Shown here in pieces: positions 1 to 64,000 of a stretch of 64,000 nucleotides of DNA (positions are counted from its first letter, which is position 1; each line of letters starts with the position of its first letter). The notes below the pieces were generated by a model. That model was not told the origin of the DNA. It searched no databases and worked only from the letters and a program-made list of their open reading frames with translations. The stretch spans positions 1-64,000 of the forward strand of contig MPMZ01000007.1 in the NCBI GenBank assembly GCA_002238765.1. Direction: 5' to 3'. The position numbers and the translations under genes are program-made. This stretch comes from Nitrospira sp. bin75 (GTDB lineage: Bacteria > Nitrospirota > Nitrospiria > Nitrospirales > UBA8639).

Positions 1-38
1 AGGTAGCGGACGAGAACGTTGGTATCGAGTGCGATCAC
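1..38 (-). CDS. PIN-domain toxin, VapC-like (5' end only)
   Basis: Only the first dozen codons are inside the window. On the minus strand they read as a GTG-started MIALDTNVLVRYL, which is the classic PIN-domain opening with the first catalytic Asp in a DTN motif. The GTG overlaps the TGA of the upstream AbrB-type gene as GTGA, the usual coupling of antitoxin and toxin. From the family, it would be a Mg-dependent RNase toxin. The rest of the gene lies beyond position 1. Confidence 0.7.
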   Translation of the reverse strand, partial: MIALDTNVLVRY

Positions 39-295
39 CCCTCACACGCCCCGTCGGCTATGGCCTGCTCCATGTCCTCCAAGGTGACGACCGAATCCTG
101 CTGCAGCAAGCCGAATAGACGGCTGATCGGACGTACGGGCAAAATCCGCACCTCTCCTTCGAAAATCACGTAGCGCACCCGGTCTCCGACCTGCACCCCA
201 AGCACTTCCCGCACAGGCTTAGGCAGCGTCGTCTGTCCTTTTTTGGTAATCGCTGACTCGATCATGGCGAAACCTTTATTTACCTTACTTTCCAT
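35..295 (-). CDS. AbrB/MazE-type antitoxin (VapB-like)
   Basis: An 86-residue protein. The core around residues 11-50 (ITKKGQTTLPKPVREVLGV, then GDRV) is the swapped-hairpin AbrB/SpoVT fold that binds DNA and neutralises a partner toxin. A second in-frame Met at residue 11 (position 265) is an alternative start. The next gene on the same strand begins a PIN-domain toxin and overlaps by GTGA, so this is a type II toxin-antitoxin operon. Autorepression is expected from the family. The C-terminal 35 residues probably contact the toxin. Confidence 0.85.
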   Translation of the reverse strand: MESKVNKGFAMIESAITKKGQTTLPKPVREVLGVQVGDRVRYVIFEGEVRILPVRPISRLFGLLQQDSVVTLEDMEQAIADGACEG

Positions 296-480
296 TAGCT
301 TGCCTTACAAAATTGAATTCGTCAAGGATTATTGGGGTTGAAACGTTGACTCCCCAAGCCTATACTTTTTATCAGAGAGGGAAGCAAATGGGGTTACCGC
401 TGAAACAGCGACCTTGTTTCCGGGCAAATGCGGCTACATGATGTGTTGCCCTTCGAGTGGTAAGATACGCTCGAAGGGCA
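296..480 (+). promoter_or_regulatory. Structured leader with promoter, aptamer-like hairpin, antiterminator and terminator
   Basis: A sigma-70-like promoter (TTGAAA, 17-base spacer, TATACT at about 361-366) would start RNA near 373. The RNA can form an 8-bp stem 380-387/414-421 enclosing hairpin 398-402/406-410 with an AAA loop. A strong 11-bp hairpin, 447-457/470-480, is followed by CTTTTGTTTT, as in a rho-independent terminator. An alternative stem pairs GGGCAA at 422-427 with TTGCCC at 446-451 and would break the terminator's 5' arm. This mutually exclusive pairing is the layout of a riboswitch or attenuator. I compared it from memory with c-di-GMP, cobalamin and TPP classes and could not assign it. 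The downstream gene is the secreted protein starting at 519. Confidence 0.5.
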
Positions 481-518
481 CTTTTGTTTTCACCGCACTG
501 TCCGAAAGGAGAACGGCC

Positions 519-977
519 ATGATACAAGCACTAGCCATCTCGATCATCTTCTTCTCGATGTTCGTGACCGTCCCGCCGGTTGACGCGACCTGCATGACCA
601 CGAAAGTCGGGGAAACGTCGTTCACCAATTGTACCGATGGGCGTTCCGGTTTCAGTGTGCAGTCGGGCAAGAACAGTATTCACAATTTCAATGATGGAAG
701 CACCAGCGTGACGAACTCGTTTGGTAATACCAGCGTTTCCAGCAGCAATCAGCCGGGTCTGGGTGGAACCAGCCTATCCATCAACAAGGATATGGGAGTT
801 TCCCAATGGAACGACGGCACGACCGGCGTCCACCAGAATTTCGGCAACGTGCGCGTGGACAGTTATAACGACGGCACCATCTGCACCACCGCACCGGTTG
901 GCACGACGAGTGTCACGACCTGCAATGGGGATTCGAAAGACGCGGCGAAGCGCAGCACGATTATCGGCACGAAGTAA
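519..977 (+). CDS. Secreted repeat-rich protein of unknown function
   Basis: A 152-residue protein. The chosen ATG has an AAAGGAG ribosome site about 10 bases upstream. The first ~22 residues form a signal peptide ending near VDA. The mature part is Ser/Thr/Asn/Gly-rich and carries irregular repeats built on NDG-T-S/G-V and FGN-V motifs (around residues 47-66 and 85-110), with Cys residues near both ends. This suggests a small exported beta-rich, possibly beta-solenoid or curli-like, protein. I do not recognise a named family. It is preceded by a terminator/antiterminator leader, so its expression is probably conditional. Confidence 0.65.
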   Translation: MIQALAISIIFFSMFVTVPPVDATCMTTKVGETSFTNCTDGRSGFSVQSGKNSIHNFNDGSTSVTNSFGNTSVSSSNQPGLGGTSLSINKDMGVSQWNDGTTGVHQNFGNVRVDSYNDGTICTTAPVGTTSVTTCNGDSKDAAKRSTIIGTK

Positions 978-1083
978 CGATCCTCAGACGAACAAACCGG
1001 CTGGAGAGATTGTGAACCAAACCGGGGTTCACGGTGCGCGCCTATGCCCCTGCCTTTACTCCTAAATCCTCTGCTCCAGATGC

Positions 1084-1266
1084 GTGACCTTCTCGGAACA
1101 GGCAGGCTCCCCGCACGTTCTTAAGTCACCCCTCTTCCCCGACAAGACGACTGCCGTTTACTGCAACGTAAAGGAAAATAAAACAGTGTGTAAATTCATC
1201 GTCGACGGACTGGGACCCCTGTTGACAGCGGAAGAATCTCACCGCTTATCTATCCTGGGAGACTGA
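1084..1266 (+). CDS. Possible small hypothetical protein
   Basis: A 60-residue open frame with a GTG start, lying between the secreted repeat protein and the DUF2490 gene and ending 13 bases before the latter's start codon. It has two Cys residues and no recognisable domain. No clear ribosome site is visible. It could be a short leader gene of the next operon, or chance. Apart from it, the 978-1279 gap shows nothing recognisable. Confidence 0.25.
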   Translation: MTFSEQAGSPHVLKSPLFPDKTTAVYCNVKENKTVCKFIVDGLGPLLTAEESHRLSILGD

Positions 1267-1279
1267 AAAAGGCGTCCTC

Positions 1280-2014
1280 ATGGCTGAGAAAATTCATCGC
1301 AACGTGGTCCGGCGTTTTTCGTTTGTTCATCTGCTTGGGGGAGTCCTGTTGCTGCTCGTCGTGAGCGGAACGGGAACGGAAGTTGCCCGGGCCAGCACCT
1401 TACATGACGGGCAGGTCTGGGTCCCGTTGTACAACCGGTTTTCTCCCTCGGACAAGGTGCGGGGGTGGTTCGAGGTGAACCCGAGGTTCGGGAACGACAT
1501 GTCGGAGATTCACCAACTGCTCATCCGCCCGGCCCTCGGCTATCAGATTATGCCGGGCGTTTCGCTTTGGCAGGGATATGCGTGGATCACGAATTACGAG
1601 CCACGGTTTACCGATGAACATCGCCTGTATCAACAGTTGAGCTATCGAAAGAAATTCGACGGGTGGAACATCTTCAGCCGAACTCGAACGGAACAACGGT
1701 TCATTCGCGATGCGCGAGGCGTCTCATTGCGGGCGCGCGAATTCCTGCGAATGAACGTTCCCTTGGACGACCGCAAGCAATGGTCCTTCGTGTTGTATGA
1801 TGAACTCTTTGTGTCGCTCAATGCCACCAGGAACGGTCCCCGGGCGGGATTTGATCAAAACCGGCTCTTCATCGGACTCAACCGGAAGGTGAACCGCTAC
1901 GTAAGCATGGACATCGGCTATCAGAATCAAAGCATCAACACGCCAGGGCCGCGCGCGGTCGATGTGATGAATCACATTCTCCTGATTCAGTGGTTTATCG
2001 ATTGGACGGACTGA
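1280..2014 (+). CDS. DUF2490-family outer-membrane beta-barrel protein
   Basis: A 244-residue protein. An N-terminal hydrophobic segment (about residues 14-38) acts as a signal sequence. The rest is alternating aromatic and charged strands typical of a small barrel: GWFEVNPRF, YQQLSYRKKF, WNIFSRTRTEQRF, WSFVLYDELF, and a terminal aromatic strand. Strand content and length (about 200 mature residues) match the DUF2490 family of outer-membrane proteins, whose role is unknown. It stands alone, between the small exported protein and tRNA-Gln. Confidence 0.75.
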   Translation: MAEKIHRNVVRRFSFVHLLGGVLLLLVVSGTGTEVARASTLHDGQVWVPLYNRFSPSDKVRGWFEVNPRFGNDMSEIHQLLIRPALGYQIMPGVSLWQGYAWITNYEPRFTDEHRLYQQLSYRKKFDGWNIFSRTRTEQRFIRDARGVSLRAREFLRMNVPLDDRKQWSFVLYDELFVSLNATRNGPRAGFDQNRLFIGLNRKVNRYVSMDIGYQNQSINTPGPRAVDVMNHILLIQWFIDWTD

Positions 2015-2088
2015 CCAACACGGCGACGGGGATCTGCGCGACGCGGGAAAGGTCGTTGGATCTGAGTAGCGAATTCCGGACGGTAAAA

Positions 2089-2162
2089 TGGCTGGGGGAC
2101 CAGGAATCGAACCTGGGTTCACAGATCCAAAATCTGTTGTCTTGCCCCTAGACGATCCCCCA
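2089..2162 (-). tRNA. tRNA-Gln (anticodon TTG)
   Basis: On the minus strand a full cloverleaf can be drawn. The 7-bp acceptor stem TGGGGGA/TCCCCCA is followed by a discriminator G and an encoded CCA. The T arm contains GGTTCGATTCC, and the anticodon loop has TTG flanked by T and G. The anticodon gives glutamine. The BrnTA pair lies upstream of its 5' end and the DUF2490 gene beyond its 3' end. Confidence 0.95.
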
Positions 2163-2292
2163 GCCTGGGAATTTCACCTTACCCACCCATCTTGATGCAG
2201 TCAAGGCCGTTGACGGGGCATTCCCCCGCTACAACATATGTCGATTCAATTCTCGGATTTCTTGTCACCAATGAAGAAGTGGCAGGAGTATC

Positions 2293-2643
2293 TTATTTGA
2301 TCTCGGTGGACCCGAAAATGGCTTGGCGTAGCATGTCGTTCAAGCGTGTCTGCCAGCCCGGCCCCTCCTTGCGCAAGTGCGCCGTGATGTCGGCATCAAG
2401 CCGAATGGTTATCTGCTCCTTTGTCGGGGCTTTCTGCTTACCCCGCGTTCGGCGATACGCTTCAACGATGTGCGGGACAATTTCACCAGCAGGCCGCGCT
2501 CGCTTGAACCACTCCTCGTCCAACTCGAACGTGTCGGGGTCAGCGGCGATTCCTGCATTGATTGCAACCTCTTCGCCGTCTTTGGCGGCAATCTCATCGA
2601 ACGTCATCTTGGTGACATCACTGTCGTTCGTGTTTTTGGCCAT
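2293..2643 (-). CDS. brnA: BrnA-type antitoxin
   Basis: A 116-residue protein. The C-terminal half (KEQITIRLDADITAHLRKEG, then GWQTRLNDMLRQ) is the ribbon-helix-helix fold of the BrnA antitoxin family. The start is the ATG at 2643, just after the end of the BrnT-like toxin frame, giving a 26-base overlap. Family knowledge says BrnA binds BrnT and represses the operon promoter. The longer upstream frame is shadow sequence inside the toxin gene. Confidence 0.88.
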   Translation of the reverse strand: MAKNTNDSDVTKMTFDEIAAKDGEEVAINAGIAADPDTFELDEEWFKRARPAGEIVPHIVEAYRRTRGKQKAPTKEQITIRLDADITAHLRKEGPGWQTRLNDMLRQAIFGSTEIK

Positions 2644-2977
2644 AGCGTGTCTCCTCTCGCTGATTGGCCTTGCACAGGCTGATGAGTCGGATGTTGTCGC
2701 CGCGTTCCGTGAACACAACGACATACAACCTGACACCGATGAAGCCGTAAGCGACCCATCTCGGCTCGCTAGTGCGGTCATCCGGATTGATGATGGCGGT
2801 ATCCCACCCCAAGGCTTCCATCACGGTGAAATCCACACCATGCCTGGCGATGTTGGATTTTCGCTTGGCTTCATCCCATTCGTAAAGCGTTGTTATTGCC
2901 TCTTTATTGTAACTACTATTTGAGAAAAGTTCAACTTTTTTGTAGTTACAAATAATCAGAGGCAAATCCAGCGACAA
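2618..2977 (-). CDS. brnT: BrnT-type ribonuclease toxin
   Basis: The core YEWDEAKRKSNIARHGVDF, followed by a strand ending RLYVVVFTERGDNIRLISL, is diagnostic of BrnT, a RelE-like ribonuclease that inhibits translation. The homologous part begins about 32 residues after the first ATG (2977). In between the frame crosses a long palindrome that looks like an operator, so the true start may be a non-ATG codon near 2880-2900. The gene overlaps brnA and the two form a type II toxin-antitoxin operon. Confidence 0.85.
   Translation of the reverse strand: MSLDLPLIICNYKKVELFSNSSYNKEAITTLYEWDEAKRKSNIARHGVDFTVMEALGWDTAIINPDDRTSEPRWVAYGFIGVRLYVVVFTERGDNIRLISLCKANQREETRYGQKHERQ
2907..2951 (-). promoter_or_regulatory. 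Nested palindromic operator of brnTA
   Basis: Ten-base arms TTGTAACTAC (2907-2916) and GTAGTTACAA (2942-2951) are perfect inverted repeats. They flank an inner palindrome, AAAAGTT-C-AACTTTT. The position at the 5' end of brnT suggests the autoregulatory operator bound by the BrnA ribbon-helix-helix domain. This is inference from position and symmetry. Confidence 0.5.
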
Positions 2978-3022
2978 GCAGGAACAACTTGGTCCTCTTA
3001 TTTGAATCGAATGTGGGGGCCG

Positions 3023-3682
3023 CTAATACACGCGGCCGGACACGAGCCAATGGCGATCGTCGTGCACGTCGATCAGCAGGCGGCTTAAATTCATTTCCGC
3101 CATTTGAGCTGCGATTTCGTCTTCGGTGAAGGCGCTCAATAAGGAATGATAAAAATCGTGGCGCAGTTGTTCCGGCTCATCAGCCGCGTGTTGATCGACC
3201 AGGGCCCGGGCTTCCTCCGATGTCTCCGGTCGCAACAAATCCATGATGAGCACGGGTGCCCCCGGCTTGGCGAGGATTTTCACCGCATACCAAAACTGAA
3301 ACGCGTTTGGCACATGATGCACCAGGCTATTGGAGATCACGGCATCCGCCGGGCTGTCCAACTGCAGATCCTGGAACCGCCCGCAGACGAGTCGGACCCG
3401 GTCCTCAAACCCTGCCTGGCGAACGGCTTTCTCCGCCCAATGCAGCATGGGACCGGACGCATCCACTGCGATGACGCGAAGGGCGGGACGACTGCGGAGA
3501 AGCCGGATTGGAATATCCGCCGGGCCACAACCCAAATCCAACACGGTGCCTTCCTGGAGATCCGGATACAATGCCAAAAATTGATCGACGAACCCCTGAT
3601 TTTCGTCCGCGAAATCGGCGTTCGCATATACCCGGACCTGCTCTTCCCCATCCATGATTTCCGGTTCAAGAATCCGTTCCAT
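3023..3682 (-). CDS. Class I SAM-dependent methyltransferase
   Basis: A 219-residue protein starting at the ATG preceded by GGAAGGAAG. Motif I is VLDLGCGPADIPI near residue 50, followed by the acidic motif II strand VIAVDAS and a NSLVHHV segment. This is the Rossmann SAM-binding fold, closest in style to small-molecule (UbiE/Methyltransf_25-type) enzymes. The substrate is not evident. The gene is divergent from apaH. Confidence 0.8.
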   Translation of the reverse strand: MERILEPEIMDGEEQVRVYANADFADENQGFVDQFLALYPDLQEGTVLDLGCGPADIPIRLLRSRPALRVIAVDASGPMLHWAEKAVRQAGFEDRVRLVCGRFQDLQLDSPADAVISNSLVHHVPNAFQFWYAVKILAKPGAPVLIMDLLRPETSEEARALVDQHAADEPEQLRHDFYHSLLSAFTEDEIAAQMAEMNLSRLLIDVHDDRHWLVSGRVY

Positions 3683-3836
3683 GTTCTGCACTTCCTTCCC
3701 CTGGCTTTCAGGTCCGCACCGCTCGCAGGATCGTACCCGCCCCATGAACGGGATTCAAGGTGGGGACAAATTCCGCTTGCACCATTCCCGGGTTCTGGCT
3801 AAGGTCTGATAAAGGCTCCGTTCGTAGGAAACTCGT

Positions 3837-4637
3837 ATGGCCACGTATGCAATCGGCGATATTCAGGGGTGCCTGACTCCCCTCAAGAAACTGTTGGATC
3901 GCATTCGATTCGATCCATCCTCGGACCGGCTGTGGTTTGTCGGCGATCTGGTCAACCGCGGGCCCCAGTCATTGGAAGTGTTGCGCTTCGTCAAAGGGCT
4001 CGAAGATCGTTGCGTGGTCGTGCTCGGCAACCATGATTTGCATGTATTGGCGGTGCATTGTGGAATCACGCGACTCCGGAAGCAGGATACGCTTCAACCG
4101 GTCCTGGAGGCACCTGATGCCGAGGAGTTGTTGGACTGGCTTCGCCGCCAAGCCATGCTCCATCATGAAGGCGAGTATCTGCTGGTCCACGCCGGCATCC
4201 TTCCCCAATGGTCCGTCGAACAGGCGATGCAATTGGCCGGGGAAGTGGAGGACGCCCTCAGGTCCGAAGCATATGACACGCTCTTACCGTTCATTTACCG
4301 GAGCGAGGAGACCCGTTGGTCCGATACCATCCCCGCCCCGGCCCGCCTCGGTGTGATCACAAACGTCCTGACCAGAATGCGGATGTGTTCCCGGGATGGC
4401 CTCATCGACCTTTCATTCAAGGGCCCGCCGGAGCAGGCCCCCGCCGGCCTGACCCCATGGTTTCGCCTGCCGCCTCGCACCCAACGGACCGCAACGGTGG
4501 TGTGCGGGCATTGGTCGGCCTTGGGCGTGTACATGGACGAAGGCGTGATCGCGTTGGACGGCGGGTACGTCTGGGGAAACGAGCTGGCCTGCCTTCGGTT
4601 GGAAGACAAGAAGCTGTACACGATCGCGTGTCGCTGA
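3837..4637 (+). CDS. apaH: Symmetrical bis(5'-nucleosyl)-tetraphosphatase
   Basis: A 266-residue PPP-family metallophosphatase that hydrolyses Ap4A to two ADP. The ordered metal motifs are GDIQGC (residues 7-12), GDLVNRGPQS (about 37-46) and GNHD (about 63-66), with later His residues (VHAGI, CGHWS). Length matches the enterobacterial enzyme. The stop codon overlaps the start of the downstream histidine kinase (TGATG), so the two are co-transcribed. Confidence 0.95.
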   Translation: MATYAIGDIQGCLTPLKKLLDRIRFDPSSDRLWFVGDLVNRGPQSLEVLRFVKGLEDRCVVVLGNHDLHVLAVHCGITRLRKQDTLQPVLEAPDAEELLDWLRRQAMLHHEGEYLLVHAGILPQWSVEQAMQLAGEVEDALRSEAYDTLLPFIYRSEETRWSDTIPAPARLGVITNVLTRMRMCSRDGLIDLSFKGPPEQAPAGLTPWFRLPPRTQRTATVVCGHWSALGVYMDEGVIALDGGYVWGNELACLRLEDKKLYTIACR

Positions 4638-6472
4638 TGCTGGCTGCACTCGAGCTACCTGCAGGCGGAGAACCCTTATCCGACGTCCTGGCGAGTGACT
4701 CGATGGACCTGCTCTCGAAAGATCATTCCATCCTTGAACGGCCTGTCATGCTGTTTCGCCCGTTCGGGGTGACGCCGGCCGGTGAAAAAATTCGTGACGT
4801 CAGTGGGATTACGATCAAAGCGAACGTCGAATATTTGGAAGAAGTCGTCAGCAGGAAAAACGGAGACGCCGCGGGTCGTCACGCTATTGACCGCCTCTGT
4901 GATTCCCTGAATGCCCGGATCAGCGATCCTTCGTATCACGTCACCCCGGAATTCCTGCAAAATATCTGGCACAGTTATTCCTATGAATTCACGTGTTACC
5001 TTGGTGAGTTCTGCATCCTGATCTCCGAGGATCCGAACTTTCAATTCGAAATGGGCAAACACAAATTTATTTCTCCCGTCATTCAAACGCTGGGCCGCCC
5101 ATTTTCCGTCGCGCAAATCTTCAAAATGTTTCCGCGCTTCGGAGAGAAATTTGCCAAAGATTCCTTGCGGTTCAGCGTGCGTAGCGTGACCAATGGCGCA
5201 GCCGTTCTGGGCATGACCCTGACCGAACATGTGGCTCAACAGTTCGGGCCGTACCGCAAAGGGTGCGCCTCCAGCATCTGCCAGGCAGCGAAGGGCGGCC
5301 TTGTGGCCGTGCCGCAAAAGGTTCACCACCTGGAATTTGCCGACGTCCGGGACCTCCAATGCATGGCGGACGGCGACGAATCCTGTGAATGGGAATTCCA
5401 TTGGCCGCCCCAACCGCTCTCTGAAACCCGTGGCTGGGCCGTGACCGGAGCTGCGGTCTGCGTGAGCATCATGGCCTTCATCTACGTTCGATGGATATAC
5501 CCGGAGTTGTCCTGGCTGGAGACCCTTGCCTGGACGGTCATCCCGGGGATGGCCTCCTGGTTCGCCGGTCAGTGGCACCGTCTCAAGAAGAAGGCGGAAG
5601 AGCGGGAATCCCTGCTGACGGAACAAGTGGCTTCCGGGGATGCCCGCCACGAGGAGCTGCGAGAAGCCTATCTCGATCAGGAACGAACGGTCGTGGAACT
5701 CCGCACGCTGAACGCGGATCTCGAAAACCGGGTACGGGAACGAACCCGATCACTTGATGCCGCCAATCAAAAGTTGCGTGAGCTGGATCAACGCAAATCC
5801 GCCTTCGTCTCCATGACATCGCACGAAATACGCACACCACTCACCTCCATGAAGGGGTTCGTGGAAAACATGCTGGCCGGAGTAACCGGCGATTTACGAG
5901 AGCGCCAGGTCCTGTATCTCACGCGGGTCAACTATAATATTGAACGATTGACGCGAACGCTGAACGACCTGCTGGACCTGTCCCGGATCGAAGCCGGCCA
6001 CGTGGAATTGCGATTGGCCGACGTGTCGCTGGCCGAAGTGACCGCGGAAGCTCTTGAGAGTCTGCGCCCACAGGCGGAGGCGAAATCCCTCGTGCTGGAG
6101 ACCATGGCCCCTTCGCCGCTTAAGCCGGTACGTGGAGACCGAGACAAGATTCTTCAGATCTTGACGAACCTCATTCACAACGCCATCAAATTTACGCCGT
6201 CATCCGGACGCATTGCGGTCTCGCTCACGCCGATGGAAGATTCCGCCATCCAGGTGTGCGTCGCCGACACGGGATGCGGCATCGCTGCCGAAGAGGTGCC
6301 TCACGTGTTCGATCGCTTTTATCGGATTGACCGTGAGACGACGGAGGTGCGGGGATCGGGTTTGGGCTTGGCGATTACGAAAAGTCTGGTGGACCTGCAT
6401 CAAGGCCGGATCTGGGTGGAAAGCACGGTGGGTAGCGGGAGCCGATTCTATTTTACGCTCCCTACTGGTTGA
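4637..6472 (+). CDS. Sensor histidine kinase with V4R-like N-terminal sensor domain
   Basis: A 611-residue protein; the ATG overlaps the apaH stop. Residues ~30-260 form a globular domain ending in a Cys-(x)3-GDE-(x)1-Cys pattern (LQCMADGDESCEW) that resembles the V4R/small-ligand sensor fold. Two close hydrophobic segments follow (~275-320) and then a coiled coil. HisKA carries SHEIRTPL with the phospho-acceptor His near residue 396. HATPase_c follows with N box NLIHNAIKF, G1 DTGCGIA and G2 GSGLGLA. Only 14 bases separate its end from that of an NtrC-type regulator on the other strand, which is a plausible partner. The stimulus is unknown. Confidence 0.88.
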   Translation: MLAALELPAGGEPLSDVLASDSMDLLSKDHSILERPVMLFRPFGVTPAGEKIRDVSGITIKANVEYLEEVVSRKNGDAAGRHAIDRLCDSLNARISDPSYHVTPEFLQNIWHSYSYEFTCYLGEFCILISEDPNFQFEMGKHKFISPVIQTLGRPFSVAQIFKMFPRFGEKFAKDSLRFSVRSVTNGAAVLGMTLTEHVAQQFGPYRKGCASSICQAAKGGLVAVPQKVHHLEFADVRDLQCMADGDESCEWEFHWPPQPLSETRGWAVTGAAVCVSIMAFIYVRWIYPELSWLETLAWTVIPGMASWFAGQWHRLKKKAEERESLLTEQVASGDARHEELREAYLDQERTVVELRTLNADLENRVRERTRSLDAANQKLRELDQRKSAFVSMTSHEIRTPLTSMKGFVENMLAGVTGDLRERQVLYLTRVNYNIERLTRTLNDLLDLSRIEAGHVELRLADVSLAEVTAEALESLRPQAEAKSLVLETMAPSPLKPVRGDRDKILQILTNLIHNAIKFTPSSGRIAVSLTPMEDSAIQVCVADTGCGIAAEEVPHVFDRFYRIDRETTEVRGSGLGLAITKSLVDLHQGRIWVESTVGSGSRFYFTLPTG

Positions 6473-6486
6473 CCCGGGAAGCCGCC

Positions 6487-7890
6487 TTACTTTGCGTCCT
6501 TCCGGTCTTCCGCCTGTTTTTGCTTGAGAACGCGCGCGAGGTAGGAGCGCTGGAGCCCCAGCGCTTTCGCAGCTTTGGTCTGGTTGCCATGGGTGCGTTT
6601 CAGCGCCTGCTCAATCAGAAAGTAGCGGTGGCGTTCCATGGCCTGATGGTAGGGCAAAGCACTCGCCTCCCGGACTTGGGGCTCTTCTTCATCAACTTGG
6701 GACTTTTCTTCGTAGTCGTGTGGGAGGCGTAAATGCTCGGGACCGATCTCATGGCCGGCAGCCAAGACCACGGCCCGGGCCACGGCATTCTCCAATTCCC
6801 GCACGTTGCCCGGCCACGGATACGCTCGCATGGTCCGGAGGGCGGATGCCGAGAGGTGCATGCCGGCTTTTCCCGTCTCCTTGGTATAGCGTTGCAGAAA
6901 GAGCTCGGCCAACCGAGGAATTTCATCGGGTCGTTCGCGTAACGGGGGGATGGACACACCAATCACGTTTAAGCGATGAAACAGATCTTCACGGAACGCG
7001 CCTTGTTTCACGGCCGTTGAAAGATCGCGATTCGTCGCGGCAATCACCCGGATGTTGACCCGAACGACGCGCGTCCCGCCCACCCGATGAAATTCCCGAT
7101 CCTGTAGAAGGCGCAACAATTTCGCTTGCAGGTCCGGGGCCATGTCCCCGATCTCGTCCAGGAAGAGGGTGCCTTCATCGGCCATTTCCACTTTGCCCTT
7201 TTGTTGCGTGGTCGCTCCCGTGAACGCGCCTTTTTCATGACCGAACAATTCGTTTTCGAGCAGGGTCTCGGTCAAGGCCACACAATTAATCACGACAAAG
7301 GGTTTCTCGACCCGTGTGCTCCATTGATGAATGGACCTGGCAAAGAGTTCCTTGCCCGTGCCGCTCTCTCCCAGCAACAGCACGGTGGCATCCGAAGCAG
7401 CCACCTGTTTGATCTCCGCAATGAGTGACGCCATGGCCGGCGTGTCCGCCACGATGGTGCCGTACCGGGATTCGACTTCCTGGCGCAACACCGCGACGTG
7501 CCGTTTCAGGCCTTCGCGTTCCAGGGCCTTTTGCATCACCAGGGTCAGGTGATCCATATCCAGGGGTTTCGTGAGAAAATCGGCCGCTCCACATTTCATG
7601 GCTTCCACGGCCGATTGAATCGTCCCGTGGGCCGTCATCACGATAATCGGGGGGCGATTCGCCAGGATCGCCTGCTCTTGCCGGGCCAATCGTTCCAGGA
7701 CTTCCAGGCCCGTCATCCGGGGCATTTGCAAATCGAGCAACACGAGGCCGGGGTCCTCGGACTCCAGGAGTTCAAGGGCGCGTTGCCCGTCACCGGCAGA
7801 CAGCGTGGCATAGCCCAACGCCTCCAGGCGATCCGTCAACATCAACACGATGTCGGGATCATCATCGACCACGAGAATTTTTTTCTGCAT
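6487..7890 (-). CDS. NtrC-family sigma-54-dependent response regulator
   Basis: A 467-residue protein. The receiver domain has VVDDDP and phospho-acceptor Asp53 (LVLLDLQMP) with the switch Lys in LTKP near 108. The AAA+ domain has Walker A GESGTGKE at ~174, the sigma-54-contacting GAFTGA loop and Walker B LFLDEIGD. The C-terminal Fis-type HTH is KAAKALGLQRSYLARVL. The Met ten residues into the open frame starts directly at the receiver core (MQKKILVVDDD) and is preferred. It faces the histidine kinase tail to tail and is likely its cognate regulator. Confidence 0.93.
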   Translation of the reverse strand: MQKKILVVDDDPDIVLMLTDRLEALGYATLSAGDGQRALELLESEDPGLVLLDLQMPRMTGLEVLERLARQEQAILANRPPIIVMTAHGTIQSAVEAMKCGAADFLTKPLDMDHLTLVMQKALEREGLKRHVAVLRQEVESRYGTIVADTPAMASLIAEIKQVAASDATVLLLGESGTGKELFARSIHQWSTRVEKPFVVINCVALTETLLENELFGHEKGAFTGATTQQKGKVEMADEGTLFLDEIGDMAPDLQAKLLRLLQDREFHRVGGTRVVRVNIRVIAATNRDLSTAVKQGAFREDLFHRLNVIGVSIPPLRERPDEIPRLAELFLQRYTKETGKAGMHLSASALRTMRAYPWPGNVRELENAVARAVVLAAGHEIGPEHLRLPHDYEEKSQVDEEEPQVREASALPYHQAMERHRYFLIEQALKRTHGNQTKAAKALGLQRSYLARVLKQKQAEDRKDAK

Positions 7891-8253
7891 GGGCAACCCA
7901 ACGAACGTTGGTCTTGGCAAGGAACCCGATGGTGAAACGAGAACGTGGCCCGGGTTTCGTCCCGGCCCGTGACGTCCGCCATGTCGAAACGACCGGAAGC
8001 GATTCTAGGCCCACCCTCCGGAAATCTCAACAGATTTTATAACGATTGGTTTATAATGTGTGCCGCCTGTCTTTCACTCCCCCCTTGAGGGGGAGTCGGG
8101 AAGCCAAGGGCACAGCCCGCCGGCGAACCGGTGGGGGCTATAGGGACAGGCCCTTGGACCTGCCTTCCGGCTGATTCGGGACGGCACGGGGGCCGTCCCC
8201 TACACAGTTAACGCTTGGAGTTTGCCGGAGAGCGATGCTATAGTCTCGCCGTT
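7891..8253 (+). promoter_or_regulatory. Intergenic region with two hairpins and promoter of the CARF-like gene
   Basis: There is no gene here. Hairpin ACTCCCCC/GGGGGAGT spans 8076-8096 and a second, GGGACGGC/GCCGTCCC, spans 8178-8199. Both look like dispersed extragenic repeats. A promoter for the next gene fits TTGGAG at 8215-8220, an 18-base spacer and TATAGT at 8239-8244. The predicted start near 8251 is only a few bases before the ATG at 8254, so the mRNA would be almost leaderless. Confidence 0.45.
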
Positions 8254-9513
8254 ATGAGCGGGGAATATCGGACCAAAGCGTTACTCATCGCGGTTTCCGG
8301 GGACCCTGTCCCGGTGCAGGCGTGCATCAACCGGCTCATCCCGGAGTTTCTCTGTTTCGTGGTGTCCGAATCCCGGAAAGCCTCCATCGAAGCCGACATT
8401 CAACCGGCCATCACCACAATGCCGCAGCGATGGGATTGGATTCTCGTGGAAGAGTCCGACAGTTTTACGGCCAGCCATCAAACATTAACCAAAAGCCTTC
8501 CCGACATGCTGAAGACCTGGGGGCTGAAACCAGGAGAATTCGTCCTGGACTTCAGCAGGGCCACGCCGGCCATCGCCGCGGCAATGGCGCTCGCCGGCCG
8601 GCCGTGGACCTCGCAAGTCGTTGGCTTGACCACGCCGGAGAGCGACACGGGGAAGAGTGACGTGGTTGCGGTCGGAGACCGGACCTTCGCCTGGCAAGAA
8701 GGGAATCCTTGGAACGAAGAAGCCGTACAGGCCCGGCAGGAGGCGGCCCTGTTATTTAATCAAGGGGCATTTCCCTCGGCGGCCAAACGGTTTCGACGCA
8801 TTGAATCCTTGGTCGGAGGAAGCCTCAAACCGTTGTATCACGCCCTGGCGAATTTGGCCGATGGCTATGCCGCCTGGGAAGGCTTCAAGTACCGGGACGC
8901 CTGGGACAAACTCAAAACCGCGCTCAAAGCCTTGGAATTGGCCTCGGTCTGGGGCGGGCCACCCGGCATGTCCTCCTTACTGGCCGGGGTCAAACAAAAC
9001 CTGAAGTTTTTGGAAAGCATCGTCATGAACCCCGACGACGTCAAACTCCCCGTGGCGCATGATTTACTCGCCCATGCCAAACGACGCGCGGAACGTGATC
9101 AGCAAATCGACTCGGCCCTTCAACTGTTACTGCGAGCCCTGGAAGCCTATGCCCAGTACCACTTGTGGAAACAGTATGGAATCAAAAGCTGGGACGTGCA
9201 GGTTGACCAATTACCGCAGGATCTGCAGGAACCCTGTCGCACCTGCTATGCCAGCGACGTGGACGGCAAGTTTCACCTGCCGCTCGAGGCCCAATTTCGC
9301 GCCCTGGCCGGGCTGGGCCATCCCATGGGGCAAACCTTCGTGAACGAGTGGACCAAGATCAAGACCTTGTGGGATGCGGCCCATCAGAGCGTCCTGGGTC
9401 ATGGATTCCAAACCACGAAAGCCGACCGGTTTCACCAGTTCTATGCCGCGGCCATCAAACTGACCAACGTCACCGAACCCAACTTGCCGGCCTTCCCGAA
9501 GATGACGTTGTAA
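8254..9513 (+). CDS. CARF-like (Cas02710-like) protein with degenerate HEPN-type motif
   Basis: A 419-residue protein. Residues 6-115 look like a Rossmann-type CARF domain: strand ALLIAVSGDP, then LDFSRATPAI at 98-107, where the ring-nucleotide-binding motif DxTGGTK would sit. A helical middle (LADGYAAWEGFKYRDAW) and a C-terminal HQSVLGHGF resemble the TIGR02710/Cas02710 family of CRISPR ancillary RNases. The usual HEPN Arg (R-N-x-S-x-L-x-H) is Ala376 here, and the CARF Lys is Pro. If the assignment is right, ligand binding and RNase activity may be altered or lost. No type III cas genes are in the window. The start was chosen from promoter position and homology. Confidence 0.6.
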   Translation: MSGEYRTKALLIAVSGDPVPVQACINRLIPEFLCFVVSESRKASIEADIQPAITTMPQRWDWILVEESDSFTASHQTLTKSLPDMLKTWGLKPGEFVLDFSRATPAIAAAMALAGRPWTSQVVGLTTPESDTGKSDVVAVGDRTFAWQEGNPWNEEAVQARQEAALLFNQGAFPSAAKRFRRIESLVGGSLKPLYHALANLADGYAAWEGFKYRDAWDKLKTALKALELASVWGGPPGMSSLLAGVKQNLKFLESIVMNPDDVKLPVAHDLLAHAKRRAERDQQIDSALQLLLRALEAYAQYHLWKQYGIKSWDVQVDQLPQDLQEPCRTCYASDVDGKFHLPLEAQFRALAGLGHPMGQTFVNEWTKIKTLWDAAHQSVLGHGFQTTKADRFHQFYAAAIKLTNVTEPNLPAFPKMTL

Positions 9514-9518
9514 CGCCG

Positions 9519-9899
9519 GTGGACGTCAAAATCTATTATGAGGACACCGACTGCGGCGGCGTGGTGTATTACGCCAACTACCTCAAATATTTTGAACGGG
9601 CGCGGACCGAATACCTGCTCTCACACAGGATCTCAGTCGCGGAGTTCCAGCAGCAGGGCATCTACTTCCTGGTCACCCATGCGGAAGTCTTTTACCGCTC
9701 CGCAGCGCATTACGGCGAGACCCTCCACGTCGACACGGTGGCTTCGGCATCGCGAAAAACCGCGGTCACCTTCTCCCACACGATTCGAGAAGCAACCACC
9801 CAACGCCTCATCGTCGAAGGATCAGCCACCCTCGTCACGGTCGACGCCAAGGGAAAAATCATCAAGAGACCGCCCCAGTTGCAGGCGATGTTTAAGTAG
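9519..9899 (+). CDS. ybgC: YbgC/4-hydroxybenzoyl-CoA-type acyl-CoA thioesterase
   Basis: A 126-residue hotdog-fold protein. The motif YYEDTDCGGVVYYANYLKYFERAR contains the catalytic Asp of the YbgC group (D-TD-x-x-GVVYHANY) and is followed by hotdog strands to the C-terminus. GTG at 9519 is the best start; it lies 5 bases after the upstream stop, so the gene is coupled to the CARF-like gene. YbgC hydrolyses short acyl-CoAs and is often linked to Tol-Pal, which is not seen here. Confidence 0.88.
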   Translation: MDVKIYYEDTDCGGVVYYANYLKYFERARTEYLLSHRISVAEFQQQGIYFLVTHAEVFYRSAAHYGETLHVDTVASASRKTAVTFSHTIREATTQRLIVEGSATLVTVDAKGKIIKRPPQLQAMFK

Positions 9900-10175
9900 C
9901 GTGCGCCTCCTGTCATCCTCGACATCCTTAATCGAGGATCCAGTGTCTTTGTTTTTTCTTTTGTAACGGCGCCATCCCTGTTCAAAGACAGGGACATGCC
10001 GCATGGCGCTTCCTATTTCCTCCCCTTTGTAAGTGGGCGCATTTCCGAAGAGGGAATGCGGGTGGGGTAGAGGCATTCGCACCCTCTGGGAGAGGGCAGG
10101 GGTGAGGGTGATGCGAGGGTTGAGCGAGGACACAACGCCGCCATGCGCCCCATAGTGCCATAAATCAGCGGTTCC
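9900..10175. repeat. Repeat-containing intergenic region
   Basis: No gene is seen. The segment 10021-10080 (CCCTTTGTAAGTGGGCGCAT and onward to a GGGTGGGGTAGAGGCAT end) recurs in inverted orientation near 10840-10894 and, with few changes, at 54987-55041. A second unit at 9915-9950 (TCGAGGATCCAGTGTCTTTG) recurs inverted at 11094-11130. These are dispersed extragenic repeats. Confidence 0.6.
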
Positions 10176-10526
10176 TCAGGGTTTCTCCCGAAACACCCAA
10201 GCCAAATACATCCCGCCAATAGCTATCGTCACCAGTTCCACGGTCTGGAGGATGCGGCTCACCACGGCCTCGGGCTCCGGTGGCGACAGAATAAAATGCA
10301 TGCCCAGGTAGGCAGGGGGAGAACCGGGAGGAGACTCCCACGGCGGAAACAGCACGGCCAACACCAACAGTCCCGCCATGCCGTACAGGATTTGGAGGTT
10401 GAGAATCTCCTTGGACCGGGCCTCAGTCTGCGGCTCCTGAACAAACTGCTGCCCGCACCCGGTGCAAAAGCGGGCATCCGAAGCCGATTCATGCCCGCAA
10501 GCCTGACACGTCTTTTGACCGTTCAT
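10176..10526 (-). CDS. Zinc-ribbon membrane protein
   Basis: A 116-residue protein. The N-terminal double zinc knuckle has CQAC (8-11) and CTGC (23-26). A linker and two predicted membrane helices follow (ILYGMAGLLVLAVLF and LVTIAIGGMYLAWVF). This arrangement is common in small uncharacterised bacterial membrane proteins. The function is unknown. ATG is preferred over the GTG one codon upstream. Confidence 0.65.
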   Translation of the reverse strand: MNGQKTCQACGHESASDARFCTGCGQQFVQEPQTEARSKEILNLQILYGMAGLLVLAVLFPPWESPPGSPPAYLGMHFILSPPEPEAVVSRILQTVELVTIAIGGMYLAWVFREKP

Positions 10527-11407
10527 CACGTCAGATTATAACCATGAGGAGAGAAATTTCCAGCGGGGAAAATCTGAGCCGGCACTTTATGTGTTCACTA
10601 ATTCGTTGACTGTTTCTACTCCACAACTCCCTCGCCCCTTGAGGGAGAGCCTGTCCTGAGCGTAGTCGAAGGGGGCTGGGGTGAGGGGGGGGCGGGCCTT
10701 GGAGGAAGCGTAGTCGAAGGGTACGGACGGGAACTGTTTCCGAAGAGGGAAAAGTTCGGAGGGAGAGGCATCTATTCCCCTCCTTTGTAAGGAGGGGCGA
10801 AGGGGAGGTAGAGGCATTTGCAGGCACCCGACGTTCGGACTCTACCCCACCCGCATTCCCTCTTCGGAAATGCGCCCACTTACAAAGGGGAGGGAACGAA
10901 AGAAGAAGACCCGCCAGGGGCGAGGGAGTTTTTGCTGAATGGGTCCTTGTGGATCATTTTCTGTCAATGAAGCATCCATTAATGCTTTTTGTGTCACCCT
11001 CAGGGCATTTACTGTCATTTTTGTGTCACTTTTGTGTCACGGCGGCATCAGAAGCGCCATGAGATGGCGCCGCTACAACGATAACGATAAAGCAAAGACA
11101 CTGGATCCCCGATCGAGCCGGGGATGACAAGAGGGGGGGAATCCCTCACCCAGCACCCACTACCAAATGGTCATCCTGAGCAACGCGAAGGATCTCGTAG
11201 TTGAAGCGTTCGGTTGTTGAACGAGAGATTCCTCGCTTCGCTCGGAATGACAATTCTAGTGTGGTCAACTCCTCATTCTGGCAACTCGGCACATGCCAGT
11301 AAACGGTTTCAAAAGAGACCCCTGGCAAGGTAAGATTGCGACACGATCGTGAAATGCGATCCGGTAAATATCCAAATCGCAAACCACATTCTGAAGCACA
11401 TATAAAA
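10527..11407. repeat. Repeat-rich intergenic region with MITE-like element
   Basis: I see no gene in these ~880 bases. Near 10591 the sequence TGTTCACTAATTCGTTGAC resembles the terminal repeat of the element at 54857-55111. A long imperfect hairpin spans 10774-10894 (GGGGAGGTAGAGG against CTCTACCCCACC; CCTTTGTAA against TTACAAAGG). TTTTGTGTCAC is repeated near 11010-11040. Positions 11170-11196 and 11224-11251 form an inverted pair (GTCATCCTGAG ... CTCGGAATGAC), a widely seen bacterial extragenic motif. The DUF5131 promoter must lie in the last ~80 bases. Confidence 0.6.
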
Positions 11408-12127
11408 ATGTCAACGCAGTCGAGCATCGAATGGACCGAGACTACCTGGAACCCGGTGACGGGTTGCACGAAGATCAGCGACGGCTGCAAGCATTGCTAC
11501 GCCGAGCGCATGGCGACACGGCTTCAAGCGATGGGCGTTGAAAAATACCGGAACGGGTTCGACCTCACCCTTCACGAGTCCGTACTGGAAGAACCGCTCA
11601 GATGGAAAAAACCGCGGATCGTGTTCGTGAACTCGATGAGTGACCTATTCCATGACTCCGTTCCCGCCGCATTCATCGAGTCGGTGTTCCGTGTCATGAA
11701 TCAGGCATCCCAGCATACGTTTCAAGTACTCACGAAGCGCCCGGCCCGAGTCATGGAACTCGACCCTAAACTCACCTGGACGCCGAATATCTGGCTGGGC
11801 ACGAGCATCGAATCCAAAGAATGGATCGACCGATTGGCGAAGCTGAAAGAATCCAAGGCCCTCACGAAATTCCTGTCTCTCGAACCGTTACTGGGGCCGT
11901 TGGCCAGCCTCGACTTGGCAGGAATCGATTGGGTGATCGTAGGGGGTGAATCAGGACCCGGTGCCCGGCCCATGAAGGCGGCTTGGGTGCGGGAAATACG
12001 CGACAATTGCCTGCGAAGCCGCGTCCCGTTCTTCTTCAAGCAGTGGGGCGGTGTGTTTAAGAAACAGACAGGCCGCGTACTTGACAAGAAAACGTGGGAT
12101 CAAATGCCCGCTTTCAAAACAATCTGA
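11408..12127 (+). CDS. DUF5131 (phage Gp37/Gp68-like) protein
   Basis: A 239-residue protein. The opening [15 protein letters not shown] with Cys20, Cys27 and Cys30 (C-x6-C-x2-C), followed by YAERMA, is characteristic of the phage Gp37/Gp68 family now called DUF5131. The family has a radical-SAM-like cysteine cluster and a barrel-like body ([35 protein letters not shown]). The biochemical role is not established. Members often lie in prophages and genomic islands, in keeping with the adjoining HigA-like and CRISPR genes. An upstream in-frame ATG (11336) lacks family homology. Confidence 0.85.
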
Positions 12128-12131
12128 CGCA

Positions 12132-12438
12132 ATGTCCAAAACTTCTCCCAGAGCACCGCATCCGGGCCGCTCGATCAGGCGGGATTGCCTCGAAGCCCTC
12201 GGACTGACTGTGACTGATGGCGCAAAGATACTGGGGATTACCCGGCACATGCTGTCGAGGATCCTGAACGGCCAAGCAGGGATTTCTCCAGAGATGGCCG
12301 TGCGGGCTGGAAAAAGCCTTTGGCGGAACAGCGCAGAGCTGGCTCGCGCTTCAGCAGGCGTATGACCTCGCACAGGTGGAACGAGGGAAAATCAAAGTGC
12401 GCCCGGCGGCGTCAGTTCTGGAAAAAACGAGGGTGTAA
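12132..12438 (+). pseudogene. HigA-like XRE antitoxin, frameshifted
   Basis: The frame from ATG 12132 reads as a HigA-type helix-turn-helix protein ([22 protein letters not shown], then [12 protein letters not shown]). It then loses homology at an A-run at 12311-12315. Removing one A restores the canonical end ([20 protein letters not shown], then VERGKIKV) to a stop at 12436-12438. It is therefore either a recent indel or a homopolymer sequencing error. No HigB toxin is adjacent; the upstream neighbour is DUF5131, 4 bases away. The reading frame as given would end at 12365. Confidence 0.7.
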
Positions 12439-12450
12439 GAAAAGTCATAC

Positions 12451-12544
12451 AAAAAGGGCGACCCGTAGGTCGCCCCTGAATGTTGCGAATTCTCGCTTGT
12501 TAATCGTAGCGAAACCCGCCTATTCCCATGTGCTAACAGGTTCA
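12451..12544 (-). ncRNA. tracrRNA of the type II-C CRISPR system
   Basis: On the minus strand, 12535-12516 is a perfect 20-nt complement to the crRNA-sense repeat. Pairing continues with bulges through about 12497, giving a duplex with upper and lower stems. A small nexus-like hairpin GCGA-GAAT-UCGC follows, and then a strong terminator (stem 12456-12463/12468-12475, T5 at 12455-12451). A promoter fits TTGTTG (12578-12573), a 16-base spacer and TATAAT (12556-12551), giving a start near 12544 and a ~94-nt RNA. It is divergent from cas9. Confidence 0.85.
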
Positions 12545-12550
12545 TATAGT

Positions 12551-12578
12551 ATTATAGAGATCTCTCTAAAATCAACAA
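12551..12578 (-). promoter_or_regulatory. Sigma-70 promoter of the tracrRNA
   Basis: The minus strand has TTGTTG, a 16-base spacer and a consensus TATAAT box. The RNA start would be near 12544, just before the anti-repeat. The same ~50 bases must also hold the cas9 ribosome site and promoter on the plus strand, so the two divergent transcripts share a regulatory region. Confidence 0.6.
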
Positions 12579-12597
12579 GCAAAAAGGAGACTTTTTT

Positions 12598-13785
12598 GTG
12601 ATGTTTTCTTACAGAATGGGGCTGGACATCGGCACCAATTCCATTGGATGGAGCGTGTTGGAACTCAAGGCAGGCAAGCCATGTGCAGTGAGAGATGCTG
12701 GTGCCCGGATTTTCAGCGACGGGCGCGTTGACCAATCCAAAGCTACCTTGAAAGCCGACCGTCGCGCGGCTCGTTCGGCCCGCCGCCGCCACGACCACTA
12801 CAAACAACGACGGGCCTTTTTGCTGGACGAACTCACCAGGGCCGGGCTGTTTCCCGAAAGCCCCGAAGAACGCCACAAACTACAAACACGTGATCCTCTG
12901 AAGTTACGCGCCAATGCACTGACGGAAAAACTGGAGCCACACGAGATTGGCCGCGCCCTGTTTCACCTCAATCAGCGTCGGGGATTCAAAAGCAACCGGA
13001 AAGACAGAAGCAAGGAAACGACAAGCGGGATAGTCAGCAATTCCGTCACCGCTTTGTTGCGGGCAATGGGGTTGATGGAAGAAGGCTACAGCGCCGAGGC
13101 ATTCAAGGATCTGTCAAAAGAGGCCAAGAAAGCTGCTCGAGAGAAAGAACAGCGACAGAAAAAAGGGGCGCTTGAGAAATTAGGGCAGCAGAATGCTCTG
13201 ACTTTCGGACTTTTTCTCTGGCAACGGCGAGACAAAGGCGAACCTACCCGCGCACGCCAAAATAGCGACGTTAAACTTTATGACCTCTATCCGACTCGCG
13301 ACATGCTGGAGCATGAGTTTGATGCGATTTGGACGGCACAGGCCGGGTATCACCCCGAATTACTGACGGATCAAAAGCGCGAGCGGATCAGGACGGTTAT
13401 TTTCACCCAGCGCCACCTAAAACCCCAAAAAGTCGGAAAATGCACATACCTGCCGAACGAAGATCGGACGTTCCAGGCCATGCCAAGTTTTCAGCGCTAC
13501 CGGATTTATCAGGAAGTGAACAATCTGGAATGGACGACAAGCCGTGGCAAAAATCGGCTCATTGCGTATCCCGAGGCGAGGGACGCAATCGTGGACATGC
13601 TAGAACACCCTACGAACAAGAAGGGTGATGTAACCTTCAATAAAATGAAAAAAGTTCTAAAAAGCAGGAGATTGGCCGAAGGCGATTTTCAGTTTAACTT
13701 TGAAACGCTGAAACGCAAAGGACTTGACGGCAACCACACGTCCAACCTGATGCAAGATGAAAGCCGTGTCGGGCCAATTTGTTAG
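12598..13785 (+). pseudogene. cas9: Cas9 (type II-C), N-terminal part, frameshifted
   Basis: Reads GTG-ATG after an AAAAAGGAG ribosome site. RuvC-I is MGLDIGTNSIGWSV with the catalytic Asp10, followed by the Arg-rich bridge helix (DRRAARSARRRHDHY) and REC lobe sequence. The frame closes at TAG 13783-13785 after residue 395. The continuation lies one base out of register and overlaps by 29 bases. In II-C relatives a G-x-x-W-x-x-L stretch of about ten residues follows this point; it is missing here, which suggests a small out-of-frame deletion rather than a simple base-call error. All catalytic motifs survive across the two frames. Confidence 0.85.
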
Positions 13786-15880
13786 CGTCATTATGAATGA
13801 TGAACTGGACGACCAGAATGTCCACGATGACCTGATGCGGAATTATGGCCTCAGCGACGCGGCGGCAACGGCATGCGTCGAGGCTCCGCTGAAGGATGGA
13901 ACAGCGTCATTGTCAAGCAAGGCCGCACGCTTGCTACTTGCAAAAATGCGTGATGACAAGCTTGTCCAGACGGACGCCGTACAGACCGTGGCAAAAGAGG
14001 AAACTGATTTCGTCAACCCCTTCAAACGAGCCGGTGCAGGCACATTGTTGGACCGCTTGCCTTATTACGGCATGGCCGTGCAAGGCCATATCATTCTTGG
14101 CAAAGGTGATGAAAAAGATGAACAGGCACGGATTGGCATGGTCGCCAACCCCACGGTGCATATCGCACTGAATCAGATCCGCCATGTGGTAAATGAATTG
14201 ATCGCCCGTTATGGCCATCCGGCTTCCATCGCTATTGAACTGGGACGTGAGCTACCCGCCGGACAAGAAGGTCGCGCCGAGATTAACAAGGAACAGAAAG
14301 CAAATCAGGACAACAATGAGAGACTGGACAAAATCTTACACGAGCAGGTTCAAGCCAGCACCCCCGACAACCGCTTGCGTTTGCGGCTCTGGGAAGAATT
14401 GGACGGGGACCCGAATGGTCGCTGCTGTCCTTTTTCCGGACAGAAAATAGGCATTGCTGACCTGTTCAACGGCCAAGCCGAGATCGAACACCTGATCCCA
14501 TTCAGCAAGTCGCTGGATGACAGCCGGGCAAACAAAGTGATTTGCACCCGTCAGGCCAACCGCGATAAGGGCAATCAAACGCCCTATCAGGCTTTTGGCT
14601 TTAGCCCGGATGGTTACAATTGGGACAAAATTTTTGAACGTCGTACAAAGCTGCCACAGAGTAAACAGTGGCGTTTCCAGAAAGATGCGTTGGAAATATG
14701 GTATCGCAAACATGCCGACTTTACCGAACGCCATTTGAACGATACTCGCTATATCGGCCGGCTGGCCAGGGAATACTTGGAGAATATCTGCCCGTTCAAC
14801 AAGATTGACGTTCTGACGGGGCGACTTACGGCCCTATTGCGGGGACATTGGGGATTGAACAGCGTCCTAGGCGACCACAACCAAACTCAAGGAACAAAAA
14901 AGAACCGCAACGACCACCGCCATCATGCGGTGGATGCCATTGTGATCGGCATGACTTCACGCTCCATGCTGCAAAAAGTTGCCGCTGCTGCCAACCGCGC
15001 CGAAAAACTTCACCTTGGCCGACTGTTTGAGAGAAGTGCCAACGGTAAAAACCCGATTGACCCGTGGTCCGGCTTCCGCAATCACGTGAAAGAAATCGTG
15101 AACAAGATAGTCGTTTCGCATAAGCCGAAAAGGAAAACTCTGGGCAAGAATACAACCGACGGCCAACTGCACAACGACACAGCGTATGGCATCATTTCTG
15201 GGCCGGACAATCAAGGATGTTATAGAGTGGTTGTGCGCTGTCCGATTAAAGAATTCGAAAAGCGTAGTGATGTGGAAGCTATCCGTGATAAACACTTGCA
15301 ACACGAATTTTTGCAAGCTTTTGATGCAGAGAGAACGGCCGGTGTTGCCCGTCTTGCAAGGGACAAAAAAATAAGACGTTTAAGACGAACCGAAACCTTG
15401 AGTGTCATTCCCATCAGGGATAAATTCGGTAGGACCTATAAAGCTTATAAAGGCGATAGTAACTGGGGGATGGAGATTTATGAATATCCTAAAGGCCACG
15501 AAAAAGCCGGCAAATGGCGTGGGGAGGTTATCTCGCGCTATGAGGCCAATCAAGAAGGCTTTCGAACCGGTCAGACTCAAAAGCCTCACCCCGCTGCTCG
15601 GCTGGTCATGAGGGTCCAAAAAGAAGACTGCGTTGAAATTGAGCAAAACGGGATCAAGCAAATCATGCTGGTGCATAAACTGTCGAAGCCCGGGCGTCTA
15701 GATCTCGCACCGCATAACGAAGCAAACGTAGCTGCCAGACATCGTGACAAGAATGATCCGTTCAAATACCTCAACATACCAGCCAGCGGACTCAAGAGCA
15801 GCAATGCCCGCAAGGTGCATATCAGCCCGGCGGGGCGGTTAAGTTACGAAAATCGCCGTAACCCACGCCGGAAGCAGTAG
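13757..15880 (+). pseudogene. cas9: Cas9 (type II-C), C-terminal part
   Basis: A 707-residue frame continuing Cas9. RuvC-II is SIAIELGREL (Glu161 of this frame). HNH is IEHLIPFSKSLDDSRANKV with His245 and Asn259/Asn268. RuvC-III is HHAVDAIVIGM with His390 and Asp393. A PAM-interacting C-terminal region ends LAPHNEANVAARHR ... RKVHISPAGR. With the N-terminal part the total would be about 1090 residues, the II-C size. If translated alone from 13757 it would lack RuvC-I and the bridge helix and could not form a normal nuclease. cas1 begins 5 bases later. Confidence 0.88.
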
Positions 15881-15885
15881 CATTC

Positions 15886-16794
15886 ATGCCTGAACAGATT
15901 GTTGAAATCACCACGCCGGGTCTGCATCTCGCCAAGGAACGGGGCTTTTTGCAAATCAGGGACAAGGACGGTCTCATCGGACAGGTTTCGCTGGACGATA
16001 TCCTTGCAGTGATTGTCAGCGTACAAGGCTGTTCCATCTCGACCGTCCTCATGGATCAATTCAGCCAACGCAACATCATGCTGGTAGTATGCGGGAAAAA
16101 TTTTCTTCCCAGTTCTCTTATTCTGCCAGTTGCCGGCTATGGGCGGCAATTCCAGGTAATGCGAGCGCAGGTAAACTTGTCGGAACCTCGCCGGAAACGC
16201 GCTTGGCAGAAGATCGTCCGTGCCAAAATCCGCAACCAAGCCGACTTACTCACCCATGCCGGAAAAAATAGCCGCCAGCTTGTCAGGTTAATGGAAATGG
16301 TAAAATCCGGCGATCCTGAAAATTGCGAGGCACAGGCAGCACGTGTCTACTGGCAACGGCTATTCGGCAATGACTTCCGGCGCGACCACCAAGCAATAGG
16401 CTTGAACGCGGCACTGAATTACATTTATGCCGTAATACGGGCATGCGTGGCTCGTGGGGTGAGCGCAGCTGGCCTGCATCCTAGTTTCAGCCTATGTCAT
16501 AAGAACCCACAAAACCCGCTGAACCTTGTTGATGATCTCGTAGAACCCTTCCGGCCGATTGCCGACTATCTTGTATGGCAGAGCGATGCCAGCCGCTTTC
16601 AGGACCTCTCGCCGGCAATAAAGGCAAGCCTCTCAGCAATCACCACGCTGGTGCTTCCCCTAAGAGAAGAGGCTTCTCCCCTGTCATTGGCAGCAGTAAA
16701 GGTCTGTCGTTCATTCGCCAGTTACTGTCTTGGCGAAGCAGACGAGTTGTTGTTGCCCGCGCTACCCGCGACGCTAGACATTTCAGCCCCATGA
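15886..16794 (+). CDS. cas1: CRISPR integrase subunit Cas1 (type II)
   Basis: A 302-residue protein with the type II Cas1 layout: an N-terminal beta domain (FLQIRDKDGLIGQVSLDDI) and an all-helical C-terminal domain. The metal-site region includes Glu in CEAQAARVYWQRLFG, His in LHPSFSLCH and the acidic LVDDLVEPFRPIADYLV stretch. It joins protospacers into the array with Cas2. The start is 5 bases after the cas9 stop, and the stop overlaps the cas2 start (ATGA). Confidence 0.95.
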   Translation: MPEQIVEITTPGLHLAKERGFLQIRDKDGLIGQVSLDDILAVIVSVQGCSISTVLMDQFSQRNIMLVVCGKNFLPSSLILPVAGYGRQFQVMRAQVNLSEPRRKRAWQKIVRAKIRNQADLLTHAGKNSRQLVRLMEMVKSGDPENCEAQAARVYWQRLFGNDFRRDHQAIGLNAALNYIYAVIRACVARGVSAAGLHPSFSLCHKNPQNPLNLVDDLVEPFRPIADYLVWQSDASRFQDLSPAIKASLSAITTLVLPLREEASPLSLAAVKVCRSFASYCLGEADELLLPALPATLDISAP

Positions 16795-17132
16795 AGCGCC
16801 GGGAGCACCTCAGCCCTTATCGTATCATGTGGCTCTTTGTGATGTTTGATCTGCCCGTGGGCACCGAACAGGAAAGGAAGCAGGCGACGGGTTTTCGCAA
16901 CAGCCTGCTTGATCTCGGTTTTGAAATGTCACAATTTTCGGTTTATTTGAAATATTGCGCCTCCGGCGAGAAAGCTGAATCCGTTGGCAGTCGTATCCAG
17001 CACCGGATACCGTCTGGTGGGAAAGTAGATATTCTGACGATTACCGACAAGCAATTCGCAAACATGAAACGATTTTATGCTACAGGACAAACTAAAAAAG
17101 ACGGAAAGGTTACTCAACTGCATTTGTTTTGA
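16791..17132 (+). CDS. cas2: CRISPR adaptation protein Cas2 (type II)
   Basis: A 113-residue protein. YRIMWLFVMFDLPVGTEQER is the first ferredoxin-like strand with the characteristic Asp, followed by FSVYLKYC and a VDILTITDKQF segment, as in II-C Cas2. The ATG overlaps the cas1 stop; the longer upstream frame lies inside cas1. It is followed at once by a strong terminator and then the repeat array. Confidence 0.95.
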   Translation: MKRREHLSPYRIMWLFVMFDLPVGTEQERKQATGFRNSLLDLGFEMSQFSVYLKYCASGEKAESVGSRIQHRIPSGGKVDILTITDKQFANMKRFYATGQTKKDGKVTQLHLF

Positions 17133-17169
17133 AGGAGTTTTCTCTGCAGTCTGTAGAGAAAACTCCTTC
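17131..17169 (+). terminator. Bidirectional-type hairpin after cas2
   Basis: A perfect 15-bp inverted repeat, GAAGGAGTTTTCTCT (17131-17145) and its complement (17155-17169), has a 9-base loop. The stem begins within the cas2 stop codon. The stem carries A/T-rich tracts but no downstream T-run on the plus strand. It can end cas transcription and would also block array transcripts running leftward. Confidence 0.7.
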
Positions 17170-17194
17170 AAACATAAGGCCTTACAATGGACCC

Positions 17195-17428
17195 AGTCTA
17201 GCACATGGGAATAGGCGGTGCTAAGACAACTGATGTCTTCCAAGGGCACGCCGCCGTAGCAGTCTAGCACATGGGAATAGGCGGTGCTAAGACAACGATG
17301 CCTGGACGAATGAAGAAGTGATTGTCAGTCTAGCACATGGGAATAGGCGGTGCTAAGACAACATTAAAAGCAGTGTGTGGTTGCTGTGATTTAGTCTAGC
17401 ACATGGGAATAGGCGGTGCTAAGACAAC
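17195..17428 (-). CRISPR. Type II-C CRISPR array, four repeats and three spacers
   Basis: Four identical 36-nt repeats lie at 17195-17230, 17261-17296, 17327-17362 and 17393-17428, with three 30-nt spacers between them. On the minus strand the repeat starts GTTGTCTTAGCACC and ends GTGCTAGACT. That is the II-C crRNA sense, and it is complementary to the tracrRNA anti-repeat. The end TGCTAGACT resembles the extended -10 found inside Neisseria II-C repeats, so each crRNA may have its own promoter. To the right the array abuts a copied gpsA promoter with no room for a leader. Confidence 0.95.
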
Positions 17429-17576
17429 AGAATTGACCGCCCCGAAAGGCCGTTCCTATAATCCCGCACCCGTTTCCACGTCGCAAGAACGAAAGTGATG
17501 ACGACTTCTCTCCCAGCCATTCACACGGCGTCGGTTATTGGAGCGGGGGCCTGGGGCGCCACGCTTGCTCGCGACT
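17429..17576 (+). pseudogene. Truncated duplicate of gpsA promoter and 5' end
   Basis: About 145 bases align, with scattered differences, to 18917-19061, which is the promoter and first ~25 codons of the intact gpsA. The copied promoter is TTGACC, 18 bases, TATAAT. The copied start is ATG 17498, and the encoded IHTASVIGAGAWGATLAR is the GpsA NAD-binding N-terminus. Homology stops near 17576, before the DUF4143 gene. The copy begins exactly at the last CRISPR repeat. It cannot give an active enzyme. Confidence 0.9.
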
Positions 17577-17595
17577 CGGCATTCGGTCATCTTCG

Positions 17596-18801
17596 TCATG
17601 ACAGTAACCAATCCTCAATCGGCATGGACAGGAAGGTTTCCACGGCAAGCCCGTCGCCGCCCACGAGCAGTTTTCTGGTCGGCTGAAACGCTTGGGCAAA
17701 AGCGGTCATTCCCGGCAGGGCGGGACGCGCGTGTCCGCTCTTCACTTCGATCGCCACGATGCGCTTGCCCGCCCGCACGACGAAATCCACCTCACGGTTG
17801 CGGTCCCGCCAATAAAAGACCTGACACGCTCCGCCAGCCGATGCGTTGACCAAGTGGGCACCCACGGCGGATTCCACCAGTCTTCCCCAGAACTCGCGGT
17901 TTGCGCGCGCTTCGGCCAGGGTCATCCCGGACTGGGCCGTCATCAGCGCCGTGTTGAACACCTGAAGCTTCGGGCTCGATCCTCGTTGCCGTGCCGCTGA
18001 GCCAGCATACTTTTGCAGACCGGTCAGCATCCCTGCACCCGCTAACAGTTCAAGGTAGTGGGCCAACGTTGTGGTGTTGCCCGAGTCCTGAAGTTGCCCC
18101 ACCATCTTGGTATAAGACAAGATCTGCCCCGAATAGACGCAACCAAGTTCGAACAGACGGCGTAGAAGCGCGGGCTTATCCACACGGGATAGTAACAGGA
18201 CATCACGAGCAATAGTCGTTTCGATAAGCGAGTCTCGAATATAGCGGGACCAGCGGGCCGGTTGTCTTGTCAACGGTTCGGCACCGGGGTACGCGCCGTA
18301 AAAAATGTACGTGTCCAGCGTCCAACCAAACGCTTCTCGCATCTCAGGGAAACTCCAGTGCGGCAGGTATAGAATCTCGAACCGGCCTGCCAAGCTCTCG
18401 GTCAACCCGCGCTGGATCAGGAGCGGGGCCGAACCCAGCAGCACCACTTTCAGCGGCCTGCGGAAACGGGTATCTTCGTCCCACAGGCGCTTGACGGTTT
18501 CTGACCAGCGCGGGACCTTCTGTATTTCATCCAGGACCAGAAGCGCACCTTCTTTTCCCGCCTTCGCGGCCAGCAATCGCGCAGCCTCCCACTGGACTTC
18601 TATCCAGTCGAAGCCCCGTAACGTCGGCTCGTCCGCACTGGCGATGTGATACGGTAGTCCGGCTTTCGCCGCCACCTGTGCAATCAGAGTGCTCTTTCCC
18701 ACCTGTCGCGCTCCGGCGATAACTTGGAGGAAGCGGCGAGGTTCATCGAGACGGCGCAACAGTTCGGTGGCATGAGGGCGAATGAATTCCGGTTTACTCA
18801 T
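17596..18801 (-). CDS. AAA+ ATPase with DUF4143 domain
   Basis: A 401-residue protein. Walker A is AGARQVGKSTL near residue 30, Walker B LLVLDEIQKVP near 88, and sensor I VVLLGSAPLL near 123. The DUF4143 C-terminal domain has the nuclease-like signature FYWRDRNREVDFVVRAGKRIVAIEVKSG, i.e. Glu-Val-Asp ... Glu-x-Lys. This large family has no settled function and travels with islands. It sits between the two gpsA copies, in the opposite direction. TGAGTA/TACTCA motifs are repeated around the start codon, and a TATAAT box overlaps it, so the start may be leaderless or slightly further in. Confidence 0.88.
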   Translation of the reverse strand: MSKPEFIRPHATELLRRLDEPRRFLQVIAGARQVGKSTLIAQVAAKAGLPYHIASADEPTLRGFDWIEVQWEAARLLAAKAGKEGALLVLDEIQKVPRWSETVKRLWDEDTRFRRPLKVVLLGSAPLLIQRGLTESLAGRFEILYLPHWSFPEMREAFGWTLDTYIFYGAYPGAEPLTRQPARWSRYIRDSLIETTIARDVLLLSRVDKPALLRRLFELGCVYSGQILSYTKMVGQLQDSGNTTTLAHYLELLAGAGMLTGLQKYAGSAARQRGSSPKLQVFNTALMTAQSGMTLAEARANREFWGRLVESAVGAHLVNASAGGACQVFYWRDRNREVDFVVRAGKRIVAIEVKSGHARPALPGMTAFAQAFQPTRKLLVGGDGLAVETFLSMPIEDWLLS

Positions 18802-18826
18802 TATAGTGAGTAATTTTACTCAAACA
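18797..18826 (-). promoter_or_regulatory. Operator-like repeats and promoter at the DUF4143 gene start
   Basis: Three TGAGTA/TACTCA elements occur in about 30 bases. On the minus strand TTGTTT, a 16-base spacer and TATAAT (18805-18800) form a promoter whose -10 box overlaps the start codon. The overlap makes either this promoter or this start doubtful. Confidence 0.35.
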
Positions 18827-18920
18827 AACTCGTAAAATGCAAATTCTTCGGAGAGGACGTGGTCGACGCAAGCGGGTATGATGCAGACGATGGATGGTTC
18901 TTGATTCGTTCTCTCAAGAA

Positions 18921-18950
18921 TTGACAGTCCCGGAAGGCCGTTCCTATAAT
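18921..18950 (+). promoter_or_regulatory. Sigma-70 promoter of gpsA
   Basis: TTGACA, an 18-base spacer and TATAAT (18945-18950) form a near-consensus promoter about 35 bases upstream of the gpsA GTG. The same promoter, with TTGACC as -35, is duplicated at 17433-17462 beside the CRISPR array. Confidence 0.8.
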
Positions 18951-18985
18951 CCCGCACCCGTTTCCACTTTGCAGGAACGAACGCG

Positions 18986-20035
18986 GTGACGACTTCTCTG
19001 CCTGACATTCACACGGCGTCGGTTATTGGAGCCGGTGCCTGGGGCACCACGCTGGCCCGCCATCTGGTGAACCAGGGGCTCACGGTCAAGCTCTGGGCCT
19101 ATGAAAAGGAGGTGGTCGGGAGCATCAATCTCAAAGGGGAAAATGCCTTGTTTTTGCCGGGCGTCACCCTTCCCGAGGCGCTCTCAGCCACGCATTCTCT
19201 TCAGGACGCGGCTGCCGGCACCGGCTTGATCGTGCTGGCCGTGCCTTCTCATGCCATGCGACCGGTGATCCGGGAATTGACACCCTCTCTGTCCGAGCCT
19301 CTTCCGATTGTCGTGGCATCGAAGGGGATTGAAGAAGAGTCGAATCAATTGATGTCCCAGGTGCTCAACGAACTGCTGCCTCCCGACTGGGCCAGAAAGA
19401 TCACCGTCCTTACGGGGCCCAGCTTTGCCGCTGAAGTGAGCCGGGACAAACCCACGACCATTCTGTTGGCCGGTCAGGATTCCGGCCTCACGACTCACCT
19501 GCAAATGGCGCTCATGTCCGCATCCTTCCGGGTGTACACCGGAACGGATATGATCGGGGCGCAATTGGGAGGAGCGCTCAAGAACGTCATGGCCATTGCG
19601 GCCGGCGTGGTGGATGGCCTGGACTTGGGGCTGAATGCCAGGGCCGCGCTGATCACACGCGGATTGGCCGAGGTGATTCGACTGGGTGTCGCGCTCGGGG
19701 CCGACGTGCATACGTTCTATGGCCTTTCAGGGTTGGGGGACCTGGTATTGACCTGCACGGGCGCCTTGAGTCGCAACCATGCCGTGGGCCTGCAATTGGG
19801 CCGGGGCCGGCGGTTGGAGGATATTCTGAACGACACCGTCACGGTGGCCGAAGGCGTTCGGACCACCAAAGCCGCCATGGCGTTGGCTCAACGGGTTCAG
19901 GTGGACATGCCGATTGTCCAAGGCGTCCACGCGATGTTGTTCGACGGCACACCGCCCAAACAGATCGTCGCTGATCTGATGTCACGATCGGCCAAAGAAG
20001 AAACCCCGTTTTCGAGTTCCGGCCCCTCCGGCTGA
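18986..20035 (+). CDS. gpsA: NAD(P)-dependent glycerol-3-phosphate dehydrogenase
   Basis: A 349-residue cytoplasmic enzyme reducing dihydroxyacetone phosphate to sn-glycerol-3-phosphate for phospholipid synthesis. The N-terminal Rossmann motif is VIGAGAWGTTLA. The conserved VVASKGIE and VLTGPSFAAEV segments follow, then the catalytic Lys in GGALKNVMAIAAGVVDGL and the substrate loop GLSGLGDLVLTCTGALSRN. The GTG start is supported by the promoter and by homology at once after it. A truncated duplicate of its 5' end lies 1.5 kb upstream. Confidence 0.96.
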   Translation: MTTSLPDIHTASVIGAGAWGTTLARHLVNQGLTVKLWAYEKEVVGSINLKGENALFLPGVTLPEALSATHSLQDAAAGTGLIVLAVPSHAMRPVIRELTPSLSEPLPIVVASKGIEEESNQLMSQVLNELLPPDWARKITVLTGPSFAAEVSRDKPTTILLAGQDSGLTTHLQMALMSASFRVYTGTDMIGAQLGGALKNVMAIAAGVVDGLDLGLNARAALITRGLAEVIRLGVALGADVHTFYGLSGLGDLVLTCTGALSRNHAVGLQLGRGRRLEDILNDTVTVAEGVRTTKAAMALAQRVQVDMPIVQGVHAMLFDGTPPKQIVADLMSRSAKEETPFSSSGPSG

Positions 20036-20048
20036 CCTCTTCACCACC

Positions 20049-20807
20049 ATGCACCCTTCGACTCTCAAATCTCTCCTGCGGTCGGTTCAAACCGGATCGA
20101 CCTCGATTGCGAATGCGCTTGAACAACTGCGCACCCTTCCCTATGAAGACCTGGGCTTTGCCAAACTGGATCACCATCGCACGCTCCGCCACGGCTCACC
20201 GGAGGTGATTCTTTGCGAAGGGAAGACCGAGAAGCAGATCGTCACGCTGACCCGGGGCCTGCTCAAACACAAACAGCCGGTGCTCGCGACACGCGCCGAT
20301 GCCTCCGTCGCGCGTGCGCTCAAACGAGTGAGCCGGAAAGCCGTGTATCATCAGGTCGCGCGAGTCGTGGTCATTCAGCAATCCACTCCCAAGCCCTTGC
20401 AGGGTGACATCGTGATCGTGACCGCCGGCACCGCGGACATCCCGGTTGCGGAAGAATCCAAAGTGACTGCCATGACGATGGGGAGCGCCGTAGAGACGAT
20501 TTTCGACGTAGGGGTGGCCGGGGTCCACCGGTTGTTCGATCAGGTCGAACGTCTCCACCGCGCGCGCGTAGTGATTGTCGTCGCGGGCATGGACGGCGTC
20601 CTGCCCAGCGTGGTGGCCGGTCTGGTGCAGACCCCGCTCATTGCCGTGCCCACCAGCAGGGGCTACGGCGCGCACTTCGGGGGGCTTGCCTCTCTACTTA
20701 CGATGTTGAATACGTGTTCCGGTGGGATCGGCGTGGTGAATATCGACAACGGATTCGGAGCCGGGCATCTGGCGCATCGCATCAACACCCTGGTCGACCG
20801 CCCGTAA
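20049..20807 (+). CDS. larB: Nickel-pincer cofactor synthase LarB
   Basis: A 252-residue protein with a PurE-like (AIR carboxylase) C-terminal domain: IVTAGTADIPVAEES, then VVAGMDGVLPSVVAGLV and IAVPTSRGYGAHFGGLA. Family members carboxylate nicotinic acid adenine dinucleotide, the first step of the nickel-pincer cofactor of lactate racemase-type enzymes. It starts 13 bases after gpsA. larC is 0.8 kb downstream; no larE or racemase gene is in the window. Confidence 0.92.
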   Translation: MHPSTLKSLLRSVQTGSTSIANALEQLRTLPYEDLGFAKLDHHRTLRHGSPEVILCEGKTEKQIVTLTRGLLKHKQPVLATRADASVARALKRVSRKAVYHQVARVVVIQQSTPKPLQGDIVIVTAGTADIPVAEESKVTAMTMGSAVETIFDVGVAGVHRLFDQVERLHRARVVIVVAGMDGVLPSVVAGLVQTPLIAVPTSRGYGAHFGGLASLLTMLNTCSGGIGVVNIDNGFGAGHLAHRINTLVDRP

Positions 20808-20818
20808 TCGCCGTTGGT

Positions 20819-21460
20819 TCACGGCACAACTTTCCCGGCGTCCGCGCCATTGTCCGGTTGACCCTTCGCACTGGCATCTTTGCCTTCCTCTTGCAAGAGA
20901 TCGGGACCCGTTTCATCCGAAACGAACGGCACGTGTTCCAAATGCGGAGGTTGCTTGGCGAGGGCTTGAGGGGAAGACACGTCCAGCGTTCCTCTCGCAA
21001 ACGGCGAGACGATTTTGGCCTTGGTATATCCTTCCTCACGGGCCATCAACTTGGCTCGGGCCTCATAAGAATACGTGCCTTGACGCACGTGCTGCCGGGT
21101 CTGGTCTTTCCCGTCCCAGAGCAGAGTGGTTTTCACGTGAGGTTTGCCGTTCTCGATGATGACCGCGTTCAGAGGTTGCCGGCTCACCAGGAATCGAATG
21201 GAGCGCCGCGTCGGCACACTGATGAGGGAAGAGACTTCGAGCAGATCGAACTGGTCCAGATTCTTCGGCAACTCTACGGTCACAGTGAAGGCCATGTGCC
21301 CATGCCCCGGAGCAAAAGGCACGGGTGAGGTCGTGATGTCCACGATCTTGAGTGGAGGCTTGTAGGCCGGCTTTTTCCGTTTGGCATCCAATGCCGCCGG
21401 CGCCAGCCCAAAAGCCAGAAGCGTGATCAGGGTCATGAAGGTCAGGCGAGAGGGGATCAT
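20819..21460 (-). CDS. Exported protein of unknown function
   Basis: A 213-residue protein. The ATG chosen (21460) begins a signal peptide MIPSRLTFMTLITLLAFGLAP ending near ALDA. The mature part starts very basic (KRKKPAYKPPLK), then has beta-rich segments (HMAFTVTVELPKNLDQFDL, HVKTTLLWDGKDQT, GTYSYEARAKLM) suggesting an immunoglobulin-like fold. The C-terminus is acidic and low in complexity. The frame extends upstream through AT-rich intergenic repeats, which are not coding. It lies opposite to and between larB and larC. Confidence 0.6.
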   Translation of the reverse strand: MIPSRLTFMTLITLLAFGLAPAALDAKRKKPAYKPPLKIVDITTSPVPFAPGHGHMAFTVTVELPKNLDQFDLLEVSSLISVPTRRSIRFLVSRQPLNAVIIENGKPHVKTTLLWDGKDQTRQHVRQGTYSYEARAKLMAREEGYTKAKIVSPFARGTLDVSSPQALAKQPPHLEHVPFVSDETGPDLLQEEGKDASAKGQPDNGADAGKVVP

Positions 21461-21600
21461 GGGAATTTTTGATTGCGGACTTTTGATTTTGGATTGCTGA
21501 TTATTGATTGAGGACTGCTGATTTCGGAGTGTGAATTGACAATCCACAATCCACATTCCACAATTCGCCACGTGCTTACATACCGTGACGCGGGTATCGC
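21461..21600. repeat. Low-complexity TTGCTGATT/CAATCCACAATCC intergenic repeat
   Basis: A run of degenerate units of the type GATTGCTGATTATTGATTG followed by GACAATCCACAATCCACATTC. The same type of sequence recurs at 27817-27890 upstream of pheT. It is probably a dispersed extragenic repeat with an imperfectly self-complementary arrangement. Confidence 0.5.
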
Positions 21601-21641
21601 GTCAAGCGTCTTTTCACCTGTACGTGACATGAAGGGTCGTC

Positions 21642-22838
21642 ATGCATCTTCACTTTGATTGTTTTTCCGGCATCAGCGGGGACATGACGTTGGGGGCCCT
21701 CGTGGACGTCGGGCTTTCGCCGAGAGCCCTTCGACAAGGCCTCAAGGCGCTTCCGCTTACCGGATATCGTCTCAAAGTCTCGAAAGTCCACCGCGGACCG
21801 ATCCACGCGACGAAAGTGGATGTCCTCATCCCCAAGATCGCGGAGAAACGTCGCTCCTGGCCGCAAATCCGACGGCTTCTGACTGCGAGCCGTCTGCCGC
21901 CCAACGTCAAAAAACAGGCGCTGACAGTCTTCGAACGCCTGGCCACGTCAGAAGGAACCGTGCATGGCCAGGATCCCGCCACTGTCTCGTTTCATGAAGT
22001 CGGGGCGATCGATGCCCTGGTCGATATTGTGGGTGGGCTGCTCGGATGTCATGAACTGGGGGTGAAGACCTTCAGTGCGACGCCCGTCAACGTCGGGTCG
22101 GGTACGATCGACAGTGCCCATGGTCTTCTGCCGGTTCCCGGACCCGCGGTGGCCGAATTGGCAAAGGGGCACCCCATTTATTCCCAAGGGCCGGCCATGG
22201 AATTGACCACTCCGACCGGCATGGCCTTGCTCACCACCCTGACTCAAACCTTTGCCCCGCTTCCGCTCGTGGTGCCCGGCGCGGTCGGGTACGGAGCAGG
22301 CACGGCCCATCCGCCCGACTGGCCGAACGTGTTGCGCGTGTTTCTTGGCACTCCTGACCTCACACCTTCCTCTGGGGGAGAGGGCGTTGATGCGGACCAG
22401 GTTATCCAGTTGGAAACGAACATTGACGATATGAACCCTCAACTCTATGAAGCGGTCATGGAACGCCTGTTCGAGCGCGGCGCCCTTGACGTCAGCTTGA
22501 CCCCGACCATCATGAAGCGCAACCGGCCGGGGATCATCATGACGGTCCTGGCCCACCCCGAGCAGGCCGGGCTGCTGACCGAACTGCTTTTTCGTGAAAC
22601 GACGACTCTCGGGGTACGGAGCCGGCTCGTCAACCGGACCACGCTGTCCCGGTCGATGCAGACGATCCGCCTGCCGCAAGGCCGCGTCCGGGTGAAAACC
22701 GTTCGCGTGGGCAACACCGTCAAATTCCGGCCGGAATTTCAGGACTGCCAAGCGATCGCCAAAAAAACCGGCCTCCCGGTTCAGGAGATCATCGAACAGG
22801 TGATGCAAGCTGTCAGTGAAAGGGGCCGGCGTTCGTAA
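21642..22838 (+). CDS. larC: Nickel insertion enzyme LarC (pincer cofactor)
   Basis: A 398-residue protein matching the full-length fused LarC (C1+C2). The N-terminus HFDCFSGISGDMTLGALVD, the segment VSFHEVGAIDALVDIVG, the VNVGSGTIDSAHGLLPVP motif and the PTGMALLTTL stretch are family hallmarks. The acidic linker and C-terminal domain include LETNIDDMNPQLYEAVM and MKRNRPGIIM. It cyclometallates the pincer ligand with nickel using CTP. pdxA starts 3 bases after its stop. Confidence 0.94.
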   Translation: MHLHFDCFSGISGDMTLGALVDVGLSPRALRQGLKALPLTGYRLKVSKVHRGPIHATKVDVLIPKIAEKRRSWPQIRRLLTASRLPPNVKKQALTVFERLATSEGTVHGQDPATVSFHEVGAIDALVDIVGGLLGCHELGVKTFSATPVNVGSGTIDSAHGLLPVPGPAVAELAKGHPIYSQGPAMELTTPTGMALLTTLTQTFAPLPLVVPGAVGYGAGTAHPPDWPNVLRVFLGTPDLTPSSGGEGVDADQVIQLETNIDDMNPQLYEAVMERLFERGALDVSLTPTIMKRNRPGIIMTVLAHPEQAGLLTELLFRETTTLGVRSRLVNRTTLSRSMQTIRLPQGRVRVKTVRVGNTVKFRPEFQDCQAIAKKTGLPVQEIIEQVMQAVSERGRRS

Positions 22839-22841
22839 CTC

Positions 22842-23882
22842 ATGCCGAATCGCCCGACACGACAACGACCCTTGCTCGCCGTGACCATGGGCGACGCGGC
22901 AGGGATCGGCCCCGAGGTGATCGTCAAGGCCCTGGCGTCTCCAGTGGTGTGGCGCGCGTGTCGTCCCATCGTGATCGGATCCGTGCCGGTTCTCCAACAG
23001 GAAACCCGGCGTTTGTCCTCTTCCCTCACGGTGACCCCCTTGCAGGAGGACCACGGATGGGGGCCGGTCATTCGCAGGGGACGTATTCCGGTTTTCGATC
23101 CTTTGAAAACTCCGTTGGGTCGCGTTCGCGCAGGTCAACCCGCCAAGGGCCCTGGAACGGCTTCGGTCGAGTTCATCAAAACGGCGGTGCAGTGGGCAGA
23201 GACCGGCTGTGTCTCGGGGATGGTCACGGCTCCCATCAATAAAGAGTCCCTTCACCTTGCCGGGTATCCCTTTCCCGGGCATACGGAACTCCTGGCCGCT
23301 CTGACGGGTACGAAGCAGGTCGGGATGATGTTGCTGGGCGGGCCATTGAAAATTCTGTTCGTGACGACGCACTTGGCGCTCAGAGACGTTCCGGATACCT
23401 TGACAACCCCACGCGTGTTTCAGGCCATTCGACTCGCGCATCGCGCCATGAAAGACCATTTCAGGATCCCGAAGCCCCGGATCGGCGTGGCAGCCCTCAA
23501 TCCCCACGCGGGCGAGCACGGGTTGTTTGGCCTGGAAGAGCAGGATTGCATTGCGCCGGCCGTTCGTCTTGCCAGGCGAGCCCGCATTCAAGCTTCAGTC
23601 CCTCTTCCGGCCGATACGCTGTTTGGCGCCGCGGTCCGCGGAGCGTATGACGTGGTCGTGGCCATGTATCACGATCAGGGGCTGATCCCTCTCAAGACCG
23701 TGGCGTTCGGTCGTTGCGTCAACCTCACGGTCGGGTTGCCGATCATTCGCACCTCGGTCGATCACGGCACGGCCTATGACATCGTCGGAAAAGGCAAGGC
23801 CGATCCCCAAAGCCTTGTGGAAGCCATCAAGTTGGCGAGCCGACTGAGCGCCACCAGGGGACGAGTGCGGAACATTTCTTAA
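22842..23882 (+). CDS. pdxA: 4-hydroxythreonine-4-phosphate dehydrogenase
   Basis: A 346-residue enzyme of pyridoxal 5'-phosphate synthesis (DXP-dependent route). It shows VTMGDAAGIGPEVIVKAL near the N-terminus, VTAPINKESLHLAGYPFPGHTELL in the centre and, near the C-terminus, the metal-binding MYHDQGLIPLK and the VGLPIIRTSVDHGTAYDI active-site stretch. It is tightly spaced after larC, so the two are probably co-transcribed. Confidence 0.96.
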   Translation: MPNRPTRQRPLLAVTMGDAAGIGPEVIVKALASPVVWRACRPIVIGSVPVLQQETRRLSSSLTVTPLQEDHGWGPVIRRGRIPVFDPLKTPLGRVRAGQPAKGPGTASVEFIKTAVQWAETGCVSGMVTAPINKESLHLAGYPFPGHTELLAALTGTKQVGMMLLGGPLKILFVTTHLALRDVPDTLTTPRVFQAIRLAHRAMKDHFRIPKPRIGVAALNPHAGEHGLFGLEEQDCIAPAVRLARRARIQASVPLPADTLFGAAVRGAYDVVVAMYHDQGLIPLKTVAFGRCVNLTVGLPIIRTSVDHGTAYDIVGKGKADPQSLVEAIKLASRLSATRGRVRNIS

Positions 23883-23932
23883 TCTCGGCGGCGCTCACCC
23901 TTCACCAACACTGCTGAAATGGAGGAAGGACT

Positions 23933-24148
23933 ATGGCACGTGAATATAGAATTGAGGTTGTGGTCGAAGGCGTCATCGGGAGCCTGTTGTTCGGGGCCAG
24001 TAAACTCCCGGTTGAAATGATGGAAGAACGGATGAACGAACTCGGCCGGCAGGGATGGGAGATGACCTTTATGGTCATTGAAAAGAAACGGCTTTTCCTG
24101 TTTTGGGAACGCGAAGCGGCCATTATCACGTTTTCCCGTCCTTTCTAA
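23933..24148 (+). CDS. Small DUF4177-like protein
   Basis: A 71-residue protein with a strong GGAGGAAGGA ribosome site. The pattern EERMNELGRQGWEMTFMV is the DUF4177 signature (an E-x2-LN-x2-GxxGWE helix-turn), followed by a beta strand ending in FSRPF. The function is unknown. It lies between pdxA and rsmB in the same direction. Confidence 0.7.
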   Translation: MAREYRIEVVVEGVIGSLLFGASKLPVEMMEERMNELGRQGWEMTFMVIEKKRLFLFWEREAAIITFSRPF

Positions 24149-24173
24149 TCCTATGCGATGGTGAAGCGTATTC

Positions 24174-25565
24174 ATGACTTCCCCACAATCTTCCTCTGCC
24201 CGGCATAAAGCGTCCGGCCGGCTGCTGGCCCTTCAAACCCTCCTCGCCGTCGAACGGCAAGACTGCTTTGCCGATGATGCATTTACCAGGTTCGCCGCGC
24301 ACGCGAACCTGTCGCACGAAGACCAGGCCCTGGCGTTTGAACTCGTGTACGGGGTGCTCCGCCACCGGGCCACGCTGGATTGGCAATTGAACGCCGTGGC
24401 GAGTCGTCCCGTTCACCGGTTGCCGAAAGTCGTGACCGCCATCCTGCGACTCGGCGCTTATCAAATGCGGTATTTGGATCGCATCCCGGTATCCGCCGCG
24501 GTGAGCGAATCCGTCAAACTGGCCAAAGGGGTCAAGGGCCGGGACTGGAGCGGCGTGGTGAACGGCATTCTTCGGAATTTGGACAGGACGGAAATCGAAT
24601 GGCCGGAAATGGCTCAGGACCCCGTGAACGGTTTGTCCGTCACGTATTCCTGCCCGAACTGGCTGACTCGACGCTGGATCGACCGATGGGGTTTCGAGGC
24701 GGCGGAAGCGATGTGCCGGCACACCCTCACCATCCCACCCCTGACGTTGCGAACCAACACGCTCCGTTGTTCTCGCGAGCAACTCGAAGCCAAGCTTGGT
24801 GAAGAAGGGTATACGGTGTCCCGGACACCGGGCAGCCCCCAGGGGCTCATCCTGGAGAAATGCGGGTCGCTGCAGGCCTTGCCCGCATTACAGGAGGGCT
24901 GGTGTTACGTCGAGGATGAGGCCGCCCAGTTGGTGCCCCTGCTGCTGGACGTCAAGCCCGGGCATCGGATCCTGGACGCGTGTGCGGCCCCCGGAGGCAA
25001 ATGTTCACATATCGCCGCGTTGATACAGGACCAGGGGGAAATCGTGGCAACCGATCCGGAACCCCGGCGCCTGAAACGCCTGGAATCGAACCTGCACACC
25101 TTGGGGATCACGTGCGTGGAAACGGTTGAGATCTCCGGCGAGGACGCCTTTGCCTCGTCAACGTTTCACGATACCTGGAGCCGGACGGGGTTCGATCGGA
25201 TTCTGGTCGATGCGCCCTGTTCAGGCTTAGGTGTGCTCCGCCGCCATCCTGAAGCGAAATGGCAGAAGACCGACTCGCAACTCGACCGGCACGGAGAACG
25301 CCAATCCGGCATCCTGGCACAGGTGGCTCGTCACTTGAGACCGGGCGGAGTCTTGGTCTATAGTGCGTGCTCAACGGAGCCTGAGGAAACCACACAGGTT
25401 GTTGCTCGTTTTTGCCTGGACCACCCGGAATTTAGCCATGAGTCGTCGGCAGGTTGGCTTCCTCCCCATGCGCCATCCCTGACGAACCCGGACGGCGATT
25501 TCCTCACGTCCGGTTTCCATGACAATATGGATGGGTTTTTTGCCGCACGACTTCGACGAACGTAG
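24174..25565 (+). CDS. rsmB: 16S rRNA (cytosine-967-C5)-methyltransferase
   Basis: A 463-residue protein. An N-terminal NusB-like helical domain (residues ~10-140) is followed by the RsmB catalytic domain: SAM motif LDACAAPGGKCSHIAAL, ATDPEPRRLKRLE, DRILVDAPCSGLGVLRRHPE with the PCS catalytic Cys, and LVYSACSTEPEE with the second conserved Cys. rpe begins 3 bases after the stop, so these genes form an operon. Confidence 0.95.
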   Translation: MTSPQSSSARHKASGRLLALQTLLAVERQDCFADDAFTRFAAHANLSHEDQALAFELVYGVLRHRATLDWQLNAVASRPVHRLPKVVTAILRLGAYQMRYLDRIPVSAAVSESVKLAKGVKGRDWSGVVNGILRNLDRTEIEWPEMAQDPVNGLSVTYSCPNWLTRRWIDRWGFEAAEAMCRHTLTIPPLTLRTNTLRCSREQLEAKLGEEGYTVSRTPGSPQGLILEKCGSLQALPALQEGWCYVEDEAAQLVPLLLDVKPGHRILDACAAPGGKCSHIAALIQDQGEIVATDPEPRRLKRLESNLHTLGITCVETVEISGEDAFASSTFHDTWSRTGFDRILVDAPCSGLGVLRRHPEAKWQKTDSQLDRHGERQSGILAQVARHLRPGGVLVYSACSTEPEETTQVVARFCLDHPEFSHESSAGWLPPHAPSLTNPDGDFLTSGFHDNMDGFFAARLRRT

Positions 25566-25568
25566 AAG

Positions 25569-26249
25569 ATGAGTTCCACGACCATACACATTGCTCCTTC
25601 GATTCTCTCCGCCGACTTTGCGCACCTGGCGGACGAAATCGCCGCGGTGGAAGCTGCCGGTGCCGACCTGCTGCACGTGGACGTGATGGACGGACACTTC
25701 GTGCCGAACCTGACGATCGGGCCTCCCATTGTCGAATCGCTACGAAAAGTGACCGCCCTCCCGCTGGACGTTCATCTCATGGTGACGAATCCGGATGCCT
25801 GCATTCCCGACTTTGCCCAGGCCGGCGCCAACTATCTCACGGTGCATACGGAAACCTGTCCCCATTTGCACCGCACCATTCAATGCATCAAAGAGCTTGG
25901 GGTCAAGGCCGGGGTCACGCTCAACCCGTCGACTTCCTTGAACGCCCTTGAAGAAGTCGTCGCGGACGTCGACCTGGTGCTGATCATGTCGGTGAATCCC
26001 GGGTTCGGCGGTCAGAGCTTTATCCCCGCGTGTCTGGACAAAATCCGGCGGGCCAGGCAACTCATCGATCGCACCGGCATCCACGCCCTGCTGGAAGTGG
26101 ACGGCGGCATCAAAGTCGAGAACGCCGGGGACGTGCTCAAAGCCGGGGCCGACGTCCTAGTCGCGGGGTCGGCGATTTTTCACAGCCCGAACTATGCCGA
26201 CACGATTGCCGCATTCCGCACCGTTGCCCAGGAACTCCAACCGCGCTAA
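25569..26249 (+). CDS. rpe: Ribulose-phosphate 3-epimerase
   Basis: A 226-residue TIM-barrel enzyme of the pentose phosphate pathway. The active-site segments are present in order: PSILSADFAHL, HVDVMDGHFVPNLTIGPP, DVHLMV, VLIMSVNPGFGGQSFI, EVDGGI and DVLVAGSAIF, with the metal-binding His/Asp pairs. The start is 3 bases after rsmB; the stop is 4 bases before pheS. Confidence 0.97.
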   Translation: MSSTTIHIAPSILSADFAHLADEIAAVEAAGADLLHVDVMDGHFVPNLTIGPPIVESLRKVTALPLDVHLMVTNPDACIPDFAQAGANYLTVHTETCPHLHRTIQCIKELGVKAGVTLNPSTSLNALEEVVADVDLVLIMSVNPGFGGQSFIPACLDKIRRARQLIDRTGIHALLEVDGGIKVENAGDVLKAGADVLVAGSAIFHSPNYADTIAAFRTVAQELQPR

Positions 26250-26253
26250 GTCC

Positions 26254-27816
26254 ATGCAGACCTCGGCTGTGTATGACAGTTTGCATCCTCTCGAAATCAA
26301 CCTGCTGGCGGCTTTCAGTCAATCCGCGGACAAGCCGGTCTCCGATTCGTCCTTACAGGAAATCTCCCGATTAGAGTCGTCCCAAGTCAGCATGGCCCTG
26401 GGGTGGCTCCAAGCAAAAGAACTGGTCCGTATCCATTCCGAAGTCACCACGGCTTGGGTGGCATTGACGGAAGTCGGGCATCGTTACCTGGAAATCGGCT
26501 CTCCCCCTGAGTGGATCGTCAGGACGTGCCGGCAAGGGGCCGAGGAAGAGCGATCGTTCACCGTCAAAGAATTACAGGGCCTGAACACGTTCCCGCCCGC
26601 GGAACTCAGCCGAGCCTTTGGTCTGCTGAAGAAAGAGGGGGCCATCGCCTTGGGAGCCGGAGGCCGCATTGAAGCCACCGGGACGGCAAGTCCCACTATT
26701 GAGAAACTGCAAACGCTCTTGAACCGGATGAAAGAGAGCCCACAAGAACTTCTCTCGTTTTCACCGGACCAACAAGCCCTGTTACGCCAGTACGCGGTCA
26801 AAAGGGGAAGCGCCCAGGAGCCGTTTCGTATCGATGACCGGGTTCAACGCGAGTACACCCCGACCAAAACCGGAAAGGCGTTGGCGAAACGCTGTCATGC
26901 CGGGGCCGTGGAAGAAGTCTCCCAACTGACTCCTGAAATGCTCAAGGACGGCTCATGGCGCAGCAAGCGTTTCCGGAAGTACACCATTTCCCTGAGACCC
27001 CCCCGGGTGGCTCCCGGACGACGGCACCCGTACAGAGAATTTCTCGACCTGGTCAAACACAAATTGGTCGCCATGGGATTTCAGGAAATGCGAGGCCCCC
27101 TGGTCGAGACCGAATTTTGGGATATGGATGCCCTGTATATGCCCCAATTTCATCCGGCGCGGGCCATCCACGACGTCTACTTCGTGAAAACCCCGACCCA
27201 TGCGGAGACGATCGCCGAACCGTTTCTCTCTCAAGTGGCAGCCGCCCATGAGCACGGCGGGCCGACCGGTTCAAGCGGGTGGGGCTATCGTTATGACACA
27301 GAGCGGGCCCGTCGCTTGATCCTGCGAAGCCAGGGCACGGCCGTTTCGGCTCGAACCCTGGCGTCGAACCCCCTGGTACCCGGCAAATATTTTTCCATGG
27401 CCCGGTGTTTTCGCTATGACCAGGTGGACGCCACACATGCCACGGATTTCTTTCAGATCGAAGGCATCGTGCTGGGTGACGATATCAATTTTCGCACGCT
27501 GTTGGGTCTGCTCACCAGCTTTGCCAAAGAAATGGCGCAGGCTGAGGAGAGCAAATTTTTCCCGGCCTACTTTCCATTCACGGAACCGTCCGTGGAACTG
27601 CACGTCCGTCACCCGAAACTCGGCTGGATGGAATTGGGGGGCGCGGGTTTGTTTCGTCCGGAAGTCACCCAACCCCTGGGAGTGACGGTGCCGGTGATTG
27701 CATGGGGATTGGGTCTGGATCGAATGGCCATGGTGGCCCTGGGCATTCATGATATTCGCGAACTCTTTTCCGTCGACCTGGAAAAAATTCGCACCTTGCG
27801 CGGGCGGTTTGCGTAG
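26254..27816 (+). CDS. pheS: Phenylalanyl-tRNA synthetase alpha subunit, archaeal/eukaryotic-type
   Basis: A 520-residue protein, far longer than the ~340-residue standard bacterial PheS. Residues 1-200 form winged-helix-like modules (ISRLESSQVSMALGWLQAKELVRI) as in archaeal and cytosolic eukaryotic alpha subunits. The class II core follows: MRGPLVETEFWDMDALYMPQ, motif 2 FSMARCFRYDQVDATH and motif 3 GLGLDRMAMVALGI. The start ATG lies 4 bases after rpe. With the short pheT this points to acquisition of a non-bacterial-type PheRS. Confidence 0.92.
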   Translation: MQTSAVYDSLHPLEINLLAAFSQSADKPVSDSSLQEISRLESSQVSMALGWLQAKELVRIHSEVTTAWVALTEVGHRYLEIGSPPEWIVRTCRQGAEEERSFTVKELQGLNTFPPAELSRAFGLLKKEGAIALGAGGRIEATGTASPTIEKLQTLLNRMKESPQELLSFSPDQQALLRQYAVKRGSAQEPFRIDDRVQREYTPTKTGKALAKRCHAGAVEEVSQLTPEMLKDGSWRSKRFRKYTISLRPPRVAPGRRHPYREFLDLVKHKLVAMGFQEMRGPLVETEFWDMDALYMPQFHPARAIHDVYFVKTPTHAETIAEPFLSQVAAAHEHGGPTGSSGWGYRYDTERARRLILRSQGTAVSARTLASNPLVPGKYFSMARCFRYDQVDATHATDFFQIEGIVLGDDINFRTLLGLLTSFAKEMAQAEESKFFPAYFPFTEPSVELHVRHPKLGWMELGGAGLFRPEVTQPLGVTVPVIAWGLGLDRMAMVALGIHDIRELFSVDLEKIRTLRGRFA

Positions 27817-27891
27817 AACATTGCTGATCGTGGATTGCTGATTTCTGATTTTCAAATCCACAATCCGCAATCCACAATTGAAAATACCCTT
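27817..27891. repeat. Short intergenic repeat before pheT
   Basis: TGGATTGCTGATTTCTGATT followed by CAAATCCACAATCCGCAATC is the same kind of low-complexity, imperfectly inverted sequence as at 21461-21600. It separates pheS from pheT by 75 bases and may fold in the mRNA. Confidence 0.45.
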
Positions 27892-29589
27892 ATGCCTACC
27901 ATTTCCTTTTTTCAGAAAGATTTCGAAGGGCTTCTCGGCCGATCCGCTCCACTCGAGCAACTGGAGTCGTGGTTGCCGTTGGTCAAAGGAGAATTAAAGG
28001 ATTATACCCGGGCCACCGGCGAGGTCCGGCTGGAACTTCAGGACAGCAACCGGCCGGATCTGTGGAGCGTGGAAGGGATCGCCCGGCAGATTCGGATCAA
28101 GTTAGAAGGGTCGCCGCCTGCCTATCCGTTTCTTCAAACCAGGACCAAGCCCAAACGGAGCATTCTGGTAGCCGAGGGACTCGAACGGGTTCGACCGTAC
28201 GTGGCGGCCTGTACGGCCACGGGGCACACCGTCACCGAGGAAAGCCTGACGCAACTCATTCAGGCACAGGAGAAGCTGGCCGACCTGTACGGCCATAAAC
28301 GAAAAACCGTGTCGGTGGGACTCTATCGCCTTTCCCAAATCCAGTTCCCCGTGACCTATGGCTTGGTGAAACCCACTGAAGCCCGGTTCACGCCCCTTGG
28401 ACTTTCCGAAAAACTGACCCTTCAGGAGATCCTGACGGTGCATCCCAAAGGCATCGAGTACGGCTTCATTCTCGCCGACCAGCCCCTGCTGCCCCTACTG
28501 TGGGATACGGAAGGCCGGATTTTATCCTTTCCGCCTATCATCAACAGTCAGGACATCGGGCAGGTGCATGCCGGCGATTCAGACCTGTTGGTCGAAGTCA
28601 CGGGCACGGATATGAGAATGGTTCTCCTGACCCTCAACGTCTTTGCCACGAATCTGGCCGACCGGGGAGCTGTCATTGACCCGATCGACATTCAGTATCC
28701 GTATGACACGGAGTGGGGAAAGTCGATCAGAACTCCCTGCGACATCAGTGAGGTGCAGAAAATTCCGCTGAAAGCCATTGACTCCGCACTCGGACTCCCT
28801 TTCGACGCCGAACTCGTGCAACAAACCTTGCGGGCCTATGGGTATGAAGTCAAAGCGAGCCGCCATATACTCGCGGTGCGGTTGCCGCACTATCGAAGCG
28901 ATCTCATGCATCCGGTGGACGTGGCGGAAGACGTGGCGATCAGTCGCGGGTATGACTCGTTTGTCCCGGTGATGCCGGCCCAATTCACCGTGGGCTCGCT
29001 CTCGTCTCTGGAAATGATGTCCGATTATATCCGCGATCACATGATCGGGCAGGGGTTCCAGGAAATCTTTTCCAATATTCTGCTGTCCCATGAAGAGCTT
29101 GTCGAGCGGATGCGACTGCCCGCCGGCGATCACGTCGTGGAAGTGGACAACGTCATGTCGCAGAGCTTCTCCTGTCTCCGATCCTGGATCCTGCCTTCCC
29201 TGTTGCGCGTGGAGACGGCCTCGCCTCGCGCGTTCTACCCTCACCGGCTTTTTGAAATCGGTGAAGTCGCGATTCCCGATTCGACCCATGAACTCGGGTC
29301 GCGGACCATGGTTCAACTGGGAGTCGTCATTGCCCATCCCCATGCGAATTTTTCCGAAGTGCACACCTGCCTGGACGTGCTGATGTTTTATCTGGTGAAG
29401 GACTATGAACTCGAGCCCCTGAGTCATGGATCCTTCCTGGACGGCCGAGCTGGAACCATCCTCTCTCAGGGACAATCCGTCGGGTTGATCGGCGAACTCC
29501 ATCCCGAAGTCCTGGAGAACTGGGGCATCTCCGTGCCCATCTCCGTGTTCGAACTCGACGTGGACTGGCTGTGTAGCGAGAGTTCGTAA
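27892..29589 (+). CDS. pheT: Phenylalanyl-tRNA synthetase beta subunit, archaeal-type
   Basis: A 565-residue protein. Standard bacterial PheT is ~800 residues with an N-terminal tRNA-binding OB domain; this one starts directly with the short archaeal-type N-terminus (LPLVKGELKD, then LELQDSNRPDLWSVEGIARQIR). It continues through B3/B4 editing-like sequence and a B5 region (FDAELVQQTLRAYGYEV) to a class II-like C-terminal core ending HPEVLENWGISVPISVFELD. It pairs with the archaeal-type alpha subunit upstream. Confidence 0.92.
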   Translation: MPTISFFQKDFEGLLGRSAPLEQLESWLPLVKGELKDYTRATGEVRLELQDSNRPDLWSVEGIARQIRIKLEGSPPAYPFLQTRTKPKRSILVAEGLERVRPYVAACTATGHTVTEESLTQLIQAQEKLADLYGHKRKTVSVGLYRLSQIQFPVTYGLVKPTEARFTPLGLSEKLTLQEILTVHPKGIEYGFILADQPLLPLLWDTEGRILSFPPIINSQDIGQVHAGDSDLLVEVTGTDMRMVLLTLNVFATNLADRGAVIDPIDIQYPYDTEWGKSIRTPCDISEVQKIPLKAIDSALGLPFDAELVQQTLRAYGYEVKASRHILAVRLPHYRSDLMHPVDVAEDVAISRGYDSFVPVMPAQFTVGSLSSLEMMSDYIRDHMIGQGFQEIFSNILLSHEELVERMRLPAGDHVVEVDNVMSQSFSCLRSWILPSLLRVETASPRAFYPHRLFEIGEVAIPDSTHELGSRTMVQLGVVIAHPHANFSEVHTCLDVLMFYLVKDYELEPLSHGSFLDGRAGTILSQGQSVGLIGELHPEVLENWGISVPISVFELDVDWLCSESS

Positions 29590-29906
29590 GCGGCAAAGAA
29601 TTTGGGGAGATTGGCAGCGGTTTTAACTTAGCGATGGGGGGCCGCAGGCCTTCGGCCTCACCAATGCGCTGTGGACGCTGATTCGCGCTGAGCAGGATCG
29701 TGCCCTCGTCCTTCTGTCTCTTGCCAACGCGCTTTCCTCTCTGTACCCTCGCAGTAACTGGGGAAAACGACTTCTAAGCGCCATGCTCTTGCCGGTTTTC
29801 AAATGAAGCCTGGAGACCGCTAAGGTTCGCTGTACGCCTATCGGTCTCAGAGTCGTGCGATTTCTCATCGACCAATGTGCTAGGCACCATCCAGGGAGAA
29901 CATTCC
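29590..29906 (+). other. Gap with a possible gene remnant
   Basis: No complete gene is seen. The plus-strand frame 29627-29806 reads 59 codons without a start (GLTNALWTLIRAEQDRALVL, then LANALSSLYPRSNWGKRLLS, ending PVFK). It has the look of the C-terminal end of a degraded protein, perhaps left from island remodelling. The promoter of the ATPase gene should lie in the final 80 bases. Confidence 0.3.
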
Positions 29907-31019
29907 ATGAGTAATACTGCCCTCATAGATCATGTCCGCATTAAAGGTTTCCGGTCGTTGGCGGACGTCGAGCTTTCGGGAATTCCCAAGGCGACAGCTC
30001 TTATTGGTGCCAACGGCTCGGGTAAATCTAACTTTATTCGCTTTTTCGATATGTTGAGTTGGATGCTCGGATCCCGGCAACTCGCCGAATTCGTCGAAAG
30101 GCAGGGAGGGGCCGATGATCAGTTGTTTGGCGGTAACAGGCGTACCTCACGCATAGAGGCCGAGGTCAGATTGAGAACCGAAGCAGGCTGCAACGACTAT
30201 AGGTTCACGCTTGCCCACGCACATCCCGATCGTTTCATATTCACTGATGAGGAGTTCCGCTTCAGCCGCAAGGAGTTTAGTACCGAGAGAGACTGGTATT
30301 CTCTTGGGAGTACCCATCTGGAAGCGAAAATTGTCGAAGAGGCGCAAGCCAACACCACCGCTAGGGTCATTGTGAACCTGCTCCGCAATTGCGCTGTTTA
30401 TCAGTTTCACGATACATCCGACGAATCAGATTTCAAAAAAACACAGGACGCTGAAAACAACAATTACCTTCGCCGTCACGGGAGCAATATAGCTGCCGTG
30501 TTGCTCCGGTTGCAGCGGGAAGACATCAAGCGATATGAGCTGATCTGTCAGCACATCAGCCGCATCTTGCCGGTGTTTGAACGTTTTCAACTCGAGGAGA
30601 GCTACAGAAAGGTATCGCTGAGGTGGAAAGCCAAGGGAACCGACAAAACCTTTGGCGCGCACCTCACGTCCGACGGCTCGTTGCGTTTCTTCGCTCTGGT
30701 GACGTTGCTCAATCTTCCGCCGGAAATGTTACCCGACGTACTCTTGTTGGACGAACCGGAACTAGGTCTCCATCCTGCAGCCGTGACCTTGATTGGGGGA
30801 ATGATAAAAGCCCTCGCAGAGGAAAGACAGGTTATTGTCGCAACGCAATCTCCCTTACTTGTTGACGCATTCGGTCTCGACGAGATTTTCGTGTTGGATC
30901 TGCATGACGGTCGTACTGAATTTCGCAAGCTAGCTCCTGATGACTATCGTGAATGGCTTGACGATAACTTTACACCGGGCGAGCTTTGGCAGAAAAACCT
31001 GATCGGAGGACGACCGTGA
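29907..31019 (+). CDS. AAA-family (AAA_21, SMC/OLD-like) ATPase of a two-gene defence-like module
   Basis: A 370-residue protein. Walker A is IGANGSGKSNFIRFFDML near residue 33. A long helical insert follows; then a signature-like segment LTSDGSLRFFALVTLL, Walker B LLLDEPELGLHP and a His-switch-like VATQSPLLVDAF. This is the RecF/OLD-type ABC ATPase architecture of AAA_21 proteins. GGGAGAA lies upstream of the ATG. The stop overlaps the DUF4276 start (GTGA). The pair resembles a split OLD nuclease or PARIS-like unit; a defence role is inference. Confidence 0.88.
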   Translation: MSNTALIDHVRIKGFRSLADVELSGIPKATALIGANGSGKSNFIRFFDMLSWMLGSRQLAEFVERQGGADDQLFGGNRRTSRIEAEVRLRTEAGCNDYRFTLAHAHPDRFIFTDEEFRFSRKEFSTERDWYSLGSTHLEAKIVEEAQANTTARVIVNLLRNCAVYQFHDTSDESDFKKTQDAENNNYLRRHGSNIAAVLLRLQREDIKRYELICQHISRILPVFERFQLEESYRKVSLRWKAKGTDKTFGAHLTSDGSLRFFALVTLLNLPPEMLPDVLLLDEPELGLHPAAVTLIGGMIKALAEERQVIVATQSPLLVDAFGLDEIFVLDLHDGRTEFRKLAPDDYREWLDDNFTPGELWQKNLIGGRP

Positions 31020-31654
31020 TCCGAGTCGCCATATCCGTGGAGGGGCAAACCGAAGAGGAGTTCGTCAAACAGGTTCTCACTGAGCACTTGCGAGGAAGAG
31101 GAGTCGACCTGACACCGATTCAGCTTGGCCGCGCCCGTGGACAGTCTGGCGGGGGAAATGTTTCCGTGGAACGACTGGTGGCGGAAATGGTCCGTTTACT
31201 TCGCTCCTTCGATGTCGTGACATCTCTCGTTGATTTCTATGGGTTTCGTCAAAAAAAAGATAAGACGGTCGATGAGTTGGAGGAAGACTTAACCCGGCAT
31301 ATTCGGAAGAGAATCGACCACCGTTGGCATCCAGAAAAGGCGTTCCCGTATGTCCAACGTCATGAGTTCGAAGGACTACTGTTCTCAGATGTGGACGCTT
31401 TTGCAGAGACAATCGATATGCCGAAAGAGTCCGTTGAAAGATTGCGGAAGATCCGTGCGGCGTTTGCGACACCAGAGGACATTAACGACAACCAAATCAC
31501 AGCGCCGAGCAAACGGATTAGAAAGATTATACCCCGTTACAAGAAGGTAGTTGACGGCCCTCTGCTGGCAATGAAGATGGGTTTGGATAAGATTCGCACT
31601 GAATGTCCTAGGTTCAACGTTTGGGTAACGAGCTTGGAGTCGCTCAGGAACTGA
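31016..31654 (+). CDS. DUF4276 protein, TOPRIM-like partner of the ATPase
   Basis: A 212-residue protein beginning GTG after GATCGGAGGACG. RVAISVEGQTEEEFVKQVL matches the EGxTE opening of DUF4276 and OLD-type TOPRIM domains. The acidic VDFYGF and the FEGLLFSDVDAF motif supply further metal-binding candidates. Pairing with AAA_21 ATPases is recurrent for this family. By analogy it may be the nuclease effector controlled by the ATPase; activity has not been shown by the sequence alone. Confidence 0.85.
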   Translation: MIRVAISVEGQTEEEFVKQVLTEHLRGRGVDLTPIQLGRARGQSGGGNVSVERLVAEMVRLLRSFDVVTSLVDFYGFRQKKDKTVDELEEDLTRHIRKRIDHRWHPEKAFPYVQRHEFEGLLFSDVDAFAETIDMPKESVERLRKIRAAFATPEDINDNQITAPSKRIRKIIPRYKKVVDGPLLAMKMGLDKIRTECPRFNVWVTSLESLRN

Positions 31655-31754
31655 GATTGAACTGCAGCGTAGAGAATGAGCAAGGAGGAAATGCTCAATG
31701 CTGTTTGCGCCTTGGCGGCAAGGCACGCGCCCTCGCTATACCTGAACTAAAAGC

Positions 31755-32033
31755 ATGAAAAAGAAGCCGGCAGAATCTCGATTCGCGCTTTGCATTGAAA
31801 ACAGGGATTGCGAGGATCTGGAGAAGCGGAAAATCTACCAAACTCTACCTGACGAAGAAGCGGCGCGAGAGGGGTATCTGAGAGTCGTAGATGAATCCGG
31901 GGAAGACTACTTGTATCCCGAATCATCTTTCATTGTCATCGAACCGACTTCCAAAGCACAGGAAGCGCTGGCCGAAGAGATTATGCATGACGACCGCGAG
32001 GTGATGCGAGCGCTCGCCAACCGAGACAGGTGA
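31755..32033 (+). CDS. Conserved small acidic protein
   Basis: A 92-residue protein with FALCIENRDCEDLEKRKIYQ and a VVDESGEDYLYPESSF core. I recognise this as a recurrent small bacterial protein family of unknown function, often near mobile or toxin genes. It begins 100 bases after the DUF4276 gene in the same direction and could belong to that module. Its stop codon lies in a perfect 8-bp hairpin (32030-32037/32044-32051) without a T-run. Confidence 0.65.
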   Translation: MKKKPAESRFALCIENRDCEDLEKRKIYQTLPDEEAAREGYLRVVDESGEDYLYPESSFIVIEPTSKAQEALAEEIMHDDREVMRALANRDR

Positions 32034-32086
32034 CGAGGAAGCTCTCGTCACCGCCGAGATGGGTCTAGCCCGGGTTTTTCACCGGG

Positions 32087-32440
32087 TCAGGCCGCGGATT
32101 TTGCCAGGTCCGTGAGGGATTTGAATCCTGCCGGATCGTGAATGGCCATCTCCGACAACATTTTCCGATTCAGGAGCACGTTGGCTTTGGTCAACTCATG
32201 GATAAACCGGCTGTACGATAACCCGTGCGCTTTGACCGCCGCCGAGATCCGGGCAATCCACAGTCGACGAAAATCTCTTTTGCGATGCCGGCGCCCAATG
32301 TACGCGTAGACCTGGCCTTTATCGACTGATTCCGTTGCCGTCCGAAACAGTTTGCTTTTGGCCCCATACTGCCCCTTGGCTAATTTCAGCCGTTTCTTTC
32401 TCCGGCGGCGAGTTTGCGGGCCTCCTTTGACACGTGGCAT
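32087..32440 (-). CDS. rplT: 50S ribosomal protein L20
   Basis: A 117-residue protein of the usual L20 length. The basic N-terminus MPRVKGGPQTRRRRKKRLKL continues into YAYIGRRHRKRDFRRLWIAR, the conserved 23S rRNA-binding helix. Last gene of thrS-infC-rpmI-rplT. In many bacteria pheST follows here, but not in this window; an archaeal-type pheST is ~3 kb away on the other strand. Confidence 0.98.
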   Translation of the reverse strand: MPRVKGGPQTRRRRKKRLKLAKGQYGAKSKLFRTATESVDKGQVYAYIGRRHRKRDFRRLWIARISAAVKAHGLSYSRFIHELTKANVLLNRKMLSEMAIHDPAGFKSLTDLAKSAA

Positions 32441-32577
32441 GACTTACAACCCCTTCGTTTTCAGAATAGTGAACATGTCTTCCTCTCTCAGAACTGGCTT
32501 GGCGGCCGTGTTGCCCGACCTCGTCCCGGGACATGGCGTTCGTCCGACGACACACCAAGGTCCGGGGATTCAGCACA

Positions 32578-32781
32578 TCAGGAATAGGGTAACAGTCTGG
32601 CCAGCGAGGACTGGTCCGGTTTCGCCACGACCACCGTATCGTTCAGACGACTTTTCCGTTTGGCGTTTTTCGTCGTCAGGATATGTCGCAATCCCGCCTT
32701 CCGCCTGAGAAATTTTCCGCTTCCCGTACGCTTGAACCGTTTGGCTGCTCCCGAATGACTTTTTAACTTCATGCGTGCCAT
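32578..32781 (-). CDS. rpmI: 50S ribosomal protein L35
   Basis: A 67-residue protein with the L35 pattern [26 protein letters not shown] and KAKRKSRLN-like basic stretches. It lies 12 bases downstream of infC. The 137-base gap to rplT contains no other gene; translational control by L20 is known for this operon in other bacteria. Confidence 0.97.
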
Positions 32782-32793
32782 GTACTCATCCCC

Positions 32794-33315
32794 TTAATTC
32801 TTGGGCGACACAATCATATACAGATTGCGCCCTTCCATCCTCGGCTCCATTTCGATGGTTGCCGCCTCCTTGAGCTCTTCCCGAACCTTTTCCATAGCCG
32901 ACCGACCCAGACTTTGGTTGGCCATTTCCCGGCCTCGAAACATGACCGTCACTTTGGTTTTGTTCCCTTCCGCCAAAAACTCCAGGATCTGGCGAACCTT
33001 GGTATCGAGGTCATGCTGTCCCGTTCGTGGACGAAATTTAATTTCCTTGACCTGCGTCGACTTTTGATGCTGGCGCGTTTTATGTTCTTTCTTGCTCTGT
33101 TCGTACTTGAACTTCCCGAAATCCATAATCCGGCACACCGGCGGCGTGCTGGTGGCCGCGACTTCCACCAAATCAAACCCGCCCTCATGCGCCAGTTTGA
33201 GCGCCTCGGACGTCTTGAGGATCCCCAGTTGTTCACCTTCTGATCCAATCACCCGGACTTCGGGCACCCGAATCAAGTGGTTCACACGATGTTTGGCAGT
33301 GACCGTTCTACCCAT
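32794..33315 (-). CDS. infC: Translation initiation factor IF-3
   Basis: A 173-residue protein. The N domain begins HRVNHLIRVPEVRVIGSEGEQLG and the C domain contains IKFRPRTGQHDLDTKVRQILEFL and VTVMFRGREM. It prevents premature 70S formation and checks the start codon. The start codon is ATG and overlaps the thrS stop by one base. The rare AUU start used for autoregulation in E. coli is not used here. Confidence 0.97.
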   Translation of the reverse strand: MGRTVTAKHRVNHLIRVPEVRVIGSEGEQLGILKTSEALKLAHEGGFDLVEVAATSTPPVCRIMDFGKFKYEQSKKEHKTRQHQKSTQVKEIKFRPRTGQHDLDTKVRQILEFLAEGNKTKVTVMFRGREMANQSLGRSAMEKVREELKEAATIEMEPRMEGRNLYMIVSPKN

Positions 33316-35279
33316 CAGTGAACTGACACACTGGTCTCTGGTTCTGCTGGCATGTCTTGTCGAATCAGATCAACCACCTCGGTGATGGACAACGTCCCGG
33401 CGTTCGTCCCACTGCGTTTTCGCACGGAGACCGATTGGGCCTCCCGTTCCCGGTCCCCCACGACGAGCATGTAGGGAATTTTCGCTTTTTCAGCTTCGCG
33501 GATTTTGAAGCCTACCTTTTCTTTTCGCAAGTCCATCGAGGCGCGCAGCCCGGCTTGCGCCAACCGGTCCCGGACGTGGGACGCATACTCCGCCTGTTTG
33601 TCCGTAATGGGCAGCACGATGGCCTGGACGGGAGCGAGCCACGTCGGAAACGCCCCGGCATAATGTTCAATCAGAATGCCGAAAAACCGTTCGATGGAGC
33701 CCATCAGCGCCCGGTGAATCATGATCGGTTGGTGCGCCGCGCCATCCTCCCCGATGTAGGACAACCCGAACCGTTCGGGATTATTGAAGTCGATTTGCAC
33801 CGTCGAACATTGCCATGCCCGCCCCAACGCGTCATGGATTTTCAGGTCGATTTTCGGCCCGTAAAACACCCCTTCGCCGGGATCAACCTCATAGGGGAAC
33901 CCGCTGTTTTTCAGCGCGGCTTCGAGGGCCTCCGTGGCCTGGTCCCACTTTTCCACGGCGCCGACGGCTTTTTCCGGTCGCGTGGACAGATACAACGCGA
34001 ACTCCGTAAAGCCGAAACGCCGGAGAACGAACATCGTGAAATCGAGGACCTTTCCGACTTCGGATTCGATCTGGTCCGGGCGGCAGAAGATATGCGCGTC
34101 ATCCTGTGTGAATCCCCGTACCCGCATGAGGCCATGCAGCACCCCTGACCGCTCATATCGATAGACCGTTCCCAATTCACCATAGCGAATGGGGAGTTCA
34201 CGGTAACTGCGCAAGTGAGACTTGTACACCATGATATGAAACGGGCAATTCATCGGCTTTAACTGGTACTCACCCGCCTCGACGGCCATGGGCGCGAACA
34301 TGTTCTCTTTGTAATAGTCCACGTGCCCGCTGGTCTTCCACAACTCCAACCGGGCCACGTGTGGGGAATAGACCAATTCATAACCGTGCTTCACGTGGCT
34401 GTCGCGCCAAAAATTTTCGATCAACAACCGGACCAATGCCCCCTTGGGATGCCACAGGATCAAGCCCGGCCCCGTGTCTTCGGGACTGCTGAAAAGATCC
34501 AGTTCCTTGCCGAGTTTCCGATGATCGCGGCGTTTAATTTCTTCCAGCTTTTGGAGATGGGCATCCAGTTCGGCCTGGGTGGGAAACGAGGTCCCATAAA
34601 TGCGCTGGAGCATGGGATTGCGTTCATCGCCCCGCCAATACGCGCCGGCCGCGTTCAACAACTTGAAGGCTTTCACCTGACCGGTTGCACCCACGTGCGG
34701 CCCCCGGCACAAGTCGATGAAATTGCCCTGCTGGTAGAGCGAGACGGATTCATCCTCGATCTGTTCGATTATCTCGACCTTGAAGGCTTCCCCTTTTTCC
34801 CGAAACAGGTTGATCGCCTCTTCCTTCGACATTTCCAGACGCTGAACGGGATAATTTTCTTGCATAATCTCGTGTGCCCGCGCCTCTATTTTTTCGAGAT
34901 CCTCCGGCGTGAACGGCCGTTCAAAGGAAAAGTCGTAATAAAAGCCTTCATGGATGGCCGGTCCGATCGTCAGATTGGCCGAAGGAAACACGTCTTTCAC
35001 GGCCTGGGCCATAATATGCGTGCTGCTGTGCCGATAAATTTCCTTCCCGTCATCCGATGCAAAGGTCACGGGCTCCAGCGTGGCGCTCCTGGTCAGGGGC
35101 GCACTCAAGTCACCGGATTGACCGTCAATCCTCACGGCGAACACCTCCGGCGGTAGCGGACCGGTCAACTCCGTCAACGCCTCGCGGGCCGTGACCCCGG
35201 GTTGAAAGGTTTTCGTCCCGGATCCCGGCAACGAGATTTCGATCCGTTCGCCCTGGACTTCTTCAAGAGAAACTGACAT
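33315..35279 (-). CDS. thrS: Threonyl-tRNA synthetase
   Basis: A 654-residue protein with all domains of a bacterial ThrRS: TGS-like N1, the editing domain with HSSTHIMAQAVK and the LCRGPHV Cys-His motif, class II core (motif 2 YRYERSGVLHGLMRVRGFTQDD, motif 3 HRALMGSIERFFGIL) and the C-terminal anticodon-binding domain (KIPYMLVVGDRE). The ATG at 35279 is preferred to one seven codons upstream. It begins the operon with infC, rpmI and rplT. Confidence 0.97.
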   Translation of the reverse strand: MSVSLEEVQGERIEISLPGSGTKTFQPGVTAREALTELTGPLPPEVFAVRIDGQSGDLSAPLTRSATLEPVTFASDDGKEIYRHSSTHIMAQAVKDVFPSANLTIGPAIHEGFYYDFSFERPFTPEDLEKIEARAHEIMQENYPVQRLEMSKEEAINLFREKGEAFKVEIIEQIEDESVSLYQQGNFIDLCRGPHVGATGQVKAFKLLNAAGAYWRGDERNPMLQRIYGTSFPTQAELDAHLQKLEEIKRRDHRKLGKELDLFSSPEDTGPGLILWHPKGALVRLLIENFWRDSHVKHGYELVYSPHVARLELWKTSGHVDYYKENMFAPMAVEAGEYQLKPMNCPFHIMVYKSHLRSYRELPIRYGELGTVYRYERSGVLHGLMRVRGFTQDDAHIFCRPDQIESEVGKVLDFTMFVLRRFGFTEFALYLSTRPEKAVGAVEKWDQATEALEAALKNSGFPYEVDPGEGVFYGPKIDLKIHDALGRAWQCSTVQIDFNNPERFGLSYIGEDGAAHQPIMIHRALMGSIERFFGILIEHYAGAFPTWLAPVQAIVLPITDKQAEYASHVRDRLAQAGLRASMDLRKEKVGFKIREAEKAKIPYMLVVGDREREAQSVSVRKRSGTNAGTLSITEVVDLIRQDMPAEPETSVSVH

Positions 35280-35348
35280 GCGCCTAAAATCTCCCACCAT
35301 GACCTGCTACAAACGGCCCTCACTCTGCCCTCTCGCGGAAGGAGAGGG

Positions 35349-35423
35349 TGGTAGGCGCGGGCGGTATTGAACCGCCGACCTCTACCGTGTCAAGGTAGCG
35401 CTCTCCCCCTGAGCTACGCGCCT
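35349..35423 (-). tRNA. tRNA-Val (anticodon GAC)
   Basis: Minus-strand cloverleaf with acceptor stem AGGCGCG/CGCGCCT, D-arm TAGCTCAG, anticodon stem CTACC/GGTAG enclosing TTGACAC, T-arm GGTTCAATACC and an encoded CCA. The anticodon GAC decodes valine. It lies between thrS and the restriction-modification genes. Confidence 0.95.
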
Positions 35424-35597
35424 ATCACAAACGGAGTATGCTAGAGGAGCGGCTTACATTCTGTCAAGAAATTCAGGATTGTTTAATCTCCTGCGGTGTG
35501 CCGAGGCATTGTTTGACATTCTTACGAACACTGGATACCGTTTTTTGAATCCATCCTGTCTTTCACGCAATTCCAACCCCTGCATATCCGAACGACG

Positions 35598-36179
35598 ATG
35601 GCGAAAGCGTACGACCCGCTCGACTATGAAAACCTGGCCCGCAGTGTCGTAACCGCCCTTTTGGAATCGGCCTCTACCGCTCTCCCGCCCACCGAGAAAT
35701 TTTCCGGTTCCGGCGTGTATGCACTCTATTACACGGGCTCTCTTCCTTTCTATTCGCACATTGCTTCATCGGATTTGCGTGAACCGATCTATGTCGGCAA
35801 AGCCGTCCCGACCGGCACGAGAAAAGGCAACCGCCAGGTAGATTCCGAATCGAGTGCCGAGTTCCATCGACGCTTGCACGATCACGCCAAATCCATTGAA
35901 CAGGCAGAGAATCTCGACCTGGTGGAGTTTCAGGTTCGCTATCTCGTGGTGATGCCGGTATGGATCACGTTAGCGGAACGATTTCTCATCAATCATTTCC
36001 GACCGGTGCGGAACACCGTGATTGAGGGCTTCGGCAATCACGATCCCGGGCGTGGCCGCCTTGCTATGCGACGTCCTCACTGGGATATCGTCCATCCGGG
36101 ACGTCCCTGGGCAGCGAAACTCCAAGCCGCTGAGACGACAGAGGAAATAGTCCGACTTATTGGTAAACCGGCGCGATAG
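35598..36179 (+). CDS. Eco29kI-family GIY-YIG restriction endonuclease
   Basis: A 193-residue protein. GVYALYY (residues 39-45) and PIYVGK (63-68) form the GIY-YIG core. The family's Arg/His helix is FHRRLHDHAK, the metal-ligand Glu is in LAERFLINHF and the closing Asn in VRNTVIEGFGNHDPGRGR. These match Eco29kI, whose family cuts CCGCGG; the target here is inferred only. The gene converges with a DNA methyltransferase whose stop is 2 bases away, making a type II restriction-modification unit. Confidence 0.9.
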   Translation: MAKAYDPLDYENLARSVVTALLESASTALPPTEKFSGSGVYALYYTGSLPFYSHIASSDLREPIYVGKAVPTGTRKGNRQVDSESSAEFHRRLHDHAKSIEQAENLDLVEFQVRYLVVMPVWITLAERFLINHFRPVRNTVIEGFGNHDPGRGRLAMRRPHWDIVHPGRPWAAKLQAAETTEEIVRLIGKPAR

Positions 36180-36180
36180 C

Positions 36181-37746
36181 TCAAGGCACTCGAAGCTCAA
36201 CTGCGGTTTCATATAATCGCGTTCGCTGGGTCACCGTCCCGTTCCTGACCGACGAGTTCACGATGCTGTTGCCCGTGCGCTTCTTGCGCACCTCGTGTAG
36301 AGCGACAATTTCAAAACCTTCCTGTTCTGCAATCTCGGCAAACAACTTGTCCGTCTGAAACTCTAGGCCTTGCAGAATATTGTTACCGATAACAACCACG
36401 ACCTTACCACCAGGCCGCATGCGGGTTCGCGTGAGACCGCAGAAGAGCTGGCAATCGTTAAAGTAAGTCGCGGCGTAGTTCGCCCACCCTCGCCCGCCAT
36501 AGGTACCTTTCTCCGCGTGGCACGCCATGAGGTCTTCGAGTTGTTCGGCTAGATGTGGCAGATGTGGCCGTAACGCAACTTGCGGACCGGACCGGACCGT
36601 CTGCCAAAATTGCCCGAAGCTCTTGTGTTCAATGGTCTTCAGATCCGCTGAGGTCTGCACCATTCCGAGCCAGAACATATGCGGCCTCGTGTTGCGAACA
36701 TAATGGTAGTTGTTGAGATACGGAGGCGAAGTAATGAGCACGTCGATGCTGTTCGGCCTGATCCGCCTGGCATGGTCCAAATATGACAGGGGATACACCG
36801 TTGCTTGCGGCATCCGCTTGTGCTTTCTCATCCACCCTTGGAAAGTCATGATATCCTCGTGCATTTCGCGCAGCTTGCGCTTCACAATGCTGAACACATC
36901 GGCATGGTCAATGTTGGGCTTTCCGGCACCAGCCCGCGTTCCAAGACTCGGTTCGTACGAGTAGTTCGAGAAACTCACCATGACGGCTCCAAAGGCCACC
37001 TGAAACAAATCCGTGACCCAATCCGTCGTTTCTTGCGCAATAAAATCCTGGCACGCCAGGACTTGCCGCTCCACCTTCGGACTGAAAAACGGGACACGGC
37101 TCGAAAACCCTTGGGGAGGAAGAGACGTAGCCCTTTCGTCAAGCGACAGTTTTTCCTCGCCGTATTCTTCGAATCGGTCGAGTGTCGTTGCCAGTATGTC
37201 CGCATCGTACTGAGCAGCTTGGACCTTTGCTTTACAGGCCAACGCCGCGTACGGATTGATCTCAAATCCGGTCGCATCGCATTCATATTTGAGGGCTTCG
37301 ATCAACGTCGTGCCGACGCCGGCAAACGGGTCCAAAACCCGCAAGCGGTGGCGCTCACGTCTCACGCCTTCCAGCACCCCGGAGACAAACGATCCGGAAA
37401 ATCCGGCGATCCAGGGGGTCCAGCGATGCAGGGTCCGGTCGTGATTCTCGGAAAAAGCCGTATCACGAAAGTCCGAGATCGGTAGTGCGTATTGCACGAA
37501 CGCTTCGGCAACGGCCGGTTGCTCGGGGCCGGTCGTTTCTATCAGTCTATTGTCATCTCGAACGCCTTTTCCAACCAGCCAATTTTCGAGTGCGCTACGC
37601 AAAAAGCGCCACTCCCTCCCGACCTTCTGCGATGGGATCCGTCTGGCCCGAGCCATCTCCCCAAGCGTCTTTTCACTGACGCGAATAAACGCCGCCGCCT
37701 CGGCGCGAGTAAGGATTTCAGATATTCCCGTATCTTCCTTTAACAT
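36181..37746 (-). CDS. DNA methyltransferase with fused N-terminal excisionase-type HTH
   Basis: A 521-residue protein. Residues ~12-60 are a MerR/excisionase-type helix-turn-helix (LTRAEAAAFIRVSEKTLGEM, then KVGREWRFLRSAL). The methylase has SAM motif I LDPFAGVGTTLIEAL and catalytic motif IV ITSPPYLNNYHY, the TSPPY form typical of N4-cytosine enzymes. Partner of the Eco29kI-like nuclease. The fused HTH may let the methylase repress its own promoter, much as a controller protein times modification before restriction. The upstream 37747-37800 holds an imperfect TGCA-flanked palindrome. Confidence 0.88.
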   Translation of the reverse strand: MLKEDTGISEILTRAEAAAFIRVSEKTLGEMARARRIPSQKVGREWRFLRSALENWLVGKGVRDDNRLIETTGPEQPAVAEAFVQYALPISDFRDTAFSENHDRTLHRWTPWIAGFSGSFVSGVLEGVRRERHRLRVLDPFAGVGTTLIEALKYECDATGFEINPYAALACKAKVQAAQYDADILATTLDRFEEYGEEKLSLDERATSLPPQGFSSRVPFFSPKVERQVLACQDFIAQETTDWVTDLFQVAFGAVMVSFSNYSYEPSLGTRAGAGKPNIDHADVFSIVKRKLREMHEDIMTFQGWMRKHKRMPQATVYPLSYLDHARRIRPNSIDVLITSPPYLNNYHYVRNTRPHMFWLGMVQTSADLKTIEHKSFGQFWQTVRSGPQVALRPHLPHLAEQLEDLMACHAEKGTYGGRGWANYAATYFNDCQLFCGLTRTRMRPGGKVVVVIGNNILQGLEFQTDKLFAEIAEQEGFEIVALHEVRKKRTGNSIVNSSVRNGTVTQRTRLYETAVELRVP

Positions 37747-37914
37747 GCCTTAAATTCCTTTTATGGTTCAGAAATGCAACTGTAGCATGCAAACAAAGAT
37801 TGTCAAGAGGATAGGTCGAATTGAGCTTGTTGACGGTGAATAGTCGCGCACATACGCGGGGGCTCAAACACGGAGCCCTCTGGGCGTCTGACGTGAAAGC
37901 CCAATCAAAGGTGA

Positions 37915-38505
37915 TCAGGAGGATTCAGCGGATTGGCGGGAACGACGGGTGACGGGGATGCGGTATTCGACGATTTTCTTGCGCAGGGTATTTCGATTGA
38001 TGCCCAGCAGTTGTGCGGCTTGGATCTGATTCCCATTCGTTTCATGAAGCGCATGTTGGATCAATGGCCGTTCCACCGCCTGGATGAGGGTGACGTGCAG
38101 ACCCCTGGCCGAACTCGCCTTCATGGCCCGGACAAATTCACCGAACTTCAACTCGACGAAATCTTCGAGCGTCAACTCCGGGAATTCCTGTGATCCACGC
38201 TTGGCTGCTCTCCCGTCCACTTTGCCGAGGAGCCATTTCATGGTATCCACAGCCGCCGGAACGGACGGTGGCCCTGAGATGATCAACGTTTGTGACACGT
38301 CGATGACGTGCGGCAAGTCCGTGAGGCTTTCCTTCGACATTTTTTCAGAAAGCACCAACCCGTCGATCGGGGCTTTTTGAGCCTCTTGTTTGACCTGCTG
38401 AATATTCTCCACCACCACTACGCGAATGCCTGCCTTATCCTGCAGGCGCTGCAAAGACCCCTCCGCCGGGTCGCCTACCACGACGATATGCCTCACTTGC
38501 GACAC
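37915..38505 (-). CDS. Fis-type HTH transcriptional regulator with receiver-like N-terminus
   Basis: A 196-residue protein. The first ~100 residues form alternating strands and helices like a degenerate receiver domain (HIVVVGDPAEGSLQRLQD, then VVVVENIQQVKQE and DGLVLSEKMSKESLTDLP) without a clear acidic pocket. The C-terminus is a Fis/NtrC-type HTH (HETNGNQIQAAQLLGINR, then NTLRKKI). The annotated GTG lies very close to AGGAG; the GTG three codons on (38496) has better spacing. It may regulate the nearby transporter. Confidence 0.78.
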   Translation of the reverse strand: MSQVRHIVVVGDPAEGSLQRLQDKAGIRVVVVENIQQVKQEAQKAPIDGLVLSEKMSKESLTDLPHVIDVSQTLIISGPPSVPAAVDTMKWLLGKVDGRAAKRGSQEFPELTLEDFVELKFGEFVRAMKASSARGLHVTLIQAVERPLIQHALHETNGNQIQAAQLLGINRNTLRKKIVEYRIPVTRRSRQSAESS

Positions 38506-38545
38506 ACTCCTGACCTTTCGAAGAAGTGGCCTGCCAGCTTCTCTT

Positions 38546-40027
38546 TCACGCGAACCCCATCAACGGACACAGAAGGCGGAGGGTGAGCCAGACGAGGACG
38601 GCTCCGATGATATTCAAGAACACTCCGGCTCTCAGCATGTTCGGAAGCGGGATGAATCCCGTGCCGTAGACGATCGCATTCGGCGCGGTCGCGACCGGCA
38701 TCATAAACGCGAGACTCGCCCCCAGACAAATCCCCAGCGTCGGTGGAACGGGAGAAACCCCGGCCGCGGTAGCGATGGAAATCACCACGGGAACGAGCAT
38801 GCTCGTCGACGCGGTATTCGAGACAATCTCCGTGATCACCAACGCCGTGCCGATGGCAACGGCGGTCAGGGTCCACAACGTATTGCTCCCGAAGAGCGCG
38901 ACCAGACTTTCTCCGATGATCTCGGCCAAGTGGGTTTGCACCATCAAATGGCCAAACGTCAAACCTCCGCCAAACAACAGGATGGTGCCCCAATTGATGT
39001 TCGCCGCCTGGCTCCAGTTCAACGTGAATTCCCCGGCTTTGAAATTGAGGGGGAGCACGAACAGCAGGCCCGCGGCGAAAATCGGGACCATTTCCTTGGG
39101 AAGACGGGTATTGATGAACGTCACCAGATCGGAATCCCGTCCCAACACGATCCCCAACACCCCCGGTCCGATCCAACACGCGATAGCCAGGAGCAACGCG
39201 AAACAGGTATTCTTTTGGCCGCGCGTCCAGCCTTCCTGTTGCCGGCGAAGGTTCTGCAGGTGATCGCCCAGATCCGGGAACGTTGTGGGCAGCGGATGCA
39301 GCCAAAAGAGAATCGCGGCAATGCCCAACCAGAGCACGACGGCCAACGGCAGCCCGATGGCCATCCAATCGAAAAACGCGATGTCAATGCCGGCTTGTTG
39401 GGACAACAACCCGACGCCGATGATATTCGGCGGCGTGCCGATCATCGTCGCAATCCCCCCGGCGGCCGAGCCATAGGCCAATAACAGAAGCACCCCGGGC
39501 TCATGAAGCCCGGCCTCTTCCCGGGACCCGCGAATCGTCGAAAGCAGGCCGAGCGCGATCGGCACCATAATGGCCACGGACGCCGTGTTGCTGATCCACA
39601 TGGACAGGAAGGCGGTGGCCAGTCCCATGGCCCCGAACATCAGGACCGGCCTGGCCATGATCCTCTTTCGGGACAACAGCCAGACGGCAAACCGCCGGTC
39701 CAGCCCGTGCACGACAAAAGCCTCGGCCAAAAAGAAGCTGCCGATAAAGAGGAAGATGATCGGATGGGCGAACGTCGCCAGCACTTCCCTGGCCGACCCC
39801 AACCCCATGGCGATACACAACGCCGCGCCGACGAGCGAGGTCACGGCCAGGGGAATGGCTTCCGTGGCCCAACTCACCACAACCCATACCAAGACGGCCG
39901 AGAGGATATGCGCCGAGGGCGGCAGGCTGGAAAACGGGTTGAGATACACCAGAAGCGCCAGCACGGGCGCTGCATACAGGCCGACTCGTTGCCTCATGCC
40001 CCAAGCCTGCCGGTTTGCGGTTGTCAT
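38546..40027 (-). CDS. DASS-family (SLC13) sodium:anion transporter
   Basis: A 493-residue inner-membrane protein with 11-13 hydrophobic helices. The duplicated SNT signatures of DASS carriers are present: WISNTASVAIMVPIA in the first half and VSNTASTSMLVPVV in the second, together with TEAIPLAVTSL and the closing PNAIVYGTGFI motif. Members carry dicarboxylates, phosphate or sulfate with sodium; the substrate cannot be told from sequence. ATG after the signal-anchor start MTTANRQAWGMRQR. Confidence 0.92.
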   Translation of the reverse strand: MTTANRQAWGMRQRVGLYAAPVLALLVYLNPFSSLPPSAHILSAVLVWVVVSWATEAIPLAVTSLVGAALCIAMGLGSAREVLATFAHPIIFLFIGSFFLAEAFVVHGLDRRFAVWLLSRKRIMARPVLMFGAMGLATAFLSMWISNTASVAIMVPIALGLLSTIRGSREEAGLHEPGVLLLLAYGSAAGGIATMIGTPPNIIGVGLLSQQAGIDIAFFDWMAIGLPLAVVLWLGIAAILFWLHPLPTTFPDLGDHLQNLRRQQEGWTRGQKNTCFALLLAIACWIGPGVLGIVLGRDSDLVTFINTRLPKEMVPIFAAGLLFVLPLNFKAGEFTLNWSQAANINWGTILLFGGGLTFGHLMVQTHLAEIIGESLVALFGSNTLWTLTAVAIGTALVITEIVSNTASTSMLVPVVISIATAAGVSPVPPTLGICLGASLAFMMPVATAPNAIVYGTGFIPLPNMLRAGVFLNIIGAVLVWLTLRLLCPLMGFA

Positions 40028-40354
40028 GTCGGTGCGACTGCTCGTGCGAGGCCCAGGCCTTTTTCAGGATGAGCCCGGATAGCGTTGATGTGACTGGCCT
40101 AAAGAGTTCCCGTGAGTACAAGCCTTGCCTGACGGAGATGACGGAAGCGCACTGTACCATAGCGAGTTGAGGAAAAACCATTTCGGCACATGGTGGGACC
40201 GTGACGAAAAAATGGCAGCGGTTATGCTGGATAGCTAGGGATGGGGCTTGACCGCCACGGCAAGCTTCAGCCCGACGCTCTTCGCGGATGTCGCCTTACT
40301 GGTGGCCCATCGCTTCGCAGGTACGGATATCGAAAGACGCGAGCGGGAATGCGC
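40028..40354. other. Intergenic gap without recognised features
   Basis: Between the transporter start and the end of the PIN gene. Short open frames here lack ribosome sites and family resemblance. The transporter promoter should lie near 40030-40150. I see no RNA gene or repeat. Confidence 0.4.
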
Positions 40355-40762
40355 TTACGGGACGACTTCAAAGCGCATTTGCCGGAAATGGGAGTCCAGC
40401 GTCAATGCCCGACGAATCCGTAACTCTCGCATCACGACGAAACTGCAACAATCGGTAAAGGAGAAGTCCTTGTCCCGATAGCGGAAGAAGAGCGCTCGCG
40501 CCCGGTCTCGTCGCGGTTCGTCAATGGACTCGATCCGTAGTCGAGCCGAGCCGTCGATTTGCAGCCACCACGCTTCAGCGGCGTCGAGCCCGAGGCGGAA
40601 CCGGATCGTGGTCAGCGTCTCGTCGATCACATAGTCCGTTGTCGTCAGCATGCCGCCGGCCGACAACCATTCATCCCGAGCTTCCCGCACGGCCGACCCC
40701 GCCTTGTCGCTGCGATCCGCCACCGCGACCCATGCAGCCGTATCGACGAACATGTGCCTCAC
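40355..40762 (-). CDS. PIN-domain toxin, VapC-like
   Basis: A 135-residue protein. MFVDTAAWVAVADRSD carries the first catalytic Asp, TDYVIDETLTTIR the Asp/Glu pair and FSFTDCCSFVVMREL the third Asp of the PIN active site. The GTG start overlaps the antitoxin stop (GTGA); an ATG three codons on is an alternative. Expected to be an RNase held in check by the Phd-like protein. Confidence 0.88.
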   Translation of the reverse strand: MRHMFVDTAAWVAVADRSDKAGSAVREARDEWLSAGGMLTTTDYVIDETLTTIRFRLGLDAAEAWWLQIDGSARLRIESIDEPRRDRARALFFRYRDKDFSFTDCCSFVVMRELRIRRALTLDSHFRQMRFEVVP

Positions 40763-41004
40763 CGGTACAGCACCTCGTCATGCCGCGCAGCAGCGTCCCC
40801 CGATTCGGACGCACCCACAGCCGGGGCCTGGTACAGCGTATCCGATTCCAGCGGGATACTGTCGAGCGGAGGACTGTCAACCGGGACAATGTCAAAAGCC
40901 GGGCGACTTCTATACAGAACGGTAAACCGTTCCCCATGCCGCACTTTTTCGACGACATCCTGCAACCGCTCTCGGAGTTGTTTCGCACTGATTATCTCTG
41001 GCAT
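40759..41004 (-). CDS. Phd/YefM-type antitoxin
   Basis: An 81-residue protein. MPEIISAKQLRERLQDVVEKVRHGERFTVLYRSRPAFDIVP is the Phd/YefM DNA-binding fold (S-x-x-x-R-x-x-L, then R-x-G-E-x-F/-x-V-x-x-R-GRP-like). The C-terminal ~35 residues are unstructured and would wrap the PIN toxin. First gene of the pair. Confidence 0.85.
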   Translation of the reverse strand: MPEIISAKQLRERLQDVVEKVRHGERFTVLYRSRPAFDIVPVDSPPLDSIPLESDTLYQAPAVGASESGDAAARHDEVLYR

Positions 41005-41430
41005 CAGGTCACCCCCAGAAGTTTAACTCAAGTTAATCTCTTTTTGATATCGGGTCAAACTTCCAAGCTGCAGACGTCACATCCCGCGCTATTCATCAGT
41101 CATCTCATGGTCTCCTCGAACGCAACACCCAACTGTCCACGGATTTCATTACCCGAAGCCGGGCTCGCTTCCAGACGGCCATGCAATGCTATCAGTGGCC
41201 CCGTAGGTCAGGGTAGCGAAGCGTAACCTGACATCCTCGTTATGCGCTGGCACACTCAAAGATATGAGCAACCTCAAGGATGAAAGTGTATCGATTCAGA
41301 GGGCGCTGGAATGTTCGATGAGGACAGAAATTGTCGCATTACGCTAGGCTAATCCGACCTACGGGATGTTGCATCCCGGTGCGTTGGATGAAGCACCAGT
41401 ATGCGTGTGTTTTCTGCGGATAACTTCGTA
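41005..41430. repeat. Intergenic region with inverted-repeat element
   Basis: Positions 41202-41233 (CGTAGGTCAGGGTAGCGAAG and on) and 41332-41363 (ending AATCCGACCTACG) are imperfect inverted copies about 32 bases long, enclosing ~100 bases. This CGTAGGTCGG-type unit is a dispersed bacterial extragenic element, possibly MITE-like. The remaining sequence shows no gene. Confidence 0.6.
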
Positions 41431-41892
41431 TTATTCGCGACTTAAAACAAAAAGAGCCAGGAATACTACTCCGATGATCAATAGCCCTTGGCTTTTGTCC
41501 TGCTTGATACGCTGGGCTATAGAAGCAATCTCCCTTTGCAATTCGCCCACAGTTTGTTTCCCACTCATATCGATAGCCTGTACACCGTTTGCCCAGCCCG
41601 GCAGTTCACTTGGAGCCATATCCCAAACAATGGGGATGAGATTTTTCGCGTTATGCAACGTAGCGCCAATCTCTTGATTGACAAACTCCGAAGAGCACGC
41701 GGCACGACTTGCCAATAGAATAACCCATTTACTGTTCCTCAGATTTTCCATAATTTCCTTTGACCAGTCCTGACCCGGCTGGAGAGAAACCGAAGCCATA
41801 AATGCAGTGATTGTGTGCTTCTCCAATTCACTATAGACAGATTTCGCAAATTCCTGGTCTGTACTCGAATAGCTGATGAAACAATCGGGCAT
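41431..41892 (-). CDS. TIR-domain protein with C-terminal membrane anchor
   Basis: A 153-residue protein. MPDCFISYSSTDQEFAKSVY opens the TIR fold; FMASVSLQPGQDWSKEIMENL is the BB-loop region and ASRAACSSEFVNQEIGA holds the Glu expected for NAD cleavage (SEFVNQE). The last 18 residues (LLIIGVVFLALFVL) are one transmembrane helix. Small TIR proteins act as NAD-depleting effectors in Thoeris, CBASS and similar systems. No sensor gene is adjacent, so the partner is unknown. Confidence 0.85.
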   Translation of the reverse strand: MPDCFISYSSTDQEFAKSVYSELEKHTITAFMASVSLQPGQDWSKEIMENLRNSKWVILLASRAACSSEFVNQEIGATLHNAKNLIPIVWDMAPSELPGWANGVQAIDMSGKQTVGELQREIASIAQRIKQDKSQGLLIIGVVFLALFVLSRE

Positions 41893-42082
41893 TATTTACC
41901 TCCAATTCAGCGAATTTAATGACATTTAGCCTAGTGAAGAGTGAGAAATTCGCAATTTTCAGGCTCAGCCTACCGGAAATTTTCGTTGCATTTTCTCCGC
42001 TTCGACAAGCTTGACGCGCTCTACTTCGGGTTCATCTAATTCACATTAATCTTTGAGGCGTTGCATTCGTGTGCAACAGGCT

Positions 42083-42586
42083 CTAACGCAGACGGTCGGC
42101 ATAGTTGACCAAACGGCGGCGGATTTCGGGCTTGGGAAGACGACAGCGTGGATGTTGCGATATGGCGGTCAAGCCATCGTACAATTCCCGGATGCTCACC
42201 ACGGCAGTGTCGTGCATCACGTCAAGAAGCCAAAGTACGCCGTGGCACTCAACCGCCTCGTCGGTCGCAAGTTGACCAAGCGCACTGTCACCGCTCAACA
42301 GGATCCAAGAATGGATTTGCGCGAGGGCGAGGGCAAAGCAATCGGGAAGAGAAAGGGCGGGCATTCGCTTCCGGTAGGCCAGAGCAAGGCTTACACCCTC
42401 GCCATCCAATGCCTCGACGACGAGGCCAAGCCGTATCAAGTCCTCTCCACCCCAGTTCTTCAATTCGCGCTCATAGAGCAAATCAGGGACGACAAACCGA
42501 AACGCCAAGCAGAAGCTGGCCTCCAGCAGGGACCCGCGTTTGAGATCAATCAGAACGGAGGTATCGGAGACCAGTACCTGCTGCAT
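42083..42586 (-). CDS. PIN-domain protein paired with an XRE/ImmA-IrrE gene
   Basis: A 167-residue protein. VLVSDTSVLIDLKRG carries the first PIN Asp, LSLPDCFALALA the second cluster and ILLSGDSALGQLA the last Asp. It resembles DUF3368-type PIN proteins. It starts 5 bases after the XRE-ImmA/IrrE stop, a combination previously noted as a candidate toxin-antitoxin type. It would be the RNase toxin. Confidence 0.8.
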   Translation of the reverse strand: MQQVLVSDTSVLIDLKRGSLLEASFCLAFRFVVPDLLYERELKNWGGEDLIRLGLVVEALDGEGVSLALAYRKRMPALSLPDCFALALAQIHSWILLSGDSALGQLATDEAVECHGVLWLLDVMHDTAVVSIRELYDGLTAISQHPRCRLPKPEIRRRLVNYADRLR

Positions 42587-42591
42587 GAGAC

Positions 42592-43692
42592 TCAGTCCTC
42601 AGCCTCCTTACGTTCAACAGCCGGCGGTTTCTCCATCCGCTGATTCAAATCCTGCACGGAGATGTTGAGCAGTTCCGCCGCCTTGGCTTCGGAGATGGCT
42701 CCCTCGGCAAGAGCACGGAACGTGAGGCGCTTGAAACGCTTCGGCTCCTCGCCTTTTTTCCACGCGAGTGGTTCCTCGTAGGGTGGGCTTCTCCACCCGA
42801 ACCGATCGAAGTCGTTGAACAGCCGCTGGAACAGAGCCACACTGAAAATGCCAAGGTCTTTGCAGCGATACGTGATCGCCTGAACACTCACGCCAAAGAG
42901 TTGCTTCAACTCGAAAAGTTCTCCCCAACCGATCGCCTTGCGGTGTTTCCCGATCTCCGCCCACAGGGCGTCAGCAGGCATCAGGAAGGCGCCGGCGAAG
43001 CGGTGCGCAGCTTTCTCCTCGTCCAACTTGGCCGCCACGTCCATGACCATGTGCCCAAGCTCATCGGCCAGCGTGAAGCGCTGACGCTCCCCCCATTCCT
43101 TGCGGTTCACCACAATGACAGGCACAGTACCTTTCCCTGCGCGGCGGACGTGCGCCGTCAGACCGTCGATAGTCGTCAGATTTACGGAAAGAACTTTGAT
43201 CCCCTGCTCTTCCAGCAACTCGACGAGGTTCGGGATCGGGTCGTTGCCAAGGCCCCAATGATCCCGCAGGCTTCGGGCGGCGAGGTCGGCCTCCGAAACG
43301 TCACGCTTGACGGGGTAGGGCGCCTCACGCGGACTGTGCCATTCGACACTCGGAAGATGGAGCAACTCCTCGATCATGAGGTACTGCGCCAGAAGGTGCA
43401 GGACCTTGGCCTCGACCTGGGATTCTTCCCGCCTGCTCGTGGGCTTTTTCTTCCTGAACTCCACCTCTTCAAGGACCATTTCCTGGTCGCCGACCAGATA
43501 GTCCACCGAGACATCAAGCGCGTCGGCGAGCGCGATCAGGACACCCGAACCAGGCATCGATTCGTTGCGCTCGTATTTCCCGATTGCCTGGGCCGTCACG
43601 CGGTTTCCAATTTTCTTCTCTAAAGCTCTAAGCGAAAGACCAGCGGCAGAACGGGAAAGCTTAAGCCTTTGTCTTATAATGACTTTTTCCAT
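42592..43692 (-). CDS. XRE regulator fused to ImmA/IrrE-type domain
   Basis: A 366-residue protein starting at ATG 43692, where homology begins. The HTH is SLRALEKKIGNRVTAQAIGK in residues ~20-60, followed by the ImmA/IrrE peptidase-like domain. The zinc motif, normally HExxH, reads ADELGHMVM here, so the first His is Asp. This suggests a lost or altered metal site. The C-terminus (LTFRALAEGAISEAKAAELL) is a second small helical domain. Antitoxin/regulator partner of the downstream PIN gene. Confidence 0.85.
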   Translation of the reverse strand: MEKVIIRQRLKLSRSAAGLSLRALEKKIGNRVTAQAIGKYERNESMPGSGVLIALADALDVSVDYLVGDQEMVLEEVEFRKKKPTSRREESQVEAKVLHLLAQYLMIEELLHLPSVEWHSPREAPYPVKRDVSEADLAARSLRDHWGLGNDPIPNLVELLEEQGIKVLSVNLTTIDGLTAHVRRAGKGTVPVIVVNRKEWGERQRFTLADELGHMVMDVAAKLDEEKAAHRFAGAFLMPADALWAEIGKHRKAIGWGELFELKQLFGVSVQAITYRCKDLGIFSVALFQRLFNDFDRFGWRSPPYEEPLAWKKGEEPKRFKRLTFRALAEGAISEAKAAELLNISVQDLNQRMEKPPAVERKEAED

Positions 43693-43702
43693 ATCTATTA
43701 GA

Positions 43703-43737
43703 TTTACAAAAGTATTATTTCTTGTTAGTTTTGTAAA
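43703..43737 (-). promoter_or_regulatory. Inverted-repeat operator upstream of the XRE gene
   Basis: TTTACAAAA (43703-43711) and TTTTGTAAA (43729-43737) are perfect 9-base inverted repeats with 17 bases between, 11 bases upstream of the start codon. This fits an autorepressor site for the XRE protein. The rest of 43738-44133 shows no gene. Confidence 0.55.
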
Positions 43738-44133
43738 GTAGAAATGTTGAAATCTAGAGTGCTTTGCAGAAAATTGCAGCAGTCGAGTGGTGATGTCGAT
43801 TGTAAAAATCTTCTCTGCTAGAGTGTAGATGCCGGGGAGAAATCGTTTTAGAGGTATGCCGCAGCAATTTGCGAGAAAGGCAAGCACTTGTACATGGAGC
43901 ACTGTCTGAAAGAGTATATACTAGGTGACTGGCATAGACTCATTGAACAAATGACGGATTCGGGAGGCCATTGCTTAGTTTTATGCCAATGACGGTTGAG
44001 CTTCATCACCTTCGGCGGCCGCAGACATTTTCTCTGTCCCTGACCAAGCCGGCAGCGCAACGCGCTGGAGCGCGGCCCGACCAGCCTCAATCGGGATCAG
44101 ATATCCGTGTCGCCGGAGGGCTCGGAGTCGCCG

Positions 44134-44562
44134 CTACGTGTCCGCAGGTCGATGATGCTCCGTGCGCTTGTCTGCGGCCGACCGGATGTCCGTTTTCGAA
44201 AAGTCACCGCCTTTGAACAGAAGTGGGACGGCCAGATGCTTGGCCAAGGCGTAAGAAAAACAGTCGCCATAGTTCAGGGCCGCTCCACGACCGCCGACCT
44301 TCCCGTATCTCCGGTAGGCATCGAAGGCGAGGTCGGCGATATGAGGGGAGACCTCCATGACGATCATGCGGCTCTTGAGAAGGAAGGCATCCAACGCCAG
44401 GACTGCGCTGTCGCCGGATCGGGCAAACAGAACCATCCGGGTCTCGAGCAGGCTGGCGGCACTGACATAGGTGGCCGTCGCCGCTTCGATCAATTCATTG
44501 AAACGGCGGCGTTCCGGTTCGTTTTGCATGATGGCGATGAGTGCCGATGTGTCGACCACCAT
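44134..44562 (-). CDS. vapC: VapC-type PIN toxin
   Basis: A 142-residue protein. MVVDTSALIAIMQNEPE opens the PIN fold, AASLLETRMVLFAR supplies the conserved Glu and LNYGDCFSYALAKHLAVPLLFKGGDF the Asp pair, as in VapC of the Rv0624 type. Start overlaps the vapB stop (TGATG). Confidence 0.93.
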   Translation of the reverse strand: MVVDTSALIAIMQNEPERRRFNELIEAATATYVSAASLLETRMVLFARSGDSAVLALDAFLLKSRMIVMEVSPHIADLAFDAYRRYGKVGGRGAALNYGDCFSYALAKHLAVPLLFKGGDFSKTDIRSAADKRTEHHRPADT

Positions 44563-44816
44563 CAGACCGGCAGGCCTCGTTTGTCATACCCGATGATCCG
44601 TTCCGCACTCCGCCTGTCGCGGCGAGGCAGATTCGCGCAATGCAGAGCAATGTGATCCAGTTCATCGGCAAGCCGGATGGCACGCCGGGTTTTTTCCACC
44701 TGCGCCAGTCTTTCCTGGACGGCTTGTTTGACGGCTTGGGTCAACGATTCTCCGGTCAGGCTTGCGAGCCGTTTGGTCAAGGCTTGCGTGTCTGCATCTT
44801 TGATATTCAGTGGCAT
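44562..44816 (-). CDS. vapB: VapB-type antitoxin (Rv0623-like)
   Basis: An 84-residue protein. MPLNIKDADTQALTKRLASLTGESLTQAVKQAV is the ribbon-helix-helix half of the VapB Rv0623-type family; the C-terminal helices ending GYDKRGLPV bind the toxin. An ATG five codons upstream is possible. It lies where hsdS would be expected after hsdM. Confidence 0.88.
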   Translation of the reverse strand: MPLNIKDADTQALTKRLASLTGESLTQAVKQAVQERLAQVEKTRRAIRLADELDHIALHCANLPRRDRRSAERIIGYDKRGLPV

Positions 44817-44918
44817 CGATAAATCCTCCATGGATCAATATACGGAGGAATGAAGGAAAAATCAACCTGAGCGTCTCACGCACCGCAAGCTCCGGATGGC
44901 TGAACGTCACCTGCACCT

Positions 44919-46376
44919 CTATCGCAATAGAGCCTCCGCCAGAATCGCTTTCAATTGGTCGCGTAGCGACGCTGTCTCGGCCTCCGTGGCGGCCAGTTTC
45001 GCCAGCAGTTCTTCCGGGTCGCCGTGGTCGTCCTCGGCCGTGTGCGGGTTCTTGATGTCGAGGTTGTAACCGCGCGACTTAATCTCTTCAGCGGTCACCT
45101 TCCAGGCGCGTTCGGTTTCTTTGCGGCCTTTGCGTTCTGCGCCGCCCCACCAGTCGATGCAGGGTTGCAGATGTTCCAGTTTGATGGGCTTGGTCATGGA
45201 ATAGGCTTTCTGGCCTTCGGGGACGCGGTGTTCGTAGAACCAGATTTCCTTGGTCCGCTCGCCTTTCTCGAAGAAGAGCAGGTTGGTGCCGATGGAGGCG
45301 TAGGGCCTGAACACGGAGTTGGGGAGGCGGACGATGGTGTGCAGGTTGCACTCTTCCATCAGGTGTTCCTTGAGCCGTGTCTTGACGCCTTCGCCGAACA
45401 GCGAGCCGTCGGGCAGGACGACTGCGGCGCGCCCGCCCGGTTTCAACAACCGGACGATCAGGGCAAGAAACAGGTCTGCGGTTTCCCTGGTTCGGAAATG
45501 CTGGGGGAAGTTGCTTTCAATGCCGTCTTCTTCCTTGCCGCCAAAGGGCGGGTTGGTCAGCACGACGTCCACCCGGTCTTTCTTCTCCCAGCCGATGTAG
45601 GGCCGCGCCAGGGTGTTGTCGTGGCGCACGAAGCCGGGGTCCTCGATGCCATGCAGCAACATGTTGGTGACGCACAGCATGTGCGGCAGTTGTTTTTTCT
45701 CGACGGCGCGTAGTGCGGCTTGCATTTTCCGTTCGTCCTTGGGTCGCTTGACGTAACGGTCGCGCATGTGGCGTAGCGAACAGGTCAGGAAGCCGCCTGT
45801 GCCACAGGCAGGGTCGAACAGGGTTTCGCCGGGTTTGGGGTCGATGCGGTCGGCCATGAAGGCGGTGACGGCGCGCGGCGTGTAGTACTCGCCGGCATTT
45901 CCTGCGGATTGCAGGTCGTTGAGGATTTGTTCGTAGATGTCGCCGAAGTGCTGGCGCTCGGTCAGGTTGTTGAAGTCGACGCCGTTGATCTTGTTGACGA
46001 CCTGGCGCATCAATTGGCCGGACTTCATGTAGTTGAAGGCGTCCTCGAACACGGCGCGCACCACGCGGCCACGGTCTCCCGGTTGGCCGGTCGGCCGGAG
46101 ATTCTTCAGGGCCGGGAACAGGTCGTTGTTGATGAAGGCGAGTAAGGCGTCGCCGGTTATACCCTCGGGGTCGGCTGCCCAGACGCGCCACCAGAACCGC
46201 GCCGGGATCGGCGATTTATAGCCTGCCTGCATCAACTCCAATTCCTGGTCCTGATCGTCGATGATCTTGAGGAAGAACATCCAGCACAACTGGCTGATGC
46301 GTTGGGCGTCACCGTCCACGCCGGAGTCCTGACGCATGATGTCCTGAATGGATTTGACGAGGGTGCGGACGGACAC
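44919..46376 (-). CDS. hsdM: Type I restriction system DNA methylase subunit HsdM
   Basis: A 485-residue protein. The N-terminal helical HsdM domain (QRISQLCWMFFLKIIDDQ) is followed by the methylase core: TPRAVTAFMADRI, motif I LFDPACGTGGFLTCSL and catalytic motif IV VVLTNPPFGGKEEDG (NPPF, N6-adenine). A coiled-coil-like tail ends the protein. It starts 3 bases after hsdR. HsdM normally needs HsdS for DNA recognition; no hsdS is adjacent, and a VapBC pair follows. Confidence 0.94.
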   Translation of the reverse strand: MSVRTLVKSIQDIMRQDSGVDGDAQRISQLCWMFFLKIIDDQDQELELMQAGYKSPIPARFWWRVWAADPEGITGDALLAFINNDLFPALKNLRPTGQPGDRGRVVRAVFEDAFNYMKSGQLMRQVVNKINGVDFNNLTERQHFGDIYEQILNDLQSAGNAGEYYTPRAVTAFMADRIDPKPGETLFDPACGTGGFLTCSLRHMRDRYVKRPKDERKMQAALRAVEKKQLPHMLCVTNMLLHGIEDPGFVRHDNTLARPYIGWEKKDRVDVVLTNPPFGGKEEDGIESNFPQHFRTRETADLFLALIVRLLKPGGRAAVVLPDGSLFGEGVKTRLKEHLMEECNLHTIVRLPNSVFRPYASIGTNLLFFEKGERTKEIWFYEHRVPEGQKAYSMTKPIKLEHLQPCIDWWGGAERKGRKETERAWKVTAEEIKSRGYNLDIKNPHTAEDDHGDPEELLAKLAATEAETASLRDQLKAILAEALLR

Positions 46377-46379
46377 GGG

Positions 46380-48821
46380 CTACGCGGTCTCCTGGTAGAG
46401 TGCGGCTTGCAGGTCGTGGACCGCGGCCACGAATTTGTCCTTGCCGCCGAAGGCGTTGATCAACTGCACCGGGGTGCCGAGTTCGGTCAACGGCGGGATG
46501 CGCAGCACGCTGACGTCATCCAGGTTGAACACCCCTTGGTCAGCGTATTTGGCAAGCAGGGCGTCGAGTACGGCGCGGGCCTGTTCCCCGTATTTGTTGA
46601 ACACGTCGCGCTTCTTGACGTTCGCGGCACGCTCACGGCGGGTCAGCGGCTTGGCGTCAAAGGCGACGTGGCAGATGAGATCGAAGGGATCGAGGTCCCT
46701 GCCCAGTTCCTCGGCGATGGCGTCGAGCACCAAGCCCTCGGCCTCCAGTTCTTCAACAATTGCCTGCTTGCGCTCTGCCGTCTTCCATCGCCGAAGGAAG
46801 TCGTCGAGGCTGGCGAAACGTTTTTTCAGGGCTTTCCTGGTGAAGTCGCGCAAGGACTCGGTAACCAGCTTGCCGTATTCGTCCAGATATTCCACCCGCT
46901 CGGCGATCACTGTGGCGTCGATACCGTCCACGTACACTTTGCTCGGGCTATCGACGGGATACGGCGTGGGCGGGACATAGACGATAGTCTCATCCTCCCC
47001 GGGTTCCGGGGGGATGGGATCGTCGGCATCGTCCCGGGGTGGCACGGCGTCAGGCGGCACGATGGAATCGCCTTCGCCCGGCTCGTAAATCTGGACCGGT
47101 TCCCCGTCGAAATCCGGGTCGGCGAAGTGGTTGGTCGCACCACGAAAATCCATCAGGGTGAAGTAGAACTTGTGTGTGTCGTCGTGCACGCGGGTGCCGC
47201 GTCCGACAATCTGCTTGAATTCGGTCATGGAGCCGACTTCACGGTCGAGCACGATTAGCCTGCACGTTTGCACATCGACACCCGTGGACAGCAGCCGAGA
47301 GGTGGTGACCAGCACGGGGTATTTGGATTCCGGGTCGATGAAGTTGTCCAACTCCGCCTGGCCTTCGGCGTCGTCGCCGGTGATGCGCATCACGTAGCGG
47401 TGGTTTTGGTTTACCAGTTCGGCGTTCTCGTTGATGAGCGCCTGGCGCATGCGCGTGGCGTGCTCCTGGTCGACGCAGAAGATGATTGCCTTCTGGAAGC
47501 AATCGCCGCTTTCCTTCAGGAATTCCGACACCTTTCGGGCGACGACGTTGGTCCGGCCGTCCAGCACCAGGTTCCGGTCGAAGTCCCTGGTATTGTAGAT
47601 GCGGTCCTCGACTTCTTCCCCACGCCGGTCGCGTTGGCCTTTTTCCGGCCGGTAGCCTGCTACGTCGCGGTCTATATGGACCTTGATGACTTTGTATGGG
47701 GCGAGGAAGCCGTCGCTGATGCCCTGTTTCAGGGAGTAGGAGTAGACCGGCTCACCGAAGTAATGGATGTTGGACACGTAGCGAGTTTCCTTGGGCGTGG
47801 CGGTGAGACCGATCTGCGTGGCCGTGGTGAAGTATTCCAGGATTTCCCGCCAAGCCGAGTCCTCGGCGGCACTACCGCGGTGGCATTCGTCGACCACGAT
47901 GAGGTCGAAGAAGGTGGGTGAAAAGTCGCGGAATATTTTCTGATGTTCTTCCGGTCCGGTGATTGCCTGATACAGGCTGAGATAGACCTCGTACGCGGTG
48001 TCGATGCGCCGTTTCTTATCAACGGCGGTGGTCAGATCTTCTGACAAGCCGTCGTCGCGCTCGATGGTCTTCGCTTTGGTCGAGAGCTTGGCCATAGCCG
48101 GACCAAAGGGCCGGAAGTCATTGACCATCGTTTGGTCCACGAGCACGTTGCGATCAGCCAGGAACAGGATTCGTTTCTTGCGGCCCGCCTTCCACAGCCG
48201 CCAGATGATCTGAAACGCGGTATAGGTCTTGCCCGTTCCCGTGGCCATGACGAGCAGGACGCGGTTGTCTCCCTTGGCGATGGCTTCCATGGCGGCGTTG
48301 ATGGCATTGACCTGGTAGTAGCGCGGGGTTTTGCCGCTGCCATCGTCAAAATAATCCTGAAGGACGATTGTCTCTTCCTCGGAGGTCAGGCCTTTCCACG
48401 CGCAATAGCGTGCCCACAGGTGTTCCGGCGACGGGAAAGCATCGAGGCTGAGCGTGGTTTCTTTTTCAACGCCGGCGCCGGTCCGGTCATGGAAGACGAA
48501 CCCGTCACCGTTGGAGGAGAAGACGAAGGGAACTTGCAACGTGTCGGCATAATCAAGGGCCTGTTGCATGCCGGCGCCGATGGCATGAATATTATCCTTG
48601 GCTTCGATCACCGCAATGGGGACGTTGGGCTTGTAAGAGAGGACGTAGTCGGCCCGCTTGGCCTTGCCCCTGCTGACCAGCTTGCCGCGCACGATGATGC
48701 GGCCCTTGGTGAAGCTGAACTCTTCGCGGATTTGCGTCATCTCGTCCCATCCGGCCTTGCGCAAGGCCGGGGTGATGAACTTGGTGCAGATGTCGCGCTC
48801 GCTCAGGCTTTTCTTGTTCAT
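46380..48821 (-). CDS. hsdR: Type I restriction enzyme R subunit HsdR
   Basis: An 813-residue protein. The N-terminal PD-(D/E)xK nuclease has ADYVLSYKPNVPIAVIEAKDN. The SF2 motor has Walker A MATGTGKTY, DECH box VVDECHRG, motif III LTATPK and motif VI QIVGRGTRVHDD. A C-terminal helical region docks to HsdM. Length is short of the ~1000-1100 residues of EcoKI-type HsdR but fits the ~800-residue branch. It is the first gene of the R-M pair. Confidence 0.94.
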   Translation of the reverse strand: MNKKSLSERDICTKFITPALRKAGWDEMTQIREEFSFTKGRIIVRGKLVSRGKAKRADYVLSYKPNVPIAVIEAKDNIHAIGAGMQQALDYADTLQVPFVFSSNGDGFVFHDRTGAGVEKETTLSLDAFPSPEHLWARYCAWKGLTSEEETIVLQDYFDDGSGKTPRYYQVNAINAAMEAIAKGDNRVLLVMATGTGKTYTAFQIIWRLWKAGRKKRILFLADRNVLVDQTMVNDFRPFGPAMAKLSTKAKTIERDDGLSEDLTTAVDKKRRIDTAYEVYLSLYQAITGPEEHQKIFRDFSPTFFDLIVVDECHRGSAAEDSAWREILEYFTTATQIGLTATPKETRYVSNIHYFGEPVYSYSLKQGISDGFLAPYKVIKVHIDRDVAGYRPEKGQRDRRGEEVEDRIYNTRDFDRNLVLDGRTNVVARKVSEFLKESGDCFQKAIIFCVDQEHATRMRQALINENAELVNQNHRYVMRITGDDAEGQAELDNFIDPESKYPVLVTTSRLLSTGVDVQTCRLIVLDREVGSMTEFKQIVGRGTRVHDDTHKFYFTLMDFRGATNHFADPDFDGEPVQIYEPGEGDSIVPPDAVPPRDDADDPIPPEPGEDETIVYVPPTPYPVDSPSKVYVDGIDATVIAERVEYLDEYGKLVTESLRDFTRKALKKRFASLDDFLRRWKTAERKQAIVEELEAEGLVLDAIAEELGRDLDPFDLICHVAFDAKPLTRRERAANVKKRDVFNKYGEQARAVLDALLAKYADQGVFNLDDVSVLRIPPLTELGTPVQLINAFGGKDKFVAAVHDLQAALYQETA

Positions 48822-49071
48822 GAGCGCACAATTTTATATGTTGTGTTCAGGTTGCACAATGCACTGCCTGGAGCCGCTACTCCCCGATGAGATCCCCGAT
48901 CAGGTCGGGGGATGACAGAGGGGAGGGATAGATAGTTCCTTCACTTCGTTCAGGACAGGCGCTTCGCTTGGAATGGGGATAATGACTCATCCGTCACGCA
49001 CTTTCCCACCTCCGTTGCAGCGGGTATAATTTCACCAATACAAATCCACCTTCACGGAAGGAGTCAGAAGC
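48822..49071. other. Intergenic region with REP-like hairpin and metallo-hydrolase promoter
   Basis: Around 48885-48930 there is a hairpin-forming unit (GATCCCCGATCAGGTCGGGG) like that at 11105-11127, followed by a TTCAGGACAGGCG motif found in the other repeat regions. A TATAAT at about 49025 is a good -10 box for the gene at 49072. Confidence 0.45.
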
Positions 49072-49962
49072 ATGAAACGTATGCTGAGTAGTGTTCTGAT
49101 GGCAATCCTGTTCTCCGGCGCGGCCCTCGCGGCAACGCTCCCCCCGCATACCGCCGAGATCGGCAAGGGGGTGTATAGCTTCGGGAACCCGGCGAATGCC
49201 TATTTTTCGATGTTTGTGGTGACGGACGAGGGGGTCATCGCGATCGAATCAGTGAATACGAACCATGCGACGGACATGGTCAAGGCCATCAAGGCGGTCA
49301 CGGATCAGCCGATTCGGTATCTCTTGCACAGCCACAATCACTGGGATCATGCGAGTGGCGGTCAAGTGTTTCATGATGCCGGAGCGACCGTGATGGCCCA
49401 TGAGGAGGCCTATCGATGGATGAAGGCGAACCCCGGTCCGGACATGATGGTGCCCGACGAAAGTTGGGCGGGCAATCGCAAAGACATCACCCTGGGCGGC
49501 ACCGTCCTGGAATTGCATTATCTGGGCATGAATCATGGGCTGGGCATGACTGTCTTTCTCCTGCCCAAGGAAAAAATCGCCTATATCGCCGACCTGGTCG
49601 ATCCGCACGCGGTCCTGTTTAACATTGTGCCGGATTTCAACGTCAAGGAATGGGAGCGATCCCTGAAAGAAATCGAGCAAATGGATTTCGACAAGGCACT
49701 CTATGCGCACAGCGGGAAAGCGCAACCGTTACAAGGCGGTACCAAGCAGGAGGTAAGAGAGTATATCCAATTCGTTCAGGATATCCGCGGCGCCATTTAC
49801 GCGGAATTTGAGAAAGGGACGAACTGGATGGAGATCCCGAATGCCGTGAAGCTGCCTCAATATAAAGACTGGTGGATGTATGAAGAATGGTTGCCCATGA
49901 ACGTGTGGCGCATTCTCCTGGATGACTCGATGGGCCCGTTTCCCTGGCGACCAAACCCGTAG
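49072..49962 (+). CDS. Exported metallo-beta-lactamase-fold hydrolase
   Basis: A 296-residue protein. A signal peptide covers ~20 residues (MKRMLSSVLMAILFSGAALA). The metal site HSHNHWDHASGG near residue 87 is the HxHxDH motif of the MBL superfamily; further ligands are likely at MNHGLG and YAHSGK. The group resembles quinoprotein-relay/alkyl-sulfatase-like periplasmic hydrolases; the substrate is unknown. GGAAGGAG ribosome site upstream. Confidence 0.85.
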   Translation: MKRMLSSVLMAILFSGAALAATLPPHTAEIGKGVYSFGNPANAYFSMFVVTDEGVIAIESVNTNHATDMVKAIKAVTDQPIRYLLHSHNHWDHASGGQVFHDAGATVMAHEEAYRWMKANPGPDMMVPDESWAGNRKDITLGGTVLELHYLGMNHGLGMTVFLLPKEKIAYIADLVDPHAVLFNIVPDFNVKEWERSLKEIEQMDFDKALYAHSGKAQPLQGGTKQEVREYIQFVQDIRGAIYAEFEKGTNWMEIPNAVKLPQYKDWWMYEEWLPMNVWRILLDDSMGPFPWRPNP

Positions 49963-50051
49963 ACGTTCTTCCCCTCACCCCAGCCCTCTCCCTCCAGGGC
50001 AGAGAGTGTGCGGGGGCAGAGCCAAGACCTGTTAGGGTAAGTACTTTCAGC

Positions 50052-53533
<3,482 letters not shown>

Positions 53534-53537
<4 letters not shown>

Positions 53538-54571
53538 CGCCACCACTTCACCAGTACCGCTCTGCATCCCACTCTTGCCGGCGCGCGCAGGCCCGGCGCG
53601 CGTTCAGGACGATGGCCACACTGCCAATCGCCCTGTGCGTGGTCGCGTGGCTGGCCCCGGTCGTGCCCGCCCAAGCCCCGATACAGGATGCCGGGAGCAA
53701 GCCGGTGGCGGATGGGATCGCCGCCATCGTCAATACGGAGATCATTACGGTTTCCGAAGTCCAAACGGAAATGGGGGATGAAATCTTTCGCCTGAAAGCC
53801 CGGTATGATGGAGACGAACTCACGGAGCATCTCTCTCAGAAACGCTATGAAGTCTTGAACCGGATGATCGAACACAAGCTCCAACTCCAGGAAGCCAAGG
53901 AAAAGCAAATTTCGATCAGCGACGAAGAATTGGAACAAGTGTGGGAACAAGCGCGCAGAAACCCCGGCGGGTTCCCGTCCGCGGCCATTCAATCAAAGGC
54001 CGCCCTGCGCGAGGAAATGATGGTCCGCCGTGTCAGGGATATGGAAACCCGGCGAGGCCTTTTCGTCTCTCCTGAAGATATTCGCGCCTACTATAAAGAG
54101 CAGCAACCGCTCTTTACGTCTCCCCATGCACACCACATCCGACAGATTCTCCTTTTACCGAAGCTGGGTGAAAACATGGAGACGCTGAAAGCTCGGGCTG
54201 AGATCCTGATGAGTCAACTCGACGAGGGCCGGACCTTCGAGCAATTGGCCGAGCTCTTTTCCGATGGATCCGAAAGCGTCATGGGGGGCGATCTGGGATT
54301 CGTGACGAAAAATGAATTATTGCCGCCTTTGCGCGACGCCTTGCACAAGATCTCTCCCGGGGAGGTCACTCCGTTGATTGAAACGGAAATCGGGATTCAT
54401 ATTCTCCGGCTCGAGGAGAGCCGGCCCGGAGTCACGGAGCCGTTCGAGAAAGTGAAAGACGCGATTGAGAGCCGGTTGTATCAAGAGAAACTCCAGAAAT
54501 CCCATGACGCGTGGATGTCATCGCTGAAAGACAAGGCCTACATCGAAATCCGTTCCTTACTTCCGTCCTAG
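53534..54571 (+). CDS. SurA-like periplasmic peptidyl-prolyl isomerase chaperone
   Basis: A 345-residue protein. After a signal peptide (long Arg-rich n-region, hydrophobic MATLPIALCVVAWLAP, cleavage near AQA) comes the SurA N-terminal helical domain (DGIAAIVNTEIITVSEVQTEM). One parvulin domain follows (HIRQILLLPKLGENMETLKA, then FAELFSDGS-like, GGDLGFV and GIHILRLEE). It assists outer-membrane protein folding. ATG overlaps the mfd stop; a Met at 53612 is an alternative start. Confidence 0.88.
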
Positions 54572-55230
54572 TCCGCATCTCTCGCCGATTCCAGCCTGAG
54601 CGCGTTTCGTAGAATTGTAAATGTTCAGTCATTCCCTTCGACAGGCTCAGGACAGGCGTGGACAGCATGATGTGCTGACTATCGTCCCCCTCTTCTAGCG
54701 GCGCCATCTCATGGCGCGATCTTTCAGGCGGCCTTTCTTAGTGGAATGAGACGCCGCAGCTACGACGGCGGAGGGGCCGGGCCGCATGAGATGCGGCCCC
54801 TACAACTGCAAACCAAAACAAAACCCTGGCTCCCCGATCGGAGTCGGGATTGTAAATGTTCAGTCATTCATTGACACGTTCCGCGGTCTCCTTCTGTGCC
54901 TCAGTGCCCCGCCTTTGTAAGGAGGGGCAAGGGGAGGTAGAAGATGTGGCAGGAACAGCGCAACCCTGTGCCCCATGGACACGTGGCTCTACCCCACCCG
55001 CATTCCCTCTCCGGAAATGCGCCCCCTTACAAAGGGGAGGGAAAAGAAAGCCCTTCTTTCTGGTTCCCACTTTGTGGGCAGTTCCTCAGTCTGTCAACGA
55101 ATGACTGAACACCTACAAGGATGACAGACGAGGCGCATTTTAGGTGTATTTTGGTGTATAAATAGCTCTGTTTTACCGCATTTATGACTACTTTTGGTGC
55201 ACTTTTGTTGCAGATTTGCGCCATATGGCG
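54572..55230. repeat. Repeat-rich intergenic region
   Basis: No gene. It contains a solitary half-element near 54619 (TGTTCAGTCATTC), palindromes around GGCGCCATCTCATGGCGC (54700-54718) and GGGCCGCATGAGATGCGGCCC (54780-54800), and the MITE-like element 54857-55111. The last 120 bases repeat TTTTGGTG-type motifs. Confidence 0.6.
54857..55111. mobile_element. MITE-like element with 20-bp inverted terminal repeats
   Basis: Left end TGTTCAGTCATTCATTGACA (54857-54876) and right end 55092-55111 are inverted copies with one mismatch, bounding 255 bases without coding capacity. Inside, 54907-54940 and 54987-55041 form a second, longer inverted pair (CCTTTGTAA ... TTACAAAGG; GGGGAGGTAGA ... TCTACCCC). 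A related, more degraded copy lies at about 10590-10980. No clear target-site duplication is visible. Confidence 0.6.
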
Positions 55231-56121
55231 TCACTTCGGATGCGAGGTCGAGGCATTTGACATGAGGAGGTTGCAGGCATCCGCAAGGCTGGGGAGCACG
55301 GTCGCGCGAACCCGGTCCGGTGCGAACAGGGCATCGAGTTCCTCCCAAGCGGCGAATTTGGCGTCCAGATACGATCCCAGCAACTTGAACGTGGGTGGTA
55401 CGCTGTCCACACGTGTCACGCTGATCACCGGATTATCGAAGAAATTCTGAATGAAGCCGGTTTGCGTCAACTGCACGCTTTCCAAGGCCCTAGTCCCGGC
55501 AGACCGCCGGATTCTCCTGATCGCGTATTCCCGCTCGCGCCAGACAATATACTCCTGATTGCGCAGATACGGGGGGTAATCCCCGCCTTCGATCTCCTGC
55601 CAATCGGGAGGCAAGGGGTCTCCATGAAACCCGTCCTGCAATACAATCAGCCCGCCCTGTGTATCCCAAACCCTAAACAAGTCATTCAGGCGGCCTTTTC
55701 GTTCGTCAGACCCGGCCCGTTCGCAAATTTGGCCGTAAGAGCCGGTGGGATCGTCGATCATCCGTTTCATGTAGATCTCCAAACGCGGCCTGTCCTCTTC
55801 TCTAAAGAGAAGCAAGGCGGCCTGCTGGCCCTCTTCGATTTCCGGTGACACAGCGACCCAGACGACGAACGCGTCTCCCCTGGACGTTCCCCGGTATTCC
55901 CCTGCCAAGCCGTCAAATGTCCCGGCCGTGTGTCCATCGGCCGCCGACCCACGTTGCGCGGCACTTACACGCCCATCACCGGGTTGACCCTGTGCGTGAC
56001 AGGCGGTCAACAAGACGAGCAAGACGGCGATGCCAAACGGTAAGCCCCGGCAGCCTGAACGTCTGCGCGTGCCGCGGTTCCCTTCAGAGCCAATCCCAAT
56101 GGCAACTCTTAAACAATTCAT
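55231..56121 (-). CDS. Putative lipoprotein of unknown function
   Basis: A 296-residue protein. The basic n-region and hydrophobic GLPFGIAVLLVLLTAC form a lipoprotein signal with a lipobox-like LLTAC. The mature part is mixed alpha/beta (FVVWVAVSPEIEEGQQAALL, VWREREYAIRRIRRSAG, FDNPVISVTRVDSVPPTFK). I do not recognise a family. An upstream TTG (56142) and the ATG at 56121 are both possible starts. It lies just downstream of the type III restriction operon in the same direction. Confidence 0.6.
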   Translation of the reverse strand: MNCLRVAIGIGSEGNRGTRRRSGCRGLPFGIAVLLVLLTACHAQGQPGDGRVSAAQRGSAADGHTAGTFDGLAGEYRGTSRGDAFVVWVAVSPEIEEGQQAALLLFREEDRPRLEIYMKRMIDDPTGSYGQICERAGSDERKGRLNDLFRVWDTQGGLIVLQDGFHGDPLPPDWQEIEGGDYPPYLRNQEYIVWREREYAIRRIRRSAGTRALESVQLTQTGFIQNFFDNPVISVTRVDSVPPTFKLLGSYLDAKFAAWEELDALFAPDRVRATVLPSLADACNLLMSNASTSHPK

Positions 56122-56177
56122 AAGGGCAAACTTGGCATTCAACCGGCAGGCCAGCGCAAATTAGCGGGAAGCGTCTG

Positions 56178-58889
56178 CTAAATGGAGGAACTCGTGGGTT
56201 CGGCAGAAGGGGTCCTATATTCCCTGAAGACAGCGAACAAGTCAGCGAAGGTCTTTGGCTGGTACTTTTCGAACCCCGTATCATCCACAAAAACAAAGCC
56301 GAAATCCGTTTCAGTCTGCACCTTGTTGATGTCCGCGCACCATTGGCGGAGGCGGTCCATCTTTAATGGCACATCCAAGTCTTGCTGCCCTTTGGTTTCC
56401 ACAATCACTACGCGACCGTCGGTCAATTTTACAATGAAATCCGGGTAGTAATTCGAGATGTCACCGTCGGCTTTGACGTAATCCAATTTGAAATTCACCG
56501 CCAGATAGTTTTTCGCGTAGGACACCACGTCGTCGCATTGCTCAAGAAAATGGGTAAATTGTAACTCAAAACGGCTGTCACCAATGATCCGGTTGAACAC
56601 CGACTTTTTCGGCATCATGTAGCTTTGATTTTTCACCACAAAGGGCCGCGTTCGGCGCAATTTGACGGTGTCGCGTATTTCCGCGTCCCCCTTGTCGCAC
56701 ACGGTCAGATCGTTGATTGCTTTCTTGAACGTTTCGATCAACGTGCTGGTCACAGCTAACTCGGAAAGGTTTCGCAGGGTGTTGGGCGCTTCCAGATCGA
56801 CTGATCGGGCAAATAGCCTGTCCTGTATGAAACTCTTGACCTTACCGTAGAGCACATCGTAGCCGCTCACCAGTCGCAGTTCCTTCATTACCGTCTGCGC
56901 GAAATAGCCAATCACACTATGGTAGTCGGCAACTCCTGCGCCGTCCAGCACGGTCGTGTGGGTCACTTGGCCGGTGGTGATGTCCTTGAACACAATCTCG
57001 CGTTGTTCTTCCTTGCTGAACTTCAGGTATTCACAGGTTTGAAACTCCATCGCGCCGACATCGAGATCGGTCAAGTTCTTGTATTCCCGATAAACGCGAG
57101 GCGTCAGTACTGGAATCTCAATATCCAGTGCCCCAAGATCTTTGTTCTTATTCTCCTGATCAACCTCTACCACTAACGGAGTCTTCGGTCCGGTGCCTTC
57201 ACCCATGGCCTTGCGTTCCAATTCAACGCCTTCAGCCTGGATAGACTCAACAAATTCCATGAAAGCCTCGGTGCCCACCACGCTGACGTATTCTTCAGCA
57301 TCCCCAGGATACATCCTGCGCAAGCCCCGCCCCAGCGTCTGCTCCGGCAGGATATTGCTTTTCGCCGAATAGGCGCGCAATCCGACAATCGTCGTGACGT
57401 TCCGCACGTCCCAGCCTTCCTTCAGTACCAGTACCGACACAATTGCCTTGTAGGAACTAGCCGGATCGTCGATTTCGTTCGCCTGCTTGCGCAGCTTCTC
57501 CAACTCTTCCTTCGCTTTGCCGGAGACTGCTTCGGAAACCTCTCCGTTATTCTTGGTGTGAATCGTCAATACACCGCCCTGCAGATCAGAATATCGAGTC
57601 TCCAGATATTCGGCGACCTCGTCACAATTCCTCGTGTCGTCCGTCATGACGAACAAAATCGCCTTCTTGCCCAGCTTCCGGTGCTCTTCGTCAGCTTTAC
57701 GCCACTCAATCACCCCCAGATCGAGGTAGTCCGCATACTTCTCGGTAAACTTCGCGCTCTGCCGCTCCTGCAGCTTGGAACGGCTCGGGGCATCCGGCAG
57801 TACGGGATGCTTGACCACGTTCTGAGAAATCGCCTCAACCAAGGGGTAATCAGCCACGGTTTGCACAAAAATCGCCCCATTGTTGTGCTTGGGCGTGGCC
57901 GTCACGTCCACCTGCAAACTCAGGCCACCGCCCTTCTGCAGCAGCCGGTTGTGTATATCTTCTATCGACTTGAACCAAGCCATCCGCGGATCATGGATAT
58001 GATGTGCCTCGTCGTTCAACACCATCAATTCGTCAATGTCGCGCACGATCATCCCCAAATCGACGCTGGAATCGGTGGTGGCGCCCGTGGGCCGCTTGCC
58101 GAGAAAGTAATCCATAGTGTTCTCGTCGTCGAACGACGGGGGGATGTCTTCACCGGAATACACCCGGTGGATATTCGTTAGGAAAATGTTTCCCGTCTGG
58201 TGCGTCACCCGCACCTCGTCTTGTTTATGCAGGGTCAACTGAAAATCGTCTTGCCAGTTGCGGCCGTCAAATCCGTTTCCGGGAATGACCGGGTCGGTGA
58301 AGAAAATCCGCAATCCCTGAAAATCCCGATAAAGACGATCCAGGACGATGATGTTGGGCGCAATCACCAGAAAGTTGCGGGACAACGCCGACGCCGATTC
58401 ATAGAGCTTGTGGTAGAAACTCCACGCTAACGCCAGGCTCATCACCTTTGTTTTGCCGCTGCCCGTCGCCATTTTGATCACGTAGCGTCGCCAGGTTTCA
58501 TCGAACATACCGGACGAAACGAGACTGCTGCTGTCAAAACGCATCAGGTCATACTTGTCCTTGGCACCGACCACGTCGTAGAGATAAACAATCGTCTCTA
58601 TCGCCTCCCGTTGGGCGAAGTAGTATTCGAAATTGAGCATGCTGCCGTCTGCACCCGGGAGCAGATGCGGTTCCTTGAACCACCAGTTGAGCAGGCTGCG
58701 ACTGGTATTGGACGCTCCCACGTAATCGCCATCGCGGAAGTCCTTTACCTTGCGCCGAAGCTCCGCCACCAGCGGCGGCATGAGCTTATCCATTGTCGTA
58801 TCACGCAGGGCTTCGTCTGCCGGGAACCAGCGGCGGTCGGGGTCAAGAATCGCGTGGGGAGAATGGGGAAAGTCCGGGTGGAGGGCCAT
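56178..58889 (-). CDS. res: Type III restriction enzyme Res subunit
   Basis: A 903-residue protein. SF2 helicase motifs are Walker A KMATGSGKTKVMSLALAW near residue 140, DEAH box VLNDEAHHIHD, VTATPKHN and GWDVRNVTTIVGLRAY with RGLRR. The C-terminal PD-(D/E)xK nuclease is YYPDFIVKLTDGRVVIVETKGQ. Res with Mod cuts DNA after meeting head-to-head sites. It is the last of five tightly packed genes, 4 bases after the PIN gene, and is separated from mod by three unrelated genes. Confidence 0.94.
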   Translation of the reverse strand: MALHPDFPHSPHAILDPDRRWFPADEALRDTTMDKLMPPLVAELRRKVKDFRDGDYVGASNTSRSLLNWWFKEPHLLPGADGSMLNFEYYFAQREAIETIVYLYDVVGAKDKYDLMRFDSSSLVSSGMFDETWRRYVIKMATGSGKTKVMSLALAWSFYHKLYESASALSRNFLVIAPNIIVLDRLYRDFQGLRIFFTDPVIPGNGFDGRNWQDDFQLTLHKQDEVRVTHQTGNIFLTNIHRVYSGEDIPPSFDDENTMDYFLGKRPTGATTDSSVDLGMIVRDIDELMVLNDEAHHIHDPRMAWFKSIEDIHNRLLQKGGGLSLQVDVTATPKHNNGAIFVQTVADYPLVEAISQNVVKHPVLPDAPSRSKLQERQSAKFTEKYADYLDLGVIEWRKADEEHRKLGKKAILFVMTDDTRNCDEVAEYLETRYSDLQGGVLTIHTKNNGEVSEAVSGKAKEELEKLRKQANEIDDPASSYKAIVSVLVLKEGWDVRNVTTIVGLRAYSAKSNILPEQTLGRGLRRMYPGDAEEYVSVVGTEAFMEFVESIQAEGVELERKAMGEGTGPKTPLVVEVDQENKNKDLGALDIEIPVLTPRVYREYKNLTDLDVGAMEFQTCEYLKFSKEEQREIVFKDITTGQVTHTTVLDGAGVADYHSVIGYFAQTVMKELRLVSGYDVLYGKVKSFIQDRLFARSVDLEAPNTLRNLSELAVTSTLIETFKKAINDLTVCDKGDAEIRDTVKLRRTRPFVVKNQSYMMPKKSVFNRIIGDSRFELQFTHFLEQCDDVVSYAKNYLAVNFKLDYVKADGDISNYYPDFIVKLTDGRVVIVETKGQQDLDVPLKMDRLRQWCADINKVQTETDFGFVFVDDTGFEKYQPKTFADLFAVFREYRTPSAEPTSSSI

Positions 58890-58893
58890 GAAG

Positions 58894-59433
58894 TCAATTC
58901 AGTAAATGCTGATTTGCCGTCAGAACTGGGATTCTCCGGCCTTTGAAATCGCGATCATGCGTAATCAGCGTTAGCCCTTCTCTTTTACACAATTCCGTTA
59001 TCATCTGGTCATTGAAATCGGTATCGCCGGCCGCATAGGCATCAAGCAGGCTATCTATTTCCAACGCCACGAAATTGCCTTCTATACGTGAGCAGTAGTT
59101 CATTAAACGCCTGAGCTTATCAGCAATATCGCGGGCAACAGGTTTGAAATCTAGCCCGTTACGAAAGTCTTTGAATCGCTCGATCTCTGGCTTGACAAGT
59201 TTCCATTTCAGTCTCGCGTAAGTATTGATGAATTCTGAAACGACGAGAACGTCAATATAAATACGGCTTTGTGCGGCAAGAATGCGGCGAAACGCCTGGG
59301 AGTATATAGCGACTTGGTTGTCATTCAGTTTCTGTGGACCATAGACATACAGCCAGATATTGGTATCCAGAAACAGTTGGTCTTTGGATGTAAACTCGTA
59401 GTTGTTCACCGCTGTTGCCTTATACACCGTCAT
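58894..59433 (-). CDS. PIN-domain protein inside the type III restriction operon
   Basis: A 179-residue protein starting at ATG 59433. The PIN motifs are QLFLDTNIWLYVYG, LVVSEFINTYARLKW, the acidic SLLDAYAAGDTDFND and LTLITHDRDFKGR. It overlaps the DUF4325 gene by 14 bases and is 4 bases from res, so it is translated as part of the operon. No canonical antitoxin adjoins it; the upstream STAS/ATPase proteins may control it. The first 25 codons of the longer frame are shadow. Confidence 0.82.
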   Translation of the reverse strand: MTVYKATAVNNYEFTSKDQLFLDTNIWLYVYGPQKLNDNQVAIYSQAFRRILAAQSRIYIDVLVVSEFINTYARLKWKLVKPEIERFKDFRNGLDFKPVARDIADKLRRLMNYCSRIEGNFVALEIDSLLDAYAAGDTDFNDQMITELCKREGLTLITHDRDFKGRRIPVLTANQHLLN

Positions 59434-59782
59434 CCTGGTCTTCCATCGTCTCTCGAATGACTTCGTCGAATCTCGGCGGATCTTTGAAGTACTGCTTGGC
59501 TGTGTCAACCACGCGCTTCACCAGCACAAGGTCATCGGGTGCCATATCCTCAACTTGTACTAAGGAACGAATGTCATTTTCGCTGAATTTTCCGTACAGT
59601 TGACCGATTGCGGCATTCAAGAAAGCCGACGTCAAGGTGTCAACGTTATGAAATGAGAGCACCGCGCTTCGCCCTTCTTGAATGGCGGCGGCAAGGCGTT
59701 CATACACCCTCTGCCCATCGTTGGAGGCGACGCACAAAGGACTGCCCACCACCTCGAATACGGAAATTCTCACGCTATTCAT
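59420..59782 (-). CDS. DUF4325 STAS-like protein
   Basis: A 120-residue protein. VLSFHNVDTLTSAFLNAAIGQLYGKF is the DUF4325 signature, a STAS-like fold related to anti-sigma factor antagonists (SpoIIAA type). ATG 59782 has a TGAGG ribosome site overlapping the upstream stop. By analogy it would bind the preceding GHKL ATPase as a switch partner. The Ser/Thr at the TLTS position is a candidate phosphorylation site (inference). Confidence 0.82.
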   Translation of the reverse strand: MNSVRISVFEVVGSPLCVASNDGQRVYERLAAAIQEGRSAVLSFHNVDTLTSAFLNAAIGQLYGKFSENDIRSLVQVEDMAPDDLVLVKRVVDTAKQYFKDPPRFDEVIRETMEDQDDGV

Positions 59783-59792
59783 AATCAATGCC

Positions 59793-60665
59793 TCAAAAGA
59801 TGTCTTTGGCGTTCAGTTCGGACGCAAGCATATAAGAATTCTGGTCAGCCGTATTGATTTCAACGCTTGCCACTGTTCCAGGGAACGGGTGGCTTAATCG
59901 CGCGAGAGTCGTTTTTCCATTCTCTCGACACCAATAGCCGGCATCCGAAGCAATCCGAAGGCAACCTCCATTCAAGTCAATGAACTCGCATAGCAGCTTC
60001 AACCCCAGCCCGCCCGGAACATCGCCATGCTTGGTCGTGTTGTTGCCCTTGGTCGCCCAGTCAATCGCCTCTTCCGGTGAGAGATCAGACCCTACATGGT
60101 CTTGTACGTTTTGGCGTATGCCGACTCCCAGATCCGCTACCGTAAAATCAAGCCGGCTTCGTGAAGGGAAAAACTGTCCGCAACTGAAAATGCCCAATTT
60201 CGTGCGAGAATGCCAGACCGCGTTGCTGAATATCTCGAAAATACTCTCGCGGAATTTTTTCAGCAACCTCGGCGACATGGTGGGCATCTCGGAACGCTGT
60301 ATAAACTCACCCTCGATATAGCCTGAGAAATAGCGGTCATCTTTAACATCAAATCGTTGATAGGAAATGGTTGTCCCCCAACGATCGGGAATTTTCACAC
60401 GCCCATAGTGACTCAGAAAACCGTTTTTTGACAGAATCTTTTCCACGCTGGGAGGGAGATTAACCAACTTGACCGTGTTCAGGTTTTCTCCCAGATTGTA
60501 GAGAAGCGCGCCAATTGCCGCGCACATATCGGCATCAAACCAACTCGTTGCTTCCATGTCAATTTCAACTTCGTCCCAAAAGCATTCCCTGGTCTGTTCA
60601 TGGAGGTACGCCAGTGCTTCAAAACTGTCCCGGTCGTGACGGATCGCTTGCAGAGAGCATTTCAT
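59793..60665 (-). CDS. GHKL ATPase with N-terminal STAS-like domain
   Basis: A 290-residue protein. Residues ~30-95 (EIDMEATSWFDADMCAAIGALL, continuing to VEKILSKNGF) look like a STAS-type domain. The HATPase part has N box SIFEIFSNAVWHS, G1 DLGVGI and G2 GGLGLKLL, as in SpoIIAB/RsbW-type kinases, with no HisKA domain. The start overlaps the mod stop by ATGA. It thus lies between methylase and nuclease of a type III restriction system, where an ATPase-switch pair is not part of the textbook system. Confidence 0.85.
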   Translation of the reverse strand: MKCSLQAIRHDRDSFEALAYLHEQTRECFWDEVEIDMEATSWFDADMCAAIGALLYNLGENLNTVKLVNLPPSVEKILSKNGFLSHYGRVKIPDRWGTTISYQRFDVKDDRYFSGYIEGEFIQRSEMPTMSPRLLKKFRESIFEIFSNAVWHSRTKLGIFSCGQFFPSRSRLDFTVADLGVGIRQNVQDHVGSDLSPEEAIDWATKGNNTTKHGDVPGGLGLKLLCEFIDLNGGCLRIASDAGYWCRENGKTTLARLSHPFPGTVASVEINTADQNSYMLASELNAKDIF

Positions 60666-62863
60666 ACCGACACCTCCACAATCGTCATGGTGTCGTTGCC
60701 GAAGATATCCACGACCTTCACGGCGATCTTGCGTCGCCCAGGCGGGCATTCATGGGCGATGCTTTTGAGTTCCAATGAGCGGTCTTTTTTCGTGCGAAAA
60801 CTCTGCCATTCGTTCTCGAAGATGTAGTCGCCGGTCCACTGCTCTTCCCAGACCGACAGATTCTGCTGGGCATCGCCCATCCCTTCAAGGGTCGTTTGCG
60901 CATCAGGCGAAAGTTCTTCTTTCTTGACGCGGATAAGCTCACGTTTGCTCTCGAAGTCGAAATCCACGCTCCAGTAGTCGATCCAGTCCGTCCAATGCTT
61001 GGTCAATATCTCGCGTTTCATGACACCGTTCTTATCCTTGGTCAGTTTCACAATCCGGCCTTTTTCCACCACGGTTGCGCTCCCGGACTGTTTTTTGCCT
61101 AACGTTTCTTCAGCTAGGGCGATAGAGTCCTGGGAGTAAAATACCGAAAAATCGGTCAGTTCTACGACCACTGTCGCAGGTTGGTTTTTCCTGCTCGCTT
61201 TCACGTGCGGCTTGACCTCAATGAACGCCACGTCGTGGAACACCACTTGGTTCTTCTCGACTGCCCTCTTGTCAAAGACCTCGGCGGGGATGTATTTGGG
61301 GGCGATATCAATGCCTTTGGAACGGGCCTCGTCCAGGACATGAGGAAACAACCCCATCTCGAACTCGAAACCGAGAATATCCACCTTGGTGATGTGATGC
61401 TTTCGACACTCCAGAATAATCTCTTCCACAAACAGACGGGTGACTGGCAAATTGACTGGCCCCACTGCCACAAGCCGCCCGGCCTTTTTACCGTGGAAGG
61501 TGGCAAAATGCTCTATTTTTTCTGCGCGGTAGGCTTTGAGGATCAGTTCAAGGAAGGCCGTTTCCTTCTCCTGTAACTGCTTCTGCCGTTCTTCCTCGCG
61601 CAGGTTGGGGTTGATGCCGACGAAGTGCTGGCGTTCGTACTTGCCGAGATTGAGGATTTCAAAGGCACGGTAGTCCTGGCCGTCGGCCTTCAACTGTCGC
61701 TGAACACCAATTATACGTTTGCGGGTCGTGTGGATGGCAAATTTTCCAAGATCGGTGCAAATCCACTTGCGACCCAACTTTTCCGCCACCGCCGCAGTGG
61801 TGCCAGAGCCGCAGAAAAAATCAGCGACCAAGTCGCCTTCGTTGGAGGATGCTTTTATGATGCGCTCCACAAGGGCTTCGGGTTTTTGTGTGGGGTAGTC
61901 GACACGCTCCTTGGCCTGTGGATTGACGGGCGGAATGTCATCCCAGACGGAATCCACGATATCACCTTCAACTTCATCGAGGTAGATTATTCGAGTGCCT
62001 CCCGCCGTCGGATTTACATCGTCCCTATATTTTCTTCCATTTTCATCGGTTTTCCATCTTTTCAGATATTCTGCGCTGTGAGCTTTGAATTGTGTCTTCC
62101 AAATTAACCTGTCTTGTGACTTCCGGTAAGAAATTATGTCATCGTGCTTCTGTGGAAATTTTTTTGCTGTCTTTCTCTTAAAGGAAAAATAGGCCCAAAT
62201 CACCTCATTGAGAAAAAGGTTTGATCCAAAAATTTCATCTAATACCTGTCTCAGGTGCTGATTCACCCGCCAATCACAATGCACGTAAATGCTGCCATCC
62301 TCGGCCAATAAATCGTGCATCAGGACCAGCCGCTCGTAGATCATAGCGATAAAGGAATCGGTGCCTTTGCCCCAAGTGTCGCGGTAGGCGATTTCTTCGA
62401 GGATATTTGGTTTCTTGGTGAAGGTATCCTCGCCGATTTCGATGTCCATGGAAAAGTCGGCGCCCACGTCGAAAGGCGGGTCAATGTAGATCAGCTTGAG
62501 TCCGCCTTGGGCTTCGATCTCCTCGCGTAGCGGCCCGTTCTTGAGCGATGACAAAATCAGCTTGTTGTCGCCCCAGATAAGTTTGTTGGTCCAGCCCTTG
62601 AGTTGCCGCCCGCGTTCGTCCGTCGAGAACAGTCCCATTTGCATAGACGCATCAGACGGCCTTTCCGCCCGCGGTTCATCCACCTGTTCGATGGTCTGAA
62701 ACGGCAGGACGATGTTACAGACTTCGTTGGTCTTGCCGTTCCAGACCAATTCCACTTCGCGCTTGTCCCCGAACAGCAAGAAGCGATACTTCTCCGGCAG
62801 TGGCTTGTCGGCCTCCAGATACCGGATAATGTCCTGTTTCTCCTGGTCTGACAATTTCAGCAT
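60662..62863 (-). CDS. mod: Type III DNA methyltransferase Mod subunit
   Basis: A 733-residue protein. Catalytic motif LIYIDPPFDVGADF (DPPF, N6-adenine), SAM motif FFCGSGTTAAVAEKLGRKWI and the beta-class order (motif IV before motif I) identify Mod. YPTQKPEALVERII is the family's motif X-like stretch. A variable central segment (WAYFSFKRKTAKKFPQKHDD to DPVNPTAG-like) is the target-recognition region. First gene of the five-gene operon; overlaps the GHKL ATPase gene by ATGA. Confidence 0.94.
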   Translation of the reverse strand: MLKLSDQEKQDIIRYLEADKPLPEKYRFLLFGDKREVELVWNGKTNEVCNIVLPFQTIEQVDEPRAERPSDASMQMGLFSTDERGRQLKGWTNKLIWGDNKLILSSLKNGPLREEIEAQGGLKLIYIDPPFDVGADFSMDIEIGEDTFTKKPNILEEIAYRDTWGKGTDSFIAMIYERLVLMHDLLAEDGSIYVHCDWRVNQHLRQVLDEIFGSNLFLNEVIWAYFSFKRKTAKKFPQKHDDIISYRKSQDRLIWKTQFKAHSAEYLKRWKTDENGRKYRDDVNPTAGGTRIIYLDEVEGDIVDSVWDDIPPVNPQAKERVDYPTQKPEALVERIIKASSNEGDLVADFFCGSGTTAAVAEKLGRKWICTDLGKFAIHTTRKRIIGVQRQLKADGQDYRAFEILNLGKYERQHFVGINPNLREEERQKQLQEKETAFLELILKAYRAEKIEHFATFHGKKAGRLVAVGPVNLPVTRLFVEEIILECRKHHITKVDILGFEFEMGLFPHVLDEARSKGIDIAPKYIPAEVFDKRAVEKNQVVFHDVAFIEVKPHVKASRKNQPATVVVELTDFSVFYSQDSIALAEETLGKKQSGSATVVEKGRIVKLTKDKNGVMKREILTKHWTDWIDYWSVDFDFESKRELIRVKKEELSPDAQTTLEGMGDAQQNLSVWEEQWTGDYIFENEWQSFRTKKDRSLELKSIAHECPPGRRKIAVKVVDIFGNDTMTIVEVSV

Positions 62864-62926
62864 GATTTATCCTTGGTAGTTCTCTTGGTCGCAGACCGCG
62901 CTTTTTGGGAAAACTTTATTAGGTGA

Positions 62927-63274
62927 TTACACCCTGTAACTGTAGTATGAGGAAGTTTCATAGTCATAAATAGACACTGAATTACCATTCACTCGACCAC
63001 TGTAATGACTCCTTGTGTGGTAGTCATAGCCGCTAAATTTAGAATTATGCATGGTTAGCGTAATGTATCTCTTATTGCCGTAGTCATAAAGATTATTGGG
63101 AGATCCAGAAACATGGCAACCTCGATCATAGTCGTAAATGTGGACATTGTTTGAGTCGACGCTACCACTAATGCTTATGGTTTTTGACCGAGAATAGTCA
63201 TATACAGACGACGCATTTGCACCGCACAAATTGGCCGCAATGTAAGCGACACATGCTCTCGAATTTGAGTTCAT
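62927..63274 (-). CDS. YDY-repeat protein of unknown function
   Basis: A 115-residue protein with an excellent AAAAGGAG ribosome site 6 bases before ATG. YDY triplets occur at residues 25-27, 47-49, 63-65, 83-85 and 103-105, i.e. every ~16-22 residues, alternating with short strands rich in Ser, Gly and Asn (ISISGSVDSNNVHIYDY, SGRVNGNSVSIYDY). This implies a small beta-solenoid or stacked-strand repeat. No clear signal peptide or known family. Just upstream of mod, in the same direction. Confidence 0.7.
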   Translation of the reverse strand: MNSNSRACVAYIAANLCGANASSVYDYSRSKTISISGSVDSNNVHIYDYDRGCHVSGSPNNLYDYGNKRYITLTMHNSKFSGYDYHTRSHYSGRVNGNSVSIYDYETSSYYSYRV

Positions 63275-63495
63275 TATAGACTCCTTTTGGATGCAACAGT
63301 AGGTTGCTATCGGAACTTCTGAAGCTCTATGAAAAATTTTTCGGGGATGTATGCCTCATAGGCATAATTCTATTCAAATAATGGTCTGTTCATCCTTGTA
63401 TTGACCGCAATAACACGAACTCGAACCCAAAACGATACTTGTTGGGCTGGAATATACTCCGATCGCTTTTCATGGATATGCTGCTTCCTGAATCG
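63275..63495. other. Intergenic gap
   Basis: Between engB and the YDY-repeat gene. AT-rich relative to its neighbours. It must hold the promoter of the YDY gene and perhaps of the mod operon. No repeat or RNA gene recognised. Confidence 0.35.
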
Positions 63496-64000
63496 TCAGC
63501 CGGGCTCTTCCCACGATTCATAACGCGCTCTCAATTCGTTCCACAGTTCCTGGCGGCCTTCGTTCGTCTTGGAGGAGTAGCCCATCACCTCTTCGTCATT
63601 TTCCACTCCCAGGGTTTGACACACCTGCACCAGGGCCGGCCGGCGCCGGCCGCGAGACAGTTTGTCGATCTTCGTGACCACGACGATGGGGCGATGCCCA
63701 AGATGAGTGAGCCATTCCAGCGTGGTCACGTCATGCGCTTCAAGCCCTCGCGCATCGACCAACTGGACCACGGCGCAGAGTTGAGCCCGTTGCGACAAAT
63801 AGCGCTCGATCATCGGGCCCCATTGTTCACGAACCGACTTGGCGGCTTTGGCATAGCCGTAGCCGGGCAAATCCACGAAGAAGATCGCGGGGACCACCTT
63901 GTCACTGGTGAGCACGCGAAAGAAATTGAGCGTCTGCGTTTTTCCCGGGGTCGTACTGACCTTGGCGATGCTTTTGCGATTCAACAACGAATTGATCGCC
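63496..64000 (-). CDS. engB: Ribosome-biogenesis GTPase EngB/YsxC (5' end outside window)
   Basis: The visible ~168 residues begin within the switch region after the P loop: INSLLNRKSIAKVSTTPGKTQTLNFF, then G3 VDLPGYGYAKA, G4 VVTKIDKL and the G5 region YSSKTNEGRQELW. These are signatures of EngB (YihA/YsxC), a GTPase needed for 50S assembly. The N-terminal P loop lies beyond position 64000. Confidence 0.95.
   Translation of the reverse strand, partial: AINSLLNRKSIAKVSTTPGKTQTLNFFRVLTSDKVVPAIFFVDLPGYGYAKAAKSVREQWGPMIERYLSQRAQLCAVVQLVDARGLEAHDVTTLEWLTHLGHRPIVVVTKIDKLSRGRRRPALVQVCQTLGVENDEEVMGYSSKTNEGRQELWNELRARYESWEEPG

Follow-up and report, generated by a model that had tools for sequence, protein, structure and literature searches.

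A candidate transcription attenuator, possibly under leader-ORF control, ahead of a probable secreted repeat protein gene in one Nitrospirales genus

The window, the first 64,000 nucleotides of one contig in a draft genome of 3.04 Mb, carries what appears from its sequence to be a genuine candidate for a genus-restricted transcription attenuator, placed ahead of a small repeat protein gene. The best explanation that we can offer, tentatively and at somewhat under an even chance, is an attenuator in which a leader ORF of 17 codons (uORF) exerts control by being translated, so that the position of the ribosome and not the sequence of the peptide would decide read-through. The earlier note on this DNA had described a riboswitch-like attenuator leader and had overlooked the uORF with its Shine-Dalgarno (SD) sequence (377-441). 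The attenuator itself is supported by the anatomy of the leader and by the conserved order of promoter, terminator and gene; the riboswitch is not, as described below. The features are listed in Table 1.

Table 1. Features of the leader and of the gene that follows it, in window positions.
Feature	Position	Strand	Description
Promoter	338..366	+	sigma-70-like TTGAAA-17-TATACT; -35 at 338-343, -10 at 361-366
uORF Shine-Dalgarno	377..380	+	GAGG, 7 nt upstream of the uORF ATG
Aptamer proposed in the earlier note	380..421	+	outer helix 380-387/414-421, middle helix 392-394/411-413, inner hairpin 398-402/406-410
uORF	388..441	+	17 codons, MGLPLKQRPCFRANAAT-stop; TGA at 439-441
Possible antiterminator	422..451	+	GGGCAA (422-427) with TTGCCC (446-451), -9.1 kcal/mol
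ATGA island	438..441	+	uORF stop overlapping an ATG; invariant in 8/8 leaders
Intrinsic terminator	447..490	+	13-bp stem 447-459/468-480, U-rich tail 482-490
Secreted-protein gene	519..977	+	152 aa; putative signal peptide, then beta-rich repeats; SD AAGGAG about 507-512

The promoter and the strong terminator named in the earlier note were both confirmed. The promoter matches the consensus at 10 of 12 positions and is the sole such site on the + strand of positions 1-3000, and we infer a transcription start near 371-375. The terminator hairpin (447-480) has a folding energy of -25.5 kcal/mol and is followed by CTTTTGTTTT; among the relatives its pairs show one compensatory change (G-C to A-U in G005) and several G-U changes. 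Because the 28 nt that separate the terminator tail from the ATG of the gene are too short for a second promoter, the gene is read from this promoter, or from a more distant one, through the terminator. A terminator located between promoter and gene has a transcription attenuator as its natural reading. The order of promoter, terminator and gene is conserved across the related genomes of the genus, so that the arrangement by which an intrinsic-terminator attenuator is recognised, a conserved terminator between the two, was found. The conservation profile peaks at the -35, the -10, the SD, the ATG, the ATGA stop island, the terminator stem and the U-tract, and the DNA between these peaks is variable. 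Among 8 leaders, the mean pairwise identity is 96% for the two promoter hexamers, whereas it is 53% for the 17-nt spacer.

The leader is confined to one genus. Of 14 genomes in the genus, 9 carry the leader by DNA search and 10 carry the gene or its remnants by a search with the protein family, which returned a single weak protein relative (G015) from outside the genus. Six loci are intact (G000, G002, G004, G005, G007 and G010). The leader is intact in G012 with the gene mostly deleted, and in G008 the leader is damaged and the gene lost. A deletion fuses leader to gene in G011, the leader is lost from G009, and G013 has a pseudogene. The loss of the gene in several genomes indicates that the secreted protein is dispensable. 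An exact-pattern scan over about 85,000 species returned 8 loci, all in Nitrospirales or Nitrospira MAGs and in the same genomes as the relatives already found. When homologous leaders were sought outside the genus with a covariance model built from 8 leaders, as the earlier note had proposed, only similar GCCCTTCG-type terminators were returned (best E 0.0014), with the rest of the leader absent. Candidatus Nitrosymbion, of the sponge-associated Nitrospirales, equals the GTDB genus bin75 (PMC11812461), and the leader-bearing genus is probably this one, that is, nitrite-oxidising Nitrospirales related to sponge symbionts. Identity to the relatives changes along the locus. Over 1-380 the window shares 98% identity with G012, but only 73-77% from 422 on, from where it resembles G002 and G007 (92-100% over 422-460). 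Recombination between relatives within the leader, with 1-421 and 422-530 of the window differing in origin, is the likely reading of these identities.

The description of the product as a secreted repeat protein held up, in that the gene encodes a small repeat protein that is probably secreted, with repeats such as NDGxTSxTNSFGNTSV. The AlphaFold2 model of the 152-aa protein is beta-rich with a mean pLDDT of 79, low in the first 20 residues, and its best fold match in the PDB is a de novo designed protein. The protein has no Pfam hit and no NCBIfam family above cut-off. The weak relative in G015 (L028 1500-1900, - strand) consists of near-perfect repeats, DGTSGTSNxIGGTTFHNF, and is flanked by repeated elements that resemble integron cassette sites (attC-like). 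In the window, a MazE/PrlF-like antitoxin gene (35-295, - strand) is divergent from the leader. In G012 this antitoxin gene is followed by a PIN-type toxin-like ORF with a purM-like gene beyond, and in several relatives a purM-like gene directly adjoins the leader. On the other side, a DUF2490 protein gene (1280-2014) separates the secreted-protein gene from a tRNA gene (2092-2162, - strand). A BrnA antitoxin gene (2293-2643, - strand; Pfam E 2e-22) beside a BrnT-like ORF (2618-2977, - strand) forms a second toxin-antitoxin pair within 3 kb.

The uORF carries the conservation expected of a leader-ORF attenuator, namely an SD and a short ORF before the terminator with start and stop conserved. 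Its ATG, open frame, length and TGA are kept in 7/7 undamaged leaders, and so is the GAGG, which is replaced by GAAG only in G008, where the gene is lost. When the same changes were placed at random, start, frame and stop were preserved in all seven leaders in 2.2% of trials; this is not a strict probability, as the seven are closely related and partly recombined. An SD, an ATG and an ORF arise together in 2.7-4.6% of shuffled leaders, depending on how the SD is defined. The flanks of the invariant ATGA island are less conserved, positions 428-437 being 71% identical and 442-445 being 43% identical. In G008 the -10, the SD, the uORF ATG and the terminator pairs are all altered, and this coincidence of gene loss with joint damage of the leader parts counts for control by the uORF. 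Conservation of the SD and the ATG could be partly due to the helix that overlaps them. Selection on the peptide was not seen among the seven leaders (pN/pS of 0.84 against a null median of 0.85), and the lack of an excess of synonymous change in the uORF codons counts against the uORF. There is no run of one control codon in MGLPLKQRPCFRANAAT or its homologues, an absence that disfavours amino-acid attenuation of the trp type.

How the uORF might act can be laid out from these positions. With RNA polymerase starting near 371-375, the SD and the ATG would stand almost at the 5' end of the RNA. By default, the hairpin would terminate transcription at about 488 and yield an RNA of about 115 nt. 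The uORF stop lies 5 nt upstream of the terminator stem, and a ribosome at this stop would cover about 421-451, which includes the TTGCCC at the base of the 5' arm of the terminator. A ribosome still there when the polymerase crosses the U-tract would block the lower five terminator pairs, and the secreted-protein gene would be transcribed; if the uORF were untranslated or the ribosome had departed, termination would follow. Translation of the uORF, the dependence of read-through on where the ribosome stands, and the sign, with a ribosome at the stop meaning on, are all inferred. The sign could also be the reverse, should the 422-451 hairpin have a kinetic role. The footprint was taken from standard values, with the TGA in the A site, the P-site codon from 436 and the front edge about 16 nt downstream, at 451-452. 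A front edge of about 16 nt was measured by toeprint in the vmlR study (PMC9226507). With this assumed footprint and equilibrium folding, masking 421-451 removed the antiterminator together with the lower five terminator pairs, while a mask on the start codon, on codon 6 or on codon 11 left the terminator complete. Among the modelled positions, therefore, only the uORF stop removed the terminator base, and read-through with a ribosome at or near the stop is the most likely mechanism for this reason. A ribosome position that excludes the terminator, a further mark of leader-ORF attenuators, was thus found in computation with the assumed footprint.

The earlier note had called the leader riboswitch-like. 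On this model, region 380-421 would be an aptamer of an unknown riboswitch class that binds a metabolite, stacks on the 422-451 hairpin and stabilises antitermination. The structure can be formed as drawn: almost all of the 8-bp helix with its inner hairpin appears in the minimum-energy fold of the leader in the window, and this well-defined fold speaks for the model. The RNA of 372-488 folds better than its shuffles (z -4.1), but 372-455, which is without the complete terminator, is unremarkable (z -1.6; 14 of 200 shuffles equally good), so that most of the folding signal of 372-488 is that of the terminator. The region also overlaps the final base of the uORF SD, and the uORF ATG lies within it. 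Its helices are largely conserved in relatives. The arms are near-invariant, and pairing in the middle helix survives four one-sided G-C to G-U changes, which is again in favour of the model; the same helix has one U-A to U-G change and one break. In the 8-leader alignment, five pairs of the outer helix are invariant and the other three depart by mismatches only, one pair being broken each in G005 and G010. In the inner hairpin, G010 is mismatched at three pairs, and three other genomes lose the closing pair. Folded singly, G010 swaps the aptamer for another hairpin and G005 shifts it, with both genes intact, whereas the binding pocket of a riboswitch is usually its best-kept part. Absence of covariation in homologues had been named in the earlier note as what would speak against its model, and in the aptamer pairs there are 0 two-sided changes, the pair-preserving ones being one-sided G-U changes only; the sample is 8 close relatives, with limited power. 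Covariation measures in the aptamer were within the shuffled range for the same 8 leaders. Whole-alignment RNAalifold (202 columns, promoter included) gave long-range pairs that need RNA from before the start or join the leader to the gene start, and these are not believed. The Rfam scan that had been called for, run with 4227 families on 296-600 at E up to 10, gave two chance matches to eukaryotic RNAs only, and at the gathering threshold no match at all. Most known riboswitch classes are found beyond one genus, unlike this leader, and no metabolic function of the downstream gene points to a ligand. Taken with the broken and replaced helices, these results leave the metabolite-binding model improbable.

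The antiterminator of the same model is present and mutually exclusive with the terminator, but a 6-bp Watson-Crick match to the 5' arm of the terminator occurs in 22% of shuffled leaders (85% if G-U is allowed) and is thus within chance. The GGGCAA/TTGCCC pairing is kept in 7/7 undamaged leaders, twice via G-U. In folding of the nascent RNA it forms when the 3' end is at 452-476 and is gone once 480 is transcribed. Being much weaker than the terminator (-9.1 vs -25.5 kcal/mol), it would not keep the terminator off at equilibrium in this model. Both this large difference in stability and the chance level of the match are in favour of a fixed terminator, un- or weakly regulated, that sets low read-through, or has the short leader RNA as its main product, with the uORF incidental. 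A fixed terminator would also fit the lack of peptide-level selection, and the intact leader that G012 retains beside a mostly deleted gene counts for it and against the uORF. An SD, an ATG, an open frame and an ATGA island conserved beyond their surroundings, and the joint damage in G008, speak against it, and we judge it unlikely, if still a serious alternative. Another alternative is attenuation by an RNA-binding protein, which would read GGAAGC, AAACAGC or TTGTTTCCGG and so either shift the fold or block the uORF. This would fit blocks whose nucleotides, even at third codon positions, are better conserved than the structure built from them. However, the leader matched no recognition site that is known, a linked regulator gene is absent, and a genome search found a single leader of this type in the window's genome, which makes such a protein rather improbable. 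The leader could finally be coding, if the secreted protein began at ATG438 or earlier. Its frame is open through the terminator in 5 of the 6 intact loci, and pN/pS in that frame is below the null median without being significant (0.45, p 0.09; 0.64, p 0.16). G004, with its gene intact, has an in-frame TGA seven codons upstream of the gene ATG. The SD and signal peptide start at 519 and the conserved U-tract, which would fall within the gene, also speak against a coding leader, and we consider it very improbable. An N-terminal extension of the gene through the leader was rejected on the in-frame stop of G004 and the non-significant codon signal, and that stop suggests that the frame (390-518), open in most relatives, is due to chance.

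Control by the uORF has relatives among known systems. In the pyrBI-type attenuators of Escherichia coli, a ribosome close behind the polymerase prevents the terminator hairpin from forming, and this is the likeness proposed for the leader here. The pyrBI leader ORF extends through the terminator and senses UTP via pausing, whereas the present uORF ends before the terminator. Terminator-type riboswitches (Rfam) share the alternative pairings ahead of an intrinsic terminator, but the leader matched 0 of 4227 families, its aptamer is without covariation and it occurs in one genus only. The vmlR leader of Bacillus subtilis has a promoter, SD, uORF, terminator and gene; initiation at its uORF is essential and the peptide variants tested mostly work (PMC9226507). 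The likeness is in the layout of ribosome-mediated transcription attenuation, with a uORF inside a hairpin, an alternative pairing, an intrinsic terminator and then the gene (PMC9226507). vmlR differs in having a uORF of 3 codons, pause sites, an antibiotic as its signal and an anti-antiterminator that overlaps the antiterminator (PMC9226507). The leader here has a 17-codon uORF ending 5 nt before the terminator, a hairpin and antiterminator that are adjacent and non-overlapping, and a gene that is not a resistance gene. In speFL and mdtU of enterobacteria, translation of a leader ORF likewise decides premature termination (PMC7815308), and on speFL the ribosome stalls immediately ahead of the stop codon of the uORF (cited in PMC7815308). 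Rho takes part in those systems, and MdtU is a peptide with conservation across genera (PMC7815308), in contrast to the intrinsic terminator and the non-conserved peptide here.

If control by the uORF is right, the candidate moves from an unknown riboswitch to a leader-ORF attenuator, and the footprint of start and stop codons can separate both classes where structure is without covariation. The wider importance is limited for now. The fullest form of the proposal, which we hold to be somewhat unlikely as a whole, is that a sequence-indifferent uORF stop would park the ribosome exactly on the terminator base and so make output of a genus-specific, secreted beta-repeat protein depend on translational state in uncultured sponge-symbiont Nitrospirales. 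Control by the uORF, if right, would also offer a case in which the coupling of attenuation to translation can be tested in an uncultured lineage, its target being a secreted protein that may be in contact with an animal host.

Follow-up and report, generated by a model that had tools for sequence, protein, structure and literature searches.

The window, i.e., the whole stretch of 64,000 nucleotides that was analysed, belongs to a metagenome-derived Nitrospira genome (sp. bin75, 115 contigs) and contains a compact CRISPR-Cas locus made up of a tracrRNA gene, cas9 in two frames, cas1, cas2 and a CRISPR array (Table 1). In the ORF lists, cas1 and cas2 are the only genes between cas9 and the array, with neither csn2 nor cas4, and the label type II-C-like is suggested by this gene content, by size and by the best PDB matches. 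The block upstream of cas9 that was assigned to the tracrRNA is kept in all five aligned loci; its anti-repeat is complementary to the CRISPR repeat, its minus-strand fold has a z-score of -4.07 and a terminator-like site was predicted there. An Rfam search of this region returned nothing relevant. Judging from the anti-repeat, the crRNA would be read from the minus strand, and the genome has a gene for RNase III. No other cas9 was found in the genome above the cut-off of the Cas9 model (one weak sub-threshold match lies on a different contig) and no second cas1 accompanies the single Cas1 match, so that a complementing copy was not found.

Table 1. Positions of the locus features in the window
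Feature	Positions	Strand	Remarks
tracrRNA gene	12454..12536	-	block upstream of cas9, anti-repeat, fold, terminator-like site; extent inferred
tracrRNA, anti-repeat	12516-12536	-
tracrRNA, middle hairpin		-
tracrRNA, terminator hairpin stem	12454-12477	-	followed by T run
cas9, N-terminal fragment	12601..13785	+	RuvC-I, bridge helix, part of recognition lobe
Deletion junction, 35 bases, frame-shifting	13775..13776	+	alignment with G009
cas9, C-terminal fragment	13757..15880	+	homology from 13778: rest of recognition lobe, RuvC-II, HNH, RuvC-III, C-terminal domain
cas1	15886..16794	+	302 aa, intact
cas2	16794..17132	+	about 112 aa, intact
CRISPR array	17195..17428	.	4 identical 36-base repeats, 3 spacers of 30 bases

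Relatives, array and neighbourhood

Among the 14 genomes of the genus that were searched, cas9 was matched in five, the window's own and four others. The relatives, some of them named metagenome-assembled genomes of Nitrospira, are G001 (L011, Nitrospira sp. isolate CO36405bin_1), G007 (L012, Nitrospirales bacterium PNGst_C_binSS2), G011 (L017, Nitrospira sp. RHO3_bin_20) and G009 (L018). All four have an intact II-C-like Cas9 in a single uninterrupted frame of 1120-1140 codons, and share with the window the gene order, the catalytic motifs, the tracrRNA block, the repeat family and a cas1 of the same length. The position of the locus upstream of gpsA is also shared by G001, G009 and G011, the three for which this flank was seen. 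When genes of the four loci were tested, 15 of 16, 13 of 17, 11 of 13 and 2 of 5 matched the window, and in each case cas9 was the sole gene that needed two window ORFs, all other matches needing one. A near-identical genome showing the ancestral allele was not found, the cas9 DNA being about 20% different from that of the nearest relatives. In G007, a 249-base tandem duplication (L012, 1534-2031) covers the tracrRNA region together with the beginning of cas9.

The arrays of the relatives are longer, with 22 repeats in G009, 21 in G001, 7 in G011 and at least 7 in G007 (where the contig ends) versus 4 in the window, and with 6-21 spacers versus 3. The last repeat is directly followed by a duplicate of the gpsA promoter and 5′ end, a sequence that lies farther from the array in G001 and G009; this may mean that the array was shortened, and is not proof of decay. 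None of the three spacers had an exact match in viral contigs, one of the three gave weak partial matches alone when compared with phages (best E 0.6), and no relatives of the C-terminal Cas9 piece were found in the viral contigs.

Several further features were seen in the window. The gpsA promoter and 5′ end occur twice (17429-17572 and 18917-19060, 88% identical), and a DUF4143/AAA ATPase gene (17596-18801, PADLOC model PDC-S01) lies between the two copies; G011 has the same ATPase beside its array and lacks the first copy of gpsA, and no match to the ATPase was found at that place in G001 and G009. A near-perfect inverted repeat of 22 bases (17128-17172) lies between cas2 and the array; it is present in altered form in all four relatives and is perhaps a two-way terminator or a leader element. 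A gene for a CARF-HEPN (Csx1/Csm6-like) protein at 8215-9513 stands alone, as no Cas10 in the genome exceeded the cut-off of the Csm1 model (one weak match was seen); its homologues occur in the same neighbourhood of G001 and G009. Finally, a 57-base sequence that occurs three times (10016-10072, 10840-10896 and 54987-55043; one copy inverted, 96-98% alike) may be a small mobile element or an intergenic repeat.

The two cas9 frames and the 35-base deletion

The initial annotation described a cas9 whose N-terminal frame stops at 13785 and whose C-terminal frame starts at 13757, one base out of register, and the ORF list agrees, with ORFs at 12598-13785 (395 aa) and 13757-15880 (707 aa). The homologues begin at the position of the ATG at 12601 (MFSYR), so that translation probably does not start at the GTG at 12598. 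Compared with the TIGR01865 profile, the N-terminal frame covers positions 1-344 (240.1 bits) and the C-terminal frame positions 398-1070 (364.1 bits).

G009, the closest relative around the lesion, served as the reference for the deletion, and its alignment with the window contains one gap of exactly 35 bases with clean homology on both flanks. A deletion had been proposed before, at roughly 30 bases, and is thus confirmed at a slightly larger size, as is the opinion that a simple miscalled base was not responsible. Since 35 is not divisible by three, the frame shifts and the last two thirds of cas9 are left out of frame; two out-of-frame codons follow the junction and translation is ended by the TAG at 13783-13785, which is codon 395 counted from the ATG at 12601. 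An ATG of the C-terminal frame lies at 13793, a few bases beyond this stop. No repeat or homopolymer was seen in the alignment at the junction.

The lost segment amounts to about 12 residues and begins just before the Trp of the G-x-x-W motif. It had been placed after this motif; its absence holds, and the Trp of the motif itself has gone with it. All eight intact homologues have both the Gly and the Trp unchanged, and in none of the eight is the segment naturally missing, which had been named as one of two observations that would speak against a deletion. On the L012 protein, the segment corresponds to a short helix (393-397) and to the beginning of a second one (400-412), both predicted in a weak model that was built from 8 sequences, with a mean pLDDT of 57.9 and a pTM of 0.33. 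The gene in the window therefore carries a disabling lesion relative to intact homologues, the mark of a pseudogene, and lacks the one uninterrupted frame with a complete recognition lobe that is expected of a functional Cas9.

The gene (12601-15880) is also a mosaic. Its first two thirds resemble G007 and G009, the N-terminal part having 64% DNA identity to G001, and beyond about 14740 its identity to G001 is 78-95% when measured over 60 codons at a time, a pattern that points to allele exchange by recombination. The closest relative also shifts from G007 to G009 near the lesion. It is not claimed that the deletion lies on such a breakpoint or arose by recombination between cas9 alleles, because there it is G007 that has diverged, with an insertion of its own past the lesion point, and the clear switch, to G001, occurs near 14740 and not at the lesion.

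Constraint and the age of the break

The two pieces, when joined, run for 1093 codons without a further stop or frameshift. The motifs LDIGTNS, IAIELGREL and DHRHHAVDA were found by a script and the EIEHLIPFS motif by alignment, and the protein matches Pfam HNH_4 and RuvC_III in addition to TIGR01865, in line with the earlier statement that the RuvC and HNH residues were kept. Only 3 of 207 otherwise invariant positions are changed, versus 5-10 of 213-218 in the intact relatives, whose counts were made likewise with one fewer comparison sequence. The missing extra stop, the few changes at invariant positions and the retained catalytic motifs together argue that normal constraint acted on the gene until recently, and the earlier view that the loss is recent is borne out by the same counts.

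Under neutral substitution, the probability that no stop would have arisen is 50% at a divergence of 0.005-0.007 and is down to 0.05 at 0.023-0.028 (kappa 1-4). If the gene has been unselected, the neutral divergence since the break is at most about 2-3%; this bound presupposes that there was no selection after the break, and is void if the gene is still selected as two pieces. Pairwise dN/dS was rejected as a means of dating the lesion, since the range for pairs that include the window (0.10-0.22) overlaps that for pairs of intact relatives (0.13-0.23); for the N-terminal part, synonymous sites were saturated in 5 of 10 pairs, which gave no value.

Alternative readings and the failing locus

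Most likely, this is a type II-C-like locus whose cas9 was recently inactivated when 35 bases were lost from the part that encodes the recognition lobe and the frame was shifted. What is observed is this deletion in comparison with four relatives, together with unbroken neighbours and no further damage; the loss of function and the fixation of the deletion in the population are inferred. Translation from 12601 would pass codon P (13774-13776), add two wrong residues and stop at 13785, and the resulting fragment would be devoid of HNH, RuvC-II and RuvC-III. Target cutting by the locus would not be expected without an intact Cas9, and the remaining parts, i.e., tracrRNA, cas1, cas2 and array, appear to be still undecayed. 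To judge from other type II systems, new spacers would probably not be selected properly either.

It is rather unlikely that the deletion belongs to a variant strain or stems from a local misassembly, with the dominant Cas9 of the population intact. The genome is in many contigs and its cas9 is a mosaic of relatives, as a chimeric strain assembly might also yield; however, the junction has no repeat or homopolymer, a loss of 35 bases is untypical of base-calling errors, and cas9 is the sole split gene of the region compared, its unbroken neighbours speaking against an assembly riddled with errors throughout.

It is very improbable that the two frames encode a functional Cas9 in two pieces, joined on the guide RNA, whose second piece is made by reinitiation at 13757 or 13793. 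Both frames are otherwise undamaged and retain the invariant residues, the ATG just past the stop makes reinitiation conceivable, and, according to excerpts of a study on engineered split SpCas9 (PMC6098869), the two parts of a divided Cas9 come together on the sgRNA and are active. In the window, in contrast, about 12 conserved residues including the invariant Trp are gone and the break looks accidental; moreover, none of the four same-genus relatives is split, no Shine-Dalgarno-like sequence was seen by eye before 13757 or 13793, and the arrangement is known from a single genome. Slightly less credible still is a natural two-piece Cas9 on tracrRNA:crRNA, its C-terminal fragment made by termination-reinitiation, which would perhaps bind DNA but not cut it because the recognition lobe lacks one helix. 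Programmed frameshifting, for which the overlap of the frames (13757-13785) might be cited, has next to no probability, since the fused product would still be short of about 11 to 12 residues, the overlap was made by the deletion itself (the relatives have one frame) and no slippery heptamer was seen by eye.

The recent inactivation of cas9 has parallels. In the excerpted text of a survey of mollicutes (PMC6882279), at least 8 of the 21 systems were regarded as inactivated or degraded, and the cas9 of Mycoplasma arthritidis, like that of the window, was broken by a frameshift leading to an early UAG stop, at residue 394; the similarity to codon 395 here is taken as coincidence. Unlike the window, the case described in these excerpts concerned different bacteria and had a self-targeting spacer. 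When the three spacers of the window were compared with their own genome, allowing up to 3 mismatches, each matched only itself, and self-targeting was therefore rejected as the cause of the cas9 loss.

No report of this locus was found among the 15 listed of 41 papers on Nitrospira with Cas9, which is not proof of its absence from print. The locus is one more case of a known kind of event, a frameshift-broken cas9 in an otherwise recognisable system, and the loss of this immune system seems ordinary and recent. Anyone who wishes to take this sequence as a source of Cas9 should verify the frame beforehand. The locus offers a snapshot of a CRISPR-Cas9 system that is beginning to fail, in which the effector has gone first and the tracrRNA, the adaptation genes and the array are still whole.
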